From positions 124,001-188,000 of the forward strand of contig CANJLD010000002.1 of NCBI GenBank assembly GCA_947475165.1: 64,000 bases of DNA, written 5' to 3'. Both the position numbers and the translations under genes were made by a program. The notes under the pieces were generated by a model. That model was not told the origin of the DNA and searched no databases. It was given only the letters and a program-made list of their open reading frames with translations. Below, one piece after another: positions 1 through 64,000 of the stretch. Each line of letters starts with the position of its first letter. Position 1 is the stretch's first letter. This stretch comes from Bacteroidota bacterium. Lineage in GTDB: Bacteria; Bacteroidota; Bacteroidia; Chitinophagales; LD1.

Positions 1-904
1 AGACACAATGAATCGCATTTTCTACGCTCGCTTTATCGGCAAACGGAATATCGAAATCCAATTCTTTATTTTGGTAGATGCAATGAATAAACGAGCGATT
101 ATCTTTTTGCATCGCACTCGTTACCTGCACATCAGCTTCGCCACTCATACTCCAGCTCATCGCCTTCACCGGTTCATCGCGGAAAGAATTTATCTCGCCT
201 AAACTTTGATTAATATCGGGATAGTCTTTACTGTAAATCAGCACATCGCATTTGCTGAAAAGAGTGAGTTTCTCTTTTGTTTTGTGCTTTATATTCAGAA
301 AGCCTTCACTATGTGCTTCGCCCACATTGGTGAGCACGCCTATTGACGGACGAATAATTTTTTCGAGCTTCTGCATCTCGTCCGGTTCCGAAATTCCGGC
401 TTCGAAAATACCGAGCGTGTTTTCGTTATTGATTAACCAAAGCGAAAGCGGAACACCCACCTGCGAATTATAACTCTTCGGGTTGCGGACAATGTTGTAA
501 TCTTCATGCAGCAATTGATAGAGCCATTCTTTTACAATTGTTTTCCCGTTGCTGCCGGTAATGCCTATAACCGGTAAACTGAATTTGCTGCGATGGTTGC
601 CTGCCAATTTTTGCAAAGCGGTAATGGCATCCTTTACCAAAACAAAATTGGCCTCCGAAAAATTTTCGGTGTTCTGTTCTTTGGTAACCACAAAATTGCG
701 GACACCTTTTTTGTATAGCTCCTCTATGTAATGGTGCCCGTCTAGCTTCTGTCCGCCCAATGCAAAAAACAAAGTTTGCGCGGGATGAATGAGTTTGCGC
801 GAATCAAGCAGTAACTCGTTTACAGAAGTTTCTTTCTTGTTCTTCGACAACAATTTTCCGCCAACTGCTTTTACTACCTCCGCTATTTTGTACTCCGTCT
901 TCAT
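1..904 (-). CDS. murF: MurF, UDP-MurNAc-tripeptide D-Ala-D-Ala ligase (N-terminal part, probably a MurF-Alr fusion)
   Basis: Cytoplasmic peptidoglycan enzyme that adds D-Ala-D-Ala to the UDP-MurNAc tripeptide using ATP. The gene runs off the left edge and only the first 301 codons are visible. It starts at ATG 904 (MKTEYKIAEVV). The Mur ligase N-terminal domain is at about residues 1-105, the ATP-binding loop GITGSNGKT at about 114-122, and further Mur ligase motifs (GIFEAGIS, TNVGEAHSEGF) follow. The N-terminal wording (LFFALGGQKLDGHHYI, then GVRNFVV) resembles what I recall of the Bacteroidota proteins in which MurF is fused to alanine racemase, so a racemase domain may lie beyond the edge; this part is inference. 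It is transcribed away from the potassium channel gene at 1004, with about 100 bp between them. Confidence 0.9.
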   Translation of the reverse strand, partial: MKTEYKIAEVVKAVGGKLLSKNKKETSVNELLLDSRKLIHPAQTLFFALGGQKLDGHHYIEELYKKGVRNFVVTKEQNTENFSEANFVLVKDAITALQKLAGNHRSKFSLPVIGITGSNGKTIVKEWLYQLLHEDYNIVRNPKSYNSQVGVPLSLWLINNENTLGIFEAGISEPDEMQKLEKIIRPSIGVLTNVGEAHSEGFLNIKHKTKEKLTLFSKCDVLIYSKDYPDINQSLGEINSFRDEPVKAMSWSMSGEADVQVTSAMQKDNRSFIHCIYQNKELDFDIPFADKASVENAIHCV

Positions 905-1003
905 CTGTATAAGCCACGAATTACACTAATTCTCACGAATTGTTTTAAAGACAATTTTATCCTTCATGTAAATTCATGTATTTCGTGCAGTAAAAATTTA
1001 AGC

Positions 1004-1978
1004 ATGAGCAAAATAAGAAACGCTATTGACCGGATGAAAGCCGGTGAAGATATTGGGCTTGACCGCAGCGGACAATCGGGACGACAAAGAACTGTTAATC
1101 CGGATGGCAGCTATAATATGGAGAGAATAACCGGACGTGTGTTCGGAAATTTTAATCCCTTTTATTGGGTTATTACCACTTCGTGGGCACACTATTGGTT
1201 AGTGGTTTTTGGTTTTTATGGGGTAATGAATGTAATGTTTGCCTCTGCCTATTATTTTATTGGCGTTGATCAACTAAGCGGAATGCAGGGTAACGATGCG
1301 TTTACCCAATGGCTGTATTGTTTTTTCTTTTCGGCACAGTCATTCACCACAGTAGGTTACGGAGGAATACATCCGGTAGGAAAACTGGCAAATGTAGTGG
1401 CCACCCTAGAAGCATTCATCGGGTTAATGACTTTTGCATTAGCTACCGGCACGCTATATGGGCGTTTTTCTAAAGCAGTTCCGCGCATTAAGTACAGTAA
1501 AAACATTTTGATTGCACCCTATAGGGATATTACGGCTATGCAATTTATGGTAGCAAATGAAATGGAGACTGCGCTGATGGAGGTAAATGCAAAGGTGAAT
1601 TTAAGCTGGATGGACGAAGATGAAAAAGGTAATCCAATTCGAAGATTTCAGCAGGGAAAACTGGAGTTTGATAAAATTGCCATGTTCCCAACCAGTTGGA
1701 TAATCAATCATCCTATTGATGAGGAAAGTGCGCTCTTTGAAAGATCGTTGGAGGAAATTAAGAAGATGGATTTTGAGGTATTTGTAGTCATCAATGGTTT
1801 TGATGATACCACTTCGCAAACCATTTACAGCCGTCATTCGTTTATTGCCGAGCAGTTTATTTACGGGGCAAAATTCCGCAGGCCGTTTCAGATAAATGAG
1901 GAAGGACGGATTGTAATGGACTTAACCAAGGTGGGCGAATACGATTTGGTGCCGATAGAAAAGCAACTGACGGCTTAA
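1004..1978 (+). CDS. Inward-rectifier potassium channel (KirBac type)
   Basis: Prokaryotic Kir channel of the inner membrane. The K+ selectivity filter TVGYG is at residues 116-120, between an outer helix at about 62-86 and an inner helix at about 128-150. Residues from about 160 to 324 form the cytoplasmic immunoglobulin-like C-terminal domain typical of the family. A basic N-terminal stretch with GRVFGNFNPFYW matches the slide-helix region. Its 324 residues are normal for the family. The stop codon overlaps the stop of the convergent ferritin-like gene: the two TAA codons share the sequence TTAA at 1975-1978. A role in K+ homeostasis or envelope potential is expected from the family; no regulator is visible beside it. 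Confidence 0.93.
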   Translation: MSKIRNAIDRMKAGEDIGLDRSGQSGRQRTVNPDGSYNMERITGRVFGNFNPFYWVITTSWAHYWLVVFGFYGVMNVMFASAYYFIGVDQLSGMQGNDAFTQWLYCFFFSAQSFTTVGYGGIHPVGKLANVVATLEAFIGLMTFALATGTLYGRFSKAVPRIKYSKNILIAPYRDITAMQFMVANEMETALMEVNAKVNLSWMDEDEKGNPIRRFQQGKLEFDKIAMFPTSWIINHPIDEESALFERSLEEIKKMDFEVFVVINGFDDTTSQTIYSRHSFIAEQFIYGAKFRRPFQINEEGRIVMDLTKVGEYDLVPIEKQLTA

Positions 1979-2547
1979 ACTTTGCAGCCGGAAGAATTTG
2001 AGTTGATGGTGTTCAGGTCTTTGTCTTTATCGGCCACGTTTACCTGATTAAAACTTTCGCTTCTTCCCCAACCGAAAAATTTCTCAAAGAATGGCATGAG
2101 CTTACTGTCCTTAACAAGCGAAAGAAAATAATCTTCATGCTCACGTTCTTTAATTCCCATTTCGTAGAGAATTTTATCGTGTTTAGTAATGCCCGCTTTG
2201 TTGAAGTAATCTTTCATGCGGATGTATTCGCACACATTGCCGCTCTCTAAACGACCCGCAAAATAAATGGGCATAAACCAGCCGATGACATAACAGCCGG
2301 CACCAATCACCCGGCCCACCACATGAAAGCGCAGCTCGTACAATTTCGACACCGGAACATTGTATTCATTCATAATGGCAAGCACTTCGCGCCTGTGGTT
2401 CCATTCATCAATCTCAATTTGGTTGACTGCTTTTTTTACTTCTTCATTTTTGAGCGAACCGGCATGACCGATGTAAGCAAAGGCAGCAGCTTTCTCGGCA
2501 GAGTAAGCCATTTGTAAAAGGTCGGTTAGTTCAGGTTGAAGCTGCAT
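1975..2547 (-). CDS. Ferritin-like di-iron protein (demethoxyubiquinone hydroxylase-like)
   Basis: Small alpha-helical protein of 190 residues with the spacing of a four-helix-bundle di-iron site: E18, E48-x-x-H51, a carboxylate at E101 or E107, and E134-x-x-H137. This is the rubrerythrin/COQ7 superfamily pattern. The hydrophobic helix around residues 76-97 (VGRVIGAGCYVIGWFMPIYF) fits a COQ7-like membrane-facing segment. The substrate is unknown; Bacteroidota normally make menaquinone, so true COQ7 chemistry is unlikely and a general oxidase or iron function is possible. It ends in a 4-bp overlap with the stop of the Kir channel gene. Repeat array A1 lies behind its start, between it and the HTH gene at 2982. 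Confidence 0.8.
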   Translation of the reverse strand: MQLQPELTDLLQMAYSAEKAAAFAYIGHAGSLKNEEVKKAVNQIEIDEWNHRREVLAIMNEYNVPVSKLYELRFHVVGRVIGAGCYVIGWFMPIYFAGRLESGNVCEYIRMKDYFNKAGITKHDKILYEMGIKEREHEDYFLSLVKDSKLMPFFEKFFGWGRSESFNQVNVADKDKDLNTINSNSSGCKV

Positions 2548-2656
2548 GATTGAAAAGCAAGTGCGAATGTAGAATAGTTTAGTTTGTAGTAAGGTAGGTG
2601 TTTAGAGACAGACGGGGCTGTTTTGGTTACTGACAAAGGCGTTCGCGGCTCCAACT

Positions 2657-2908
2657 GTGTTGATTTATTTAGTGTGAGTGTTCATTGCTTTATTGTGAGC
2701 ATCAATTTCATTGGTGAAAGCAATGATTCCTTTAATGTAAGCATTGATTTCATTATACGGAGCATCAATTTCTTTGCTGTGAGCAATGATTTCATTAGTT
2801 GAAGCGATGATTACTTTGCTGATTATGATGATTACATTATTGTGAGCGTCAATTTCTTTGCTGCGAGCAATGATTACATTAATTGAAGCAACGATTTATT
2901 TGCTGTTA
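2657..2908 (+). repeat. Degenerate 21-bp tandem repeat array A1 (12 units)
   Basis: Twelve consecutive units of exactly 21 bp. Read from the core, units begin GTGAGC, GAAAGC, GTAAGC, CGGAGC or TGAAGC, followed by a 15-bp tail such as AATGATTTCATTAGT or ATCAATTTCTTTGCT. Some tail columns are fixed (ATT at tail positions 5-7, TT at 11-12), while others switch between a few bases, so units are related but rarely identical. One minus-strand frame stays open over most of the array, giving heptads such as IIAHSKE, but it has no in-frame ATG, GTG or TTG near its beginning. The plus frame has TGA stops. It ends 73 bp before the ATG of the HTH gene at 2982 and about 48 bp before that gene's -7 element. 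Confidence 0.9.
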
Positions 2909-2932
2909 GTTTGGCCTTTGCAGGTGTTGCTC

Positions 2933-2964
2933 TTGTGTTTTAGGCTGTTTTTGCTATACTTTTG
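2933..2964 (+). promoter_or_regulatory. Bacteroidota-type promoter of the HTH/coiled-coil gene
   Basis: TACTTTTG at 2957-2964 is an exact match to the Bacteroidota -7 consensus TAnnTTTG. A TTG for the -33 region lies at 2933-2935. The predicted transcript would start roughly 10 bases before the ATG at 2982, so array A1 would be upstream of the promoter rather than in the mRNA. Confidence 0.6.
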
Positions 2965-2981
2965 CATAAAACAACCGTTTT

Positions 2982-3377
2982 ATGGAGAATAATTTTCATG
3001 TGGGAAGTAAAATAGAGCAGCTTCTTGAGGAGCAGCACAGAACCAAACGCGACTTGGGTTTGGATATTGATATGAGCCAGGGAAATGTGGTTTACCTGAC
3101 GAAGCGTGAGAGTATTGATGTGCAAACCCTGCACAAAATTGGTAACAATTTAAAGTATAATTTTTGGAAACATTTTCCGATTGATGACGGTACGAATGCC
3201 GCAACACTTGTTACGGAAAGGGAGAAACAATTAATTACCGAGAAGGATAAAGTGATAGCTGAATTGAACGCGAAGATTGCGGAGCAAGGTAAAGTGATTG
3301 AGGATTTGAAACAGAATTTGGTGAAGCAGGAGAATGATTTTTTGAAGGAAATAAATTCTATGCTAAAGAAGAAATAG
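2982..3377 (+). CDS. Small HTH protein with C-terminal coiled coil, next to array A1
   Basis: A 131-residue protein with two parts. Residues 9-65 look like an XRE-type helix-turn-helix (KIEQLLEEQHRTKRDLGLD, then SQGNVVYLTKR and TLHKIGNNLKYNFWKHF). Residues 75-131 are a charged heptad-rich coiled coil. The motif LKYNFWKHF after the HTH recurs as LKYNFFELF in the protein coded at 31910-32272, which has the same layout and the same kind of 21-bp array upstream. It is probably a DNA-binding protein that oligomerises through its coil; binding to the array is inference. I know of no named family with an assigned function. A stem-loop follows 70 bp after the stop. Confidence 0.85.
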   Translation: MENNFHVGSKIEQLLEEQHRTKRDLGLDIDMSQGNVVYLTKRESIDVQTLHKIGNNLKYNFWKHFPIDDGTNAATLVTEREKQLITEKDKVIAELNAKIAEQGKVIEDLKQNLVKQENDFLKEINSMLKKK

Positions 3378-3446
3378 AGAAGCCACGAATTAGACAGAGA
3401 GGCCACGAATTAAATTAAAGGAAGGTTAGATTATTGAAGAGACAAA

Positions 3447-3491
3447 GTTGTTGGTGACGCATCGCAGAGCCGATGCTAAAACACCAACAAC
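3447..3491. terminator. Two-tier stem-loop between convergent genes
   Basis: Outer arms GTTGTTGGTG (3447-3456) and CACCAACAAC (3482-3491) enclose inner arms GCATCG and CGATGC with a short loop. It sits between two convergent genes and could stop transcription from either side, but there is no long T-tract. The segment just before it holds two copies of GCCACGAATTA, also seen near 913, a common short intergenic repeat. Confidence 0.5.
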
Positions 3492-3500
3492 GACAAAGAA

Positions 3501-4346
3501 TTACTCTAACATTTCCGTTTTAAGAATTCCATTTAGTTTGGAAAACGGAATCAACAAATCAAAACTTCCCTCTGCAAATGCACCAATTTCATAAACCTGA
3601 TATTTGAACACAATACCTTGTGTGTTGAAATAAAAATTATTATAGTTAATGTAAAATTTTTTCTCCCCTTCAAAAAATGAAGGCTTATTTTCAGCGTTAA
3701 GCCAAACGCCATTTTCTTTTGCGATTTTTTTCAATGTAATAGTATCCGAAGTGTTTTTAAGGAAGTCTGATAGGCTAAGTGGTTTTTGATTCCTGTAGTC
3801 AATGTGGTGATACTCTGTAAAATAAGAACCATGAGTGCCGCCTTGAAAAGTATATTGATAAAAACTAAGCGTGATAAATTTATTGAGAATTGTATCTGCA
3901 TTAACTTGACCATCAACAAACCAATTAAGCAAAATTTGATCTAAAGATTCTTTATCCAATTCTCCCTTTTTAATTTGCTCGTTTAGGTCTCCATTTCTTT
4001 GTGCAAAAAACTCTTGTGGTAAATTGGTGATACTGGTAGCAGAAAATTGCTTTCCATTTTGTTGTATCAGATATGGAGCAGAACAAACCAACTTGCTCAC
4101 CTCTTTGTTTAAAAACTCCGAATTAGAGCCTGCAAATTTTGGATACCGCATTTTTATATAACTACACTGCTCCTTGTCTGTATTCAAAAGTTTGCAATGG
4201 GGGTCATAGGCAACTACCGAATCAGTTGTGTAAGAAAGTTTTGCTTCTATCTCTGCAACATTTGATAGTTTTTGTTTGCATGCTATAAAAAAGAAAAACA
4301 TTAGCAGGGCAAATAAGTATTTTAAGAATTTCGATTTCTGACTCAT
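3501..4346 (-). CDS. Lipoprotein with DUF4163/DUF3298 (RsiV-like) domain
   Basis: The signal peptide has a lipobox ending at Cys (residues 1-23, FFFFIACK), so this should be an envelope lipoprotein. The rest follows the DUF4163 plus DUF3298 layout seen in RsiV/PdaC-type extracellular domains: a conserved YQYTFQGGTHGSYF region near the middle, then LSLSDFL, and a C-terminal FNTQGIVFKYQVYEIGAFAEG stretch (split here as FNTQGIVFKY and QVYEIGAFAEG) with a final strand ending in IPFSKLNG. In related proteins this fold binds lysozyme or cell-wall ligands, but the ligand here is unknown. It lies 23 bp downstream of mfd on the same strand, with no clear separate promoter visible. Confidence 0.75.
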   Translation of the reverse strand: MSQKSKFLKYLFALLMFFFFIACKQKLSNVAEIEAKLSYTTDSVVAYDPHCKLLNTDKEQCSYIKMRYPKFAGSNSEFLNKEVSKLVCSAPYLIQQNGKQFSATSITNLPQEFFAQRNGDLNEQIKKGELDKESLDQILLNWFVDGQVNADTILNKFITLSFYQYTFQGGTHGSYFTEYHHIDYRNQKPLSLSDFLKNTSDTITLKKIAKENGVWLNAENKPSFFEGEKKFYINYNNFYFNTQGIVFKYQVYEIGAFAEGSFDLLIPFSKLNGILKTEMLE

Positions 4347-4369
4347 GTTTTATGTTTTAAACGAATTTA

Positions 4370-7300
4370 TCAATTTCTATTTCCCAGAACAAAACCACTC
4401 AAATCACTCAATCTTTCGTCTGCCTCTTTCATCGTTCTAACTTTCTCGAACGTAAGCACTAAAAACTTTTCTGTTTCTCTTAAGTAAATACCGGTTCGAT
4501 GTTGTTGTGCATATTCCATAATTTTTGAGAACACACTACTTTTATAAAAACTTGATTCCTGATTAGCTACAAAATAGCAGCGCATGGTTCTTCCTTTCAA
4601 GATGATTTGTTCCATACCCAGTTTGGTTGCCATCCATTTCAGCCGCATGGCTTCAAACAATTCATACACAGGTTCCGGTACGGGACCAAAGCGGTCGTGG
4701 AGTTGCTCTTCAAACTTCTTTAAGCCCGCTTCATCTTTAATGTCGTTCAGCTCGCGGTAGAGCAACATCCGCTCGGTGGTGTTCGAAACAAATTCGTTCG
4801 GTATCAGCATTTCCAAATCGGTTTCGATAGCGCAGTCGCGCACATAGTCGTGTGTGCGTTCCAATTCTTCTTTGTAAAGTTCTTTGAAATCGGTTTGTTT
4901 CAATTCGCGCACCGCTTCATCGAGAATTTTCTGGTAAACATCTAAACCAATCTCTGCAATAAAACCGCTTTGCTCCGCACCGAGCATATTCCCCGCACCG
5001 CGTATATCCATATCGCGCATGGCAATGTTGAAGCCGCTTCCTAAATCGGCAAACTCTTCAATAGTTTTCAATCGCTGTTTCGATTCGTTGCTTAATGTGC
5101 TGAGCGGAGGTGCCAGCAGATAACAGAACGCGTGTTTGTTGCTTCTTCCCACGCGCCCACGCAACTGGTGTAAATCGCTGAGACCAAACTGGTGCGCGTT
5201 ATTGATGATCATGGTGTTCGCATTCGCAATATCAATTCCGCTTTCGATAATGTTGGTGCAAAGCAGCACATCGTATTCGCGGTTGATGAATTTCAATAAA
5301 ACATTTTCGAGAGCCTCACCTTCCATTTGTCCGTGTGCCACACCAATGTCAATGTTCGGCACAATCTTCATCAGCATTTCTTTCACTTCGCCAATATCTC
5401 GCACCCGGTTGTGCACGAAGAACACCTGGCCTCCGCGATAAATTTCATACTCAATTGCCTCTTTAATTAAATCAGGGTCCATCGGATGCACACTGGTATT
5501 TATAGGTTGGCGGTTAGGTGGCGGTGTGTTGATGATACTCAAATCGCGCGCACCCATGAGTGAGAATGAAAGCGTGCGGGGAATAGGAGTAGCGGTAAGT
5601 GTTAGCGTATCTACATTCGCTTTTATTGTCTTCAGTGTTTCCTTTGTGCCTACTCCGAATTTTTGTTCTTCATCAATTATCATCAAGCCAAGGTCTTTGA
5701 ATTTTACATTCTTACCTACCAGTCCGTGTGTGCCGATGATGATATTTATTTTTCCTTCGGCTAAACGTAGCAGCGTATCCTTCTTTTCTTTCGCAGTCTT
5801 GAACCGGTTCAAATAATCTATCTCTACCGGAAACTCTGCAAGCCGCTCTTTAAAAACTTTTTGATGCTGCATGGCAAGAATGGTCGTTGGAACGAGCACT
5901 GCTACTTGTTTGCCATCGGTTGCCGCTTTGAATGCCGCGCGGATTGCAATTTCTGTTTTTCCAAAACCCACATCACCACACACTAACCGGTCCATCGGTG
6001 ACACCGCTTCCATATCGCGCTTTACGTCTTCGGTTGCTTTTGCCTGGTCCGGTGTGTCTTCATACATGAACGATGCTTCGAGCTCCGTCTGCAAATAACT
6101 ATCCGGTGCAAACTGAAAACCTTTCGATGCTTTGCGCTTGGCATAGAGCTGAATTAAATCGAAGGCTAATTCTTTAATCCGCTTCTTCGTTTTCTTTTTC
6201 AGGTTGCTCCAAGTATCAGTACCCAGTTTGTTTACTCTCGGGGCTTCGCCATCCTTGCCTACATACTTCGAAATTTTGTGCAGGCTCTGAATGCCCACAT
6301 ACATAATATCGTTGCCTGCGTAAATCAGGCGCACGGTTTCCTGCAGCTGTCCTCCTACTTCAATTTTTTCTAAGCCGCTGAACACGCCCACCCCGTGGTC
6401 AATGTGCGTTACAAAATCACCGGGCTTTAATTCGCGAAGCGTTTTCATCATCAGCGCTTTGTCGCGACTGAAACCCTGGCGCAAATTGTATTTGTGGTAC
6501 CGGTTGAATATCTGGTGGTCGGTATAGCTGCAGAGTTTTAAATCGTCATCGATAAAGCCCTGATGCAAACCAATGTGCACCGGTGTAAAATTTATCTCCG
6601 CTTTTAAATCGGAGAAGATGGCATAGAAGCGCTCCACCTGTTTCGGGTTCTCGGCAAAAATTAAATTGGAGTACCCGCGCTCGTTGTTGTCGTGCAGGTT
6701 ACGAATGAGCAAATCGAAATTTTTATTGAACGATGGCTGAGGTTTGCTGTGGAAAGAAATCACCCCCTGCCCCCTAAAGGGGGTTCCAACAGCCAACTGT
6801 GCTCCGCCTTGATTTTCATTTTTAAAAAACTGTGTTCGTCCAAATTCAACAACTCTGAAACGGGAAAGCCCTTTAAGAAATTCTGCTGTGCTTAGAAATA
6901 CTTCTTCCGGTTCGCCTTCGAGTAGCGGATGATGCGGATGCTCAATGCGGTGTTTCAGTATTGCCGGTTGAATTTTTTTTGCCTTCTCGATACCCGAACC
7001 AAAAACATCCATCAGCATCTGCACATCTTTAAACCAGATGATGGTGTTGGGAGGAAACACTTCAAGCACCGAAGTTTTTTGCACATTGGTAAAGTGCGAT
7101 TGAATATTCGGCACAATCGTTACGCTCGCAATTTTCTTCTGGCTCAGCTGCGTAAGCGGGTCGAAGGTGCGGATGCTTTCAATTTCTTCTCCGAACACTT
7201 CCACCCGGTACGGAAACTCGTTGCCGAACGAAAACACATCTACAATATCGCCCCGGATACTGAACTGCCCCGGCTCGTACACAAAATCAACGCGCTCAAA

Positions 7301-7801
7301 TTCGAAGCTCACGAGCAGGTCAATCATAAAATCAATGTCGAGCTTTTCGTTCACCTTCATACGGAGCGTTTGCTCGTTTAGCACATCCTGCCGCACCACT
7401 TTTTCGAACAGCGCCTCCGGATAGGTAACCGCCAACTCTGCTTTGCTGTTCGAATTACTCAACCGGTTAACGGTTTCGGTGCGCAGCAGAATATTGTTAT
7501 TGTTTACCTCGGTAAAATCCTGCGGACGCTTAAACGAATCGGGAAAGAAGAAAACATCTTTAGTGCCGAGCAGGTTCTTGAGGTTGTTCTGAAAATAAGC
7601 GGCCTCTTCTTTATCGCTCATTACAAACAGATGATTGAAATCGGTCTGCTTAAAAATGGCGGCCGCCACAAAAGCATCCTGCGAGCCGATGAGGCCGTGC
7701 AGAAAAAAATCGTTACGGTCATCACCGGTGTTCAGTTGTTCAATCAGTTGCTTTACCTGTGCGGAACCGGTGTAGGCTTTTAGTATTTCTTCTACGTTCA
7801 T
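4370..7801 (-). CDS. mfd: Transcription-repair coupling factor Mfd
   Basis: Superfamily 2 DNA translocase that removes RNA polymerase stalled at lesions and recruits UvrA. A UvrB-like N-terminal part is followed by the polymerase-interacting domain (GDFVTHIDHGVGVFSGLEKI), Walker A CGDVGFGKTEIA near residue 610, the helicase box DEEQ, TATPIPRTL, and the QLRGRVGRS motif, then the TRCF C-terminal domain. I start at ATG 7801 (MNVEEILKAY) rather than the GTG 21 bp upstream, giving 1143 residues. An in-frame insertion at about residues 327-348 (NENQGGAQLAVGTPFRGQG) is encoded by an interspersed CCCCCTAAAGGGGG repeat at 6761-6799, just before the conserved KPQPSFNKNFDLL segment. Confidence 0.96.
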   Translation of the reverse strand: MNVEEILKAYTGSAQVKQLIEQLNTGDDRNDFFLHGLIGSQDAFVAAAIFKQTDFNHLFVMSDKEEAAYFQNNLKNLLGTKDVFFFPDSFKRPQDFTEVNNNNILLRTETVNRLSNSNSKAELAVTYPEALFEKVVRQDVLNEQTLRMKVNEKLDIDFMIDLLVSFEFERVDFVYEPGQFSIRGDIVDVFSFGNEFPYRVEVFGEEIESIRTFDPLTQLSQKKIASVTIVPNIQSHFTNVQKTSVLEVFPPNTIIWFKDVQMLMDVFGSGIEKAKKIQPAILKHRIEHPHHPLLEGEPEEVFLSTAEFLKGLSRFRVVEFGRTQFFKNENQGGAQLAVGTPFRGQGVISFHSKPQPSFNKNFDLLIRNLHDNNERGYSNLIFAENPKQVERFYAIFSDLKAEINFTPVHIGLHQGFIDDDLKLCSYTDHQIFNRYHKYNLRQGFSRDKALMMKTLRELKPGDFVTHIDHGVGVFSGLEKIEVGGQLQETVRLIYAGNDIMYVGIQSLHKISKYVGKDGEAPRVNKLGTDTWSNLKKKTKKRIKELAFDLIQLYAKRKASKGFQFAPDSYLQTELEASFMYEDTPDQAKATEDVKRDMEAVSPMDRLVCGDVGFGKTEIAIRAAFKAATDGKQVAVLVPTTILAMQHQKVFKERLAEFPVEIDYLNRFKTAKEKKDTLLRLAEGKINIIIGTHGLVGKNVKFKDLGLMIIDEEQKFGVGTKETLKTIKANVDTLTLTATPIPRTLSFSLMGARDLSIINTPPPNRQPINTSVHPMDPDLIKEAIEYEIYRGGQVFFVHNRVRDIGEVKEMLMKIVPNIDIGVAHGQMEGEALENVLLKFINREYDVLLCTNIIESGIDIANANTMIINNAHQFGLSDLHQLRGRVGRSNKHAFCYLLAPPLSTLSNESKQRLKTIEEFADLGSGFNIAMRDMDIRGAGNMLGAEQSGFIAEIGLDVYQKILDEAVRELKQTDFKELYKEELERTHDYVRDCAIETDLEMLIPNEFVSNTTERMLLYRELNDIKDEAGLKKFEEQLHDRFGPVPEPVYELFEAMRLKWMATKLGMEQIILKGRTMRCYFVANQESSFYKSSVFSKIMEYAQQHRTGIYLRETEKFLVLTFEKVRTMKEADERLSDLSGFVLGNRN
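6761..6799. repeat. Interspersed CCCCCTAAAGGGGG element inside mfd
   Basis: The palindrome CCCCCTAAAGGGGG, followed by a CAGCCA motif, lies inside the mfd reading frame. The same words form intergenic elements at 19753-19785 and 51505-51623, and a related element sits inside ybeY. It adds about 20 residues without shifting the frame, at a place where related Mfd proteins, as I recall them, have no such segment. Confidence 0.75.
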
Positions 7802-7873
7802 AAAAAGAGATTGCCCCGACACGGTTATGTGCGGGGTTTAATTTTGTAGGGCGAAGATATATTTTGAAAAGAA

Positions 7874-8320
7874 TTACTGAACTACATTCCAGCTAAGAAG
7901 ATTAAAAGTGCTTGAATTCGAGTCGTGACGAATTATTTTAACCACGCCCACATTCTTTACCCAAAACATGTCACACACAAATAATTCGCTGCCATTTCCG
8001 TCAACCATAGCTGTTTCTATTTGATATGCTTCGCTAAAAGTATTTGCTCCAACGGTCAAAGATGAAACTCCGATCAGACACAATCTATCATCATATTTGC
8101 TGCACTGACCCGAAGAAATAGAAGAGTCGAAAATATTTGCCTGAATAGTTAGCGGAGTGTTTGCTATACCTATGTGCGGAGAACTATTCACAAATACTCG
8201 AAATGTATCAAGTCGATTTACAATCATCATGTCGAATACTTCATTTTGCGCATCGCCCTCACATCTAACGGGCACAGCACCATGTATAATTTCAGATTTA
8301 TAACTAACAAGAATGCACAT
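7874..8320 (-). CDS. Hypothetical protein, start uncertain
   Basis: About 148 residues from M at 8320 (MCILVSYKSEIIHGAVPV); the frame is open to 8425, but the extra N-terminal residues overlap the small ORF at 8304-8438 in another frame and look unlike protein. The C-terminal half (VGANTFSEAYQIETAMV, then FWVKNVGVVKIIRHDS and a final FNLLSWNVVQ) resembles a domain at the ends of Bacteroidota lipoproteins where a value is compared with a form such as FWVKGVGLVK. No lipobox is visible, so the 5' end may be lost or frame-shifted. It lies downstream of the controller-type regulator, where a restriction gene would be expected, but I see no nuclease motif. Function unknown. Confidence 0.5.
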   Translation of the reverse strand: MCILVSYKSEIIHGAVPVRCEGDAQNEVFDMMIVNRLDTFRVFVNSSPHIGIANTPLTIQANIFDSSISSGQCSKYDDRLCLIGVSSLTVGANTFSEAYQIETAMVDGNGSELFVCDMFWVKNVGVVKIIRHDSNSSTFNLLSWNVVQ

Positions 8321-8438
8321 AGTGACTAATAACCGCAGCTCTATAATTATCCGGTCCATATACCCGCAACAAAAATTTCTTGTTCTCCTCAAGCAAGATT
8401 TTTGATTCCAGTAATACCGGTTCAATCTTCTTACTCAT
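8304..8438 (-). CDS. 44-residue ORF coupled to the controller gene
   Basis: ATG at 8438 overlaps the TGA of the XRE gene (ATGA), the usual sign of translational coupling. The peptide begins MSKKIEPVLLESKILLEENK and ends AVISHYVHSC. It stops at TAG 8304, inside the start region of the downstream ORF, so it could be the surviving N-terminus of a longer protein broken by a frameshift. In C-protein operons the position after the controller is normally the restriction endonuclease. I do not recognise the sequence. Confidence 0.5.
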   Translation of the reverse strand: MSKKIEPVLLESKILLEENKKFLLRVYGPDNYRAAVISHYVHSC

Positions 8439-8674
8439 TTCTTTTTCCTTTTTGAGTTTTGAAAAAGAGGTGCATTAAAAAATTCGGGGATACTGGTACC
8501 TAATGCGCCAATAATTTTCTCAATGTTTTGCAGAGAAACATTCCGCCTTCCGTTTTCGAGGCTTGTCATGTAGGTTCTATCTATCTCTGCAATGTTGGCT
8601 AACTTCTCTTGTGAGAGTTCTTTTGCGAGTCGCAACTCTTTAACTCTTTGCCCAAATTTCTCTTGAATTGTCAT
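8435..8674 (-). CDS. XRE-family regulator resembling restriction-modification controller (C) proteins
   Basis: 79 residues, almost entirely one helix-turn-helix domain: FGQRVKELRLAKELSQEKLA, then IDRTYMTSLENGRRNVSLQNIEKI (HTH helices at about 20-50), and FFNAP followed by a basic tail. Length and motif order match C proteins of type II restriction-modification systems. The upstream DNA carries two dyads much like a C-box operator (8694-8724), which supports this more than the protein alone. Known C proteins activate their own gene and that of the endonuclease, and repress at high dose. No methylase or nuclease gene is recognisable within the window, so this appears to be an orphan. A general XRE repressor remains the alternative. 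Confidence 0.8.
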   Translation of the reverse strand: MTIQEKFGQRVKELRLAKELSQEKLANIAEIDRTYMTSLENGRRNVSLQNIEKIIGALGTSIPEFFNAPLFQNSKRKKK

Positions 8675-8678
8675 TTGC

Positions 8679-8686
8679 CGAAAGTA
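8679..8686 (-). promoter_or_regulatory. Candidate -7 element of the controller gene
   Basis: On the minus strand TACTTTCG lies 5 bp upstream of ATG 8674 and differs from TAnnTTTG at one base. It is close enough to the start codon to give a leaderless or almost leaderless mRNA, which is common for C-protein genes. The operator dyads lie directly upstream, in the usual -35 position. Confidence 0.4.
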
Positions 8687-8693
8687 TCGGCAC

Positions 8694-8724
8694 GTGACTT
8701 ATGTCACAACGGACTATGAGTCAC
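8694..8724 (-). promoter_or_regulatory. C-box-like double operator
   Basis: Two adjacent dyads precede the XRE gene. GTGACTTATGTCAC (8694-8707) has perfect 5-bp arms, and GACTATGAGTC (8712-8722) has perfect 4-bp arms. The GACT-n3-AGTC core and the spacing of two dyads match the C-box operators known for controller proteins such as C.Esp1396I. Confidence 0.65.
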
Positions 8725-8883
8725 ATGTTGCTATGTGTAGAAGTAATTCTTAGGTGTGTTGCTACGCTTTAACATGCACATCTGCCATACAGCTAATTTA
8801 GTTTTATCTGATGCACGCATGATAAAGGTCATTTAATTTTCGGCACCGGTGCCTTATAATTGCATCGGGTGTTAGTGGTGTTA

Positions 8884-8922
8884 GAGCCGTCTTTGCAGGG
8901 AGCAAGGCGGCTCATTTTTTTT
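8884..8922 (+). terminator. Rho-independent terminator with no obvious plus-strand gene
   Basis: GAGCCGTCTT (8884-8893) pairs with AAGGCGGCTC (8904-8913), including one G-U pair, and is followed by eight T residues. Upstream on the plus strand there is no coding gene, only about 200 bp of intergenic DNA, so it may end a small RNA. The 308-bp gap 8675-8982 holds this, the C-box and the terminator at 8936; nothing else was seen. Confidence 0.6.
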
Positions 8923-8935
8923 GTGCCAATAAAAA

Positions 8936-8958
8936 AGCCGCTCCTACGGGGAGCGGCT
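8936..8958 (-). terminator. Terminator of the M43 protease gene
   Basis: Perfect 9-bp stem AGCCGCTCC/GGAGCGGCT with a 5-base loop; on the minus strand it is followed by a T-tract. It is 25 bp downstream of the protease stop codon. Confidence 0.85.
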
Positions 8959-8982
8959 CTCTGATATTCTTCAACAAAAAAC

Positions 8983-10926
8983 TTATCGGGCAATAGTAAA
9001 CTTCATACGCTGTGTTTCGCCATTGCTGTAAACTTCAAAAATATAAACTCCGTTGCTCAGCGCATTGGTGTTTATGCTTTGCGTGTTTATGCCTTCGGTA
9101 GTTTCGGTTTCGGCAGTAAATACTTTTTGTCCGCTCAGGTTATAAACGCTCAGCTTAGCCGCACCGGTAGTAGTGCTTAAAAATTCTATGTTCAGTTTAT
9201 CGGTAGCCGGGTTCGGGTAAAGTTTTAATACCGGTTCGGCTACGGCTTCAATAGTAGTGCCTTCATCGCTGCCGTCAATTAATTTAAAGTTGCTGGTGCT
9301 GGTGCTAATCTTTAAAGTATAGCAAGCCGTAGCACTGGTAGCTCCGCTGTAACCGTAAACTTTTACATAGTAAGTGCCGGTAGAAGAAGTATTGTATTTA
9401 ACGCTCTCGCTGGTAGTGCCTCTGTTGGCACCGGTGGCCAGTTTGGTGCTGGCGTTGCTTTTGTAAAGCACCACATCATAGTCGGCAGGCAGGTTGGTTA
9501 AATCAACTTTTACACGTGTGCCGCCAGTAGTAGTAGTGGTAAATTTAAACCAGTCTACATCGGTGCTTGGCGTAATAAAGCCCGTAAGGTTGGTATTAAG
9601 CACCGGTGTTTTGGCGGTAGAAGAACTGTTATTGCTTTCATAAATATCGGTGCAGGTGCTTGGTGTGGCAGTAGTAAAAGCATAAGCCCCAAAAGCTGAA
9701 GTTTGCGAGGCGCAAATAGTTTGCACCTGCCATTCGTAATTAGTGCTTTGGCTAAGTGCGCTTAAAGCCACCGAAGTAGAAGTAGTGTTGCCCGTGTTCC
9801 ACGTAGCAGCACCTACCGCGCGCCATTGGTAATTATAGCTTACTGCATTGCCTACCGCACCCCAGCTAAGTGTAGCAGCAGTAGTAGTAATACCGGTAGT
9901 GCTGCCCGCAGGCACACCGCAACCAACCACCACAACCGGTTGACATCCCAGCGAAGTCAACAAACCAACACGGCTTCCTCCGGTGCCAAACAAGGCATTT
10001 ATGCGTGCCGCCTGTCCGGTGCTGAACATGTTCATACAGCCGTCATCGGTATAATCCATATAGTTCATAAACATATCGCCATTAGGTCCGTTGCTGCACG
10101 AAACCGTAGGAAAGGCAGGGCAACCATAATTTTCATCGGCCTGATTTGGTGTATCACCCACATTATCTGAGCCGGTGCAGGCAGTGCCGTCATCGCCCCA
10201 AATGTGGTAAAGGTTCAGCCAGTGGCCTACTTCATGTGTAGCAGTTCTGCCGTAATTATAAGGAGCAGCCGTGCCCGGTGTAGTCATACTTCCTACCGAA
10301 GAATACAGAACAACTACGCCATCGGTAGTAGCCGAGCCTCCCGGAAACTGCGCATAACCCAGCAAGCCTCCGCCAAGGTTACACACCCATAAGTTCAAAT
10401 ATTTTGTAGCATCCCAAGGAGCATCGCCACCGTTGGCATTATTCTTCACCGCATCGTTAGTAGAAAACGAAGTAACCGTAGTTGCCTTGCGCACAATACC
10501 GGTTGTAGCATTTCCGCTGGGGTCGCGTTGCGCTAAACAAAACTGAATATTGGTATTGGCAGCCAGTGCCGCAAAAGCCGAAGGTGTGCTGCCGGCATCT
10601 GTATTAGCGCGGGCAAAATCAAGATTTAGTTGCGCTATCTGCGCCAGAATAAGAGCATCGGAAATATTTTGTGCGCTTGTATTATACACCACATGCACCA
10701 CTACCGGTATGGTTACCACCGCCCGCGAGCCACTGTGATTGCTTTGAAGAAACAGGGCAGTTTGGTTTTCTATTTCATGCATCCGGTCGGCAAGCGAAGG
10801 GTCTGCCTGTAACTGGTCTTGTAAATGTTCGGCCGAAGAACAACGGTGATAATTTTGTTGCGCGCTCAACGCCATGCTGCAAAACAAAAGGCAGATGGCT
10901 AAAGCTGAGGAGAAATTCTTTTTCAT
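8983..10926 (-). CDS. Secreted M43-type zinc metalloprotease with T9SS sorting domain
   Basis: A 647-residue exported protein. Order: signal peptide (1-22), propeptide, M43/pappalysin-like catalytic domain with the zinc motif HEVGHWLNLYH near residue 230 and the Met-turn MNYMDY, a fibronectin type III domain (about 335-420), a bacterial pre-peptidase C-terminal domain (about 430-545), and a type A T9SS C-terminal domain starting LKLYPNPATDKLNIEF. Proteins of this type are carried across the outer membrane by the type IX system and anchored or released, and digest extracellular protein. It is monocistronic, with its own terminator downstream. Repeats of short Ala/Thr/Ser codons in the central part are typical of such linkers. 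Confidence 0.93.
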   Translation of the reverse strand: MKKNFSSALAICLLFCSMALSAQQNYHRCSSAEHLQDQLQADPSLADRMHEIENQTALFLQSNHSGSRAVVTIPVVVHVVYNTSAQNISDALILAQIAQLNLDFARANTDAGSTPSAFAALAANTNIQFCLAQRDPSGNATTGIVRKATTVTSFSTNDAVKNNANGGDAPWDATKYLNLWVCNLGGGLLGYAQFPGGSATTDGVVVLYSSVGSMTTPGTAAPYNYGRTATHEVGHWLNLYHIWGDDGTACTGSDNVGDTPNQADENYGCPAFPTVSCSNGPNGDMFMNYMDYTDDGCMNMFSTGQAARINALFGTGGSRVGLLTSLGCQPVVVVGCGVPAGSTTGITTTAATLSWGAVGNAVSYNYQWRAVGAATWNTGNTTSTSVALSALSQSTNYEWQVQTICASQTSAFGAYAFTTATPSTCTDIYESNNSSSTAKTPVLNTNLTGFITPSTDVDWFKFTTTTTGGTRVKVDLTNLPADYDVVLYKSNASTKLATGANRGTTSESVKYNTSSTGTYYVKVYGYSGATSATACYTLKISTSTSNFKLIDGSDEGTTIEAVAEPVLKLYPNPATDKLNIEFLSTTTGAAKLSVYNLSGQKVFTAETETTEGINTQSINTNALSNGVYIFEVYSNGETQRMKFTIAR

Positions 10927-11048
10927 TTAATCAGGGTTTGGTTTTCAAATAATTCAGAACCTTACGAAAGTAGTAATCCAAACAAAACAGTGCGTACCCT
11001 TTGATGGCTGATGTGCGAAATAAAATAAGAGAAGAATAAATATTTTTG

Positions 11049-11564
11049 ATGCCAATGCCAATTACGTTTCACACAGCCGATATTAAATTCTCACTACGCA
11101 ATCGTATTGCGCTGCGGAAGTTTATTACTGAGCAAGTCACCAAATCATCAAGCTACCAAAGCATCAACTTGTCATTCATCTTTTGCAGCGATGAATATTT
11201 ATTAAACATCAATCGTCAGTTCCTGAACCACGATTACTACACCGATATCATAACCTTTCCGCTGAGCGAGAGCAAAGAACATATAGAAGCAGAAATATAT
11301 ATATCGATAGATAGGGTGCGCGAAAACGAGCTCAAGTTTAAAGCCAAACAACCCTCTAACTCCCTAAAGGGAGGACCGCTGCGCAAGCCCACACTCTTTA
11401 GGGGACCGGAGGGCAGCGTTGACGAGGAATTGCATCGCGTAATGTTTCATGGCGTGTTGCATTTGCTGGGTTATAAAGACAAAACAAAGGCTAACAAACT
11501 GGAAATGAGGAAGATGGAGGACGTTTGGATAAATCGTTTTAAAAAGGCTTCGGCAAAGAAGTAA
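11049..11564 (+). CDS. ybeY: Endoribonuclease YbeY (rRNA maturation), with an inserted repeat
   Basis: Metal-dependent RNase needed for 16S rRNA 3' maturation and ribosome quality control. The signature HGVLHLLGYKDKTKANKLEM is present near the C-terminus; the third metal ligand is Asp instead of His (GYKD), which I recall as common in Bacteroidota. The expected EIYISIDRVREN strand precedes it. Between them lies an extra segment of about 22 residues (about residues 101-123, QPSNSLKGGPLRKPTLFRG and onward), encoded by a CTCCCTAAAGGGAG / CTTTAGGGGACCGG element. Start is ATG 11049 (MPMPITFH); a second in-frame ATG is at 11055. The insertion lies before the metal-binding helix and is probably a surface loop. 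Confidence 0.92.
   Translation: MPMPITFHTADIKFSLRNRIALRKFITEQVTKSSSYQSINLSFIFCSDEYLLNINRQFLNHDYYTDIITFPLSESKEHIEAEIYISIDRVRENELKFKAKQPSNSLKGGPLRKPTLFRGPEGSVDEELHRVMFHGVLHLLGYKDKTKANKLEMRKMEDVWINRFKKASAKK
11351..11416. repeat. Interspersed CCCTAAAGGG element inside ybeY
   Basis: Contains the palindrome CTCCCTAAAGGGAG and, after a spacer, CTTTAGGGGACCGGAGGGC, two halves of a widespread Bacteroidota intergenic repeat. Here it is read in frame as part of YbeY. Confidence 0.7.
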
Positions 11565-11570
11565 CCAAAA

Positions 11571-11586
11571 TGTTCCATGTGGAACA
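11571..11586. promoter_or_regulatory. parS-like ParB site 1
   Basis: TGTTCCATGTGGAACA differs at one base from the palindromic parS TGTTCCACGTGGAACA. It lies between ybeY and mnmG, 62 bp from a second copy. Confidence 0.75.
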
Positions 11587-11632
11587 TAGATAAACCACAA
11601 AAACGAAGTTTTAAACTCGAAACCGGATTTCC

Positions 11633-11648
11633 TGTTCCACGTGGCACA
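11633..11648. promoter_or_regulatory. parS-like ParB site 2
   Basis: TGTTCCACGTGGCACA also differs from the palindromic parS at one base, at a different position from site 1. Two such sites in 78 bp beside mnmG, a gene that is often origin-proximal, are unlikely by chance. Confidence 0.75.
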
Positions 11649-11693
11649 ATTGCACCATAATCAACTAATCAACCAATAACTATATTTGCCGCC

Positions 11694-13610
11694 ATGTTCA
11701 AGGAATACGATGTAATAGTAGTGGGGGCGGGTCACGCAGGGTGCGAGGCCGCAGCAGCAGCAGCCAATATGGGCAGCAGCGTACTGATGGTTACCATGAA
11801 CATGCAGACTATAGCCCAAATGAGCTGCAACCCTGCCATGGGCGGAATAGCCAAGGGACAGATAGTTCGCGAGATTGATGCGCTGGGCGGCTACTCGGGA
11901 ATTGTGAGCGATAAGAGCATGGTTCAGTTCAGGATGTTAAACCGCAGCAAGGGTCCGGCTATGTGGAGTCCCCGCACTCAGAACGACAGAATGATGTTTG
12001 CAACTATGTGGAGAACCATGTTGGAAGAGACCAAAAATGTGGATTTCTGGCAAGAAATGGTTGGCGGACTGTTGGTAAAGGGCGGAAAGGTGTGCGGAAT
12101 TCGCACTTCAATGGGGATAGAGATACCGGCAAAAACGGTGGTTTTGACCAACGGAACCTTCCTGAACGGCTTAATTCATATCGGAGAAAAGAACTTTGGT
12201 GGAGGAAGGGCAGGAGAAAAAGCGGCACATGGCATTACCGAGCAATTGGTAGAACTGGGCTTTGAGTCGGGCAGAATGAAGACAGGAACCCCTCCGCGCT
12301 TAGACGGCAGAAGCCTTGATTACTCCAAAATGGAAGAGCAGTTTGGCGATGAAGAAGTAGCAGGGTTTTCCTTTAAGCCCGGAATGGTTCAGCTTAACCA
12401 ACATAGCAACGGATTAAATCCATTAACCAATAAACCCATAGACAAAGCCACAAAGCAGCTTTCGTGCTTTATTACCTATACCAACCAAAAGGTTCACGAT
12501 ATCCTCCGCACGGGCTTTGATAAAAGCCCCATGTTCAGTGGCAGAATAAAAGGGCTTGGTCCGCGTTATTGTCCCAGCGTGGAAGATAAAATTGACCGCT
12601 TTGCGGATAAAGAGAGGCATCAGCTGTTTGTAGAGCCAGAGGGATGGAACACGGTAGAGATTTACGTGAATGGTTTCTCTACCTCGCTACCCGAGGATGT
12701 GCAATACAAAGCGTTAAGAGAAGTGCCGGGCTTTGAGGACATGAAGATGTTCCGTCCGGGTTATGCCATAGAGTATGATTATTTTCCGCCTACGCAGTTA
12801 AGCCATACCCTGGAAACAAAGCTGATTAAGGGATTGTTCTTTGCCGGGCAGATTAACGGCACTACGGGGTATGAGGAAGCAGCTTGTCAGGGTTTAATGG
12901 CGGGTATCAATGCTCACAACTCTGCCAAAGATCAGGAGCCGCTCGTTTTAAAGCGTTCTGACGCCTATATCGGTGTGCTGATAGATGACTTAATTAATAA
13001 GGGCACCGAAGAGCCATATCGCATGTTTACGAGCCGCGCAGAGTATCGTATTCTACTGCGCCAGGACAATGCCGACCTTCGCCTTACGGAACTGGGTTAC
13101 AGCATAGGTTTGGCTGAAGCGGACCGCTATGAAAGAGTAAAGCTGAAGAAAGAAGCCCTGAAGGAAATAAGAACTTTCTTTGCCGAATACGGGGTTGAGC
13201 CTAACGATGTAAACGCTGCACTTGAAGAAGCGGGCACAGCGATTCTGAACCAAAAAGTAAAGCTCGATAAGGTACTTATGCGCCCGCAGATTAGTATGCA
13301 AATACTCCGCAAAGTAAAAGCGGTAGATGAATTCCTGAGCAAATACGATAAGGACTTTATTGAGTCGGCCGAAATAGTAATGAAATACGATGCCTATATT
13401 GAGAAAGAAATGGAGCTGGTGCAGAAGATGGGTAAGTTGGAAGATATAAAGCTGCAGGCCGATTATGATTACAGTAAGCTGAAGTCGCTTAGTATAGAGG
13501 CACGTCAGAAATTAGCTAAAATTAAACCCACTTCCCTGGGCCAGGCAAGCCGTATCAGCGGGGTTTCTCCCGCGGATGTTTCGGTCTTGTTGGTGCATAT
13601 GGGAAGGTAA
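11694..13610 (+). CDS. mnmG: tRNA uridine-5-carboxymethylaminomethyl modification enzyme MnmG
   Basis: FAD-dependent enzyme that works with MnmE to modify U34 of several tRNAs. The N-terminal dinucleotide-binding motif VVGAGHAGCEAA is followed by the family signatures MSCNPAMGGIAKGQ and GPAMWSPRTQNDR; the second signature TGYEEAACQGLMAGINAH is near residue 390, and the C-terminal helical domain ends ISGVSPADVSVLLVHMGR. It is 638 residues, a normal length. The start ATG 11694 lies just after the parS-like pair. The MnmE gene is not in this window. Confidence 0.97.
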   Translation: MFKEYDVIVVGAGHAGCEAAAAAANMGSSVLMVTMNMQTIAQMSCNPAMGGIAKGQIVREIDALGGYSGIVSDKSMVQFRMLNRSKGPAMWSPRTQNDRMMFATMWRTMLEETKNVDFWQEMVGGLLVKGGKVCGIRTSMGIEIPAKTVVLTNGTFLNGLIHIGEKNFGGGRAGEKAAHGITEQLVELGFESGRMKTGTPPRLDGRSLDYSKMEEQFGDEEVAGFSFKPGMVQLNQHSNGLNPLTNKPIDKATKQLSCFITYTNQKVHDILRTGFDKSPMFSGRIKGLGPRYCPSVEDKIDRFADKERHQLFVEPEGWNTVEIYVNGFSTSLPEDVQYKALREVPGFEDMKMFRPGYAIEYDYFPPTQLSHTLETKLIKGLFFAGQINGTTGYEEAACQGLMAGINAHNSAKDQEPLVLKRSDAYIGVLIDDLINKGTEEPYRMFTSRAEYRILLRQDNADLRLTELGYSIGLAEADRYERVKLKKEALKEIRTFFAEYGVEPNDVNAALEEAGTAILNQKVKLDKVLMRPQISMQILRKVKAVDEFLSKYDKDFIESAEIVMKYDAYIEKEMELVQKMGKLEDIKLQADYDYSKLKSLSIEARQKLAKIKPTSLGQASRISGVSPADVSVLLVHMGR

Positions 13611-13625
13611 ATTATTAATTGCGGA

Positions 13626-15299
13626 ATGCGGATTTTGGAATGCGGATTGAAATACAAAGTGACTCTTCGGTGGGTTATATTGGTGTTTGCTGCGGTTATT
13701 CAATTTGGGTGTGCGAATGAAAGTGTACCGCAGGGTGGGGCGCAGGATAAAGAGCCGCCTAAGGTGAAGAAAATATCGCCTGCAGATAAAACCATCCACT
13801 TCAACAGCGATAAAATTGAAATCAAATTTGATGAGTTTCTGAAACAAGGCAGCTTTGCGCAAACCCTTGTATCTCCACCGCTCGAAAAGCGCCCTGAATT
13901 TAAGGTAGAGGGCAGAACTCTGACCATAAAACTGAAAAGTGCGCTCCGCGACAGCACTACTTACACCATTAATTTTGGAGATGACATACAGGATTTGAAT
14001 GAAGGGAATATTGCGGCCAACTTCACCTATGTTTTCTCAACCGGCAGCTACATTGATTCGCAGAAAGTGAGCGGAATGGTAATTCAGGCAAAGGATAATA
14101 CGGCTGCCGATGGCATTATTGTATTGCTTTATCCTAAAGATTCTGTGGATGGCATACTAAAATCGAAGCCGTTTTACTTTGCAAAAACAGATAAAGCCGG
14201 AACCTTCAAAATTGAAAACATTAAAGCCGGCAAGTATTGGATTTATGGCTTGAAGGACCAGAACTTCAACTACATTTACGACCAGCCTAACGAGTTAATT
14301 GCCTTTTCAGATAATGCGATTGACCTGTTTGATTCAATTCCCCAAAATGTTAAATTATTTCTGTTTGATGAGAACAAAAGAAGGCTGCGGTTAGACGAAG
14401 TGCGCAGTATGGAACCCGGACGACTGCAAATAAGCTATAGCAAGCCCATCAAAAACTTTAAACTGGACTGGAAGGGATTTTCCACGAATGACTTTGCCTA
14501 TATTTATCCTACCAATGATACTATAACGTATTGGTTTTCAAATTACTACAGCACAAAAGATTCGTTTTACATTACCGCAAACGACACCCTATTAGATACT
14601 GTGAGGATGGAATTGAAGTCAATTAAAAAAGATTCCATTTACACGTGGCCGAAATATTCGTTAAGTGTTGTAAATCAATCAAATAAAACAAAGATAGATA
14701 GTAGCAACATTGGTCTGCAAGAGCTAAATAAAGCGGTTAAAATAAATTTCAACCGACCAATTACCGGAATAGATGAAAGTAAACTCCTTCGAATTAACGA
14801 AGAATCAGACACAAATTTCATAGAACAGAAATTTGTGGTGGACGAAATGACAAAAATGTTTTTACTACTGGATTTTGAGAAAAAAGAAAACACAAAATAC
14901 AATCTTGAAATTCCTGATTCAACGGTTCAGGATATTTTCGGCATGTGGAACAAAAAGATAATCTACCGGTTCACCACCAATAACAAAACAAGTTACGGCA
15001 ATCTGCACATTACACTTAAAACAGAACATCCTGAAAACTTCTATGTGATTAAATTACTGAACGCTGCGAATGAAACCGTAAAAGAATTTTTCTTTACCGG
15101 TAACGGTGAAAGAAAAGTTACGGTTGATAATATACTTGCCGGCACCTACAGGTTTGTAGTGATTGATGATACCAATAAAAACGGAGTGTGGGACACCGGT
15201 GACTTCAGCCACAAAATTCAACCGGAGAAAACATATCCTTACAAGGAAACATATCAATTAAAAGGCGGGTGGGATTTAGATGTAGAAGTAAAGTTTTAA
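13626..15299 (+). CDS. Ig-like (Big_5) domain lipoprotein
   Basis: A 557-residue exported lipoprotein: hydrophobic segment followed by FGCANESVPQGGAQDKEPP, the typical lipobox Cys and the GGPQDxxPP-type sequence of a Bacteroidota family. Residues about 40-135 form the SbsA/Big_5 Ig-like domain (KVKKISPADKTIHFNSDKIE then FDEFLK), followed by carboxypeptidase-regulatory-like repeats (KAGTFKIENIKAGKYWIYGLKD) and a second half of similar folds ending in DTNKNGVWDTGDF. Function unknown; probably a periplasm- or surface-facing envelope protein. The start is uncertain: the first ten codons come from an AATGCGGAT repeat, and a later TTG or GTG could be used. Confidence 0.75.
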   Translation: MRILECGLKYKVTLRWVILVFAAVIQFGCANESVPQGGAQDKEPPKVKKISPADKTIHFNSDKIEIKFDEFLKQGSFAQTLVSPPLEKRPEFKVEGRTLTIKLKSALRDSTTYTINFGDDIQDLNEGNIAANFTYVFSTGSYIDSQKVSGMVIQAKDNTAADGIIVLLYPKDSVDGILKSKPFYFAKTDKAGTFKIENIKAGKYWIYGLKDQNFNYIYDQPNELIAFSDNAIDLFDSIPQNVKLFLFDENKRRLRLDEVRSMEPGRLQISYSKPIKNFKLDWKGFSTNDFAYIYPTNDTITYWFSNYYSTKDSFYITANDTLLDTVRMELKSIKKDSIYTWPKYSLSVVNQSNKTKIDSSNIGLQELNKAVKINFNRPITGIDESKLLRINEESDTNFIEQKFVVDEMTKMFLLLDFEKKENTKYNLEIPDSTVQDIFGMWNKKIIYRFTTNNKTSYGNLHITLKTEHPENFYVIKLLNAANETVKEFFFTGNGERKVTVDNILAGTYRFVVIDDTNKNGVWDTGDFSHKIQPEKTYPYKETYQLKGGWDLDVEVKF

Positions 15300-15308
15300 T
15301 CTTGCACC

Positions 15309-15824
15309 ATGTCGCTCATTCTACCCGTTAACGGAATCTCTCCCAAATTCGGCAACAACAATTTTATTGCAGAGAATGCTACAGTAGTAGGAGATGTAGC
15401 AACCGGTGATGATTGCAGTATCTGGTTTCAGGCTGTGGTACGTGGCGATGTGCATTACATCCGTATGGGCAACAAAGTAAATGTGCAGGATGGTGCTATT
15501 CTTCATTGCACGTATCAAAAGGCTCCGCTTAATATCGGCAACAATGTTAGCATTGGTCACCGCGCTATTGTGCATGGCTGCACTGTGCATGATAATGTGC
15601 TCATCGGAATGGGAGCCATTATAATGGACCATGCGGTGATAGGAGAGAACTCTATTATTGCAGCGGGTGCAATAGTTTTAGAAAACACAATTGTAGAGCC
15701 CGGTAGCATTTATGCAGGAGTTCCTGCCAAAAAAGTAAAGGAGGTTGATAAAGGAAATTTTAAAGATTTAATCGAGCGCATCAGCAATAACTATGTGATG
15801 TATTCCGGTTGGTTTAAAAAGTAG
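15309..15824 (+). CDS. Gamma-class carbonic anhydrase family protein (left-handed beta-helix)
   Basis: 171 residues of hexapeptide repeats forming a left-handed beta-helix, closest to the YrdA/PaaY-type gamma-carbonic anhydrases. The zinc ligands are expected at H-containing strands ILHCTY, IGHRAIVHGC and IMDHAVI. QAVVRGDVHYIRMGNKVNVQDGA (written here as QAVVRGDVHYIRMG and NKVNVQDGA) is the diagnostic start of the domain. It is cytoplasmic. The gene begins 10 bp after the Ig-like lipoprotein gene and is followed at 4 bp by idi, so these genes probably share a transcript; the shared role is unclear. Confidence 0.88.
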   Translation: MSLILPVNGISPKFGNNNFIAENATVVGDVATGDDCSIWFQAVVRGDVHYIRMGNKVNVQDGAILHCTYQKAPLNIGNNVSIGHRAIVHGCTVHDNVLIGMGAIIMDHAVIGENSIIAAGAIVLENTIVEPGSIYAGVPAKKVKEVDKGNFKDLIERISNNYVMYSGWFKK

Positions 15825-15827
15825 AAT

Positions 15828-16361
15828 ATGGAAGATTTGAATAAAGAGGAAGAAGTAGTCTTGGTAGATGAAGAGAACAATGTGCTTGGCTATATGGGCA
15901 AATTAGAGGCTCATAAGAAAGCCCTTCTTCACCGCGCCATCAGTGTTATCATCTTCAACAGCAAGGGCGAGCAATTGATACAGCAACGTGCCTGGAACAA
16001 GTATCATTTTGCGGGCATTTGGAGTAATACGTGTTGCAGTCACCCGAGAAAGGATGAATCGTTTCAGCAGGCCGCAGAGCGGAGATTGTTTGAAGAGGTG
16101 GGAATTAAAGTTCCGCTGAAAGAAGAATTCAATTTCATTTACAAAGTACATGACGAAAAAAGCGGCTTAACCGAATGGGAATACGATACAGTGTTTACCG
16201 GTGTGTATGATGGAGCAGTTGAATTCAACAAAGATGAAGTAGCGGCTGTAAAATGGATAAGCACCGAAGAACTGGAAAAAGATATTGAGAAGAATCCTGA
16301 GCAATATTCGTTTTGGTTCAGAACAATTTTAAATGAAATGAGAAAACGAGGAACGCTATAA
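15828..16361 (+). CDS. idi: Isopentenyl-diphosphate delta-isomerase, type 1
   Basis: Interconverts IPP and DMAPP for isoprenoid synthesis. It carries the type 1 Nudix-like signature: NTCCSHPRKDESFQQAAERR followed by LFEEVGI, with the catalytic Cys in TCCSHP and a Glu in the ExxE region, and the N-terminal HRAISVIIF. Its 177 residues are normal. It is packed between the carbonic anhydrase-like gene (4 bp) and the O-methyltransferase gene (2 bp), so the three are very probably co-transcribed. Confidence 0.95.
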   Translation: MEDLNKEEEVVLVDEENNVLGYMGKLEAHKKALLHRAISVIIFNSKGEQLIQQRAWNKYHFAGIWSNTCCSHPRKDESFQQAAERRLFEEVGIKVPLKEEFNFIYKVHDEKSGLTEWEYDTVFTGVYDGAVEFNKDEVAAVKWISTEELEKDIEKNPEQYSFWFRTILNEMRKRGTL

Positions 16362-16363
16362 AT

Positions 16364-17002
16364 ATGCATTTAGTCTCCAACGACATAGAAAATTACATAG
16401 AACAATTTTCTTCTGAAGAAGATGAAGTGCTGGGCGAGCTCTCCCGTGAAACACATTTGAAGATACAGATGCCGCAAATGGTTTCGGGAAATATTCAGGG
16501 ACAGTTTTTGGAAATGATTTCGAATCTAATTCAGCCAAAGCGAATTCTTGAAATAGGAACCTTCACCGGTTACTCTGCCATTGCATTAGCTAAAGGATTA
16601 AGTGATGCCGGTATTCTTTACACCATTGATGTAAATGAAGAGTTGCAACCGATGTGCGCCCGCTATTTTGAGAAGACAAATCTATCTTCTAAAATAAAAC
16701 ACCTGATTGGTGATGCGCGGAAAATAATCCCGGAACTGAACGAAACTTTTGATTTGGTATTTATTGATGCCGATAAAATCAACTACGCCAATTACTATGA
16801 TTTGGTCTTTGATAAAGTGCGCCCGGGTGGTTACATTATTGCTGATAATGTGCTTTGGAGCGGTAAAGTTCTGGAAGACAAAAAAGATAAAGACACGCTT
16901 GCCATTCATCAATACAATCAAAAGATTGCCTCCGATTCGCGTGTTAAATCGTTTATTCTGCCCTTGCGAGATGGCCTTAACATTGTCCAAAAACTTGGAT
17001 AA
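16364..17002 (+). CDS. Class I SAM-dependent O-methyltransferase (catechol-type)
   Basis: 212 residues of the methyltransferase 3 family. The SAM site ILEIGTFTGYSAIALAKGL is at about residues 63-81, and the metal-binding Asp motif DLVFIDADKINYANYYDLV at about 128-146; the conserved GGYIIADNVLWSGKV follows. The methyl acceptor is not predictable. It starts 2 bp after idi. An inner promoter is not visible. Confidence 0.93.
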   Translation: MHLVSNDIENYIEQFSSEEDEVLGELSRETHLKIQMPQMVSGNIQGQFLEMISNLIQPKRILEIGTFTGYSAIALAKGLSDAGILYTIDVNEELQPMCARYFEKTNLSSKIKHLIGDARKIIPELNETFDLVFIDADKINYANYYDLVFDKVRPGGYIIADNVLWSGKVLEDKKDKDTLAIHQYNQKIASDSRVKSFILPLRDGLNIVQKLG

Positions 17003-17082
17003 CTCACAACATTATGTAGACAGCTTACGTTAAACTGTGGACAGCCTGTTCATAAGTTCGTGGTTCTCTAAATCTGTTGGCA

Positions 17083-18372
17083 ATGAAACACTTGATTCTT
17101 CTATTTGCATCAGCGTTGGCTCTTTCTCCCAGTGCGCAGCAGAAAGCCGATATTGCTAAATACATAGAGCAATACAAGCAGGCAGCTATTGATGAAATGG
17201 TTCGCTCTAAAGTACCCGCCAGCATCACGTTGGCGCAAGGGATTCTTGAATCGGGTGCTGGAACATCTGTGCTTTCGCGTAACTCCAATAATCATTTCGG
17301 AATTAAATGTAAGGAAGAGTGGACCGGTGGCAAGTATTATCATGATGATGATAAGCCGCAGGAATGTTTCCGCGTATATAGTAATGTAAGAGAGTCGTTT
17401 GCCGACCACTCTGATTTTCTTTTGACCCGTTCGCGCTATGCGCCCTTGTTTCAACTTCCTATTACCAGCTATAAATACTGGGCAATTGGATTGAAAGAAG
17501 CCGGTTACGCTACCAATCCGAAATATGCTTCAATTGTTATTTCCTACATAGAAGACTACAAGCTGTTTGAATTGGATAAACTTGGCGTAGCGATGATTGA
17601 AGAAAGAGAAAAGATAATGAAGCAGCCGGTTTTAGCGGAGCCGATGATGGCACAAGCGTCAAGCAAAATGGTGGTGACAGAGGTAACACCCAAAGAACAT
17701 CACAAGCAAATTGTAACCGAAGTAAAAAATGCAGAAAGCGGAAGACATGAGTTTGCGGTAAACGGTTTGCGTGCAGTAAAAGCTGCTACCAACGAAGACC
17801 CTTTCAAGATTGCTTACGAGTTTAATATTGATTACTCCAACATTATGACCTATAACGATATGATAACCGGTGACAGGTTTAAAGAAGGGGAATATGTTTT
17901 TTTACAAAATAAAAAGAGCAGAGGTGCAGATGCTACATACACAGTGCTTGCAGGAGAGAGTATGCATGATATAGCACAGAAAACCGGAGTAAAAATGCGT
18001 GACCTGTATCTGAAGAACTCGATGAAAATGAACGACCAGGTATTTGCCGGTGAAACGATTAGTCTGCAAGAGAAACGCAGCGAAGCTCCACAAACCATGA
18101 CATATTATGATTACCTGAAATCGCAAAGTAAATTGTCACAGACTCAAAAAAGCGCACCGGTTAACACTATTGCATCTTCAACAAATGGCGTTCCCGTTTT
18201 GCCACAACAAAGTATTTTGGTTAATGCAAGCGAGTATCAGGTTCAGAAGAGCGATACGTTTTACTCTATTGCCAAAAAGTTCAATACTTCTGTAGAGCAA
18301 TTAATGGTTCTGAACAATCTTGAGGCTTCGGAATTGAAAGCCGGACAGACCCTGGTAGTTGCGGGTGAATAA
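17083..18372 (+). CDS. Glucosaminidase with LysM domains (peptidoglycan hydrolase)
   Basis: A 429-residue secreted cell-wall enzyme. After a signal peptide (MKHLILLFASALALSPSAQQ) comes an N-acetylglucosaminidase domain (about 24-165) with the ITLAQGILESGAGTSVLSR motif containing the catalytic Glu and the NNHFGIKCKEEW signature. Three LysM-type repeats follow, the last as YQVQKSDTFYSIAKKFNTS near the C-terminus. I use ATG 17083; a TTG two codons upstream is possible. Such enzymes cleave glycan strands during growth or separation, with LysM anchoring them to the wall. The small proteins at 21078-21939 are related to its catalytic domain. Confidence 0.93.
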   Translation: MKHLILLFASALALSPSAQQKADIAKYIEQYKQAAIDEMVRSKVPASITLAQGILESGAGTSVLSRNSNNHFGIKCKEEWTGGKYYHDDDKPQECFRVYSNVRESFADHSDFLLTRSRYAPLFQLPITSYKYWAIGLKEAGYATNPKYASIVISYIEDYKLFELDKLGVAMIEEREKIMKQPVLAEPMMAQASSKMVVTEVTPKEHHKQIVTEVKNAESGRHEFAVNGLRAVKAATNEDPFKIAYEFNIDYSNIMTYNDMITGDRFKEGEYVFLQNKKSRGADATYTVLAGESMHDIAQKTGVKMRDLYLKNSMKMNDQVFAGETISLQEKRSEAPQTMTYYDYLKSQSKLSQTQKSAPVNTIASSTNGVPVLPQQSILVNASEYQVQKSDTFYSIAKKFNTSVEQLMVLNNLEASELKAGQTLVVAGE

Positions 18373-18434
18373 TCTTCCTCTTAAAACTTTATGTGTAAGG
18401 ATTTGTTTGTTCTTTCGACTAAAGAAAGAAAAAT

Positions 18435-19103
18435 ATGCGCGTTCCGGTTTCTAATTTCTTAGTGGCAATTTTTATTCTTGCTTCGCTTAATTCGTGCGGG
18501 CAAAAAAATGGTGCTGTAAAAACTTCAACTAAAGATAATTCAACAACAACTATGGATGCAAATGCAAAGTTAGATACCATCACTTTTGGTGGCGGATGCT
18601 TTTGGTGTACGGAAGCAATTTTTCAAAGACTGAACGGTGTGGTTTCTGTTGAGAGCGGGTACAGTGGTGGTAAAATAAAGAACCCTACTTATAAAGAAGT
18701 TTGCAGCGGTATGACCGGTCATGCAGAGTGTACACAAATTGTTTACGATGCCAATAAAATTTCGTTAGCCGAAATACTACAGGTGTTTTTTAAAACGCAT
18801 GACCCTACTACTTTGAACAGACAGGGAGGTGATGAGGGAACACAGTACCGGTCGGTAGTATTTTACCGCAACGAGGAGCAAAAAAAAGTTGTCGATGAAA
18901 TTAAAACCGGTTTAGATAAAAGCGGTGCGTTTACCGACCCCATAGTAACAGAGATTACTGCTTTCGATATTTTCTATAAAGCCGAAGATTACCATCAGAA
19001 TTATTACAACTTAAATAAAGCCAAGAACCAATATTGCGAGTATGTAATTGTGCCTAAGGTGGAGAAGTTTGAAAAATACTTTGCTGATAAATTAAAGAAA
19101 TAG
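18435..19103 (+). CDS. msrA: Peptide methionine-(S)-S-oxide reductase MsrA, exported lipoprotein form
   Basis: Repairs oxidised methionine in proteins. The catalytic GGGCFWCTEAIFQRLNGV is at about residues 52-69, and the conserved TGHAECTQI and DPTTLNRQGGDEGTQYRS follow; QYC near the end supplies a possible resolving Cys. An N-terminal signal with lipobox (FILASLNSCGQK) shows it is exported and lipid-anchored, so it acts in the periplasm rather than the cytosol. It lacks an MsrB domain. It is followed by an inverted-repeat block. Confidence 0.94.
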   Translation: MRVPVSNFLVAIFILASLNSCGQKNGAVKTSTKDNSTTTMDANAKLDTITFGGGCFWCTEAIFQRLNGVVSVESGYSGGKIKNPTYKEVCSGMTGHAECTQIVYDANKISLAEILQVFFKTHDPTTLNRQGGDEGTQYRSVVFYRNEEQKKVVDEIKTGLDKSGAFTDPIVTEITAFDIFYKAEDYHQNYYNLNKAKNQYCEYVIVPKVEKFEKYFADKLKK

Positions 19104-19104
19104 C

Positions 19105-19185
19105 AAGTGGGGAGTGGCGAGTAGTTAGTGGTAAAGACAAAATCAGGCGCCACTCGCCACTAGCTATTTACTATTCGCCTGTCTT
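19105..19185. repeat. Imperfect inverted repeat after msrA
   Basis: GAGTGGCGAGTAGTTAGTGG on the left mirrors CCACTCGCCACTAGCTATTT on the right around a short loop. It could form a hairpin and end msrA transcription; such low-complexity words recur across Bacteroidota intergenic regions. Confidence 0.6.
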
Positions 19186-19211
19186 TCATATATTTGGCAA
19201 AACCAAGACGA

Positions 19212-19754
19212 ATGGAGAAGCGGGTCCGGCTTAACGACAAATCTTTCCGGCTATATAAGAGTGAGAGTGAAATACTAACGGCTGTTAGAAACGTAGCCCA
19301 CCAAATTAACGAAGACTATATTGGCAAACGCCCCTTGCTGATTCCCGTGCTGAACGGCTCGTTTATGTTTGCTTCTGACTTAATTAAGGAGTTGATGTTG
19401 GACTGCGAGTTATGTTTTATAAAAGCTTCTTCTTACGAAGGCACTAACTCAACCGGCACGGTAAACACGATAATAGGTTTGAACCAAAGTATTGAGGGCA
19501 GACACATCATTATTATTGAAGATATTATTGATACCGGCAATACACTCGCCAAAATTCTTCCGGTATTTTATGAGCAGAATCCTGCTTCGTTAAAAGTTGC
19601 TTCGTTGCTTTTTAAACCGGATGCGCTGAAACACGATTTTAAAATAGATTATGTGGGCATGGAAATTCCGAATGAGTTTATTGTGGGTTATGGTTTAGAT
19701 TATGATGGACTTGGTAGAAACCTGCGCGATATATATCAGGTAACGGAGGAATAA
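19212..19754 (+). CDS. hpt: Hypoxanthine phosphoribosyltransferase
   Basis: Purine salvage enzyme that converts hypoxanthine or guanine plus PRPP to IMP or GMP. The PRPP-binding motif IIIIEDIIDTGNTLAKIL is at about residues 98-115 and the substrate-binding YVGMEIPNEFIVGYGLDY region near the C-terminus. Start chosen at ATG 19212 (MEKRVRLNDKSF), which gives the usual 180 residues; the upstream TTG adds six residues without family support. The stop is followed by a CCCCCTAAAGGGGG element and the HI0933-type gene. Confidence 0.95.
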   Translation: MEKRVRLNDKSFRLYKSESEILTAVRNVAHQINEDYIGKRPLLIPVLNGSFMFASDLIKELMLDCELCFIKASSYEGTNSTGTVNTIIGLNQSIEGRHIIIIEDIIDTGNTLAKILPVFYEQNPASLKVASLLFKPDALKHDFKIDYVGMEIPNEFIVGYGLDYDGLGRNLRDIYQVTEE

Positions 19755-19785
19755 CAGCCACCCCAACCCCCTAAAGGGGGCTAAA
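19753..19785. repeat. Interspersed AACAGCCACCCC...CCCCCTAAAGGGGG element
   Basis: Reads AACAGCCACCCCAAC then CCCCCTAAAGGGGG then CTAAA. Same family as the copies in mfd (6761), ybeY (11351) and around 51505-51623. Confidence 0.75.
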
Positions 19786-19795
19786 TGCAAATACA

Positions 19796-21007
19796 GTGAA
19801 ACATGTTGTAATTATAGGCGGAGGCGCAGCGGGGTTTTTTGCCGCAATCAATTGCGCGGAAAACAATCCCGATTATAAAATTACGATTCTCGAAAAGTCC
19901 TCTTCGCTGCTTAACAAGGTAAAAATTAGCGGAGGTGGAAGATGCAATGTTACGCACGCTTGCTTTGATGCAAAAGAGTTGGTGAAGTTTTATCCGCGTG
20001 GTGAGAAACAATTGCTGGGTCCGTTTACCCGCTTCAATCCTTCTAATACTATTGATTGGTTTAACCAGCGGGGCGTTGAAATAAAAAGGGAAGATGATGG
20101 ACGCATGTTTCCTGCCAGCAATTCTTCTCAAACTATTATTGATTGTTTTTTGAATGAAGCAAAACGATTGGGGGTGAAGATTAGAATGCAATGCGGAGTA
20201 GAAGAAATCAGCATTCAGAATTCAGAATTCAGAATTAAAACAAGCACCGGTGAAGAAATTATTGCCGATGCGATGATTGTTACCACCGGTTCAAGCCATC
20301 GGGTTTGGAAAATGTTGGAAGAGCTTGGGCATACTATTGTAGCACCTGTGCCTTCGCTGTTTACCTTCAACATAAAAGATGAACGAATAAAAGGGTTGGA
20401 AGGATTATCGGTTCCGAATGCAGCAGTGCGTGTATTGGGAACTAATTCAACATTCAGCGTTCCGAATTCGCCATTACTAATTACCCATTGGGGCATGAGC
20501 GGCCCTGCCATACTCCGGTTGAGTGCCTGGGGTGCGCGCGAACTTGCAGAGGTCAATCACCGGTTTGAGGTTGAAGTAAACTGGGTGAACAAAGATTTGA
20601 ATACGGTACAAGAAACGCTGAAACAATTCAAACTAAGTAATCCAAAGAAAGGTGTTTCAACAAACCCTCTCTTCGGTATTCCAAAAAGATTGTGGGAGCG
20701 GCTGACAACTTTAAACTTTAAACTTCAAACTCTAAACTTTGCCGATTTATCAAACCAACAAATAGACTCACTCGCCAAAGAATTAACCGCTTCACGCTTT
20801 TTAGTGAGTGGAAAAAGCACTTACAAGGATGAATTTGTAACCAGTGGCGGGGTAAGTTTGTCCGAAGTGGACTTTCGGACCATGCAAAGCAAAAAGGTTC
20901 CCAACCTGTATTTTGCGGGCGAAGTGCTTGATGTTGACGCTATTACTGGTGGGTTTAACTTTCAGGCGGCATGGACTACTGCCTTCATAGCATCACAGAC
21001 GATTTGA
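19796..21007 (+). CDS. HI0933/BaiN-family FAD-dependent oxidoreductase
   Basis: 403 residues starting at GTG 19796. The FAD-binding motif VVIIGGGAAGFFAAINCA is at the very N-terminus, the family motif KVKISGGGRCNVTHA near residue 45, and the C-terminal GGVSLSEVDFRTMQSKKVPN then LYFAGEVLDVDAITGGFNFQ closes the nucleotide site. Members are usually annotated as NAD(P)/FAD-dependent oxidoreductases or aminoacetone oxidases; the substrate here is unknown. Two segments, QNSEFRIK near residue 140 and LNFKLQTLNF near residue 305, are coded by simple repeats (TCAGAATTCAGAATT and AAACTTTAAACTTC). Confidence 0.9.
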   Translation: MKHVVIIGGGAAGFFAAINCAENNPDYKITILEKSSSLLNKVKISGGGRCNVTHACFDAKELVKFYPRGEKQLLGPFTRFNPSNTIDWFNQRGVEIKREDDGRMFPASNSSQTIIDCFLNEAKRLGVKIRMQCGVEEISIQNSEFRIKTSTGEEIIADAMIVTTGSSHRVWKMLEELGHTIVAPVPSLFTFNIKDERIKGLEGLSVPNAAVRVLGTNSTFSVPNSPLLITHWGMSGPAILRLSAWGARELAEVNHRFEVEVNWVNKDLNTVQETLKQFKLSNPKKGVSTNPLFGIPKRLWERLTTLNFKLQTLNFADLSNQQIDSLAKELTASRFLVSGKSTYKDEFVTSGGVSLSEVDFRTMQSKKVPNLYFAGEVLDVDAITGGFNFQAAWTTAFIASQTI

Positions 21008-21077
21008 CAGGGGTGGAAAAGTGAAAACTTATGCGCCTTGTTCGGGGTAGGTTTGCCCCCGAACTAAAGTTTCTGTT

Positions 21078-21476
21078 ATTAAAAAGTATCTACAATTTAT
21101 TGTTCTGTTCTGCACCCTGCTTTGTTCTTTGCCCTCCGAGGCACAACATAAGGATAGTGTGTATGCCTATATAGTAGCCTGTGGCATAAAACACCCCGAG
21201 GTAGTTATGCAACAGTGCCTGCTCGAAACCGGACACCTGCAATCGCCTTACCTGATGAAGCGGAACAACCTGTTTGCTTTCCGCGTTACCGAAGAATACA
21301 TGCGCTTTGATAATTGGAAAGCTGCGGTAGAGTATTACAAACGCTGGCAGGACAGGCATTACAAAAACGATAGGGAGGATTACTACACCTTTCTGAAAAG
21401 ATACCATTACTCCGACTCGGCTAATTATATAGAGGTGCTGAAGCGGGTGCGCATAAAAAATGTTGCATCCCTGTAA
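21078..21476 (+). CDS. Small secreted glucosaminidase-like protein with ATT start
   Basis: Catalytic-domain relative of the glucosaminidase at 17083, reduced to about 132 residues: KDSVYAYIVACGIKHPEVVM then QCLLETGHLQSPYLMKRNN and LFAFRVTEEYMRFDNWKAAV. The reading frame is open upstream and reads (I/M)KKYLQFIVLFCTLLCSLPSE, an obvious signal peptide, but the codon where Met is expected is ATT at 21078; the only alternative start in frame, TTG 21129, would remove the signal. Either ATT is used or the start codon has mutated. It overlaps the next gene by 17 bp. Probably acts on peptidoglycan, or is a decaying copy. Confidence 0.7.
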   Translation: MKKYLQFIVLFCTLLCSLPSEAQHKDSVYAYIVACGIKHPEVVMQQCLLETGHLQSPYLMKRNNLFAFRVTEEYMRFDNWKAAVEYYKRWQDRHYKNDREDYYTFLKRYHYSDSANYIEVLKRVRIKNVASL

Positions 21477-21939
21477 AGTATATGTCACTCCTCGTAAATT
21501 AGCTTCAACTAAATTCATTTATATCGGTCGCCTAATAGTTCTCCTTTATGTATTGTTTTCATCTCTGCATTTAAAAGCAGGTATGAAGGACAGTGTGTAT
21601 GCCTATATTCTGAAAGCTGATATTAAGCACCCCGAAATTGTTTTACGGCAGGCTATTCTGGAAACCGGTTGGTTTCAGTCAAAACATTTAATGAAGCGCA
21701 ATAATTTGTTTGCCTTCCGCTCTACCAAAAAATATATGTGGTTTGATACCTGGCAGGAAAGCATAGAATACTACAAACGCTGGCAGGATGCAAACTATAC
21801 CAACCCCGAAGAAAACTACTACAGCTTTTTGGTAAGAATAAAATATGCCCGCACTACAGACTATATAAAAACGCTGAAGCAGATTAGTTTGAAACGGAGC
21901 GAAGGTGCACCGCTGCCGGTAAAGAAACCTGCTAAATAA
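21460..21939 (+). CDS. Small secreted glucosaminidase-like protein
   Basis: 159-residue paralogue of the preceding protein: KDSVYAYILKADIKHPEIVL then RQAILETGWFQSKHLMKRNN and LFAFRSTKKYMWFDTWQESI. A signal sequence (YIGRLIVLLYVLFSSLHLKA) follows a basic N-terminus. The ATG at 21460 overlaps the end of the upstream gene; a later start within the signal is possible. The catalytic Glu of the ILETG motif is kept. The pair arose by tandem duplication; the N-terminal 19 residues are read from the 3' end of the first copy and may not be translated. Likely a cell-wall-binding or lytic protein. Confidence 0.75.
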   Translation: MLHPCKVYVTPRKLASTKFIYIGRLIVLLYVLFSSLHLKAGMKDSVYAYILKADIKHPEIVLRQAILETGWFQSKHLMKRNNLFAFRSTKKYMWFDTWQESIEYYKRWQDANYTNPEENYYSFLVRIKYARTTDYIKTLKQISLKRSEGAPLPVKKPAK

Positions 21940-21944
21940 AAGCG

Positions 21945-22026
21945 CGTCATTGCGAGAGAGGCTCTGCGACCGAAGCAATCTCCAAGCGCAAATTAGGTGA
22001 TTGCTTCGCAGAGCCTCGCAATGACG
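21945..22026. repeat. REP-like inverted repeat CGTCATTGCGAG
   Basis: CGTCATTGCGAG at the left end and CTCGCAATGACG at the right end, with GAAGCAATC/GATTGCTTC and TCTGCGA/TCGCAGA nested inside. This is a palindromic element found in many bacterial intergenic regions. It follows the glucosaminidase-like gene. Confidence 0.8.
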
Positions 22027-22040
22027 AATTAATGCAAACA

Positions 22041-22075
22041 AAAACGCCAGCCCGAGATTATCGGGCTGGCGTTTT
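22041..22075. terminator. Bidirectional terminator
   Basis: Perfect 15-bp stem (arms at 22041-22055 and 22061-22075, core ACGCCAGCCCGA) with a 5-base loop and A/T tracts on both sides. It serves the convergent glucosaminidase-like and TonB-receptor genes. Confidence 0.9.
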
Positions 22076-22094
22076 TAATTCGGTCAAACTAAGT

Positions 22095-24947
22095 TTAGTT
22101 AGCTACCGGTGCGCCTGTTGTCTTCTTGCCAAAGTTAGCAAAGTCGAAAGTCCAGCCTACATAATACAGGGCGCCAATTTTGGGTGAGCCAACTGCCTCT
22201 ATGTGGCGGTTGTTATAAATGTTAGAGCCGCCAATGCGGATGGTAGAATACGCTTTATCAATTTCGTAATAAATCTGCATATCAAGCGTGTGGAAACTCG
22301 GCACCGTTCCATCGGCAAACGGACTTTGCCATGCGTAAGAGGTGACCCATTTAAAGTTGGCATTAAATCCAAGCCCGCCAACAACACGCGCAGCCGAAAC
22401 TCCAACATTAAATTTATGCTTAGGCGTATTGAAACCCGAAAGAACGGTAGCTCCGCTGTTCTTCAAATTCTTATCATCTAAATCCGAATAAGTATAATTT
22501 ACATAAGGAGTAATTCCTTTGCCCACATAATAAGCAATACTGATAGCTGCACCCCATGAAGGAACTTTGGTTGTTGCATTCACCCACATTTGGTAAACCT
22601 TATAAAGCTTTTCGCCATTGGCTTGCTCCGGGTTTGTAGAATCGCTGGTTATAATACAATCGGTTGCTTGCTGATACACGCTAGAGTTAGGGTCAGCATT
22701 GGCATCGCCTATGGCAGTGCGCACAACGCGCTGGAAACCGATAAAGTTTGAATAGCGGCTCCAGTAAGCAGAAATATCTATAAATACTCTTTTTGCTATT
22801 TCGGTGCGGTAACCAAAATCTACCGAGAACACGCGTTCCGGTTTAAGCGGAGCAAGTGTAGTTGGCTTTAAATAACTAAGAGCCTCTTCCTGATTTGAAC
22901 CCGTAGCATTAACGTGTCTGTAATATTCAAGCGTAGACTCGCGGGTAAATAAATTAGTATAACCATTTGCATTACCCACCAGGAAAAGCCTGCCTATATC
23001 AAGATACAAATACTGGTCTTGTAGTGTTGGTGTGCGGAAAGCCGAAGTAACCGATGCGCGGAATGTATGGTCGCTTTTACCCGCAGTATAGGTATAAACA
23101 ATAGAACCTCTTGGTGAAACCTGTGCTTTGTAATTCGAGTTTTTATCTACACGAATAGAGCCGATAAGTTTCAAGGCATCGTTCCTTAATAATCTTTTTG
23201 TAGCCTGTAAATATGCCCCTACTTCATGCACACGAAGCACTTTTCCGGCCGTATCTTCAAAAATAGTTCCACGAGAGTTAGGCATATAAATACGGTACGA
23301 TGCACCGGTGATAATGTCTAACCACTTTACAAAATCCCAATCGTATTGTCCTTCCACATGCCACATCATCGACTTGTCGTAGAACTTAGTTCCTTCCAAC
23401 GAATTTGTTTCATTAATAAATCTGTTGAAACTATCTTTGAACTGTTGCGAACCCGCCTTATACCAAGATGTTTCGGCATAAGCCAACGCTTGTCTTCTCG
23501 CCTCATCCACATTTGCCTGACTAATACAATCCTCACAGAAACCGGTAAGGGTATCAATAACGTTAAAGTATTTTGAGATGTAGTTAGACACATATCCGTC
23601 AGAACGCAAAGCCGCTCGTGAAATATAAGCACCGGTCAAACCAATATTGTAAGACTTGCCTGCATCTTCAATAGCACCATAAGCTCTTACAAAAAAGTTC
23701 TTGCCCTTCAACTCAATTTTAGGTTGGTGAAAAGTAAAGTTCTTAATTTGGTAACGAGCTGTTGCCTGATAAACAGCCGTTCCATAACCAAATTTATACG
23801 TGCCACTTAATTCCAAATTCTTATTGAACCGATAGTGCAATTCGGTAGAGAACTTTAAACTCTTAGCATTATAATCGGCCAAATCCTTTTCCATATAACC
23901 CGGTGCTTGTATGCGCAAAATTCCCGGACTTGCAATAGGGTTAAAGTCAAGCCAACTGTTCAGCTTAACAATCTTGTCCTTATCTTCCTGCGTAAAATCG
24001 GCAGTAACCGGATTATATTGTTTTTCGCGCAAAGCAGATGATGCATTTACATCCGTCTTAATTGCTCCATAATGGTTAAACGAATCATCGTCAGCTACCC
24101 AGTCGCTCATCTGCATATACTCACCGGTAAATTTAAAGGCGAATTTTTGTTGCTTGCCATACGCCTGTGCATAGCGAATTTGTGCATCTAAAAAAGGTCC
24201 CGGCACCATTGAGCCTCCGCCTTTTAACTGTGCAGAGAATCCCTGAAAATCATACGCGCTTTTGCTGCGCATAGAAATAACCCCTTGCATGGCATTGGCT
24301 CCGTAAAGCGAAGATGCTGCACCGGAAATAATCTCCACGCTTTCCAAATCCAAATCGTTAGCCCCTACCATGTTTCCAATAGGAAAGTTCAGGCCCGGGG
24401 CTTCGTTATCTACTCCGTCTATAAATTGTTTTGTTCTAAGTGAGCGTGTATCGCCAAAACCGCGAAGGTTAATTACTTTAAAACCGGCAGAAGTTGTTAC
24501 AATATCTACACCCTTAAAGTTTCCGATGCTCTGATAGAAATCGCCCGATGCAGCAGATTTAATTTCGCGCGATGTCATCTTCTCAATTTGCACCGGAGCT
24601 GTCTTTATTGATTCTGCAACGCGAGAAGAGGTAACCACCACTTCTTTACCAAGAATATCTGCTGATTCGAGTGTAACGTTCCAGTTGGTATTATTCACCG
24701 AAAAATCGCGCGCGATATAACCTATGTATGAAATTGTAATTGCTTTGGCAGAAGCCGGAACTTCTAACGTAAATTTTCCGTTAGCGTCCGTAGCTGTTCC
24801 GGTGGTTGTTCCTTTAACCAAAACCGTTGCACCAGCTAGTGGTTCTTTGGTAGCGGCATCAATAATTTTTCCGGAAATTGTTCGGGTTTGGGCAAAGACT
24901 GCGAAAGTGGTTATTACGAACGCAAGAAGGAGTAGAGTTTTCTTCAT
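22095..24947 (-). CDS. TonB-dependent receptor with CarboxypepD_reg-like domain
   Basis: A 950-residue outer-membrane transporter. Signal peptide 1-20, then a carboxypeptidase-regulatory-like domain (TISGKIIDAATKEPLAGATV at 22-41), a plug domain (about 115-240; VINLRGFGDTRSLRTKQFID, then VEIISGAASSLYGANAMQGV) and a 22-strand barrel to the C-terminus. It binds and imports a substrate using TonB and the proton gradient. There is no SusD partner next to it, so a siderophore, cobalamin or metal ligand is as likely as glycans. The gene stands alone, with a bidirectional terminator at its end. Confidence 0.93.
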   Translation of the reverse strand: MKKTLLLLAFVITTFAVFAQTRTISGKIIDAATKEPLAGATVLVKGTTTGTATDANGKFTLEVPASAKAITISYIGYIARDFSVNNTNWNVTLESADILGKEVVVTSSRVAESIKTAPVQIEKMTSREIKSAASGDFYQSIGNFKGVDIVTTSAGFKVINLRGFGDTRSLRTKQFIDGVDNEAPGLNFPIGNMVGANDLDLESVEIISGAASSLYGANAMQGVISMRSKSAYDFQGFSAQLKGGGSMVPGPFLDAQIRYAQAYGKQQKFAFKFTGEYMQMSDWVADDDSFNHYGAIKTDVNASSALREKQYNPVTADFTQEDKDKIVKLNSWLDFNPIASPGILRIQAPGYMEKDLADYNAKSLKFSTELHYRFNKNLELSGTYKFGYGTAVYQATARYQIKNFTFHQPKIELKGKNFFVRAYGAIEDAGKSYNIGLTGAYISRAALRSDGYVSNYISKYFNVIDTLTGFCEDCISQANVDEARRQALAYAETSWYKAGSQQFKDSFNRFINETNSLEGTKFYDKSMMWHVEGQYDWDFVKWLDIITGASYRIYMPNSRGTIFEDTAGKVLRVHEVGAYLQATKRLLRNDALKLIGSIRVDKNSNYKAQVSPRGSIVYTYTAGKSDHTFRASVTSAFRTPTLQDQYLYLDIGRLFLVGNANGYTNLFTRESTLEYYRHVNATGSNQEEALSYLKPTTLAPLKPERVFSVDFGYRTEIAKRVFIDISAYWSRYSNFIGFQRVVRTAIGDANADPNSSVYQQATDCIITSDSTNPEQANGEKLYKVYQMWVNATTKVPSWGAAISIAYYVGKGITPYVNYTYSDLDDKNLKNSGATVLSGFNTPKHKFNVGVSAARVVGGLGFNANFKWVTSYAWQSPFADGTVPSFHTLDMQIYYEIDKAYSTIRIGGSNIYNNRHIEAVGSPKIGALYYVGWTFDFANFGKKTTGAPVAN

Positions 24948-25073
24948 TTGTTTCAGGGGTTTCTGTTTTAGTTTTTTCGAGCGGTGTCGAAGATAGCAAA
25001 ATATTGAAACGGCAAAATTTTCACGAAACTTTCTTCTACTTATAAACTACAAGTGTTTTTTAGTTTCGCCCCC

Positions 25074-25562
25074 ATGGCAATTAAAATTCTGATAACCGGT
25101 GGCACTTTCGATAAAGAATATGACGAGCTTAATGGCAGGCTATTCTTTAAAGACACCCACCTTCCCGAAATTTTAAAACTTGGCAGAAGCAATTTGAATG
25201 TTAGTGTTCGAACGCTCATGATGATTGACAGTTTGGAAATGAACGATGCCGACCGGGAAATTATTATCAGCCACTGCAAACAATGCGATGAAGAAAAAAT
25301 TGTGATTACACACGGCACCGACACCATGGATATTACCGCCAAACAATTAGGCGATGCCGGTTTAAATAAAACTATTGTGCTTACCGGTGCCATGGTTCCC
25401 TACAAATTCGGAAGCTCGGATGGTTTATTTAATTTGGGAAGCGCGCTTGCCTTTGTGCAAACTTTGCCTAAGGGAGTTTATGTAGTGATGAACGGAAAAT
25501 ATTTCAACTTCGATAACGTGCGCAAGAACAAATCATCCGGTGTTTTTGAAGAATTAAAATAG
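25074..25562 (+). CDS. Asparaginase domain protein (N-terminal domain only)
   Basis: About 162 residues from ATG 25074 (MAIKILITGGTFDKEYD). It has both active-site threonine regions of type I/II asparaginases, TGGTFDK near the N-terminus and THGTDTM at about residue 85, and IVLTGAMVPYKFGSSDGLFNLG. Full asparaginases have a second domain of about 150 residues that completes the tetramer and active site; it is absent here and no frameshifted remainder follows, so this is a stand-alone short form rather than a fresh truncation. Substrate unproven. An upstream start at 25053 (MFFSFAP) lacks family support. Confidence 0.85.
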   Translation: MAIKILITGGTFDKEYDELNGRLFFKDTHLPEILKLGRSNLNVSVRTLMMIDSLEMNDADREIIISHCKQCDEEKIVITHGTDTMDITAKQLGDAGLNKTIVLTGAMVPYKFGSSDGLFNLGSALAFVQTLPKGVYVVMNGKYFNFDNVRKNKSSGVFEELK

Positions 25563-25624
25563 CCACAAAAAGATTTAGTGAATTCATTTCTCTTTATATC
25601 TTCGACCGACAGAAAAATAAAATC

Positions 25625-26059
25625 ATGAGTAAAAAAATACTTTCTCTGCTTTTAGTTATTGTGCTTATAGCGGGCTGTAACAAGCAAAAACTTTATCAAG
25701 ACAACCTGGAGGGCGTTTGGGAAGTTTATAAATATCTGTTGCACAACGTTGATAAAACCGGGCAATTCCAAAGCCAGCACCCTAACTATACCATCACCTT
25801 TACCAACGATGGAAAGTTTACAGAGTTTCTTACCAATCCTGATTCGGCTTACGTATATGGTACTTATTCATTTACCGATAATGACGAAGTGATTGTGTTG
25901 GAAAATACCTACAACACTTTCGCGCTTGATACTGCGGGCGACACTATTTACACGCCACATCTTATTCAACGCGAATACACAATTTTTAATTTAACTAAAG
26001 ATCATGTGCAACTGCGCAACGATACTTCGCAGCTGTATTTAGATAAGCCCGAACTTTAA
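25625..26059 (+). CDS. Lipocalin-like lipoprotein
   Basis: 144 residues with signal peptide and lipobox (LLVIVLIAGCNKQK). The sequence LEGVWEVYKYLLHNVDKTG starts a lipocalin-like DUF domain, with beta-strand-like text ITFTNDGKF, YGTYSFTDNDEVIV and DHVQLRNDTSQLYL. Its neighbour at 26088 is a clear paralogue (WKLDKYLFSGLDKT; LQLRNDSS), so the pair is a tandem duplication, 28 bp apart and probably co-transcribed. Function unknown; a periplasmic small-molecule or stress lipoprotein is possible. Confidence 0.75.
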   Translation: MSKKILSLLLVIVLIAGCNKQKLYQDNLEGVWEVYKYLLHNVDKTGQFQSQHPNYTITFTNDGKFTEFLTNPDSAYVYGTYSFTDNDEVIVLENTYNTFALDTAGDTIYTPHLIQREYTIFNLTKDHVQLRNDTSQLYLDKPEL

Positions 26060-26087
26060 ATTTTTAATCAAACCCAATTTATTCCCC

Positions 26088-26573
26088 GTGAAGAAAACCA
26101 TCGTTATCGCTATCGGACTTGTAATTTTACTTGCTGCCTGCGACCGCAAAGCATTTGTAAAAAAGATTGTAGGCACCTGGAAACTAGACAAATATCTTTT
26201 CAGCGGCTTAGATAAAACTTTGCTGTATGATACCACTTACCGCAACTGGCAACTAACCGTTGGTGACGATCAGGTTTATACCAAAACATGGCAGGAGTTT
26301 TTCTTTACTCCGGATTCTTTAACCATTTACGACACGCTCGGTTACGATTCTGTAGCCCTGTCATATACCATCGACACCAATAAATTTTTCTTCATTGATA
26401 CAGCAATTACTCCTCACTTAGAAATAGGCAAATGGGAATTAATTAACAGCGAAGAAGATTTGCAATTAAGAAATGACTCAAGCCTTGCAGTTGAAATCTA
26501 CCGCATACTTGATTTAACTAAAAACAATCTGACGGTTAGAAAAGGCAACGAAGAGTTTTATCTCGGAAAGTAA
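26088..26573 (+). CDS. Lipocalin-like lipoprotein (paralogue)
   Basis: 161 residues from GTG 26088 (VKKTIVIAIGLVILLAACDR), signal with lipobox Cys at about residue 18. The domain matches the neighbouring lipoprotein: IVGTWKLDKYLFSGLDKTLL, then WELINSEEDLQLRNDSSLAV. The second copy carries an extra segment in the middle. No catalytic motif is apparent. It is followed by a terminator shared with the convergent TraB/GumN gene. Confidence 0.75.
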   Translation: MKKTIVIAIGLVILLAACDRKAFVKKIVGTWKLDKYLFSGLDKTLLYDTTYRNWQLTVGDDQVYTKTWQEFFFTPDSLTIYDTLGYDSVALSYTIDTNKFFFIDTAITPHLEIGKWELINSEEDLQLRNDSSLAVEIYRILDLTKNNLTVRKGNEEFYLGK

Positions 26574-26594
26574 AACTTAGATAAACAAGATTTT

Positions 26595-26625
26595 AAAAAG
26601 CCGCCCAAAACATGAGTGGCTTTTT
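26595..26625. terminator. Bidirectional terminator
   Basis: AAAAAGCC and GGCTTTTT arms with a loop, flanked by A and T tracts, between two convergent genes. Confidence 0.75.
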
Positions 26626-27491
26626 TATTTGCGCACTGCCTCTACAATAAATCCTTTTTTGCGCAGCAATTCAATCACTCCTTTCTGCTTAGGTAAATGC
26701 AGGGCCCCTACCGCTATAAATGTTGGTTGCTCTTTAATAAACTCTGCAATTCGATTTGCCATACGCATGTTTCTGTCGGTAACCAATGCTTTGTAAAACT
26801 TCTCCGGCATTTGCACATCCTCATCGTAGGTAGCAAGGCTGTCTAAGTTTTGTTCCAGATAAAATTTTACAAGGTCTGTTCCGGCTGTTGCATTTTCTTC
26901 AAATGAGTGAATTTCCTTTATCAGCAAATCTGCCTGCTCCTGATAGCTCAGCGAATTCAGCGCATCAATCTGTTCATCAACTGTTTCAATACCTATTATT
27001 TTCTTCTTCTTCTTTTTTGCCAGTTTATGGAAATATAAATCGAGCACATCCTTCTTACTCTTGCCGCCTGCATCACTTAATTCCATTCCGCTTGTTTCAA
27101 AAATGGTCATGGTAAGCACCGGTGCCACATTATCAAAAAGCGAAACAGAAAAACCGGTTTCCTTCTTCACCACCGAATCAAGAATATTGTATTCGCGCTC
27201 CGGTATCATTTTCTTAAGCGAGTAGCCTTTGCCCATCATAAGTTTCGAAAGTAAACTCATGTCAAGTGCTTCCTTGGGGTCTAATTCCATAGCATACGCT
27301 TTAGCCGAATTAAAATAAGACATAGCACTATCGCCCATAGCCAACACGCGCGAATCGCTGGTATGCATGGTGCCATACAGAAACGATGGCTTCTTCAAAC
27401 CGTTGCCCGAAATTTTCCACAGAAGCGAATTGTATTGCGCCTGCACAAAGGCCGAGCACAACAGAAAAAGAAAAAGAAATAATTTTTTCAT
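26625..27491 (-). CDS. TraB/GumN family protein
   Basis: 288 residues from ATG 27491 (MKKLFLFLFLLCSAFVQAQ), an exported protein with signal peptide; the 24-residue upstream extension is out of keeping. The TraB/GumN family pattern is visible: SFLYGTMHTSD at the start of the domain, ELDPKEALD, GIETVDEQIDAL, and the C-terminal TFIAVGALHLPKQKGVIELL. The two GxxH-type motifs (GTMHTSD and GALHLPK) are thought to form a metalloprotease-like site; activity is unproven. It shares the terminator at 26595 with the lipoprotein gene. Confidence 0.88.
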   Translation of the reverse strand: MKKLFLFLFLLCSAFVQAQYNSLLWKISGNGLKKPSFLYGTMHTSDSRVLAMGDSAMSYFNSAKAYAMELDPKEALDMSLLSKLMMGKGYSLKKMIPEREYNILDSVVKKETGFSVSLFDNVAPVLTMTIFETSGMELSDAGGKSKKDVLDLYFHKLAKKKKKKIIGIETVDEQIDALNSLSYQEQADLLIKEIHSFEENATAGTDLVKFYLEQNLDSLATYDEDVQMPEKFYKALVTDRNMRMANRIAEFIKEQPTFIAVGALHLPKQKGVIELLRKKGFIVEAVRK

Positions 27492-27512
27492 CTTGCACGA
27501 AAATAAAAAAGC

Positions 27513-28088
27513 GTGATTGTTATTGACGATAAAACCATCAGCGATGATGTGGTAGAAGAACAATTTGTTTGCGACCTGAACGCCTGTAAAGGCGCCTGTT
27601 GCATAGCCGGTGACTTTGGCGCACCGCTCGATAAAGACGAGTTACAGATTTTAGATGATATCTACCCGAAAGTAAAACCCTACTTAACCGAAGAAGGAAT
27701 TGCCACTATTGAAAAACAGGGCAAGTATGTTTTGGTGAAAGAAAACAAAGAGTACTGCACTCCGCTAATGAAAAAAGATGAAGGCTGTGCCTGGCTGGTG
27801 CGCGATAAAAACGGAGTAGTAGGCTGCGGTATTGAAAAAGCTTATAACGATAAAGTGATTGACTGGAAGAAACCTATTAGCTGCCACCTTTACCCCATAC
27901 GCATTACCAAATACAAAAACTACGATGCGGTAAACTACGAACGCTGGCATGTATGCAAAGCTGCGTGCAAGAATGGCAAAGCATTAAAAGTTCCGGTATA
28001 CAAATTTTTGAAAGAGGCATTGACCAGAAAATACGGTGCGGAGTTTTACAATGCGCTGGAATTAACCGTGCAGCACAAGGAAAAATAA
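27513..28088 (+). CDS. DUF3109 family Cys-rich protein
   Basis: 191 residues starting at GTG 27513 (VIVIDDKTISDDVVEE). The Cys pattern FVCDLNACKGACCIAGDFGA, then DEGCAWL, GCGIEKAY, SCHLYPIRI and HVCKAACKNGK is that of the DUF3109/YkgJ-like group, which is predicted to hold an iron-sulfur or zinc centre. Function is not established. It is divergent from TraB/GumN with only 21 bp between the start codons, so the promoters must overlap. Confidence 0.88.
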   Translation: MIVIDDKTISDDVVEEQFVCDLNACKGACCIAGDFGAPLDKDELQILDDIYPKVKPYLTEEGIATIEKQGKYVLVKENKEYCTPLMKKDEGCAWLVRDKNGVVGCGIEKAYNDKVIDWKKPISCHLYPIRITKYKNYDAVNYERWHVCKAACKNGKALKVPVYKFLKEALTRKYGAEFYNALELTVQHKEK

Positions 28089-28179
28089 TTGTCCTCTCCT
28101 CTATTCAAAAACTTTCCTTTTGTTATAATGATTTTGCGCTGTTAGCGTTATAGTTTACGCATCTGCATAAATTTGTTTC

Positions 28180-30459
28180 GTGGCAAAATCAAAATCGTCA
28201 ATAGGCAGCTTCTTCAAATTCAATCCGAACATTTTTAAGGAGGTATTTATCCGCGTTCAGATTTTTTTCTGGTCGTTCGTTGTTTTGGTAATGCTGTTTT
28301 TCATCGGGGTTAATTTCGGTATGCTTGGCGAAATGCCCGACCTTGATGCCATTCAAAACCCCAACAATGCTGTAAGCACAACTATATATTCTGCCGACTA
28401 CGAAGTACTCGGTTCCTATTACAACGAGAACCGGATTGAAATTTCTTATGAAGAACTTTCACCGTACCTCGTAAAAGGTTTAATAGCCACAGAAGACAAA
28501 CGCTTTTACAATCACAGCGGTATTGATTTGAAAAGTTTGTTCCGTGCTGTTACACTTGCTTTTGTTCCCGGTCAGGATGGTGGTGGTGGTTCCACACTCA
28601 CTCAGCAACTTGCAAAAAATCTATTCCATCAAAATTTTGAAAAGGCCGGTGCCCTCACTCGTCTTTCGCAGAAATTAAAAGAATGGGTACTCGCTGCAAA
28701 AATTGAGCGCACGTTTACCAAAGAAGAAATCATCAACCTCTACCTCAACACCATCGGCTTTCATTACAATTCGTATGGAATAAAAACTGCAGCCTTCACC
28801 TATTTCTACAAAACACCAAAAGAACTTAAACCGGAGGAAGCTGCATTGCTCATAGGTATGTTGAATGCACCGGCTCGTTTCAATCCGCGCTTGCACGAAG
28901 AGCGCGCTACAGAACGCAGAAACCTGGTAATGCGCAGAATGGTTGAAGCTGGTGCCATCACACAGCATCAATACGATTCGCTTTCAAAACTTAAAATCAA
29001 GTTGAACTTTCATAACCCCGATTATCGCGAAGGTGTAGGAACTTATGTGCGCGAATACGTGCGCCAGGAATTAAAAAACTGGTGCGATAAAAATCCGAAA
29101 CCGGACGGCAGCAAATGGAATGTGTATGAAGACGGGTTGAAAGTTTTTACCACCATCGATTCGCGCATGCAGAAATATGCAGAAGGTGCAATAGCCGATC
29201 ACCTCACAAATTTGCAGGATGCATATTTCAAAGAGTGGAAAGGTAAAGACCCGTGGAAATTCGGCAGTCGCGCTAAACCCGATTTGCTCGACAAGATGAT
29301 GAAGCAAAGCGACCGGTACCAGGATTTAAAAGCGCAAGGAAAAAGCGATGCCGAAATCAAAAAGATTTTCAACACCAAAATCAAAATGGAGGTGTTTAAC
29401 TGGCATGGCGATAAAACGCAAAGCTTAGACACGGTGATGAGCCCGCTAGATTCGCTTCGCTATTATCTGCAAATAATTCAGGTAGGATTTTTAGCCGTTG
29501 ACGCAAAGACCGGTGAAGTAAAAGCATGGGTAGGCGGACCGAACATCCGGTACTTCCAGTTAGACCACGTGAAAAAAACCACCAAGCGTCAGGTGGGTTC
29601 TACCATGAAACCGTTTTTATACGCCTTGGCGCTCGAAAGAAATTACGAGCCATGCACACTCGTTCCCTACTTAGCACCGGAATGCCCGGGCATTGATGCC
29701 AACTGGAATCCTGACGGCACCGGTAAGTGGGCGGAGGGAGAAATGGTTCCGATGAAGGACGGTCTTGCCGCATCCGACAACCGGATTACCTCACGCATCA
29801 TGTGCGACATTGGTGATCCTAACGCTCTCGTAGAATTTGCTCACCGGTGCGAAATTGAAAGCAAACTCGATGCAGTGCCTTCACTTTGTCTCGGCACTGC
29901 CGATATTTCTCTTTACGAAATGGTAGGTGCCTACACTTGTTTTGCCAACCTCGGCACTTACAGTAAACCGTATTTCATAAAACGCATTGAAGATAAAGAC
30001 GGCAACGTTCTCGCACAGTTTGGCGAAGTGCATAAGGAAGCTATTCCCGAAAAAACGGCTTATGAGCTCACCGAAATGCTGAAGGGCGTAATCAATAAAG
30101 GAACCGCTGCACGCCTTCGTCCGCAATATGGTTTGCAGATGCCGCTTGCGGGCAAGACCGGTACCACACAGGGCAATGCCGATGCCTGGTTCATGTGTTA
30201 CAATCCCGATATAGTGGTGGGTGCCTGGGTGGGCTTTGAGCAGCCGAGCGTTCACTTTGCATCGAACAGAAATGGCGCGGGTGCAGCTGCTGCCATGCCT
30301 ATTGTGGGGGCATTTTTGCGCAAAAGCTTTAATGACCGTGCCGTGCAATTAAAGCACAACGAGTTTCAGGCACCGGCCGATTCTTCCTCTATCAATTTAA
30401 ACTGGGACTGCACCGCAGTAATGGATACCATTAAAAAAAAACTGGAGCCACAACCGTAA
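28180..30459 (+). CDS. Penicillin-binding protein 1A (transglycosylase-transpeptidase)
   Basis: 759-residue bifunctional peptidoglycan synthase in the inner membrane. A single transmembrane anchor spans about 25-48. The transglycosylase domain has the catalytic Glu in TEDKRFYNHSGID (E105) and GGSTLTQQLAKNL. The transpeptidase domain holds S-x-x-K as STMK near residue 473, SDN near 531 and KTGTT near 659. Start GTG 28180 (VAKSKSSIGSFFKF) gives the cytoplasmic tail expected. It builds and crosslinks glycan strands and is the target of beta-lactams. Confidence 0.95.
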   Translation: MAKSKSSIGSFFKFNPNIFKEVFIRVQIFFWSFVVLVMLFFIGVNFGMLGEMPDLDAIQNPNNAVSTTIYSADYEVLGSYYNENRIEISYEELSPYLVKGLIATEDKRFYNHSGIDLKSLFRAVTLAFVPGQDGGGGSTLTQQLAKNLFHQNFEKAGALTRLSQKLKEWVLAAKIERTFTKEEIINLYLNTIGFHYNSYGIKTAAFTYFYKTPKELKPEEAALLIGMLNAPARFNPRLHEERATERRNLVMRRMVEAGAITQHQYDSLSKLKIKLNFHNPDYREGVGTYVREYVRQELKNWCDKNPKPDGSKWNVYEDGLKVFTTIDSRMQKYAEGAIADHLTNLQDAYFKEWKGKDPWKFGSRAKPDLLDKMMKQSDRYQDLKAQGKSDAEIKKIFNTKIKMEVFNWHGDKTQSLDTVMSPLDSLRYYLQIIQVGFLAVDAKTGEVKAWVGGPNIRYFQLDHVKKTTKRQVGSTMKPFLYALALERNYEPCTLVPYLAPECPGIDANWNPDGTGKWAEGEMVPMKDGLAASDNRITSRIMCDIGDPNALVEFAHRCEIESKLDAVPSLCLGTADISLYEMVGAYTCFANLGTYSKPYFIKRIEDKDGNVLAQFGEVHKEAIPEKTAYELTEMLKGVINKGTAARLRPQYGLQMPLAGKTGTTQGNADAWFMCYNPDIVVGAWVGFEQPSVHFASNRNGAGAAAAMPIVGAFLRKSFNDRAVQLKHNEFQAPADSSSINLNWDCTAVMDTIKKKLEPQP

Positions 30460-30567
30460 AGAATTGGTTTTTGAAAACGTTTAGCAAAGACACCAACCAA
30501 AATCTCTCCTTCAAACAAAGGCGAGAGATTCGGAAATACAAAAAACAACATCAACAAAAAAATTAGA

Positions 30568-31266
30568 ATGTCGTTAGGAAAACTTTTTCTCATACCCTCT
30601 TTTCTTGGCGAAGACAATCCTGCCATTATACCCGACCAGATAAAAACCTGTGTGCACGAGCTGAACGAATTTATTGTAGAAGACGCGCGCACCGCCCGCA
30701 GATATTTGCGAGCCATCGGCTACAAAAAGAATTTCGACACAGAGGTTACTATTCACGAACTCGACAAACATGCAAAACAGCAAAACTGTCATCTGTTTTT
30801 TAAGAATGTTTTGCTGGGAAAAAATGCCGGTGTAATTTCCGAAGCCGGTAACCCCTGCATTGCCGACCCGGGCAGCGAAGTGGTTGCCTATGCTCACCTC
30901 TTTAATATTGATGTGGTTCCGTTGGTAGGCCCTTCCTCTATTTTGCTCGCACTAATTTCTTCCGGCTTTAATGGTCAGCAGTTTTGCTTTCACGGTTACC
31001 TGCCGATTGATGGCGCACAGCGCACCGGTAAACTGAAAAAGCTGGAATCTGCTGCGCGCAACACCACACAAATTTTTATGGAAACTCCTTTCCGCAATCA
31101 AAAATTATTAGACGAAGTTCTGCGCACCTGCAATGACGATACTAACCTGTGCATTGCCTGCGACCTCACATTACCCTCTCAATTCATACGCACCCAAAAG
31201 ATTGCTACATGGAAAGCAGAGAAGATTGATATCAATAAACGGTATTGTATTTTCTTGCTGGGTTAA
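30568..31266 (+). CDS. RsmI-type SAM-dependent methyltransferase (tetrapyrrole methylase fold)
   Basis: 232 residues. GKLFLIPSFLGEDNP and IVEDARTARRYLRAIGY at the N-terminus, then GVISEAGNPCIADPGSEVVA and VPLVGPSSILLALISSGFNG match the RsmI (16S rRNA 2'-O-C1402) family. It is a shorter, divergent member, so it may be the Bacteroidota-specific paralogue rather than the RsmI orthologue; the target is unknown. A weak stem-loop (AATCTCTC ... GAGAGATT) sits at 30502-30531 upstream. Confidence 0.85.
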   Translation: MSLGKLFLIPSFLGEDNPAIIPDQIKTCVHELNEFIVEDARTARRYLRAIGYKKNFDTEVTIHELDKHAKQQNCHLFFKNVLLGKNAGVISEAGNPCIADPGSEVVAYAHLFNIDVVPLVGPSSILLALISSGFNGQQFCFHGYLPIDGAQRTGKLKKLESAARNTTQIFMETPFRNQKLLDEVLRTCNDDTNLCIACDLTLPSQFIRTQKIATWKAEKIDINKRYCIFLLG

Positions 31267-31279
31267 TAGCTCTATCTAT

Positions 31280-31792
31280 TTAGTCGCAAGGAAAATATTC
31301 ATTCGTGGGTAGTGCCGGATTAAATTGTGTGCCATCCCATTGTGCGCTAAAAGCGCAATTCTCAAATTGAGCCGGGCAGGCATCAGAGGGCTTCATTTTT
31401 GTTTCTCCCATCCAATCAATTACAATAGTTCTTTTAATGTGATAATGCTTGCCCCTGGCATCAAAACACATTTCATATTTATATACATCCAACTTACACC
31501 TCTTTCCACTCCCATCATTTTTTCCATCCCATATAAAATCCGGATCTGTTGATTCAAAAACTTTTATGCCTCCGACATTTTTTATTTTGATAGAAAAATT
31601 TGATATCAAAACCGAGTCGTGATGAAACATCATGAAATCATTTTGTCCATCTAAGTTTGGTGTGAAGATATTCGGAAGAAAAAACCCTTCCTCAACAAAA
31701 GCATCTTCTTTACAACCGGTATGTTCTATTCTGTATTTTCTGCAGGAAGAAATGAGTATTACAAACAATAATAGTGGGAGTAGTTTCTTCAT
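31280..31792 (-). CDS. Lipoprotein with gliding-motility-type (CHU_C) C-terminal domain
   Basis: 170 residues. The signal sequence ends in a lipobox (LLLFVILISSCRKYRIEHTG). The body FLPNIFTPNLDGQNDFMMF, then SNFSIKIKNVGGIKVFES, WDGKNDGSGKRCKLDVYKYE is the domain found at the C-termini of gliding-motility or T9SS type B exported proteins, here nearly the whole protein. That this lipoprotein is itself T9SS cargo is not certain, as such cargo usually has a large N-terminal partner. Convergent with the RsmI-like gene. Confidence 0.75.
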   Translation of the reverse strand: MKKLLPLLLFVILISSCRKYRIEHTGCKEDAFVEEGFFLPNIFTPNLDGQNDFMMFHHDSVLISNFSIKIKNVGGIKVFESTDPDFIWDGKNDGSGKRCKLDVYKYEMCFDARGKHYHIKRTIVIDWMGETKMKPSDACPAQFENCAFSAQWDGTQFNPALPTNEYFPCD

Positions 31793-31909
31793 AACTTCTT
31801 AATAGAAGTTCGGCTGTATCGTTTCGTTGCAAGCGGTTCTGCATTTTCTATTAAAGAAATCTACCGGTTCCCTTTATTCAGCACTCAACATTCTCAATTC
31901 AGCATTCTC

Positions 31910-32272
31910 TCACCCTTTCAACTTCATCTTCGCCATCTCCACCAGCTCCTTCAAATACCTATTCTCCTGCTCCAGCAATTCCATCTTGTGCTTCATGGTA
32001 TTCAACTCATCTTCCTTTGCTTTTAATTGTTCGGCACTGTTTCCCTCGTTCGGTTTCTTTGTCACAAACAATTCAAAGAAATTATACTTCAAAAATTGCC
32101 CCGCTGCAAGCATCTCGCTTATCCGCCAGTCACTTCGCCTCAAAAGTTTATAGGCAGCATCATTACTTACGTGCATGGCTTTAGCCAAATCCACCGCAGT
32201 TAAGTGTTTATTAAACAATTGCTCGCCTGCTATTACGTTCACAAACGGACCCGATTCATTAATTAATCCCAT
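31910..32272 (-). CDS. Small HTH protein with C-terminal coiled coil, next to array A2
   Basis: 120 residues: N-terminal HTH (LTAVDLAKAMHVSNDAAYKL followed by RRSDWRISEMLAAGQFLKYNFF), then a coiled coil at about residues 75-118 (AEQLKAKEDELNTMKHKMEL). Layout and the LKYNFF motif match the protein coded at 2982-3377 (LKYNFWKHF). Both lie next to a 21-bp array placed upstream at 70-73 bp from the start codon. It is a probable DNA-binding, self-associating regulator; binding of the array is inference. The related HTH segment is divergent, so the two are distant paralogues rather than recent copies. Confidence 0.85.
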   Translation of the reverse strand: MGLINESGPFVNVIAGEQLFNKHLTAVDLAKAMHVSNDAAYKLLRRSDWRISEMLAAGQFLKYNFFELFVTKKPNEGNSAEQLKAKEDELNTMKHKMELLEQENRYLKELVEMAKMKLKG

Positions 32273-32289
32273 ATTTTATACGTTTCACG

Positions 32290-32296
32290 CAAAATA
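32290..32296 (-). promoter_or_regulatory. Candidate -7 element of the A2-linked HTH gene
   Basis: Minus-strand TATTTTG, one base short of TAnnTTTG, lies about 18 bp before the ATG at 32272. The near edge of array A2 is 46 bp further upstream, close to the 48 bp measured for array A1. Confidence 0.4.
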
Positions 32297-32342
32297 AAGC
32301 ATGATTTTCGAAAAAATACAGTTAACGGTAGCTTATTTGCAT

Positions 32343-32573
32343 CTTACAATACATATTACTTAACTAACAATAGCAAATACTTATCTAACAATCTATAAAA
32401 CTTGTGTTCAAATACATAAAACTTATCTATAAATACCTACTTCTTTACTTACAATTCACAGAACACAATTTTCAATTGAATCTTCTTCACTTACAATAAA
32501 TTTTACTCATCTTACAATAACAAAAGCTCAACTAACAATATATAAAGCTCATCTTCATAGATTCAGCAAACCT
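32343..32573 (-). repeat. Degenerate 21-bp tandem repeat array A2 (11 units)
   Basis: Eleven units of exactly 21 bp, near-constant in spacing and variable in text. In the direction of the HTH gene (minus strand) units begin ATGAGC, TTGAGC, ATGAGT, ATAAGT, ACAAGT or TTAAGT, followed by tails such as TTTATATATTGTTAG. The core matches that of A1. Translation in the gene-sense frame meets many stops (TAG, TAA, TGA), so it is not coding. It begins 70 bp upstream of the HTH gene's start codon and ends 81 bp before the TauD-type gene. The rest of the 382-bp gap holds nothing else seen. Confidence 0.9.
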
Positions 32574-32654
32574 GTCTTTTGCATTTTATTTCTTCAATCT
32601 AAAATCGTTAATCCTTGTTCTGAAATCAATTTGCATTTATTTTACTTGCACATC

Positions 32655-33701
32655 ATGAAACAATCCTTCCTAAACACCCAACAACTTCCGCTAATTATCG
32701 AACCCAACGGCAATGGAAACTCCAAGCGGGAATTATTGCAATGGATGAAAAGCAACAAAGCAGAACTCGAGAAAAAATTTTTCCAACACGGTGCAATTCT
32801 CTTTCGCGGTTTTGATATCGATACTCCAAAAGCATTTGAAGATGTGGCACTGCAAGTCGACAACCGGCTTAAGAACGATTACTACGGCACTTCTCCGCGC
32901 AATATTGTAAAGGACACTACTTATATCTACACCGCCAGCGAACTGCCCGGTTACTACCCCATTCCGCAGCATTGCGAAATGACCTATGTAAAGCACCCGC
33001 CCATCAGCATATTTTTTTATTGCCACGTGGAACCTGATTACGGTGGCGAATCGCCCTTGTGTAATTTCAGGAAAGTGTATGCCGATATGAATCCGAAGAT
33101 TAGAGAAGAGTTTGACACCAAAGGCATCATCACCGTGCGCAATTATTCGAACCCTAAAAAATCTTCGCGCCTCAATTTATTTCAGCTCAAAAAGTGGAAC
33201 GAAATTTTTCATACCGATAATAAAGCCGAAGTAGAAAAACAATGCCGCGAACAGGAAATAGAATTTGAATGGTTAGGTGATGATAACCTTCGTTTGCTTC
33301 ACCGCACACCGGCAACCATCAAGCATCCGGTAACCGGTGAAACTGTTTGGTTCAACCACGCACAGGTTTTTCATCCTGCAAGCGCACCGGTAGAATATAA
33401 ATTTATTCACGCGCATCAGCAGCGCACAAAAACTTTGTTCTGGAAATTATTCATCAGTGCCATGGTTAAAATCAAATCACTCCACACCGCACCCATCGAC
33501 CAAAGCATGAACGTATTATTTGGCGATGGCTCACCGGTACCGGATAGTTACATGCAGCACGTTGAAGAAGTAATCTGGAAAAACCTGGTCATCATCCCTT
33601 GGAAGAAAAACGATGTAATAGCCTTAGATAATTTCAGCACCTCGCATGGAAGATTACCTTACGAAGGCAAGCGACAAATTTTAGTTTGCTGGAGCGCTTA
33701 A
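32655..33701 (+). CDS. TauD/TfdA-family Fe(II)/2-oxoglutarate dioxygenase
   Basis: 348 residues from ATG 32655 (MKQSFLNTQQL). The metal-binding H-x-D/E motif is QHCEMTYV near residue 110, and the distal His is in STSHGRLPYEGKRQIL near the C-terminus with the 2-oxoglutarate-binding Arg after it. GAILFRGFD near residue 55 is the usual opening of the fold. The substrate is unknown; members use taurine, sulfonates, or biosynthetic intermediates such as clavaminate and peptides. No sulfonate transport genes are nearby. It lies beside array A2. Confidence 0.88.
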   Translation: MKQSFLNTQQLPLIIEPNGNGNSKRELLQWMKSNKAELEKKFFQHGAILFRGFDIDTPKAFEDVALQVDNRLKNDYYGTSPRNIVKDTTYIYTASELPGYYPIPQHCEMTYVKHPPISIFFYCHVEPDYGGESPLCNFRKVYADMNPKIREEFDTKGIITVRNYSNPKKSSRLNLFQLKKWNEIFHTDNKAEVEKQCREQEIEFEWLGDDNLRLLHRTPATIKHPVTGETVWFNHAQVFHPASAPVEYKFIHAHQQRTKTLFWKLFISAMVKIKSLHTAPIDQSMNVLFGDGSPVPDSYMQHVEEVIWKNLVIIPWKKNDVIALDNFSTSHGRLPYEGKRQILVCWSA

Positions 33702-33704
33702 AAA

Positions 33705-34340
33705 CTATTGCGTAGCAATCACAGTTTCTCCATCAATAGTAATATCACCCTTCTTCGCCAACACGGTTACATCATGCGGAAGAATAATGGTTACCTGGCT
33801 ACCGAGTTTTATTAAACCTATTACCGCGCCTTGTTTTACTTCCTGATTAGGATGTGTGAAGTCGACAATTCTTCTCGCCACAAATCCGGCAATCTGAATC
33901 ACCTTATATTTTTTTCCGGTAGCGGTTTCCATTAAAAACTCATTGTGCTCATTTTCGAACCGGATACCGAAAGTATTGCTCATCACCACAGCATTATTAA
34001 AATTTCCCTTGGTATATCTTTCCGAAACAACTTTACCCGCAATAGGCGCACGCTGAAAATGCACATTAGTCGGGTCCATTTGAATTGAAATTATAGTGCC
34101 CGCAGTATCCACATCTTTTGTCCACACGTTGATAATCCCGAATTGCTTTTTAAGAATAGTAAGACTGGCAGCATCCCATCTGTTTACCGAAACCACAACC
34201 CCGTTAGCCGGTGCTACAAAAACAGAACTGTTGTTCGGAATATTTCTGTCGGGCATACGCAAAAACCAAATACGGTAATACGCAACCAACGCCACTACAA
34301 TTACAAGAAAGACAATTAAACTTCGTTTCAGAATCTTCAT
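33705..34340 (-). CDS. Phosphatidylserine decarboxylase-related protein
   Basis: 211 residues; a transmembrane helix at about 5-24 anchors the protein. The autocleavage motif that yields the pyruvoyl group is GS in VIGLIKLGSQVTIILP near the C-terminus, in the place of the usual FGSRVDVYLP. The preceding conserved MDPTNVHFQRAPIAGKV and GDITIDGETVIA fit the Psd short type. It would convert phosphatidylserine to phosphatidylethanolamine. It is convergent with the TauD-type gene (stops 4 bp apart). Confidence 0.85.
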   Translation of the reverse strand: MKILKRSLIVFLVIVVALVAYYRIWFLRMPDRNIPNNSSVFVAPANGVVVSVNRWDAASLTILKKQFGIINVWTKDVDTAGTIISIQMDPTNVHFQRAPIAGKVVSERYTKGNFNNAVVMSNTFGIRFENEHNEFLMETATGKKYKVIQIAGFVARRIVDFTHPNQEVKQGAVIGLIKLGSQVTIILPHDVTVLAKKGDITIDGETVIATQ

Positions 34341-34377
34341 TCTGCGAAACTAAAAGAAGAGAGTAGAGTTGCTGAAA

Positions 34378-35163
34378 TTATTTTGACGAAGCCGAAACTG
34401 AAGCCGGGTCAATGAACTGGTAATAACCGTCTGTGCCTACATAAACTTCCGGTAACCGGTTTGTTTTTTCAAACATCTGGTAACCTTCAGCTATGTTTCT
34501 CCAAAGCTTTACATTCTTACTGAATTGCGGTAAGCGGGTGTAGTAGTCCATGTTTTCCTTACTCGGCTTAAACGGATAAACCAGCACAGGAATTTTTTGC
34601 TGACCGTTGTTTTTTGCTTTTACAGCGTATATGTAAATATCCTCTATGTAGTAATTACTCATAGCTAAACAACCTGCGCTGGCCTGGGCACCGTGAATAT
34701 AAATATCACCGCCCTTCTTAGCCGCATTACTCAAAAACATATCCGACTCGTTAGGATAACTAACCCCCAGCGACAAATGATAATTACTAACCGGATTAAA
34801 ATCGTTGATGTAATAATATCCTTCAGGCACCTGACAATCGCCCTGCTGACGTTTAGGTCCCAGCGTACCGCTCATGGCGTAAATCTTAAACTCGTTAAAC
34901 TTCACATATTTTCCATCAGGCTTTTGTACCCATATTTCCATCATTTGCTCCTGTTTAAAGGCGCGCAGGAAAATATTTCCAAAAGTTTCTTCCGGAATTT
35001 CCTTTGAACGGCACTTCATTTTCACGTATTCCTCTTTGCGAGAGTAGGCATCAGCCACCCGCTCAAAGTTCTTCTGAGTTTCTTCAAATGTGAAATTACT
35101 CGGCATAAAGGCCGTAGCAATTACAAAAACCAGTAAAAAAATACTCGATTTAAATCCGTTCAT
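34378..35163 (-). CDS. L,D-transpeptidase (YkuD) family protein
   Basis: 261 residues with a signal peptide. The catalytic motif IHGAQASAGCLAMSN (HGxxxSxGCL) is at about residue 165, with a preceding YYINDFNPVSNYHLSLGVSYP segment seen in ErfK/YafK-type enzymes. It is expected to act in the periplasm on peptidoglycan, as a 3-3 crosslinker or protein-attaching enzyme. It lies 37 bp after the phosphatidylserine decarboxylase gene in the opposite transcriptional order (upstream, same strand), so they may be co-transcribed. The 502-bp gap beyond its start is the candidate origin. Confidence 0.88.
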   Translation of the reverse strand: MNGFKSSIFLLVFVIATAFMPSNFTFEETQKNFERVADAYSRKEEYVKMKCRSKEIPEETFGNIFLRAFKQEQMMEIWVQKPDGKYVKFNEFKIYAMSGTLGPKRQQGDCQVPEGYYYINDFNPVSNYHLSLGVSYPNESDMFLSNAAKKGGDIYIHGAQASAGCLAMSNYYIEDIYIYAVKAKNNGQQKIPVLVYPFKPSKENMDYYTRLPQFSKNVKLWRNIAEGYQMFEKTNRLPEVYVGTDGYYQFIDPASVSASSK

Positions 35164-35235
35164 ATTTATAAAACGCCCTCTTAGGTTCTTTTATTGCGGG
35201 TGAAATTTCTCTATTTTATACGTAAGTTCTATGTA

Positions 35236-35660
35236 TTGTGGTTCTGAAAAAACTTGTTTTTTACACAACACACATACTGTATTAGTAATAAGTTATTTTA
35301 AAAAGTACTTAATCCATTATTATTAGCTGTGTGAATTGTTAGATAAACTTTGCCGGTTAAAGTTTTGAATTCACATTTTTGAAAGAAGATAAACAGCAGT
35401 TCACATACCTTGTAGATTCAAAACCCTTGCTGTACTTGAAAACTTCGAGTTTATACACAAGCTGTGGATAGCGATGTTGACATCAGAAACGGGATAAGTT
35501 TCTGCTAACATGGTGTGGATAGGAGTGTTGATTACCGAGAGTTTATGGCCATAAAAAAATTTCGAAACTGCCCCCTGTTTTTATTCCGCATTTCCAAAAA
35601 TAATTTTGCGCCACTTACCCACCGTTTTCAACCTGTATTAACAAGGGTATTGTGGGTAAC
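35236..35660. other. Candidate replication origin region (DnaA-box cluster)
   Basis: This gap between the L,D-transpeptidase gene and nadD is AT-rich and carries five DnaA-like sites. Two fit TTWTNCACA exactly: TTTTACACA at 35259-35267 and TTATACACA at 35451-35459. Three differ by one base from TTATCCACA: TGTGGATAG (reverse) at 35463-35471 and 35514-35522, and TGTGGGTAA (reverse) at 35651-35659. There is no coding gene. Its position about 24 kb from the two parS-like sites supports an origin-proximal location. dnaA is not in the window, and DnaA-box-like words can arise in AT-rich DNA. Confidence 0.45.
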
Positions 35661-35665
35661 CAAAT

Positions 35666-36241
35666 TTACTTACGGTAAAGCTTGCTTTCGTCAATATATT
35701 TCCAAACCGGCTCGGGTAGAAAATACTGCATCGAAATTCCTTTGCGCAGGTTTTCGCGAATAAAAGTGGCAGAGATATCGAGAAAGAGAAAGTCTAAAAA
35801 GTGAATGGTTTTGATTTTTGGAAAAGGATTGCCTTCTGAGCCCCTACGATTGTAAACGTAAATAGGATAGTTATTCAGAATCATCTCGTAGTTCTTCCAT
35901 TTATGAAGGGTTTCCAGATTATCGCTACCCATAATCAGCGAGAATTCGTGCTGCGGATACTTTTCTTTAAGATAAGTAAGCGTGTCAATGGTATAACTCG
36001 GCTTGGGTAGTTTGAATTCTATACTGGAGGCTTTCAGGTTTTTATTGTCTTCAATAGCCAGATTAATCAAATGCAGCCGGTCGTATTCGCGCAGTAAAGT
36101 TTCCTTTTGTTTTAAAGGATTTTGCGGACTAACCACCAACCACACCTTATCCAAATCAGTGGTTTCGCAAACATAGTTGGCAATAATTAAATGACCATTA
36201 TGAACCGGGTTGAAAGAGCCAAAGAAGAGACCGATTTTCAT
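35666..36241 (-). CDS. nadD: Nicotinate-nucleotide adenylyltransferase
   Basis: 191 residues of the NAD biosynthesis enzyme that turns nicotinate mononucleotide into deamido-NAD. The nucleotidyltransferase motif GSFNPVHNGHLIIANYV is at the N-terminus (residues 9-25), with PQNPLKQKE and FSLIMGSDNLETLHKWKNYE further in, and SATFIRENLRKG near the end. Starts at ATG 36241, 6 bp after corA on the same strand. Confidence 0.95.
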   Translation of the reverse strand: MKIGLFFGSFNPVHNGHLIIANYVCETTDLDKVWLVVSPQNPLKQKETLLREYDRLHLINLAIEDNKNLKASSIEFKLPKPSYTIDTLTYLKEKYPQHEFSLIMGSDNLETLHKWKNYEMILNNYPIYVYNRRGSEGNPFPKIKTIHFLDFLFLDISATFIRENLRKGISMQYFLPEPVWKYIDESKLYRK

Positions 36242-36246
36242 AACAT

Positions 36247-37263
36247 CTATTTTGCCCCTCTGAAATCTTTTTTAGAAATCCAGTTGCGCCTGATGGCGAA
36301 GCCGACCAAAACAATTCCGAGAATTCCCATGCCGGCTAAAACTTCATAGAACCCGTACGGGTCGTTAGAGCGGGGAATAACCGAAAAATTCATACCGTAA
36401 ATACTGGCAATAAAAGTAAGCGGCAGCAACACAAACGAAACACTGGTGAGTGTTTTCATTACGTTGTTCATTTTGTGGGTTTGCAGCGAGTAATATAAAT
36501 CCATGAGCGAGGTTAGTTGGTCGCGCAGAAAATCGAGTTCTTCTACATTGCGTGTCATGTGGTCTTGCAAATCGCGGAGGTAGTATTTGTTGTCGGCATC
36601 AAAGTATTGAATCTCGTTGCGGATTAAATTAGTGATAAGGTCGCGTACGGGTACAATGTTTTTGCGCATGTAAAGCACTTCGCTTTTCAGCTGCTGCATG
36701 GCTACCAATTGCGAATCGTGTGGATTGCGGAAAATTTCGACCTCTAATTTCTCCACCCGCTCTTCCACACTTTCTATTACAAAAAAATACTGGTCAATAA
36801 TGGTGTCGAGCAAAGTATAAAGCAAATAATCTTCGCCTTTCTTGCGTATTCCAGCGGTGTTGTTAATCAGTTTATCGCCAATCAGTTTTTTAAAAACACC
36901 AAATTCGGTTTCGCGAAAAGTAACCAGCACATTATCGCGCAGCACCATGCTTACCTGTTGGTCTTCCACTTCGCCATTTATTATGGCAAACATGCGCAGC
37001 ACTATATAAAGTGAATCGTTATAGTCTTCAATCTTCGCGCGCTGATTGGGGTTTTGAATATCTTCTAATACCAAGGGGTGCAGATTAAAAAGAGCAGCCG
37101 CCTGTTTCAGCATTTCTTTATCTTCTATGCCCAGAATGTTTATCCAACTTACATGGTTGCTGCTATCTTTTGAGGCGCAGATTTTGAGCGAAGCGTTTTC
37201 TTCGTAAACACATTCGCTTTCGTTGTAGTGGTATAAAGAAATTTTTGATTTTACCGGTGTCAT
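36247..37263 (-). CDS. corA: CorA-family magnesium/cobalt transporter
   Basis: 338 residues from ATG 37263 (MTPVKSKISLYHYN); the upstream TTG is not preferred. Large cytoplasmic N-terminal domain, then two transmembrane helices at the C-terminus with the family's pore motif IYGMNF near residue 288 and a basic tail. It works as a pentamer, admitting Mg2+ along its gradient. It precedes nadD by 6 bp, which points to co-transcription. Confidence 0.93.
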   Translation of the reverse strand: MTPVKSKISLYHYNESECVYEENASLKICASKDSSNHVSWINILGIEDKEMLKQAAALFNLHPLVLEDIQNPNQRAKIEDYNDSLYIVLRMFAIINGEVEDQQVSMVLRDNVLVTFRETEFGVFKKLIGDKLINNTAGIRKKGEDYLLYTLLDTIIDQYFFVIESVEERVEKLEVEIFRNPHDSQLVAMQQLKSEVLYMRKNIVPVRDLITNLIRNEIQYFDADNKYYLRDLQDHMTRNVEELDFLRDQLTSLMDLYYSLQTHKMNNVMKTLTSVSFVLLPLTFIASIYGMNFSVIPRSNDPYGFYEVLAGMGILGIVLVGFAIRRNWISKKDFRGAK

Positions 37264-37307
37264 AATTGCGTAGCGCAAAATAATAATAACTGATAGATTC
37301 GTGCGCG

Positions 37308-38108
37308 ATGGAAAAAATCAGCAGCCCACAAAATCCGAAAATTAAAAACCTGAAGAAGCTTGAAAAAGCGAGCGAGCGCAGAGAACAAAATTTGATTTTG
37401 ATTGAAGGTTTGCGCGAGACAGTTTTAGCGCACCGTGCGGGCTATGAAATAGAGTCGCTTTTTATTTGTGAAGAGATTTTGAAAATGGATGGAGAATATT
37501 CTTTAGCAGAAATCAGAAATCAGAAATCAGAAATCAGAAAATTCGAAATAACCAAAGCAGTTTATGATTCACTCGCATATCGTGAAACTACCGAAGGCGT
37601 TATTGCTGCTGCAAGACCAAAAAATCTTTCGCTCGAAAATCTTCAGCTGAAAAAAAATTGTTTGGTGCTGGTAATAGAAGCAGTAGAAAAACCCGGTAAC
37701 CTCGGAGCCATGTTGCGCACCTGCGATGCTGCCGGTGTAGATGCCGTAATTATTTGCGATGCAAAAACAGATGTGTACAATCCAAATGCAATCCGTTCGA
37801 GTGTGGGAACAGTATTTACCAATCAGATTGCTGTTTGCGAAACAAAACAAGCGATTGAATTTTTGAAGAAGAACAACATAACCACCTATGCCGCTGAGTT
37901 GAGTGCCACAAAATTTCATTACCAGCAAAATTTTAAAACAGCCACAGCCATTGTAGTAGGAACCGAAGCCACCGGGCTAAGTGACGAATGGATAAATGCA
38001 GCGGAGGAAAAAATAAAAATTCCGATGCTGGGAGAAATTGATTCGCTGAATGTAAGCGTAAGCGCAGGTATACTTTTGTTTGAAGCGGTGAGACAAAGAG
38101 CATTTTGA
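37308..38108 (+). CDS. TrmH/SpoU-family RNA 2'-O-methyltransferase
   Basis: 266 residues. The N-terminal substrate-binding domain (EKISSPQNPKIKNLKKLEKA) is followed by the SPOUT domain: VIEAVEKPGNLGAMLRTCDA (motif 1 near residue 125), IVVGTEATGLSDEWINAA (motif 2) and IPMLGEIDSLNVSVSAGILL (motif 3). It methylates rRNA or tRNA; the exact target is open. A segment SLAEIRNQKSEIRKFEI near residue 65 is coded by CAGAAATCAGAAATCAGAA, a simple repeat expansion found in several other genes here. Confidence 0.9.
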   Translation: MEKISSPQNPKIKNLKKLEKASERREQNLILIEGLRETVLAHRAGYEIESLFICEEILKMDGEYSLAEIRNQKSEIRKFEITKAVYDSLAYRETTEGVIAAARPKNLSLENLQLKKNCLVLVIEAVEKPGNLGAMLRTCDAAGVDAVIICDAKTDVYNPNAIRSSVGTVFTNQIAVCETKQAIEFLKKNNITTYAAELSATKFHYQQNFKTATAIVVGTEATGLSDEWINAAEEKIKIPMLGEIDSLNVSVSAGILLFEAVRQRAF

Positions 38109-38110
38109 TA

Positions 38111-39343
38111 ATGAAAGAAAAAAAAGACGCATATGCAGCATTAAAAATTCCTGCCTTTCGCAATTTTCAACTATCGCGGTTCATGCTCACGTTTGCCATA
38201 CAAATGGCGGAAACTATTATTGGCTGGAAAATTTACGAGCTTACGCACGACAAACTTGCCCTTGGTTTACTGGGCTTAAGCGAAGCACTCCCGTTCATCA
38301 TCACTTCATTTTACGGAGGGCACGCTGCAGACACCTACAACCGGTACAAAATTGCACGCAGAACAATTCTGGGTATCACTCTTTGCTTTGCCGCTATTGG
38401 AATGATGCTGAGTGGCGATGCGGTGCTGTTTCATGAATACGGTGCTTTGCCTATTTACTTTATTATAGGCATCAGCGGAATTATCCGCGGGTTTATGGCA
38501 CCGGCTTATCAAAGTATTTTTCCGCAACTTATTCCGCGCGAGCTTTATCCGAATGCTGCTACCTGGGGGAGCAACACATGGCAAACTGCAGCGGTACTTG
38601 GCCCTGCACTTGGCGGAATTGTTTATGGTTTTACCAGCGTAGAATTTTCGTTTGCGCTGGCAGTAGTGTTTATGCTTATTTCATTTTTCATTTTTCTGCG
38701 TGTACCGGTTAAAGAAACACCACCGAAAGAAAAAACAGAAACGCTTTATCAATCGCTTACAGCCGGTTTGCGCTTTGTTTTTAAAAAACAGGAAATGCTC
38801 TCGGCTATTTCGCTCGATTTATTTGCAGTGCTGTTTGGTGGTGCAGTAGCTTTACTTCCGGTTTTTGCAAAAGACATTTTACATGTAGGTCCACAAGGCT
38901 TAGGCATTCTGCGCGCATCGCCATTTTTCGGAAGCGTGGTGATGGGATTTTTCCTTGCTTACAATCCACCCACCCATAATGCGGGGCGAAATTTGCTGTT
39001 TGCGGTAACCGGTTTCGGATTGGCCACTATCGGATTTGCTTTTTCTGAAAGCTTCATGCTGTCGTTTATCATGTTGTTCCTAACCGGTGCGTTTGATAAT
39101 GTAAGTGTGGTCATCCGTCAAACCATTGTGCAAACTATGACACCCGACCACATGCGCGGAAGAGTAAGCGCGGTGAATCAGATTTTTATTTCGTCAAGCA
39201 ACGAAATTGGTGCGTTTGAAAGCGGGCTTGCTGCCAAACTTATGGGCACCGTGCCCTCCGTATTTTTTGGCGGATGTATGACCTTGGCGGTAGTGGCTAC
39301 TACTTATCTGTTTGTTCCAAAGATGAGAAAATTGAAAATGTAA
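38111..39343 (+). CDS. Major facilitator superfamily exporter (EntS-like, MFS_3)
   Basis: 410 residues and twelve predicted transmembrane helices, from ATG 38111; it begins 2 bp after the methyltransferase stop. FGGHAADTYNRYKIARRTIL (written FYGGHAADTYNRYKIARR in the sequence) between helices 2 and 3 is the MFS loop signature, and the overall alignment fits the enterobactin-exporter-like group (MFS_3). Substrate unknown. It is followed by a terminator. Nothing in the neighbourhood suggests a siderophore cluster, so general efflux is likely. Confidence 0.88.
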   Translation: MKEKKDAYAALKIPAFRNFQLSRFMLTFAIQMAETIIGWKIYELTHDKLALGLLGLSEALPFIITSFYGGHAADTYNRYKIARRTILGITLCFAAIGMMLSGDAVLFHEYGALPIYFIIGISGIIRGFMAPAYQSIFPQLIPRELYPNAATWGSNTWQTAAVLGPALGGIVYGFTSVEFSFALAVVFMLISFFIFLRVPVKETPPKEKTETLYQSLTAGLRFVFKKQEMLSAISLDLFAVLFGGAVALLPVFAKDILHVGPQGLGILRASPFFGSVVMGFFLAYNPPTHNAGRNLLFAVTGFGLATIGFAFSESFMLSFIMLFLTGAFDNVSVVIRQTIVQTMTPDHMRGRVSAVNQIFISSSNEIGAFESGLAAKLMGTVPSVFFGGCMTLAVVATTYLFVPKMRKLKM

Positions 39344-39345
39344 AA

Positions 39346-39374
39346 AGCCCCGCGCAAATCCAATACGCAGGGCT
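39346..39374 (-). terminator. Terminator between MFS gene and small ORF
   Basis: AGCCC(C)GCG and CGC(A)GGGCT arms with a loop; the minus strand reads into a T-tract, so it best serves the minus-strand gene at 39397, but may work in both directions. Confidence 0.6.
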
Positions 39375-39396
39375 GTGAGGATACAAAAAAGAAAAT

Positions 39397-39594
39397 TTAA
39401 AACAGCGAAGGTTGCGCAGCAATATTTCGCTTCTGCAATTCGTCCTGCATTTTTTTAATCAGGTCTGGCATTTTTAAATCGTAAAAAAAACTCGAGGAGT
39501 AAATATTTTGCAGGTCATCGTTATTCAGCGTTTGCAAATAATCGTTCACCGTTTTTTTAGGTCCGTTGATGAGGTTATATTTTAAAGTATTCAT
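39397..39594 (-). CDS. Hypothetical small protein
   Basis: 65 residues (MNTLKYNLINGPKKTVNDYL to AAQPSLF), acidic to neutral, helical, without signal, membrane or Cys motifs. The protein coded just upstream (39626-40042) is also unknown, and the two may form one unit, 31 bp apart on the same strand. Codon use looks like that of its neighbours. Function unknown. Confidence 0.6.
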   Translation of the reverse strand: MNTLKYNLINGPKKTVNDYLQTLNNDDLQNIYSSSFFYDLKMPDLIKKMQDELQKRNIAAQPSLF

Positions 39595-39625
39595 GGTTCT
39601 GTATTTTATTGGTTAGAAATATTTT

Positions 39626-40042
39626 TCAGAAAAAATTTTTTCGTGTGTTGGGAAAAGGAATTACCTGCTCTACAAAAAGTAGCTCACGACTTTCGCTGGG
39701 TTTTAATTCACCGGTTTCGTCTTCGTAAAAAGGAACATCTAATTCAATATTCGCAGCCCAAAAAATTTGCGTTGTACCGAATAAGTCAATCAGATTAATT
39801 GATGCGGGCGCTTGGTGTGGCTGCACGAAAAGGTTTTCGATATGCCACAAAATTTCAAATCCGGATTTGTTTACGCTCAACAGCATTTGTAGTGCGTTAC
39901 GCGCAATTACAAATTGTGTTTCCTGAAATTTTCCACCCTCGTGCACAAAGCCAAAGAGAGAAACCTCATCTTTAGAAAAGAAAACAATCTCGTTTACAAA
40001 AATCTCGCGCTTGGCGAAAGTGGTGTTGGTAGTGGTTGTCAT
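39626..40042 (-). CDS. Hypothetical protein
   Basis: 138 residues from ATG 40042 (MTTTTNTTFAKREIFVNEIV). The 22-codon upstream extension lies in the divergent promoter region and is rejected. No signal peptide, membrane helix or known motif. Divergent from the WYL regulator with 99 bp between starts, a common layout for a regulator and the gene it controls. The promoter region contains GCGCGCAACC...TTGCGCGCGC, which could be a dyad operator. Function unknown. Confidence 0.65.
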   Translation of the reverse strand: MTTTTNTTFAKREIFVNEIVFFSKDEVSLFGFVHEGGKFQETQFVIARNALQMLLSVNKSGFEILWHIENLFVQPHQAPASINLIDLFGTTQIFWAANIELDVPFYEDETGELKPSESRELLFVEQVIPFPNTRKNFF

Positions 40043-40141
40043 AACTTTTTTGTTTTTGTTGATGAGGCAAACATGCCCGCGCAGCGCGCAACCTATTTGC
40101 GCGCGCAAAAAAAAAAATCAACTTGCGACAAATACTTTCGA

Positions 40142-41140
40142 ATGCCCCTGAACCACGATGCTTACTCCCGCTACCGTTTAATTGATGTGCGCCTGCGCAA
40201 AAAACCCTATCCGCACCTCGAAGAATTGATTTGGTATTTGAACGATAAGCTAGATAAAAATATTTCGAAGCGTACCGTGCAGCTCGATTTGCAGGAGATG
40301 CGCTACAGCACTGCGCTTAATTTTAATGCGCCCATTGTTTATGATAAAGCCGAAAAAACCTACCGGTACAGCGACCCGAACTTTTCCATCAATAACTTAC
40401 CGGTAAGTGCCGATGAATTACACGGACTCGATTTTGCCATCAGCATTCTCGATCAGTTTAAGCACTTGCCTGCTATAAAAGAGTTTGAAGAGGCGATACG
40501 GAAAATTGCATCAACCGTAAAACTGAATAAAGAAGCGCGTGGCGAAAGCGACCACATTCAATTTGATAAACCCTTTGTGATAAAAGGAATTGAATTTGTG
40601 GAGCCGATATTGAAAGCAATTTCGGAACGCAGGGTTTTAAAATTTACGTATCAGAAACATGGCAGCGATGATATTTCGCAAAATCTCTTAGAGCCGTATT
40701 TAATTAAGGAAGCGAAAAATTTTTGGTACGTAATAGGCAAACGCACCAATAAGAAGGAACAAAAAATTCTGACGTTCGCGCTCGACCGAATTCATGATAT
40801 GCAACTGACGGAGGAGATTTTTAACGAAGGAAAAATTGACAAGAAAAACTTTTTCAAGAATGTAGTAGGCGTTACGCTCGGTGAAGGCAAACCGGAAAAA
40901 GTGCTGCTTTCATTTTCACCTATTCAGGGAAAATATATCAAGACTGTTCCCATTCATCAGTCGCAGGAAATTGTGAAGGATTCAAAGAGCGAATTAAAAG
41001 TTTTGTTAGAACTGGTGATTAATCATGAATTGAAAATGCAATTGTTGAGCTACGGAGAAAATGTAAAAGTGCTACAACCGAAAAAACTTGCTGAAGAAAT
41101 AAAGGAGAGTGCAAAGAAGATGACGAAGCAGTATTCGTAA
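40142..41140 (+). CDS. WYL-domain transcriptional regulator
   Basis: 332 residues from ATG 40142 (MPLNHDAYSRYRLIDVRLRK). An N-terminal helix-turn-helix (YPHLEELIWYLNDKLDKNIS then KRTVQLDLQEM) precedes the WYL region, which begins near residue 155 and includes FTYQKHGSDDISQNLLEPYL and FWYVIGKR. WYL proteins sense nucleic-acid or nucleotide ligands, and many control defence or stress genes. The reading frame is open another 76 codons upstream, overlapping the divergent gene, but ATG 40142 fits the known N-terminus. Confidence 0.88.
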   Translation: MPLNHDAYSRYRLIDVRLRKKPYPHLEELIWYLNDKLDKNISKRTVQLDLQEMRYSTALNFNAPIVYDKAEKTYRYSDPNFSINNLPVSADELHGLDFAISILDQFKHLPAIKEFEEAIRKIASTVKLNKEARGESDHIQFDKPFVIKGIEFVEPILKAISERRVLKFTYQKHGSDDISQNLLEPYLIKEAKNFWYVIGKRTNKKEQKILTFALDRIHDMQLTEEIFNEGKIDKKNFFKNVVGVTLGEGKPEKVLLSFSPIQGKYIKTVPIHQSQEIVKDSKSELKVLLELVINHELKMQLLSYGENVKVLQPKKLAEEIKESAKKMTKQYS

Positions 41141-41143
41141 AAA

Positions 41144-41590
41144 TTATTTCAGCGCGACACCAACTTGAGTCAGCTGTCCGCTTTCGAGCCAGCAAGAGAT
41201 AATGTAATTTGGAAACTCAAATTCGCAGTAGCCGTTGTTGTAACTTACCACCGGCTTACCCAATATTTTTTTTACATCGTACGATGCCATTCCGAACCTC
41301 AAATTGTTTGGCAGCTTGCCGGTAAAATTTCCGTACACCGCGCTTTTAGCGTACAAGTGAATTTCGTTTAACGCACCGGCTTTTAAAATTAATTCAATAC
41401 CGCCCTTAGAAAGATAGTGTAACTCATTCGCCATTTCGCAATGGTAATTTGCCTTTAAATCTTTCAGCTCCGAACCGGTGGAAGATTTGCCGAGAAAAGT
41501 AATCAGTGAATTGCCGTCAAAACCTGTTTGCGCAAACAGGTTTGCGCAAATTAAAACAGCTACCAACCACAAATAAAATCTGGTTTTCAT
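41144..41590 (-). CDS. Hypothetical secreted protein
   Basis: 148 residues from ATG 41590 (MKTRFYLWLVAVLICANLFA) with a clean signal peptide. The body includes LRFGMASYDVKKILGKPVVS, a form often seen in small exported Bacteroidota proteins of unknown role (a SmpA/BamE-like hint in the phrase GMASYDVKKILG). The DNA for the signal end carries a tandem TTTGCGCAAA palindrome (41527-41550). Convergent with the WYL gene (stops 3 bp apart). Confidence 0.65.
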   Translation of the reverse strand: MKTRFYLWLVAVLICANLFAQTGFDGNSLITFLGKSSTGSELKDLKANYHCEMANELHYLSKGGIELILKAGALNEIHLYAKSAVYGNFTGKLPNNLRFGMASYDVKKILGKPVVSYNNGYCEFEFPNYIISCWLESGQLTQVGVALK

Positions 41591-41638
41591 ATTCAAACTT
41601 TATACGATAAAAATACGCCCTTATCTAAATACGAAAAA

Positions 41639-44146
41639 TTAACCGACATGTTTTTTTGCCTTGCGCTTATCAGCCCATTCCTTCATTTGCTGATAGTCTA
41701 AATAATAAACAAGCTTGAGCGAAACAGAATTTGTTTGAGGGGTAGAAAAAGTTTTCCGCACATTTTCGAAATAATTTCCCTGCTCATGGTTGTCGCTTTT
41801 ATAAATGAATTGTTTCCAGGTTACAATTAAATCGCTGCCCGGTGCAAACCGCCAGTCGTAAACAAAATCAATATTCCAGCTGTCAAAATTTCTATTGGTT
41901 CCTTCTACCAGTTCGTGTTCGTGCAAATTTCCATCGTCATCTATGTTATAGTGATTCATATATACCGCTTTGCTCCAGTAATGTCTTGCTGAAAAATTTG
42001 CAAACATGGTTGGTGTAATGGTGTATTGGGCAGTAAAGGTATTGGTAACCACATAAGTTTGCCGTGCACCAATAAGCGGATTCCCTTCTGCATCGAAAGT
42101 TGCGAAGCCAAAGTTTTTCCAGTCTCTACTGGCAAAAGAAGAAAGAGAAAGTATAGCGCGATTTTTAATTCTGATTTTAGGGGTGATGCTTCCTTCCAAG
42201 TAAGGGTCGTTTGGAATGGGCGACTCACCCCAGCCAAAACTTGCATCAACAGTAAAATTTTTCCTGTAATCGCTGCCGGCACTCACGGTCATATAACCAA
42301 ACGAGGAGTGGTGAAATTTTTTTCCTTCTATGCGGGGCTCGTAATAATCGTAATACCACAACGGTTTAGTGGTGGCAAATGTACTGATGTACCAGAAATT
42401 GGTAAACGTAAAATCAGCCCCCATGTTCAAAGTAAAATCCTGATAGAGCAATGGTTTATAAAGCGAAGTGTATTGCGCACTCAAATAAAAAGCCCAATTG
42501 TTCAATTTCTTTTTCGGTTCAAAATCTAAATATTTTACACCAATAAAAGTTGAAACCTCATTGCCGTGATACAAAATGCCCATGTCATTTTGATCGTATT
42601 TGTCGGTAATAAAATACTGCTCAAAATCGTAACGCCAGTTGCCGCTTATTTTGCTGGCAATAAAATCGGCATAACCACCGAACAATGGTTTGGCTGAAAT
42701 TGTTTTGTCGTACACCTGCGAAAAATTCAGAAAGCCGCTGTACGAATACGTGTTTGTTTTATCGCGGAGGTCAAACAAAAACTGCGATACGCTGGCATTG
42801 CGCCAACCCTTTGTGCGGATTACAGAGGTGTTTGAAAAACCAACACGCGAATTATTTTTCAACGACTGGTCAAACACAATCATGTTATAATTTGCCAGCG
42901 GTTCAGTCAATTCTTTTCGTGTAGAATTATCATTGGTGTTTCTAATTACAGCATTCATTGGAGCAGTAACCGAATTCAAGAACCCCAAACCAAAACCACC
43001 TTTTGATCTGCCCGAAACTTTTGTGGCATTGTAAAGCTGGGTAGAAGAGGGATTGGAAACTATTTCCTCATTACCGCTGATGATGTAAGGAATATCATAA
43101 TAGCGCGTTGGCGTTTGACCGATTCTGCGCGAATAAAAAAACTGTCCGGGAGACAAACCGACTCTGCGATTAAACAGTTCCGTACCTTCTGTAAAAAATG
43201 GTCTGCGCTCCTGAAATGTTTGCTCGAATGGAGATAGATTTAAAACTCTTCGATCGCTTTGCACCTGTCCGAAATCGGGAACCAGAGTTGTATTTAGTGT
43301 AAAACCTTCATTAATGCCCCAGTTAATATCAAGCCCCCCACTTAAAATTTTGTGATTATCAAAAGTGTGGTTGCTTGCAGAAAGAGGTTCGCGTAAAAAG
43401 CCCGCAGTAAAATAGGGAACAAAAGACAGTCGCAATGGCGGATGAATATCTCTTAAGTGCGCCAACTCTCCCCATTGATTCACGATTCCTTCCACTTGTG
43501 GGTTCACGGGACTCCAGGAAGTAATTTCATTTAAGCGTTGCACATACCGCGAAAACTGTAAGCCCCATGTTTGGTCAGTGGCTTTTGAAAAACGCAAAGC
43601 GGAATACGGAATTTTTATTTCCGCCATCCAGCCATCTGCTTTAATACTTGTTTTCGAAAACCAAACAGCATCCCAGTTTAAATCGAAATTACCCGGAGAT
43701 AAACGCGCATCACTCTGCACATTTGCCGCACTTAACTGAAAACGGTAACCGTTAATGTTGTCATTATAAGTATCAAAGCCCACGGCAAACCAATCGGCAT
43801 TTGCGTTGTCATCACGGGCGGTTAACAGCCGCTGAATTTTTTTCGGCTCGCTATCGTGGCAATATGCGCCAATGTAAATGGCATTGTCATCATAAATAAT
43901 TTTCACTTCCGTTTTGTAAGTAGAAGGCTTTCCGTAAGAAGGCGTGCTGATGACAAAATCAGCATTCACTGAAACATTTTGCCAACACGCATCATCTAAA
44001 TTTCCATCAAGCACCGGTGCGGCAGAAGTTGCAACAGAAAACTTTTGCGCTTCAATAGAGCGCACGCTGGCTGTAGTATTTTCAACCGGTGGCTTTGACA
44101 AAACTGTTGAAGCCGTAAGAAAAGGAATGAGAAGAAGTTTAAACAT
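41639..44146 (-). CDS. DUF5916 family outer-membrane protein with CBM9-like N-terminus
   Basis: 835 residues. Signal peptide 1-18. Residues about 30-220 resemble a carbohydrate-binding (CBM9-like) domain: PVLDGNLDDACWQNVS, then DDNAIYIGAYCHDSEP and GWMAEIKIPYSALRFSK. The rest is the DUF5916 part with beta-strand pairs typical of an outer-membrane barrel and an aromatic end. Members are common in Bacteroidota; no function is established. Gene is monocistronic. A length of 835 residues is normal for the family. Confidence 0.85.
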   Translation of the reverse strand: MFKLLLIPFLTASTVLSKPPVENTTASVRSIEAQKFSVATSAAPVLDGNLDDACWQNVSVNADFVISTPSYGKPSTYKTEVKIIYDDNAIYIGAYCHDSEPKKIQRLLTARDDNANADWFAVGFDTYNDNINGYRFQLSAANVQSDARLSPGNFDLNWDAVWFSKTSIKADGWMAEIKIPYSALRFSKATDQTWGLQFSRYVQRLNEITSWSPVNPQVEGIVNQWGELAHLRDIHPPLRLSFVPYFTAGFLREPLSASNHTFDNHKILSGGLDINWGINEGFTLNTTLVPDFGQVQSDRRVLNLSPFEQTFQERRPFFTEGTELFNRRVGLSPGQFFYSRRIGQTPTRYYDIPYIISGNEEIVSNPSSTQLYNATKVSGRSKGGFGLGFLNSVTAPMNAVIRNTNDNSTRKELTEPLANYNMIVFDQSLKNNSRVGFSNTSVIRTKGWRNASVSQFLFDLRDKTNTYSYSGFLNFSQVYDKTISAKPLFGGYADFIASKISGNWRYDFEQYFITDKYDQNDMGILYHGNEVSTFIGVKYLDFEPKKKLNNWAFYLSAQYTSLYKPLLYQDFTLNMGADFTFTNFWYISTFATTKPLWYYDYYEPRIEGKKFHHSSFGYMTVSAGSDYRKNFTVDASFGWGESPIPNDPYLEGSITPKIRIKNRAILSLSSFASRDWKNFGFATFDAEGNPLIGARQTYVVTNTFTAQYTITPTMFANFSARHYWSKAVYMNHYNIDDDGNLHEHELVEGTNRNFDSWNIDFVYDWRFAPGSDLIVTWKQFIYKSDNHEQGNYFENVRKTFSTPQTNSVSLKLVYYLDYQQMKEWADKRKAKKHVG

Positions 44147-44302
44147 AGAGCATAAGTCTTATTGCGATGAAACAACGGAACAAAAATCTGCGTACACAAA
44201 ATCTAATTTCGAATAACGGTTGGCGGTGCGGAACAAAGGGAGAGAGAACGATAATTGCGATAACCTATTTTCTTAACCAAAGTCCGCCCGCAACCGAAAT
44301 TT

Positions 44303-45421
44303 TTATTTGATGATTACATCAATCATTATACTTACCTGTCTGAATAAATCAATTAAAGAAAGCTTTGGAGTTACCCGCGCTACTTCCTGCACATGGCTTG
44401 CCAGCCCCGCAGAATAATATATAATAGCGGTAAGAGTAACAAGTAACAAAAGCAACTGATTTAAATCCATCACCATTTTTACCGTGCAGCGCTCGTAGCT
44501 TTCATTGCCTTGCTCGTCAGAAATTTTGAAACCGAAACTTTCATACATTTTCATTGCTCCCTCTAATTTTCTGCTTGTATCTAATTCCAGCGATTTTGCT
44601 TTTTTGCTTTTGGCGTAGTCGACTACTTTGTTCATGAGCAACCTGCCTATGCCGCGCGATTGAAAATTTTCGGTCACCGCCATTTTTAAAACCTCGAAAG
44701 TTTTGGACGAAGTTTTTTTCACGGCTACAGTTCCTACAACCTCATCCTTATAAAGAGCAAAAAATATTTCTCCGTCTTTGTCTATTATTTCTCTTTTCGG
44801 ATTGCTCAATACTTTTTCATCAACAGGTTCAACTGTGAAATATTTTTTCAGCCATTCAACATTCAATTTTTTGAAATCGTCTTTCAGTTTTGGAGAGTAA
44901 GTCACTATTTCAATTTCTTTTCTGAAATTTTTTGCGAGACGTTCATTCACTCTTTTATACATGCTTTTTAGTTCGAGCTGCTTTTCCATCTTTTCTATAA
45001 TGCCTAAAACGTCAGCACCGGATTCGCGTAAAAATTCACGGTTCGCAATTTCTATTTCAAGAAGAATTGGCTCAATACCCTCAAAAATGTTTTTGCCTTT
45101 TGCGGTTAATTGAATCAGTTTTCTGCGGGCATCTGCTTTATCTTTAATAAACACCACTAATTTTTTTTCCTGCATTTGTTCGGCAAACTGAATGATGGCC
45201 GGGTGAGTCAATTTTAAAAGATTTGACAATTCAATTACGCTCATGATTTCGTTGTGATATAGTGCGTATAGCATGGTAAACCACTTCGGCTCAAAGTCAA
45301 CTTTCATTTCTCGATAGATTTTTCCAACATCAGCCTGCAGCGATTCTGCCAATCTTTTCAATCGTGTGGCAAAAGCCAACTCGCCCAAATGCTTGATTAA
45401 ATCTGTTCCGGTTTTACTCAT
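44303..45421 (-). CDS. MarR-type regulator fused to GNAT acetyltransferase, with extra membrane segment
   Basis: 372 residues. A MarR winged helix (about 35-145; SVIELSNLLKLTHPAIIQFA then KKLVVFIKDKADARRKLIQL) is followed by a GNAT domain (about 170-320) with the acetyl-CoA loop FQSRGIGRLLMNKVVDYAKS near residue 245. MarR-GNAT fusions are known. The odd part is the C-terminal 50 residues after TVKMVMDL, where family members normally end: NQLLLLLVTLTAIIYYSAGL is a good membrane helix followed by an amphipathic tail. This may be a stop-codon loss or a real anchored form. Confidence 0.82.
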   Translation of the reverse strand: MSKTGTDLIKHLGELAFATRLKRLAESLQADVGKIYREMKVDFEPKWFTMLYALYHNEIMSVIELSNLLKLTHPAIIQFAEQMQEKKLVVFIKDKADARRKLIQLTAKGKNIFEGIEPILLEIEIANREFLRESGADVLGIIEKMEKQLELKSMYKRVNERLAKNFRKEIEIVTYSPKLKDDFKKLNVEWLKKYFTVEPVDEKVLSNPKREIIDKDGEIFFALYKDEVVGTVAVKKTSSKTFEVLKMAVTENFQSRGIGRLLMNKVVDYAKSKKAKSLELDTSRKLEGAMKMYESFGFKISDEQGNESYERCTVKMVMDLNQLLLLLVTLTAIIYYSAGLASHVQEVARVTPKLSLIDLFRQVSIMIDVIIK

Positions 45422-45525
45422 GAAGCTAAAATAAAAGTATTTATGTAAGTGGTTACATAATTAATAAATATTTTTCAAAAAGCTGCTGAGGACGAATCTT
45501 GTTACCGCTTTTTTATTTTCGCCTT

Positions 45526-46296
45526 ATGGATTACAGCATAGAAATTTTCGCCCACCCCGCTACCTGGATTAGTTTACTCACGCTTACCTTTCTTGAAATT
45601 GTTCTGGGCGTTGACAATATCATTTTCATTTCGCTGGTTGCCAATAAGCTACCGCAGCAGCAACGCAAGCGCGCGCGCAATGTGGGTTTGGTAATTGCAC
45701 TTGGAGTTAGAATAGTGTTACTCATGTTTCTTTCGTACATCATCGGACTTACCAAACCGCTTTTTACATTACCAATAGAAACGCTGTTGAGAGAAATGGG
45801 TTCTACCGAACCGGCAGTTTCAGCAGCCATAAGTTTTAAAGATTTGGTGTTGATTGTAGGGGGGCTGTTTCTGATTGCAAAATCAACTTCAGAGATTCAT
45901 GAAAAAGTGGGAGGTAAGCATGAAGAAAAAGCAGTAAAAGCAGGAACCGTTTTTTCTGCCGTTATTCTTCAGATTGTTTTGATAGATATTGTGTTTTCGT
46001 TCGATTCTATTTTGACCGCCATCGGTTTATCGAAACACCTAATGGTAATGATTGGAGCAGTAGTAATTTCCATTCTTATCATGATGGCATTCAGCGGAAA
46101 AATAAGTGACATTATTAATCGTTACCCAACCTTGCAAATGCTCGCGCTTTCATTTTTAATTTTGATTGGCTTTACGCTTACCCTTGAAGGATTTGATGTG
46201 CACATCAATAAAGGATTTATTTATGTAGCGGTGTTGTTCTCGCTTATTGTTGAGTTTATCAATATCAAAATGCGGAAGAAGAACCCGCATCATTAA
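45526..46296 (+). CDS. TerC-family membrane protein
   Basis: 256 residues from ATG 45526 (MDYSIEIFAHPATWISLLTL). Seven or so transmembrane helices, with the TerC acidic motif LGVDNIIFISL near residue 32 and a second, IVFSFDSILTAIG, near residue 160. These Asp residues are needed for metal handling in related proteins; TerC-type carriers are linked to manganese or metal export. The stop overlaps the stop of the convergent decayed anti-sigma gene (TTAA at 46293-46296). Confidence 0.9.
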   Translation: MDYSIEIFAHPATWISLLTLTFLEIVLGVDNIIFISLVANKLPQQQRKRARNVGLVIALGVRIVLLMFLSYIIGLTKPLFTLPIETLLREMGSTEPAVSAAISFKDLVLIVGGLFLIAKSTSEIHEKVGGKHEEKAVKAGTVFSAVILQIVLIDIVFSFDSILTAIGLSKHLMVMIGAVVISILIMMAFSGKISDIINRYPTLQMLALSFLILIGFTLTLEGFDVHINKGFIYVAVLFSLIVEFINIKMRKKNPHH

Positions 46297-47062
46297 ACAC
46301 TTCCCATCACATACATTTTCTCCAATGTAGGAGACGGCTTTCCGCCAAGCGGTTCAAGCGTAATGGCAAGGGCAGAAGCGTTTTGCACATTTTTCATTTC
46401 GACAATCGAACAATCTTTATTCAACACGCCCATATCAACCGGTTTGCCGTCTACTATTGCTCAAAGTTGAAACTGTTCGTTACTTGCTGTTTGTGGAAGC
46501 CCAGCGCAGTTAATAAAGGCAGAGCCGGTGGTTTTATTCCAATACACCACCGCTTTAGATGTTGGTGAGATTTGCAGGCCGTTCAAAATAATTTGCTGAT
46601 TGGATGGATTACTCAGAACGGTTAATTGTTGTTTAATGCTTTCGTTTTTTAGCTCACTGCAAATTTTGTTTGCTGGGCCAACACAGTTTGTTCCTGCTTC
46701 AACAGAGCCAACTCATTATTAGCACAACTAAATTTTGAGTAGAAATAAAAACTCGTTCCTGCAAAAGCAAAGATGAGCGCAACCGAAGCAGCGGCAGCAA
46801 AACGCATAACCGGACGTAGGTGAATTATAATGCTCTTAATATTTTCTTCTTCTAAATCCAGTTCTAAGCCAAAACCAATTCGCTTTTCAATTTATTCTTT
46901 AAGTTCCGGCTTAGGTTGGCGGGCTTGTGCAAAAGCAAATTCTTCGGTGTATTTCTTTGCCTTATCCAAACGGGGGTTATTCGTTTCAAATGTATTCCTT
47001 TCTTATCCGGTGGTTGAAAATAGTCAGAGCCGAAGGCCACCTCTGACGTTTTAACCCACATT
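46293..47062 (-). pseudogene. Decayed anti-sigma-K (RskA-like) factor
   Basis: Minus-strand text in three frames spells an RskA-like anti-sigma factor. AKKYTEEFAFAQARQPKPEL is followed by an in-frame stop, then RPVMRFAAAASVALIFAFAG is the transmembrane segment with NNELALLKQEQ after it, and the C-terminus ends LEKMYVMGSV before TAA at 46293. Intervening stops and frame changes show it is inactivated. The cognate sigma factor is not beside it; the ECF sigma at 53089 has a different type of partner. The rest of the gap to 47313 holds nothing recognisable. Confidence 0.75.
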
Positions 47063-47313
47063 ATGGAAAGAAAAGAACGATAATTTCAATTTAAGTTACG
47101 ATGCCGGTTTTAAATCGGATCACTTGTAAAACAAAAAACGACCCCGAAATGTTTAGTAATCCGAAACCGGTTGGTTATCGTAATTACATAGGGGAAGAAT
47201 ATTTTGTTGAATGTGGCGTTAGCTTGGTTCGTTTGTTTTTATGAACCGCACAAATTTTTTTCGTTTTATTTACCGCCATTGAAAATTTAGACTCACCAAT
47301 AGTATTTCCGCCT

Positions 47314-48498
47314 ATGCTTTTAAAAATTGTGCTTGCTGTTATTCTGCTTATAGTTTCTGCATTAGCCGCTTTGTATTTGCAGGTTTTTGTAATTGGCAAA
47401 AAGCGAAAACAATTAGTGTTTGATGAAGAGTATGAAAAGGTGCGCGCAAAAAATTATCCGCCACCGTTTCCGAACGGTTGGTTTAGTTTGGGAAGTTCGG
47501 ATAGTGTAAAGAAGGGGCAGGTAATTGAAGTAGATGCGTTGGGGCAAAAGTTTGCGGTGTTCAGGGGGGCTGATGGAAAAGTAGGTGTGCTGGATGTTTA
47601 TTGCCCGCACCTGAATGCCAACTTAGCGCATGGTTGTGTGAAGGGAAATAATCTGGTGTGTCCGTTTCACGCGTGGGAGTTTAAAGCCAATGGCAAGTGT
47701 GCACACATTCCTTACAGCGATAAAGTGCCGCAAGCCGCAGCTACAAAAAGCTGGATTGTGAAAGAGAATTGGGGAGTAATTATGGTTTGGTATCACGACA
47801 ATAACGAATTGCCAAGCTGGAATGCGGACGGACATTTTGAAGAAATTGCGGACTATAAATTTCATTGTAAAACAACGGAGGTACTGCGCATTCACCTGCA
47901 GGATTTTAATGAGAACGGTGCCGACCATGCACACTTTGCTTATGTGCACGACCTGCTCACCATTCCGTTTGTTAACCGGTGGGTGACGGTGAAGCATGTA
48001 TTGGATTTAAAATATGGCGAAGGCGATAAAAAGCATTTAGCATGGTTTACGGACTATGCCGATTTACATTGGAAAAAAAGCGGCAAAAAAATTGACCGTG
48101 CTGGAGGCAAAGCAGTAGTTACTTTTTTCGGACCGGGCTTTTTGGTGTTTAAGTTTGCTACCGAAATTGGCAATATGACTTTGGTAAAAACATTTACCCC
48201 GCTAGCGCAATTAAAAGTGCGGATGGAAGATTATGTATATGCCCCCAAAGGAACTTCGGGACTTGCCATTAAATATTTGTTGGGTGAAGCCACCACACAG
48301 TTTCATGATGACATTGCTATTTGGGAGCGGAAGAATTATGCCGTTAAACCATTGCTGGTAAAAGGCGATGGACCGATAATGAAAATGCGCGCATGGTATA
48401 GTCAGTTTTATACGGAGAAGAATGTTCCTGTTGTGGAAAGTGAACCGGTAGCCGTTTTTGAGAAAGAGGATTCCAAAGTTTCGGAAGTATTAGTTTAA
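47314..48498 (+). CDS. Rieske oxygenase similar to cholesterol 7-desaturase (Neverland/DAF-36 type)
   Basis: 394 residues. An N-terminal membrane helix (residues 2-25) precedes the Rieske [2Fe-2S] domain with CPHLNANLAHG and CPFHAWEFKANGKC (C-x-H and C-x-x-H, about residues 97-125). The catalytic mononuclear iron region NENGADHAHFAYVHDL follows near residue 210. The overall layout, including NGWFSLGSSDSVKKGQ and the final FYTEKN region, matches metazoan Neverland and DAF-36 sterol 7-desaturases as I recall them. Substrate in a bacterium is unknown; sterols or hopanoid-like lipids are guesses. Its stop overlaps the ABC-F gene stop. Confidence 0.82.
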   Translation: MLLKIVLAVILLIVSALAALYLQVFVIGKKRKQLVFDEEYEKVRAKNYPPPFPNGWFSLGSSDSVKKGQVIEVDALGQKFAVFRGADGKVGVLDVYCPHLNANLAHGCVKGNNLVCPFHAWEFKANGKCAHIPYSDKVPQAAATKSWIVKENWGVIMVWYHDNNELPSWNADGHFEEIADYKFHCKTTEVLRIHLQDFNENGADHAHFAYVHDLLTIPFVNRWVTVKHVLDLKYGEGDKKHLAWFTDYADLHWKKSGKKIDRAGGKAVVTFFGPGFLVFKFATEIGNMTLVKTFTPLAQLKVRMEDYVYAPKGTSGLAIKYLLGEATTQFHDDIAIWERKNYAVKPLLVKGDGPIMKMRAWYSQFYTEKNVPVVESEPVAVFEKEDSKVSEVLV

Positions 48499-50417
48499 AG
48501 TTGCCCGCTCAACTTCTCCCAATTACTCATTTCTGCTTCCAGCAGTTTTTTCAGTTGCTCGTAATTGGAAAAGAAAGAAGGGTCTTTGGTAAGTTCACGA
48601 AACTGCGATTGGTCGGCAAGGTTTTTATCGGTTTCAGCAATTTTGGTTTCAAGTTCCGAAATGCGCTGTTCGCTTTTTTCTATTTCACTTTTAATCTTCT
48701 TCAATTCTTTCTCACGGTCTTTGCTTACATCTTGCGTCTTCACTTCTGATTTCTGATTTCTGACCTCTACTTTCTTTACTTCATCTTTCTTCGCCAGCAT
48801 GCGCATATCTTCCAACTGTTTCTTCTCCAAGAAATCGTTGATATCGCCAATGTGTTCTTTAATACCATCTTTAGTAAACTCAAAAGTTTTGGTAGTAAGG
48901 TCGTGAAGAAAATCGCGGTCGTGCGAAACTATGATTACGGTTCCGTCAAATGCCTTAATAGCACTCTTCAAAATCTCCTTACTCATTATATCTAAGTGGT
49001 TGGTAGGCTCATCTAGCACTAGGAAATTTCTTGGCTCCAAAATCATTTTGCAAAGTGCAAGGCGACCTTTCTCTCCACCGCTCAATACTTTTACCTTCTT
49101 AAATACATCATCGCCTTTAAAAAGAAATGCTCCGAGCATATCGCGAAGCTTGGTGCGAATATCACCGGTGGCAACGCGGTCTACTACTTCAAGTGCGGTA
49201 TCTTTTCCGTCCATGCTATCGGCAGCGTGCTGCGCGTAGTAACCAACGGTTACATTATGACCGAGTGTAAATGTTCCTTCGTGGCTAAGACCATCAACCA
49301 AAATTCTTGTGAGCGTGGTTTTACCCATTCCGTTTTTTCCAACGAATGCAATTTTCTCTCCGCGGTCAATCTGAAAACTTTGATTGGTTATTACTTTTTT
49401 ATCGCCAAACGCTTTAGAAATATTCTTTGCTTCAACAACAACTTTGCCGCTGGCCTGCGCGTGAGGAAAACGAAGATTCATGGCAGAAGCATCTTCTTCT
49501 TCCACTTCAATAATGTCCATCTTATCTAACTTCTTAATAAGCGACTGAGCAAATGTTGCTTTACTCGCTTTAGCGCGGAACCGGTCGATGTTGCGTTCTA
49601 TCTGCGCAATTTCGCGGTCCTGATTTTTCTTGGCTCCAATAATTTGTTCGCGCCTTTCTTTGCGCAGTTCAATATACTTGGTGTAAGGTGCGTTGTAATC
49701 GTCAATAGTTCCATTGCCCACTTCAATGGTGCGGTTGGTAATGTTATCGAGAAAACTTCTATCGTGGCTTACCATGATAATGGCACCCGGATAATCTTTC
49801 AAAAATTTTTCGAGCCAGAGAACCGACTCAATATCTAAGTGATTGGTTGGCTCATCGAGCAAAACTAAATCGGGTTTTGCCAAAAGAATTTTTGCCAACT
49901 CCACACGCATCTGCCATCCACCACTCAGCGTTTTCATTTCCTTATCAAAATCTGCCGGGTCAAAACCAAGCCCTTTCAACACGCGCTCGGTTTGTTCTTC
50001 TACTCCATAACCACCGTGCATTTCTATCTGATGTTCTACTTCGCCCAGCCGTTCAATCAGCTCCATGTACGATTCGCTTTCGTAATCGGTACGTGTTTCC
50101 ATCTGGTGCATAATTTCTTCCTTCTCGGTGTTGTATTGCACTACCAACTCAAAAGCTTTTTTGGTTTCTTCCATCACCGTCAAATTCGACTGCGAGTGAA
50201 GTTCCTGCGGCAGGTAACCAATAACCGTTCCTTTCGGATACATGATATTGCCGCCATCAATTTGCTGAAGACCTTTCAACACCTTGAGCATGGTTGATTT
50301 ACCGGCACCGTTGCGACCGGTGAGACCAATCTTGTCGTTGTCGTTTATCAGAAAAGATACTCCACCGAACATTACGCGTCCGCTGAAATGAAGTTCAATA
50401 TTGGATACAGCTATCAT
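48495..50417 (-). CDS. ABC-F family ATPase
   Basis: 640 residues with two ABC nucleotide-binding domains and no membrane part. The first has Walker A GRNGAGKSTMLKVLKGLQQI (near residue 35) with the LSGGWQMRVELAKILLAKPD signature, the second GKNGMGKTTLTRIL (near 365) with VLSGGEKGRLALCKMI, and both have Walker B LLDEPTNHLDI/VLDEPTNHLDI. A charged C-terminal coiled coil includes a RNQKSEVKTQDVSKDRE segment coded by a simple repeat. ABC-F proteins act on the ribosome; the exact role (translation factor, or resistance) is not predictable. Confidence 0.94.
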   Translation of the reverse strand: MIAVSNIELHFSGRVMFGGVSFLINDNDKIGLTGRNGAGKSTMLKVLKGLQQIDGGNIMYPKGTVIGYLPQELHSQSNLTVMEETKKAFELVVQYNTEKEEIMHQMETRTDYESESYMELIERLGEVEHQIEMHGGYGVEEQTERVLKGLGFDPADFDKEMKTLSGGWQMRVELAKILLAKPDLVLLDEPTNHLDIESVLWLEKFLKDYPGAIIMVSHDRSFLDNITNRTIEVGNGTIDDYNAPYTKYIELRKERREQIIGAKKNQDREIAQIERNIDRFRAKASKATFAQSLIKKLDKMDIIEVEEEDASAMNLRFPHAQASGKVVVEAKNISKAFGDKKVITNQSFQIDRGEKIAFVGKNGMGKTTLTRILVDGLSHEGTFTLGHNVTVGYYAQHAADSMDGKDTALEVVDRVATGDIRTKLRDMLGAFLFKGDDVFKKVKVLSGGEKGRLALCKMILEPRNFLVLDEPTNHLDIMSKEILKSAIKAFDGTVIIVSHDRDFLHDLTTKTFEFTKDGIKEHIGDINDFLEKKQLEDMRMLAKKDEVKKVEVRNQKSEVKTQDVSKDREKELKKIKSEIEKSEQRISELETKIAETDKNLADQSQFRELTKDPSFFSNYEQLKKLLEAEMSNWEKLSGQL

Positions 50418-50505
50418 AAGAGGGCGCGAAAGTAAGATAAAGCAGGCAGAATTTTACTATATCGTTTAATGCCGAAATATTACCTTCGGAACAAATTACC
50501 ATACC

Positions 50506-51222
50506 ATGAGTAACGAAGAAATTGCCCAACTTAGAGCTAATAATGAGCGTTTAGCTAAGATTATAGACATAGTTGTGGAGCAGAATGAGCTCCTTAAGCT
50601 TGAAAATGCCTTCCTTAAGAAAGCGTTGACACCTAAAGACATGATTAATTCCTTTGCTAAAATTGGCGTAGCCCTTAAAGACAAAGAAAATGCCCTTGTT
50701 AAGCTAGACGGAGGGCTTCGTACTGGTACGAACGACCCTGTAAGTTTTAAGGAGGGCAATAATAACGTTGCCGAAGGGATAGCAAACATTAAGGAAGGCA
50801 ATAATAATGATACGACAGGCAGAGTAAATAATAGCCAAGGCATTAATAACAATGCGGGAGGTATGGTAGAAGCTGACAAAGCCAGTAACAACATTACCGA
50901 AACAATGCTGCAAACTATTGAACCCACTAATGAAATTATTGGAGCATTAGAAAAAGAACTCCGGGCATCCGGTTACAATAGAGTAAGCCATAGCGGAGTA
51001 AACAATGCCGCAAAACTTATAATTCACTTCTACAACAAAGGCGATGGAAGCTATCCGCAGTTGAAAAAGATAACCGGTCACTCCACCGATGGTATTGCCA
51101 AGTTTATTATGAGCATGAAAAAACGCGGATGGATACACCGGTACGGTTTTCAGCAGTTTGGTTTAACCGAGAACGGTGTAGCGTTGATTAAACAGGCACT
51201 GACGAAAAGCAGGGAAAACTGA
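50506..51222 (+). CDS. Coiled-coil / winged-helix protein containing array A3
   Basis: 238 residues. Residues 1-45 form a coiled coil (IAQLRANNERLAKIIDIVVE). The middle, about 65-134, is made of seven-residue repeats such as SFKEGNN, NVAEGIA, NIKEGNN, NDTTGRV and NNSQGIN. Residues about 150-235 look like a winged helix (YPQLKKITGHSTDGIAKFIM then GWIHRYGFQQFGLTENGVAL). The middle part is the coding reading of a 21-bp array. No family name known. A possible -7 element, TACCTTCG, with one mismatch, lies upstream near 50480-50487. It may be related in type to the HTH proteins at 2982 and 31910. Confidence 0.8.
   Translation: MSNEEIAQLRANNERLAKIIDIVVEQNELLKLENAFLKKALTPKDMINSFAKIGVALKDKENALVKLDGGLRTGTNDPVSFKEGNNNVAEGIANIKEGNNNDTTGRVNNSQGINNNAGGMVEADKASNNITETMLQTIEPTNEIIGALEKELRASGYNRVSHSGVNNAAKLIIHFYNKGDGSYPQLKKITGHSTDGIAKFIMSMKKRGWIHRYGFQQFGLTENGVALIKQALTKSREN
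50698..50907 (+). repeat. Coding 21-bp tandem repeat array A3 (10 units)
   Basis: Ten 21-bp units inside the 50506 gene. Cores at 50698, 50740, 50761, 50782, 50803, 50824, 50845, 50866 and 50887 read GTTAAG, GTAAGT, AATAAC, GCAAAC, AATAAT, GTAAAT, AATAAC, GTAGAA and AACAAC; the unit at 50719 is weak. They resemble the RTRARY core of arrays A1, A2 and A4. Alternate units begin with AATAA and with GTAA, so a 42-bp higher-order period is also visible. The frame is kept, with a seven-residue protein repeat. Confidence 0.8.
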
Positions 51223-51272
51223 TTTTGCTTTTTCCGTTTTTGATTTAGATTCGCCCTCGAAAATTTACAACT

Positions 51273-51503
51273 ATGAGCAAAGTAATTGCAGGCATTTTTA
51301 CCATCGTAGGCGGATTGCTTACCCTTTATTTCACTTTCGTAATGCAAAACTCGTCATACAATTTAGAGTATAACGACCCGAAACTGCACATGAGCATGTT
51401 TCAAACCGGAGACTTTATTCCATTGGTGTTAGGCATTTTACTACTTACCGTTGGTTTAATTTTCTTTTTTGTAGCAAGAGAATCTAATCCGAATATTAAG
51501 TAA
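51273..51503 (+). CDS. Small membrane protein
   Basis: 76 residues, two predicted membrane helices (about 2-22 and 51-70) with a polar loop (NSSYNLEYNDPKLHMSMFQT). Ends with VARESNPNIK. No known motif. It begins 50 bp after the coiled-coil/winged-helix gene, and the two may be co-transcribed. Function unknown. Confidence 0.65.
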   Translation: MSKVIAGIFTIVGGLLTLYFTFVMQNSSYNLEYNDPKLHMSMFQTGDFIPLVLGILLLTVGLIFFFVARESNPNIK

Positions 51504-51504
51504 T

Positions 51505-51623
51505 AACAGCCACCCCTAAATCCCCTAAAGGGGACGTAGAGGTAATCCAATAAAAAGCGCGTTCAGATATTTTCTGAACGCGCTTTGCATTTTAGCCCCC
51601 TTTAGGGGGTTGGGGTGGCTGTT
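51505..51623. repeat. Composite inverted repeat around a terminator
   Basis: AACAGCCACCCCTAAATCCC and CTAAAGGGG on the left face TTTAGGGGGTTGGGGTGGCTGTT-type text (51601-51623) on the right, an inverted pair of the same interspersed element. Between them is a strong hairpin with arms AAAGCGCGTTCAGA (51554-51567) and TCTGAACGCGCTTT (51573-51586), a terminator-like stem. The whole could fold into one long structure and end the two convergent genes. Confidence 0.75.
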
Positions 51624-51626
51624 GTT

Positions 51627-53099
51627 TTAGAACTGATACCTAAACCCACCGGTTAAACCAAAATTATACTTGCGCTTATCCTGCACACCAATTTTTTGCA
51701 GACTCATATAGAACATGGGCTCGGCAAAAAGGAGGAAATGTTTTTTAGCCACATACTCAAAACCAGCACCGGCATAAAAAGAAGCATAGTAACGTTTAGC
51801 TTTATTAATAGAGAAATCTTTTGTGCTGGTTTCGCCACCGGCGCTTAACGCATCTGCTGATTTGTTATTTACGTCAAAGCTTGTTTGATAAGGAAGAGAA
51901 GAAGGGTCGAAGAGATTATTGGGAATAGAGGCAATTCCTGTATCGGTTGGCATACTATAGCTAAATGTTTCTTTCAGTTTAATATAATTGATAATACCGG
52001 TGTTTATGTAAAAACGGAAATTATTTTTTACCACCGGATAAACTTTAATACCAATAGGAATAGCCAACTCGGTAATATGCGAAGTGTAATTGGTTGGTGC
52101 TACTGCAAACGAAACTGTTTTAGGTTGATAAACTTTGAAAGAAGTTTGCGAAAACAGAATGGAATTAGTAATGGCAATACGATTGATAAAAAGAAAATCG
52201 TGCGTTAAGCCAACCATATAGGAAGGTTGTGAATAGAATAAGGCGGAACGTTTTGGCACATTAGGGATAGTTTCTTGCTTGCCTAAAGTTGTTCCGGTAA
52301 CATTTGCCAGCACACCAATCGAATAATTGAAAATCTTTTTCTTCTGCTTAAGCAAAACGTCTTCTTCTTTTTTATCGAAAGAAGTAGTTGCATTTTCAGA
52401 AACATAACCAAGCAGTGATGCTTCCATTCGGTTTAATCTGATATTTTCTTCTGAAGACGCTTTTGCAGCAGCACTCAGCATTTCCATTTCGTTTTGAATA
52501 GGTGTTATCGGATGCGAGTTGCGAGTAGCTGGTTTGTGATTTGCTGTTTGTTGTTTGCTGTTGTGTTGTTGCTTATTGCTTATTGCCAATTGCTTCTTTC
52601 CTTTCGAAAATACATTGGTGCGCGGATGACGCGGATTAAATGGATTCACACGGATAGATGCAATTAAACTTTTGTTCTTTGTATTTTCTGATTTTGTATT
52701 GCGCGCCTTAATTGAATTTATTTCCGATTTCTGATTTCTGATTTCTGATTTCGCTACCGGGGCATTTACTTTTAGCTTTTCACTTTTCACTTTTACTTTC
52801 TCCGGCTCATTGCCACTGCTCACTACCGCTATTGTATTTCCCGTTGTCTGCGGTCTATCGTCTGTCGTCTCAATGGCTAACTGCTTATCATCTTCCTCCA
52901 TTAAATACAAACTCCAGCCTATACTGCCTACCGCTAATACTAATACCGCAGCTACACCACCGGTCCACCACCAAAAAAATCCTCTGCGCTTTTTCTTTTT
53001 ATCCAGCATGGCTTCCATCTGCTCCCACGCCTGCGGGTCGAACGGAAACTCGGTGCTGCTGAGTTTATCGCGCAATTGTTTATCGCTGTTATTTTCCAT
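51627..53099 (-). CDS. Membrane-anchored partner of the ECF sigma factor with repeat-derived linker
   Basis: About 490 residues from ATG 53099 (MENNSDKQLRDKLSSTEF). Residues 1-40 look like a cytoplasmic sigma-binding segment, a transmembrane helix is at about 43-66, then a long linker, then a C-terminal beta-barrel-like outer-membrane protein domain ending in GFRYQF. The linker (about 70-210) is built largely from simple-repeat text: DDRPQTTGN, KVKSEKLKV, SEIRNQKSEI, ISNKQQHNSKQQTANHKP. It follows the sigma gene with an overlap of a few bases. The arrangement suggests an anti-sigma or signalling protein; that is inference. Confidence 0.75.
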   Translation of the reverse strand: MENNSDKQLRDKLSSTEFPFDPQAWEQMEAMLDKKKKRRGFFWWWTGGVAAVLVLAVGSIGWSLYLMEEDDKQLAIETTDDRPQTTGNTIAVVSSGNEPEKVKVKSEKLKVNAPVAKSEIRNQKSEINSIKARNTKSENTKNKSLIASIRVNPFNPRHPRTNVFSKGKKQLAISNKQQHNSKQQTANHKPATRNSHPITPIQNEMEMLSAAAKASSEENIRLNRMEASLLGYVSENATTSFDKKEEDVLLKQKKKIFNYSIGVLANVTGTTLGKQETIPNVPKRSALFYSQPSYMVGLTHDFLFINRIAITNSILFSQTSFKVYQPKTVSFAVAPTNYTSHITELAIPIGIKVYPVVKNNFRFYINTGIINYIKLKETFSYSMPTDTGIASIPNNLFDPSSLPYQTSFDVNNKSADALSAGGETSTKDFSINKAKRYYASFYAGAGFEYVAKKHFLLFAEPMFYMSLQKIGVQDKRKYNFGLTGGFRYQF

Positions 53100-53658
53100 A
53101 TACACTAAGGGTTACTTTGTTCAATTGAATTATTTTCTCTTGCAATTTTGCTCTTGCCTTTGCAAGGTTTGATTTGGATGTGCCTTCGTTAATGCCGAGC
53201 AGCTCACCAATCTCACCATGATTATATCCCTCCACCACAAACAAATTGAAAACAGCGCGGTAAGAAGGCGGAAGTTCATTCACCATTTCAAGAATCTGTT
53301 CGGCTGCTAAATCAGCTATCACATCACCGGTGTCTTCTACATAAACTGATTTTTCAATATCGGTATGCTGGTGACGAATCTCTGCCCGCAGATAATCAAT
53401 GGCGGTGTTTACCATGATGCGGTAAATCCATGCTTCTAAATTTCCTCCTTTGTCCGCAAACTTCTTTATCGAATCAAACACTTTCAAAAAACCCATGTTC
53501 AGTATTTCGGTTGCCTGTTCAGGGTGTGATGAATAGCGCATACACACACCCATCATCTTGCTGAAAAAGCGTTCGTATAAACGCTTTTGCGCAAGCCGCT
53601 CATTTTTTATGCAGCCCTTGATGAGTTCTTCTTCCGTCACACTGAAAATTATTCGCAT
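53089..53658 (-). CDS. ECF-type RNA polymerase sigma factor
   Basis: 189 residues. Region 2 (YERFFSKMMGVCMRYSSHPE then FLKVFDSIKKFADKGGNLEA) and region 4 (LPPSYRAVFNLFVVEGYNHG then EIGELLGINEGTSKSNLAKA) are clear, as in ECF sigma-70 proteins. The 3' end overlaps the start of the membrane partner gene by about 10 bp, so translation is coupled. It directs transcription in response to an envelope signal; the promoter set is unknown. Confidence 0.93.
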   Translation of the reverse strand: MRIIFSVTEEELIKGCIKNERLAQKRLYERFFSKMMGVCMRYSSHPEQATEILNMGFLKVFDSIKKFADKGGNLEAWIYRIMVNTAIDYLRAEIRHQHTDIEKSVYVEDTGDVIADLAAEQILEMVNELPPSYRAVFNLFVVEGYNHGEIGELLGINEGTSKSNLAKARAKLQEKIIQLNKVTLSVYGK

Positions 53659-53677
53659 CGAAGTTACGGTTGTTTAT

Positions 53678-53715
53678 AGAAGTTCCATCCCGAAAAGCTT
53701 CGGGATGGAACTTCT
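53678..53715. terminator. Perfect 17-bp stem-loop
   Basis: Arms at 53678-53694 and 53699-53715 (AGAAGTTCCATCCCGAA and its complement) with a 4-base loop AAGC. It sits 9 bp past the LVIVD gene stop and upstream of the sigma gene start. It ends the first transcript or acts as a REP-like element. No T-tract on the minus strand. Confidence 0.75.
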
Positions 53716-53723
53716 GACTAAAC

Positions 53724-55013
53724 TTACTTTACAACAGATATTCTGCTCAGCAACGAAATATTCTGCAAGTTGGTGTAATCGTATTGATACAAACCATCAT
53801 CGCCAATCATCAGCAAATGGTTGTTGAACGGAATTACATCAGTCGCCTGAATATTGGTAAACGTTACTACCGGTGTAGATGGAATAGCAGTTGGCTCCGT
53901 GGCATCCATTACTTTCAATCCGGCAGTGCCATCGCATACAAAAAGAATGTTGCCGTCCTTACCCAAACCATGCGGGTTAGTCATTTGCACGGTGTGGCTA
54001 AGCGTTGGCGTGGTAAGATTCTGAATGTTCACCACTTCTAACTGATTGAAAGTTGTGTTGCATGGCGTGCCGCTGCGTAAAGTGATGTAAGCATAATTAT
54101 CATCCACCACCACCGGGTCGCACGCAGTGCCGTGTATATAAGTAGAAACATATACCGGTGATGTAGGATTGCTGATGTTGTAAATAAACATGCCGTTGGT
54201 AGAACCTATAAATAGATGATTGTTGTGCGGGAAAATTGTTTCGATGTTTCGGCCTATAGAAGTTGTGCCCAGCGAAGAAAGCCCACCGGTAATACTGAAC
54301 ATGCGCAGCGAAGATTGGTCAACTACATACAAGATATTATTGGCAATAGTAAAGCGCGCCATAGAGCCGCCTATACCCGGTGCACTTGAGCTTTTATTGA
54401 AAACAGCCACACCACCGGTGGTGTTAGCAGCAAGCACATCACCTTCCATCCACGGACCGCGTCCCCAATATCCGCCACCGGTGTTACAATCGCTGCTTAT
54501 TTTTTCGGTTACCATTTTTTCGTTCCAATCAATTACTACTCCCTTTGCAGGGTCGGCATAATAACCGTTGGTGTAAAGGCGGTCCGGCAAAGCGTTTTCT
54601 ACGCGCTTGGTAACGGTTACGCTCAGCGGGTTCGAAATATCGAGCGAAATCAAATCAATATAGCTATCGGCATACAGCGTGTTGCCTACTGCTGCAATAT
54701 CCAGGTTGCCCGGTATTTTAATAAACGAAATATTTTGAGGCGAAGAAGGATTGGTGTTGTCGATAATGTGAATGCCTTTGTCTACTTCGTTTACAAAAAT
54801 GTAATTGCCCTTTATGTAAATCTTCCCCGGCTTTTTAAGTGCCAGTGCCGATTCTGATTTTACGGAAGCACGTAATTCTTCATAACTCATGTAAACCGGT
54901 TCGAATTTTTTGTAAGTAACGGTTTGTTCGCACTTGTCTTTTTTGCAGCTTGAAAAAAGAAACATGCTCAGAACAATAAGGGCAGAAAACGATTTGAGGT
55001 TAATGGAGTTCAT
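53724..55013 (-). CDS. LVIVD-repeat lipoprotein
   Basis: 429 residues. A signal with lipobox (LIVLSMFLFSSCKKDKCEQT) precedes beta-propeller-like LVIVD repeats, seen as LDISNPLSVTV, YNISNPTSPVYVSTYI, VNIQNLTTPTLSHTVQMTNP and VMDATEPTAIPSTPVVTFTN. It is an envelope protein; LVIVD proteins form propellers and may bind ligands or partners, but no activity is known. It is upstream of the sigma pair on the same strand, separated by the stem-loop at 53678. Confidence 0.85.
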   Translation of the reverse strand: MNSINLKSFSALIVLSMFLFSSCKKDKCEQTVTYKKFEPVYMSYEELRASVKSESALALKKPGKIYIKGNYIFVNEVDKGIHIIDNTNPSSPQNISFIKIPGNLDIAAVGNTLYADSYIDLISLDISNPLSVTVTKRVENALPDRLYTNGYYADPAKGVVIDWNEKMVTEKISSDCNTGGGYWGRGPWMEGDVLAANTTGGVAVFNKSSSAPGIGGSMARFTIANNILYVVDQSSLRMFSITGGLSSLGTTSIGRNIETIFPHNNHLFIGSTNGMFIYNISNPTSPVYVSTYIHGTACDPVVVDDNYAYITLRSGTPCNTTFNQLEVVNIQNLTTPTLSHTVQMTNPHGLGKDGNILFVCDGTAGLKVMDATEPTAIPSTPVVTFTNIQATDVIPFNNHLLMIGDDGLYQYDYTNLQNISLLSRISVVK

Positions 55014-55038
55014 GGTGTATAGATTTTGTTTTTGAATT

Positions 55039-55090
55039 AAGGCAACGGTTTTCAGGTTTAAAACGTTTTAATTTCAGAAACCGTTGCCTT
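55039..55090. repeat. Inverted repeat AAGGCAACGGTTT
   Basis: AAGGCAACGGTTT (55039-55051) and AAACCGTTGCCTT (55078-55090) with a 26-base centre. It lies between the divergent starts of the LVIVD gene and the gene at 55108 and could be a regulatory dyad or a hairpin. Confidence 0.65.
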
Positions 55091-55107
55091 GACCCTAAAA
55101 TATTTCT

Positions 55108-55899
55108 ATGAATAAAATTCTTCTACTGTTAATGATGCTTGTTTCATCATTCGCTTTCTCCCAATCGAATATAGAAGATGTGGTTTACTTGAAAAGCGGA
55201 AGTGTAATTCGCGGAAAAATTCTTGAACAGAAAAACGAGACCGTAAAAGTAGAGCTGCTGGGAGGAAGTATTTTTGTTTTTAAGCAGGAACAGGTAGACA
55301 GTATTAAAAGAGAAAATACGCTTAAGAGTAAACTGAGAGAAATCAACCGCAATTATTTCAGACGCGACCGCGGTTTCCGCAACCAAACTGAGTTCGGCAT
55401 TATTTACGGAGCGAACCTGAAGAAAACAGATGCTGACCCTTATTACTATTACAACAACCCCGAAGATGATTTTGGCATTTCGTTACATACGGTGCATGGT
55501 TATCAGTTATGGCCATATTTATATGTGGGCGCGGGTATGGGCATCGACCGGTTTGTTTCTTACAAGCAAACCTTCTCGCCTTTTTATTTAAGACTGTCAA
55601 GCGAGTTTTTGAAAAAGAAAGTTACTCCTTATGTTTTTGTTGATGCCGGTTATTCGGTAATGTGGAAGAAAAAAAATGATGAATACGTGTCGTATAAAAA
55701 CAAAGGCGGCTTGTATATATCGTGCGGAGGAGGAGTTAGAATTTATACCCGCAGCCGCGCTTCAGTAGTTTTATCGGTGGCTTACAAACGCAACCAAAGC
55801 GAAACAACCTGGTGGTACACGCAATGGAACGATGGAACTATTTATATCATCAAACGCACTTATCAGCGTTTATCTATGAATGTTGGGGTTACATTTTAA
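55108..55899 (+). CDS. Hypothetical secreted outer-membrane protein
   Basis: 263 residues; signal peptide MNKILLLLMMLVSSFAFSQ. After a short strand segment (VVYLKSGSVIRGKILEQKNE, as in many proteins that begin with DxVxLKxGxxxxG) the rest is aromatic and alternating, ending LSMNVGVTF, as in outer-membrane beta-barrels. A beta-barrel family is likely. Function unknown. Its stop overlaps the stop of the next, convergent gene by 4 bp. Confidence 0.75.
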   Translation: MNKILLLLMMLVSSFAFSQSNIEDVVYLKSGSVIRGKILEQKNETVKVELLGGSIFVFKQEQVDSIKRENTLKSKLREINRNYFRRDRGFRNQTEFGIIYGANLKKTDADPYYYYNNPEDDFGISLHTVHGYQLWPYLYVGAGMGIDRFVSYKQTFSPFYLRLSSEFLKKKVTPYVFVDAGYSVMWKKKNDEYVSYKNKGGLYISCGGGVRIYTRSRASVVLSVAYKRNQSETTWWYTQWNDGTIYIIKRTYQRLSMNVGVTF

Positions 55900-56600
55900 A
55901 AATCAACTTCGCCCAACAGCCTCAAATTGCCTTTTACTTTTTGCTCATCGCGTTTCTTCTTTGTTATTCTTTCAATTTCTTTTTTGGTTGGACGCGCGCA
56001 GGCAATCTTTCCTAAAATCATTGGTGTGGGCGCAGGTTGAACTCTTATGTCGCCAACTATCATGGGCTCTCTATCGTTGCCTCCGGTTATGGGCTTTACA
56101 GTATCTATCACAACTGCTTCTTCAACCGGCACAGTCATTCCGCCCATAATCATTGGATTAATTTCTGTTGAATCAATTGGTGCAAATGAAGTTGTGTCAG
56201 TAGTAGCAGTTGACACAGAATCTGCCCGAAGAACAAAGGTTGATGTGTCTGCGGTATCAGGCACTACATTAAACATCATTTGCTCACCTGTATCGCTTTT
56301 GCAGATGAATAACGAGGAGAAGAAAATAAAAAGCGAGGCAGCAAAAATTTTAGGGAAGCTTTTCTGCGCGGCAACCGAACGCAGATTTATTTTCAACTCG
56401 TAAGGCGAAAGCTGCGAAACGCGAAACCGTCCGCAGGTTTTTTCTTCTTTTTTCTTCGCAAAATAATTGAGCACTTCTTCATCGCTCATATTCGAAAAAT
56501 CGACAACCACTTTCGAACACACTTTGCAAAATGCTCCCTGTTGCTCGGGGCTCATCTCGTTCCAGTTTTCGTTGCAGGGCTTTGGGATGGAAATTTTCAT
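55896..56600 (-). CDS. Hypothetical membrane protein with conserved Cys-rich N-terminus
   Basis: 234 residues from ATG 56600 (MKISIPKPCNENWNEMSPEQ). Residues 1-45 (PCNENWNEMSPEQQGAFCKV then CSKVVVDFSNMSDEEVLNYF) form a motif with Cys at C9, C26 and C29 that I recall as common in Bacteroidota proteins before a membrane helix; the helix FAASLFIFFSSLFICKS follows at about residues 85-101. The C-terminal part is low in complexity and has repeated PMIMGGM, PMIVGDI and PMILGKI strings. It may be an energy-sensing or T9SS-linked membrane protein; function unknown. Confidence 0.7.
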   Translation of the reverse strand: MKISIPKPCNENWNEMSPEQQGAFCKVCSKVVVDFSNMSDEEVLNYFAKKKEEKTCGRFRVSQLSPYELKINLRSVAAQKSFPKIFAASLFIFFSSLFICKSDTGEQMMFNVVPDTADTSTFVLRADSVSTATTDTTSFAPIDSTEINPMIMGGMTVPVEEAVVIDTVKPITGGNDREPMIVGDIRVQPAPTPMILGKIACARPTKKEIERITKKKRDEQKVKGNLRLLGEVDF

Positions 56601-56654
56601 ACGGAAATTGTTTCTATTAAGATGCAAATCCCCCAAAATTCCATAAATGAAAAC

Positions 56655-57542
56655 CTACTCGTGCGGAATAATACTTATCTCTTCATCCAGACGTCCATCG
56701 CGAAACATGCGGAGGTAATGTCTTTTGTTATCCATTTCATCGCTGCCTATCTGATAGTTGTAAGTGTATTCGCCTGAGGGCTGCACTTCGTTATTCACGT
56801 AAACTTTTTTCATGTGGTTGTCTTCATCAAAAAGCGCAATCATCACTTTGGCCGATTTTGAAAAACTATAACTCAAACTGCCGGAATAAATGGTGCGCGT
56901 AGTAATAGTTCGAACCGGAGCGTAAACCGGATTGCCAGATGCGGTATAAACCTTTTTTAAATCAAGCCCCTTTGCCTTAGCCACAAAGGTGCGCAGGTCA
57001 TACATCATCACCGTATCATCGCTGAAAATGGAAGAAATTTCATAATCGTTAGTGATGCACCACACTGCATTTTGCGCGGCATCGGTTTGATATTTTTTCC
57101 GGTTAATCAGTTCAGTAACTCCGAGAAGGTTACCGGTGGCACGTGTTCGCAAAACAAATCTTGCATCCGGTGATGGCCCGCCATCATGCGCTTCCGTACA
57201 CATGGCGTAGATGCGGTAATTCTTCTTTTGCTTTGGTTGAAGTTTTACAATCATTGTTTGGGTTACAATCATTGTTTGTAAAGAGGAATCATCGGGAACA
57301 AGTTTGTATCCGTAATCTAAATTCAGACTTAAACTTTCATTCGATGCACTGGTAACCTCCATTGCCATACAGGGGCCGAGGTGCGAAGAAGTTACTCCGT
57401 GAAACGAAGTGTCGTGCGTGGCACCATTCATTTTAATGTTCACCAATTTTTTCTGAATGGCTTCGGAAAGGCTGTAAGAAGTTGTTGCCTGTGAACCGGT
57501 AACAATAAGTAATGCCAACATGAAACAGATTGTGGTTTTCAT
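56655..57542 (-). CDS. Hypothetical secreted protein
   Basis: 295 residues with a signal peptide (MKTTICFMLALLIVTGSQAT). No recognised domain. Predicted beta-rich; the second half has KVYTASGNPVYAPVRTITTR and YLRMFRDGRLDEEISI. A small tandem duplication in the DNA near 57250-57285 repeats QTMIV as QTMIVTQTMIV. Divergent from the uridine kinase gene (starts 85 bp apart). Function unknown. Confidence 0.65.
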   Translation of the reverse strand: MKTTICFMLALLIVTGSQATTSYSLSEAIQKKLVNIKMNGATHDTSFHGVTSSHLGPCMAMEVTSASNESLSLNLDYGYKLVPDDSSLQTMIVTQTMIVKLQPKQKKNYRIYAMCTEAHDGGPSPDARFVLRTRATGNLLGVTELINRKKYQTDAAQNAVWCITNDYEISSIFSDDTVMMYDLRTFVAKAKGLDLKKVYTASGNPVYAPVRTITTRTIYSGSLSYSFSKSAKVMIALFDEDNHMKKVYVNNEVQPSGEYTYNYQIGSDEMDNKRHYLRMFRDGRLDEEISIIPHE

Positions 57543-57627
57543 AGTTATCGCTTTGTGGTGTAATGCGGGTTTGCCAAATAGTAACGCTTCGCAAGGCTCA
57601 TTTATTATCTTGCCGCAAAAATTTCTG

Positions 57628-58248
57628 ATGCTTATTATTGGAATTACAGGCGGATCAGGCTCGGGTAAAACTACGGTGGTGAAGAAAGTGATGAGTTCAT
57701 TTTCGCGCGAACAGGTGACTATTGTTTCGCAGGATAGTTACTACCGCGACAATGCACATATTTCGTTAGCGGAACGTGCAGATATCAATTTCGACCATCC
57801 GGACAGTATTGAATTTGATTTGCTGGTAGAGCACATGGCACTGTTGCGTGCAGGTAAAGCAATTGATGAACCGGTTTACGATTACATTACTTCTACCCGC
57901 CAAAAGGAAACTATTCGTGTAGAGCCTAACCATGTAATTATTGTAGAAGGAATTTTGTTGTTTACCGATAAGCGTGTGCGCGACCTGTGCGACATGAAAT
58001 TATTTGTAGACGCTGAACCGGACGACCGGTTGATTAGAATTATGGAACGCGATATGCGCGAACGCGGAAGAACTGCACAACAGGTAATTGAGCGTTATGC
58101 ATTGGTAAAAGAAATGCACGTTCAATTTATAGAGCCTACAAAAAGATTTGCGGATATAATTATTCCGCAGGGCGGAGAAAACCAGGTGGCTATTGATGTG
58201 GTGGTAGCTACTATCAAACAAAAATTATTGCAGGAAGGCAGCCGGTAA
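57628..58248 (+). CDS. udk: Uridine kinase
   Basis: 206 residues from ATG 57628 (MLIIGITGGSGSGKTTVVKK), with the P-loop GGSGSGKT at residues 8-15. QDSYYRDNAHISLAERADIN then FDHPDSIEFDLLVEHM carry the uridine-binding residues, and RIMERDMRERGRTAQQVIER the lid arginines. It phosphorylates uridine and cytidine in the salvage pathway. The open frame reaches upstream to 57520, but that extension overlaps the divergent gene and lacks family support. Confidence 0.95.
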   Translation: MLIIGITGGSGSGKTTVVKKVMSSFSREQVTIVSQDSYYRDNAHISLAERADINFDHPDSIEFDLLVEHMALLRAGKAIDEPVYDYITSTRQKETIRVEPNHVIIVEGILLFTDKRVRDLCDMKLFVDAEPDDRLIRIMERDMRERGRTAQQVIERYALVKEMHVQFIEPTKRFADIIIPQGGENQVAIDVVVATIKQKLLQEGSR

Positions 58249-58305
58249 TTTTTTCACAAACCAAAATTTCATTTACATATTGCCGTTGTTTTAAAAACAG
58301 AAACC

Positions 58306-59112
58306 ATGAACAGAAAGCTATTTCTATCTGCACTTATTTCGCTTACCGTAATCCTATCTTTCAGCGGCTGCAAAAAAGGAGGGCTGAATATTTTTACCAT
58401 TGAAGACGATAAAAATTTTGGTTTGCAAATGGAAACTGAAATTACTGGCAACCCCGCGCAATATCCGTTGTTGAGCAAAACAACTTACGCTTCTTCGTAC
58501 GCGTATCTCGAAAATTTGAAACAGCAGATTCTGAATGCCGGTCAACTGGAACATGCCAGCGATTTTCAATGGAAGCTTTACATTGTGCATGACGATAATG
58601 TGCAGAATGCCTTCTGCACGCCCGGTGGCTACATTTATGTTTACACGGGTTTAATAAAATATCTTGACAATGCTTCTTCGCTTGCCGGAGTAATAGGTCA
58701 CGAAATGGCGCATGCCGATAGACGGCACAGCACACAGCAACTCACCACCCAATACGGGGTTGGGCTTTTACTCGATGTAATTGCCGGCACCACTAACCAG
58801 GCGCAGATAGCCGAGATAGCCGCTAATCTTTCGCTGCTGGCCTTCAGCCGCGACCACGAAAAAGATGCCGATGCGCACTCGGTAATTTATCTTTGCCCCA
58901 CTGCTTTCCGCGCAGATGGTGCGGCCGATTTTTTTGAAAAGATAATTGCCTCGGGTGCTACCCAGCCACCGGCATTCTTAAGCACGCACCCGAATCCTGA
59001 TAACCGGGTTACAAATATTCACGCAAAGAAAACAGAGCTTGCCTGCACCGGCAACCCGCCTTTTTCTACCGAGAACAATGGTTATGCTGCGTTTAAGGCC
59101 AGTCTACCTTAG
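58306..59112 (+). CDS. M48-family metallopeptidase lipoprotein
   Basis: 268 residues; signal with lipobox (TVILSFSGCKKGGLN). The zinc motif HEMAHADRRHSTQQL (HExxH) is at about residue 128, and the third ligand is in the EKDADAHSVIYLC segment. As in BepA/LoiP-like M48 enzymes, it works in the envelope on misfolded outer-membrane proteins or debris. FLSTHPNPDNRVTNIHAKKT ends the domain. It is followed by array A4, 90 bp after its stop. Confidence 0.92.
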   Translation: MNRKLFLSALISLTVILSFSGCKKGGLNIFTIEDDKNFGLQMETEITGNPAQYPLLSKTTYASSYAYLENLKQQILNAGQLEHASDFQWKLYIVHDDNVQNAFCTPGGYIYVYTGLIKYLDNASSLAGVIGHEMAHADRRHSTQQLTTQYGVGLLLDVIAGTTNQAQIAEIAANLSLLAFSRDHEKDADAHSVIYLCPTAFRADGAADFFEKIIASGATQPPAFLSTHPNPDNRVTNIHAKKTELACTGNPPFSTENNGYAAFKASLP

Positions 59113-59201
59113 TTTAAAGGCAGAATTCTCAAAAAGCGCCATTTTTTTGTTAAAACAGGTATTTACCCCACTTGTTATACCCCCCTCCCCCCACTTCAAA
59201 G

Positions 59202-59461
59202 GTGAACTAGGTTCACCAAAAAGGTAAGCCGGTTCACCTAAAAAATGAACGAGCTTAGCTAAAAGACAAACATACTTCAGCCCAAAGGTAAACGTGCTTA
59301 CCTCAATTGTTAACGGACTCATTTGAAAGGTTAACAGGCTCACCTCAGAGGCAAGCCCCCTCGCTTAAAATCCAAACCGGAGCCCGCTCACTTTTTTAAT
59401 GAACGGGCTCGTATAAAACGTGAACCGGCTTGCCTTTCAGCTAAACATTAAGCCAAGGGTA
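59202..59461 (+). repeat. Degenerate 21-bp tandem repeat array A4 (12 units), orphan
   Basis: Cores at 59202, 59224, 59245, 59266, 59288, 59309, 59330, 59351, 59372, 59399, 59420 and 59441 read GTGAAC, GTAAGC, ATGAAC, ACAAAC, GTAAAC, GTTAAC, GTTAAC, GCAAGC, CCAAAC, ATGAAC, GTGAAC and CTAAAC. Spacing is 22, 21, 21, 22, 21, 21, 21, 21, 27, 21 and 21. The 27-bp step is a 6-bp insertion, GAGCCC. Tails are of the CGGCTTACCTCA type. It lies in the 351-bp gap between the M48 and bshA genes, which are convergent, and no HTH/coiled-coil gene is beside it. Stops occur in all long readings. Confidence 0.85.
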
Positions 59462-59463
59462 GA

Positions 59464-60612
59464 TTAAATTACAAAGTCCAAATCGTTGTAGTGGCTTATC
59501 ACTTTGTTGTAGTAGGCTTCGTAGAGGGGAAGAATGTTCTTGATGTCGAAAGTTTTGGCGTGTGCCAAAGCATTTGCCTTGAATTGTTTTAGCCGGGCCT
59601 CATCTTCCAGAATGTAAATGGCATTCTTCGCCATATCTTCAAAGTCGCCCACGTTGCTCATAAACCCTGTTTTACCCTGAATATTTATTTCTGAAAGTCC
59701 ACCGGCATTAGATGAAATAACAGGAACCTCCACCGCCATGGCTTCAAGGGCAGCCAGACCGAAGCTTTCGGTTTCGGAAGGAAGAATAAATAAATCGGAA
59801 ACTGCGAGCAGTTCTTCCACCGCATCTTGTTTACCGAGGAAACGGACATCATCGCAAATGCCAAGGTTGCGGCAAAGAATTTCTGTTCCCATCCGCTCCG
59901 GTCCATCGCCCACTAAAAAAAGTTTAGAAGGAACTTTCTTCCGCACCAGGTCAAACATCTTCACCACATCTTCCACACGTTTTACTTTTCTAAAATTCGA
60001 AACGTGTGTCAAGATTTTTTCGCCATTAGGCGCAATAGCTTTTTTGAAATGGTCTTTATCTGTTTTCTTGAAACGCGAGAAATCAATAAAGTTCGGAATC
60101 ACTTCAATCTCTCGCGTAATATTGAAGTTCTGATATGTATCATCTTTCAAACTTTTCGAAACCGAAGTAATTCCATCGCTGTGGTTAATCGAAAATTCCA
60201 CCACCGGTTTGTAACCGGGGTCTTTGCCGATAAGTGTAATATCGGTTCCGTGTAAGGTGGTAACGAAGGGAAGATTGTAACCCTTCTCTTTCAAAATGCT
60301 TCGTGCAATCAAAGCGGATGACGCGTGCGGAATAGCATAATGCACGTGAAGAATATCAAGCTTTTCAAACTTGGCTACATCTACAATTTTACTGGCAAGC
60401 GCACTTTCGTAAGGCTGATATTGAAACAACGGATAATCCAAAGCGGAAACTTCGTGGTAAAAAATATTCTCGTGAAAAGAATCCAAGCGCACCGGTTCCT
60501 GATAAGTGATGAAATGAACCTGATGACCTTTTTTCGCCAAAGCTTTTCCTAATTCCGTAGCCACCACACCGCTACCGCCATAAGTTGGATAACATACAAT
60601 TCCGATTTTCAT
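59464..60612 (-). CDS. bshA: N-acetyl-alpha-D-glucosaminyl L-malate synthase
   Basis: 382-residue glycosyltransferase of family 4 that makes the first intermediate of bacillithiol. The N-terminal MKIGIVCYPTYGGSGVVATE and LGKALAKKGHQVHFIT are diagnostic of BshA, as is the FVTTLHGTDITLIGKDPGYK segment, and the C-terminal nucleotide-sugar site reads ILPSETESFGLAALEAMAVE then VPVISSNAGGLSE. It implies that this bacterium uses bacillithiol as its low-molecular-weight thiol. BshB and BshC are not in the window. Confidence 0.95.
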   Translation of the reverse strand: MKIGIVCYPTYGGSGVVATELGKALAKKGHQVHFITYQEPVRLDSFHENIFYHEVSALDYPLFQYQPYESALASKIVDVAKFEKLDILHVHYAIPHASSALIARSILKEKGYNLPFVTTLHGTDITLIGKDPGYKPVVEFSINHSDGITSVSKSLKDDTYQNFNITREIEVIPNFIDFSRFKKTDKDHFKKAIAPNGEKILTHVSNFRKVKRVEDVVKMFDLVRKKVPSKLFLVGDGPERMGTEILCRNLGICDDVRFLGKQDAVEELLAVSDLFILPSETESFGLAALEAMAVEVPVISSNAGGLSEINIQGKTGFMSNVGDFEDMAKNAIYILEDEARLKQFKANALAHAKTFDIKNILPLYEAYYNKVISHYNDLDFVI

Positions 60613-60718
60613 TTTCTGCTTTTTGTTTAAGACGAAGCGAATGTAAACAGATTGTAAGAAGAGAAGTTATAGAAGAAATTGCTTTGTTACTTTTAGATAC
60701 CAATTGCATTTTACTTCT

Positions 60719-61414
60719 ATGAAACAGTTTACCATAATCTTTTCTCTGCTTTTTGTTTTCGCTCAAAATATTTCTGCACAAGCAGATACGTCAACTGTAT
60801 TTACTGTAGCCATTGATGATAACTCGGCTGCTTATAATAAAGCGGGCACACAACTTTCGTTTACAAAAATGAATGTGCTGTACATTGGAGTAGAAAATCC
60901 AATTGCTATTTCTATTCCAGGGGCTTCTTCAAAAGATATTACAGCGCAAATTTCGAGTGGCGGCACAATTAAAAAGCAAGAAGATGGAAGTTTTATTGCT
61001 ACTGTTTCAAAAGCTTGGAGAGGTGTAATTGTGGTAAAGGCGAAAGGTAAGGAGGTAAGCCGACATGAGTTTAGAGGAAAGAGAGTGCCAGACCCTGAAA
61101 TTTCTTTAAATGGTAAATTTTTTGGAGGAAATATTCAAAAAGGAACCCTAAAACAGGCGACCGGCTTGGTGCCACTTCTTGAAAATTTTGACTTCCCATT
61201 TCTGTATCGTGTTACAAGCTTTAAGATGGTCATATATTCTGATAATAAATTCAAAATTATTGCTTCAGAAGGTCCACTGCTTAATCAAGAAATGAAGCTT
61301 GCAATTAGTAATGCAAAGGCTGGCGATTTAGTTCTTTTTGATGATATAAGATTGGTTGGAGCCGATGGCGTACCGCGTTTGGTTAAAGGAATGACCTTTC
61401 CAATTATTCAATAA
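60719..61414 (+). CDS. GldM-like C-terminal domain protein
   Basis: 231 residues from ATG 60719 (MKQFTIIFSLLFVFAQNISA), a signal peptide, then SFTKMNVLYIGVENPIAISI, FRGKRVPDPEISLNGKFFGG and IKKGTL-type text, as in the C-terminal domain of GldM (T9SS motor). It is a stand-alone copy of that domain, not the full GldM, whose gene is not here. Its link to gliding or T9SS is likely only by domain. The stop precedes the convergent GH3 gene stop directly. Confidence 0.8.
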   Translation: MKQFTIIFSLLFVFAQNISAQADTSTVFTVAIDDNSAAYNKAGTQLSFTKMNVLYIGVENPIAISIPGASSKDITAQISSGGTIKKQEDGSFIATVSKAWRGVIVVKAKGKEVSRHEFRGKRVPDPEISLNGKFFGGNIQKGTLKQATGLVPLLENFDFPFLYRVTSFKMVIYSDNKFKIIASEGPLLNQEMKLAISNAKAGDLVLFDDIRLVGADGVPRLVKGMTFPIIQ

Positions 61415-64000
61415 CTACTTCCCTAACGCCTTATAAATCACCTCCTGCAAATCGGTGCGGATATTCATTTTTACCAACTGATTGTTTTCGGCATTCGGGT
61501 AAACGCGGTTGCTCAGAAAAATATAAGTGAGATTATTTTCGGGGTCGCCCCAAACACAAGTGCCGGTAAAACCGGTGTGCCCAAAAACCGAAAGTGGAAC
61601 ACCATCATAACAAGGCGATGCTTTGGTTACATCCGGTTCCGGCTTATCAAAGCCATAACCTCTGCGTGAAATTTTTGATTGACGTGAAGAGAACAAATGA
61701 ATAGTGCAGGAATCCAAAAATCTTTGCCCGTTGTAAGTTCCGTTGTTCAGCAGCATTTGAAAAAGCGCGGCAAGGTCAAACGCATTACTGAAAACACCGG
61801 CATGTCCTGCTACCCCGCCATACATGGCAGCACCGGGGTCATGCACATAACCGCGCACCACCTGTTTGCGGAAAGCAGAATCGTTTTCGGTAGGAAGAAC
61901 TCTTTCGCGCACATATCTTTCTGTAGGGTTGAAACCAATCCGCGTTAAGCCCATTGGGCGATAGAAATTCTCATTCACAAATTCATCCAGCTTCTTTCCA
62001 GAAACCTTTTCTACAATCTTTTGAAGAATGTAAAAGTCGTTATCGCTGTAAACATATTTTGGATGCTCCTCCACCGGTGAATGATTGATAATACTCCACA
62101 TCGTATCAGGAAAATCGTTTCGAATAAAAAGAGAATCGGCCACTTGAATAGAAAATACACCATCAGCCGTTTTGCGATAATATCTTTCGAAATTGCTGTC
62201 AACCGTGTTTTTATAAAACATGAAAAATGCTTTCAGCCCCGCCTGATGGGTTAGCACATCCTTCAGTTTTAGCTTTTTTATGGTAGCATCTTTGGGCAGG
62301 TCAAGGTAATCGCCAACCGTTTTGTCGAGATTTATTTTTTTCTGCTCACACAACTTCATTATCGCAATAGTGGTGGCGGCAACTTTAGAAATAGAAGCAA
62401 GGTCGTATAGCTCGCCCGGTTTAACCACTTCGCTGCTCTCGTAAATTTTTGTGCCGTAGCATTTGTTCCAAATCACCTTTCCATCTTTTGCTACCAACAG
62501 TTGGCAACCGGGAAACGCCTTACCATCAATTCCTTTTTGAATGATGTCGTCCATCCGTTTTAGCTCGGCAGTTTTCAAACCAACTTCTTCAGGCGAGGAA
62601 ATTTTTAAACGATAAATGGAATCAGAAACAAAACCGGCACCGGCAGGAAAGGCAGGAGAAGCGGTAACTGGCAACTTACCCGATATTTTTTCGGCACCGA
62701 ACAAAGCGTTTGCTGCTGCAAGGTTAGTAGCATCGTTATCTTCATATGCTTCAAGAATCCAGGGCGCGTATTCAAAAAATTTCAACGCGTAAGGATTTCC
62801 GAAAACGCAAAGCACCACTTTTGTTCTGCCGGTGAGCGAGTCAATAAACTTTCTTGTTTCCTCAGTTACGTTGTAATTTTTTGCAGCCGCGCGAACCATA
62901 GCGTGCAAATCAACAATCACTAAATCGTAAGTAGCCAGCGTATCGAAAATACCGTTAAACGATTTTTCGTTGTGCTCAAAACTCTGATTGAAAAAATCTA
63001 TTTCCGCAAAATTGTTGATGTGTCGCTGAAATGACGATGCACCCGAATTACCAATAGAAAGCGAGGCCACTTTTTTGTAATTCCAATCTTTGAAAGGAAG
63101 GAGATTTTCCTGATTAGCGGCAAGCGTTATCGCCTGCTCATACAATTTCAATCGAAGCAATTTGCCTTTCGTATTATTCAAATCCTCGTGCAGATTTTCA
63201 AGCGCAACGTGTTGTGGTTTATTTAACCCAAGCTTGTATTTATACGCCAGAACTTTTTTAACTCGAGTCTCTAACTCACTTACAGAAATCACTTCGCTAT
63301 CCACCGCCATTTTAATTTTTTCAATTCCCTTCGAGGCATCCTCGCTGAACACCAGAATATCGCAACCCGCCATAAACGCCATGGAGTCAACCGTGCCTGG
63401 TTTGTAATATTTAGCAACACCTCTCATGTTCAGTGCGTCTGAAAAAACCAAACCATCAAAGCCGAGTGAATCTTTCAGCCAACCGGTGGCGATTTTTTTA
63501 GAAATGGAAGCCACCGAACCGGAATCGCTGTCAAGCGCAGGAACATTTAAGTGCGCCACCATCGCGCTACCCACGTTATTTTTAAAAAGAATTTTGAAAG
63601 GATAAAACTCCAGCGAATCGAAACTGGCTGCGCTCTTTGTTATTATAGGTAAATCAAAATGCGAATCGGTATTCACATCACCATGTCCCGGAAAATGTTT
63701 GGCACATGCAAGCACACCCTCATCCTGCATTCCATCGGCATACTCAATTCCCTTTAGAGCAACTTTGTATTTGTCTTCGCCAAAACTCCGGTCATTGATA
63801 ACCGGATTGTTCGGATTGTTGTTTACATCCACATCGGGCGCAAAATTGATGTTGATGCCAATGCGCTTGCACTCGCGACCAATCTCTCTTCCCATTTCAT
63901 AAATCAAAGTGTTGTCAGCCACTGCGCCCAGCGCAATCTGATGCGGAAACGAAATCGTGGAATCTAAACGCATGGCTAAACCCCATTCTCCATCAATAGC
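61415..64000 (-). CDS. GH3-type beta-N-acetylhexosaminidase fused to serine hydrolase (5' end cut)
   Basis: The frame runs off the right edge; 861 codons are visible. The GH3 part holds CAKHFPGHGDVNTDSHFDLP (NagZ signature with His/Asp catalytic dyad) near its start, and DALNMRGVAKYY with the nucleophile Asp. The C-terminal part, after SSPEEVGLKTAELKRMDDII, is a beta-lactamase-family serine hydrolase with S-x-x-K as SISK, Y-x-N as YSDND, and HTGFTGT in the place of the KTG box. Such fusions are known in Bacteroidota. It likely cleaves GlcNAc-containing cell-wall material in the periplasm. Confidence 0.92.
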   Translation of the reverse strand, partial: AIDGEWGLAMRLDSTISFPHQIALGAVADNTLIYEMGREIGRECKRIGININFAPDVDVNNNPNNPVINDRSFGEDKYKVALKGIEYADGMQDEGVLACAKHFPGHGDVNTDSHFDLPIITKSAASFDSLEFYPFKILFKNNVGSAMVAHLNVPALDSDSGSVASISKKIATGWLKDSLGFDGLVFSDALNMRGVAKYYKPGTVDSMAFMAGCDILVFSEDASKGIEKIKMAVDSEVISVSELETRVKKVLAYKYKLGLNKPQHVALENLHEDLNNTKGKLLRLKLYEQAITLAANQENLLPFKDWNYKKVASLSIGNSGASSFQRHINNFAEIDFFNQSFEHNEKSFNGIFDTLATYDLVIVDLHAMVRAAAKNYNVTEETRKFIDSLTGRTKVVLCVFGNPYALKFFEYAPWILEAYEDNDATNLAAANALFGAEKISGKLPVTASPAFPAGAGFVSDSIYRLKISSPEEVGLKTAELKRMDDIIQKGIDGKAFPGCQLLVAKDGKVIWNKCYGTKIYESSEVVKPGELYDLASISKVAATTIAIMKLCEQKKINLDKTVGDYLDLPKDATIKKLKLKDVLTHQAGLKAFFMFYKNTVDSNFERYYRKTADGVFSIQVADSLFIRNDFPDTMWSIINHSPVEEHPKYVYSDNDFYILQKIVEKVSGKKLDEFVNENFYRPMGLTRIGFNPTERYVRERVLPTENDSAFRKQVVRGYVHDPGAAMYGGVAGHAGVFSNAFDLAALFQMLLNNGTYNGQRFLDSCTIHLFSSRQSKISRRGYGFDKPEPDVTKASPCYDGVPLSVFGHTGFTGTCVWGDPENNLTYIFLSNRVYPNAENNQLVKMNIRTDLQEVIYKALGK

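Follow-up and report, generated by a model that had tools for sequence, protein, structure and literature searches.

Cro/CI-type autoregulators such as the lambda and P22 repressors, SinR and the C proteins bind operators of two to four sites. Tandem sites beside the gene of a DNA-binding protein are also known from iterons, in which sites of ~20-22 bp adjoin a plasmid replication initiator gene, and from centromere-like parC/parS loci, in which the array lies beside the gene of a small DNA-binding protein, ParR or TubR. The MerR-like protein BldC oligomerises cooperatively on direct repeats of variable number; these repeats are contiguous and 9 bp long, the protein has no coiled coil and its targets are many and distant (PMC5859096).

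The locus analysed here, A2, lies in a 64,000-nucleotide stretch (the window) of contig C2 of genome G000 (3.88 Mb, 45 contigs), which also holds a paralogous locus, A1. Its likeness to the Cro/CI-type autoregulators lies in the HTH fold, the small size of the protein, the position of the sites beside its own promoter and, in some arrays of the family, palindromic units. It differs from them by the number of sites (8-19 in the family, the longest array having ~19 units), by their fixed 21-bp period, by being private to each paralogue with coordinated turnover, and by a C-terminal coiled coil in place of a sensor or antitoxin partner. Textbook autoregulation does not explain 8-19 sites before one gene. 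As with iterons, tandem sites adjoin the gene of their (here putative) binding protein, but they are chromosomal, belong to many paralogues per genome and come with no Rep domain. Unlike parC/parS, neither A1 nor A2 is adjoined by a motor NTPase gene and, unlike the sites of BldC, the repeats have a period of 21 bp and the A2 array is found at its own locus only. We found no description of such arrays in the literature (open-licence papers).

Results

The A2 gene occupies positions 31910-32272 of the minus strand, on a 271-kb contig and among housekeeping genes. Its translation gives a protein of 120 aa (P0001) with a Cro/CI-like HTH at about residues 11-69 and a C-terminal coiled-coil helix at 79-119; the AlphaFold2 model (mean pLDDT 79) comprises five HTH helices (11-21, 26-33, 37-45, 51-61 and 65-69) followed by one long helix. 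The A1 gene (2982-3377, plus strand) encodes an HTH and coiled-coil paralogue of 131 aa. Both proteins contain LKYNF and are 28% identical (pairwise E 2e-7), in agreement with the distant paralogy stated in the original prediction. P0001 itself matches no HTH Pfam family above the cut-off. However, profile comparison gives a match to the P22 C2 repressor (E 0.006), HTH_3 and HTH_26 are each found in 6 of 32 family members, and Foldseek returns SinR, HigA, HipB and C.Esp1396I with a probability of ~1 at E values of 0.01-0.06 (best 0.011). Sequence and predicted-fold comparison place the HTH with the Cro/CI-type repressors, and both the profile matches and the predicted helices agree with the five-helix HTH of XRE regulators. 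In place of the MerR-like winged HTH and 9-bp repeats of BldC, we find a Cro/CI-like predicted fold, a 41-residue C-terminal helix and a period of 21. The Pfam content of the neighbours and the housekeeping surroundings of A2 do not fit a partition or Rep locus; A1 and A2 are flanked by housekeeping genes and not, as a C protein gene would be, by restriction and modification genes, and neither locus has the toxin-like neighbour of a HigA or HipB antitoxin. A phage search with P0001 gave no match and the plasmid search a single weak one, for P0002, on which grounds a phage or plasmid origin was rejected.

Upstream of the A2 gene, at 32343-32554 of the minus strand, lies an array of about ten 21-bp units with the gene-strand consensus AGATAAGTATTATnTATTGTA. 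Ten units are clear and others are decayed and partial, so that the eleven originally counted are a fair number. Arrays were scored as matches minus mismatches between a sequence and its lag-shifted self over the best local segment. At A2 the best self-match among lags 8-60 is at lag 21, with a score of 45, compared with a maximum of 17 over the same lags in 400 dinucleotide shuffles of the intergenic region. When the 64-kb window was scanned at lags 8-89, lag 21 scored at least 20 only at A1 and A2, and the lag-21 maximum of ten shuffled windows was 12. The A1 array (2657-2905, plus strand) consists of 21-bp units with a 42-bp alternation and scores 47 at lag 21 (segment 2657-2896) and 69 at lag 42. 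As first proposed, A2 can be regarded as another gene-array module like A1.

The original prediction went further and held that period, core and geometry are all kept between the two arrays, which is true of the period. In the best register, the units of A1 and A2 have a similarity of 0.36, within the range of arrays of unrelated proteins (median 0.27, 90th percentile 0.38); a shared core is not above chance and was rejected. The distance from array to start is not a family constant, as it ranges from ~2 to 186 bp among paralogues. At A2 it is 70 bp, exactly as claimed; at A1 it is 76-85 bp, according to the end chosen for the last unit, rather than the claimed 73 bp. Neither array has an open frame in any of the six frames, and a coding repeat as array origin was rejected for this reason; some other arrays of the family retain one open frame. 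The A2 units show no dyad, and palindromic units reach significance in no more than about one array in four, which excludes that all units are palindromic. A structured RNA was likewise rejected, there being no Rfam match, and sigma-70 and terminator scans gave nothing informative.

The leader between array and start codon (32273-32342, minus strand) is the promoter region and contains a -7-like element, TTATTTTG (32290-32297, minus strand), with one mismatch to the Bacteroidota TAnnTTTG. The corresponding element of A1, TACTTTTG (2957-2964, plus strand), is an exact match, and at both loci the element starts 25 bp before the ATG. Exact TAnnTTTG stands at this same -25 position at L006, L007, L010 and L149 as well as A1, and within 1 bp of it at L009, L095, L156 and L171; between -40 and -18 it occurs in 12 of 57 array genes, when 1.2 would be expected. 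The intergenic region that holds the A2 array is shared with a divergent gene for a TauD/TfdA-family dioxygenase (32631-33701, plus strand; Pfam PF02668), whose homologous start is probably the ATG at 32656. At seven other HTH-CC modules (L002, L032, L153, L042, L046, L047 and L051), the array is faced by a divergent gene of a ~325-aa family without a Pfam match.

A syntenic orthologue of the A2 gene, 83% identical and with the same divergent TauD (89% identical), is present in G004. Array and leader align over 283 bp with 0 gap columns, at 79% identity in the array and 84% in the leader, whereas the adjoining flank towards TauD shows 34 gap columns and 63% identity. Within the units, 39 of the 40 ATTG core positions are unchanged in G004, compared with 2 of 10 for position 14, a spacer position. 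This pattern indicates purifying selection on the repeated core and on spacing; selection on spacing, which had been suggested from the two paralogous arrays, is thus borne out between orthologues.

A profile search of G000 identified nine such HTH-CC genes, every one preceded by a 21-bp array (seven clear; L023 and L041 weaker, with scores of 26 and 18). Relatives are found at E <= 1e-5 in 113 of the 295 genomes of a class sample, and a phylum sample has matches at the stricter E <= 1e-10 in 16 of 296 genomes, all of them, among the matches listed, in the same class; the genomes are draft MAGs. We then consider 157 distinct relatives with enough upstream DNA. Applying our own threshold of a score of at least 18, arrays precede 59 of them, which is not a prevalence estimate since the sample favours strong profile matches; the other 98 have no array at this score, and some of these perhaps have only two sites. 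The lag is 21, 42 or 44 in 57 of the 59 (38, 13 and 6 arrays, respectively), and 16 and 22 in one each. Genes with 44-bp (2 x 22) arrays form a subfamily of their own (L097, L105, L132, L242, L253 and L260). As controls we used 190 upstream regions, taken from the window and from the loci retrieved for the family, after removal of overlaps with known arrays. Four of these reached 18, at lags 8, 14, 23 and 42, and the lag-42 region, the sole one at lag 21, 42 or 44, overlies an array inside the P0003 gene (see below). All arrays at lags 21, 42 and 44 lie directly upstream of the gene, bar three weak signals in coding sequence, for which coiled-coil heptads probably account. No array at these lags is found downstream of an HTH-CC gene; the one downstream of L065 has lag 63. 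In the window and in the control upstream regions, period-21 autocorrelation is not common outside such genes, and the class as a whole contains homologous pairs of gene and array, so that neither of the two refuting conditions named with the original prediction holds. What stays constant in the family is the period of 21 bp, replaced in some members by 42 or 44, and the location of the array immediately before the gene.

In the basal HIGEKI subfamily (MKVHIGEKI...; L013, L014, L016, L028 and L043), the array is reduced to a pair of direct repeats with a spacing of 21 bp, located between about -84 and -43, which in L013 read AGTTAATT-N13-AGTTAATT. We infer that this arrangement represents the ancestral operator. 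A decayed relative of the A2 gene, L045 (G010, contig C39), has lost its start and contains a stop; a 42-bp palindromic array, with the core CATTGTATCAATACAATG, nevertheless remains upstream.

The genome holds no second copy of the A2 array and thus lacks a remote target array of this type, a result that concerns arrays and is compatible with single scattered sites; a shared regulon motif was rejected on this basis. Below 70% HTH identity, the median array similarity is about 0.31-0.32, compared with 0.27 for unrelated pairs, and modules that share one divergent neighbour in three species of the genus have differing units (AAGAAACCCCATTTCGGAAAT, TTACGACAGCCGTTGTCGGAT and CGCTTACCAGTTTAGGTAAGC). 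In pairs with at least 70% HTH identity, array similarity correlates with recognition-helix identity (rho 0.62, p 0.007) rather than with the remaining HTH (rho 0.25, p 0.34), the pairs being non-independent in both cases. In a unit-by-unit alignment of the arrays of the orthologues L002 and L032, 9 of 10 units differ at position 13 and none at positions 1, 8, 9, 12, 14 and 15; the recognition helix differs as well (WYETAITRLL vs WKEPAVTKLL). In L034, L048 and L049, whose proteins are 77-84% identical, the palindromic half-sites differ along with the helix: L048 and L049, both with KRSSV, share AACAnTGTT in their arrays, which is absent from L034, with GQSSV. Turnover and helix tracking would be best explained by a protein that binds its own array.

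Two other loci carry duplicates of the A1 gene along with its array. Homology between A1 and the copy on contig C16 runs from 3373 to 2637 and covers gene, leader, array and ~20 bp, hence little else, which implies that gene and array were copied jointly. Over 784 bp, the copies on C16 and C37 share 94% identity. The two G000 contigs have their first bases in common, 109 bp beyond the A1-like gene; this shared start points to an assembly break within a repeat and perhaps to additional copies.

Discussion

Regular arrays of differing sequence before related genes point to a widespread and fast-diversifying self-recognition switch. We consider it likely that the array is an expanded autoregulatory operator, bound cooperatively on one DNA face by the product of its own gene; cognate-protein binding, cooperativity and autoregulation are all deduced here from sequence. 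In favour of this explanation are the association of arrays with these genes, the privacy and gap-free conservation of the A2 array beside its promoter, the joint change of units and recognition helix, the co-duplication of A1 with its array, the two-site form of the basal subfamily, and the predicted fold and promoter element. In the mechanism that we propose, the HTH/coiled-coil protein would recognise the 21-bp units before its own gene and nowhere else. The spacing of 21 bp corresponds to two helical turns of B-DNA, which would bring the proteins side by side on one face, where their coiled-coil tails could pair between neighbours or bridge DNA. The resulting cooperative nucleoprotein array would form next to the promoter, and its occupancy may set transcription of the gene, possibly also that of the divergent neighbour, with a sharp threshold. 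Such an array would have grown from an ancestral operator made up of two direct repeats at 21-bp spacing. A change of the recognition helix would be followed by a change of all units, which would keep the paralogues of one genome orthogonal.

A1 and A2 are of the direct-repeat class, whose arrays stop just short of the presumed -33 region on its upstream side, a position that suits an activator or a looping repressor. Many palindromic arrays come as close as 2-40 bp to the ATG, a placement suited to repression. Because these positions suit different signs, our proposal commits to autoregulation and not to its sign, and the variable distance between array and start means that one RNA polymerase contact mechanism cannot fit all modules. 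Other points against the explanation are that the A2 units show no dyad on which a dimer would readily sit, that 98 of the 157 relatives have no array at our threshold, that P0001 falls below the Pfam cut-offs with a best Foldseek E value of just 0.011, and that the pairwise statistics rest on non-independent pairs.

The array could instead be the site of a structural complex, centromere-like, nucleoid-anchoring or DNA-bridging. Its coiled coils would then connect distant DNA, and the gene would lie nearby only so that protein and site stay together. Arrays of up to ~19 units exceed the need of simple autoregulation, coiled-coil tails are present, fast sequence turnover at a fixed period resembles centromere-type evolution, and a second family (P0003) keeps its array inside the gene. 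We nevertheless find this unlikely, as no ParA/TubZ-type NTPase lies beside A1 or A2, the copies are many per chromosome and stand at unrelated loci, the array is followed by a promoter element at a shared position, and the basal subfamily has only two sites, in operator position. It is quite improbable that another host factor binds the array and drives the gene while the HTH protein acts elsewhere: upstream sites are common among promoters, but such a factor would need one shared motif, when the units of paralogues are unrelated and array change tracks the recognition helix. We also give little credence to an array that mainly regulates the divergent neighbour (TauD at A2, the ~325-aa family at seven modules), the HTH gene being that neighbour's dedicated regulator. 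The array does lie between divergent genes at A1, at A2 and at the seven modules with the shared partner; however, neighbours differ between most modules (potassium channel/rubrerythrin-like at A1, a dioxygenase at A2) and duplication of the module left the neighbour behind. A conserved neighbour as the true target was rejected on similar grounds, since neighbours vary and the ~325-aa partner is absent from A1 and A2. Finally, neutral tandem duplication or slippage, or remnants of heptad coding (21 bp being 7 codons), would fit a period that is a multiple of 3 and the one open frame kept by some arrays, but is hardly credible given the lack of an open frame in all six at A1 and A2, the absence of indels between orthologues, the position-specific conservation and the confinement of array-bearing upstream regions to HTH-CC genes.

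If the autoregulatory proposal is true, Bacteroidota are a rich natural source of orthogonal regulator-operator pairs, each with its recognition helix and its target legible at one locus, so that a Cro/CI recognition code becomes testable at scale and insulated parts for gene circuits become available. The coordinated change of at least ten sites at fixed spacing would then be an unusually clear case of regulator-operator coevolution.

The P0003 gene (50506-51222, plus strand) contains a 42-bp array at 50747-50938 and belongs to a family unrelated to HTH-CC. Its protein, which has a weak PF24409 match, is predicted to form an N-terminal coiled coil (3-39) and a winged-helix-like domain (142-237), separated by a stretch with pLDDT <50 (66-134); the array encodes this low-confidence stretch. 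All 12 closely analysed homologues in the genus have an in-frame 42-bp array, and both the units and the encoded peptides are unrelated between members. Third codon positions repeat like the first and second (e.g. 0.66 vs 0.61 and 0.64), which suggests that the DNA and not the peptide is repeated, although recent duplication could produce the same third-position repetition. Tentatively, private helically phased arrays might be a general Bacteroidota self-recognition device, used by at least two unrelated coiled-coil DNA-binding families (HTH-CC and that of P0003), with protein and array co-diversifying to stay orthogonal to every other copy in the cell, as a large set of insulated heritable or threshold switches or of chromosomal landmarks.

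Other repeats occur in the window. An array of about eleven imperfect palindromes of the GGTGAAC..GTTCACC type, spaced by 21-22 bp, occupies 59196-59445; the genes on either side are convergent, and no HTH gene accompanies it. Another copy, with 74% identity and likewise between convergent genes, is found at 1501-1770 of L216, on contig C11. Heptamer direct repeats near start codons have been described in Beggiatoaceae, Cyanobacteria and some Bacteroidetes (PMC4679880), and arrays of 7-bp units are present in the window at 20203-20236, 20707-20740, 37507-37540, 52532-52601, 52720-52752 and 52768-52799.
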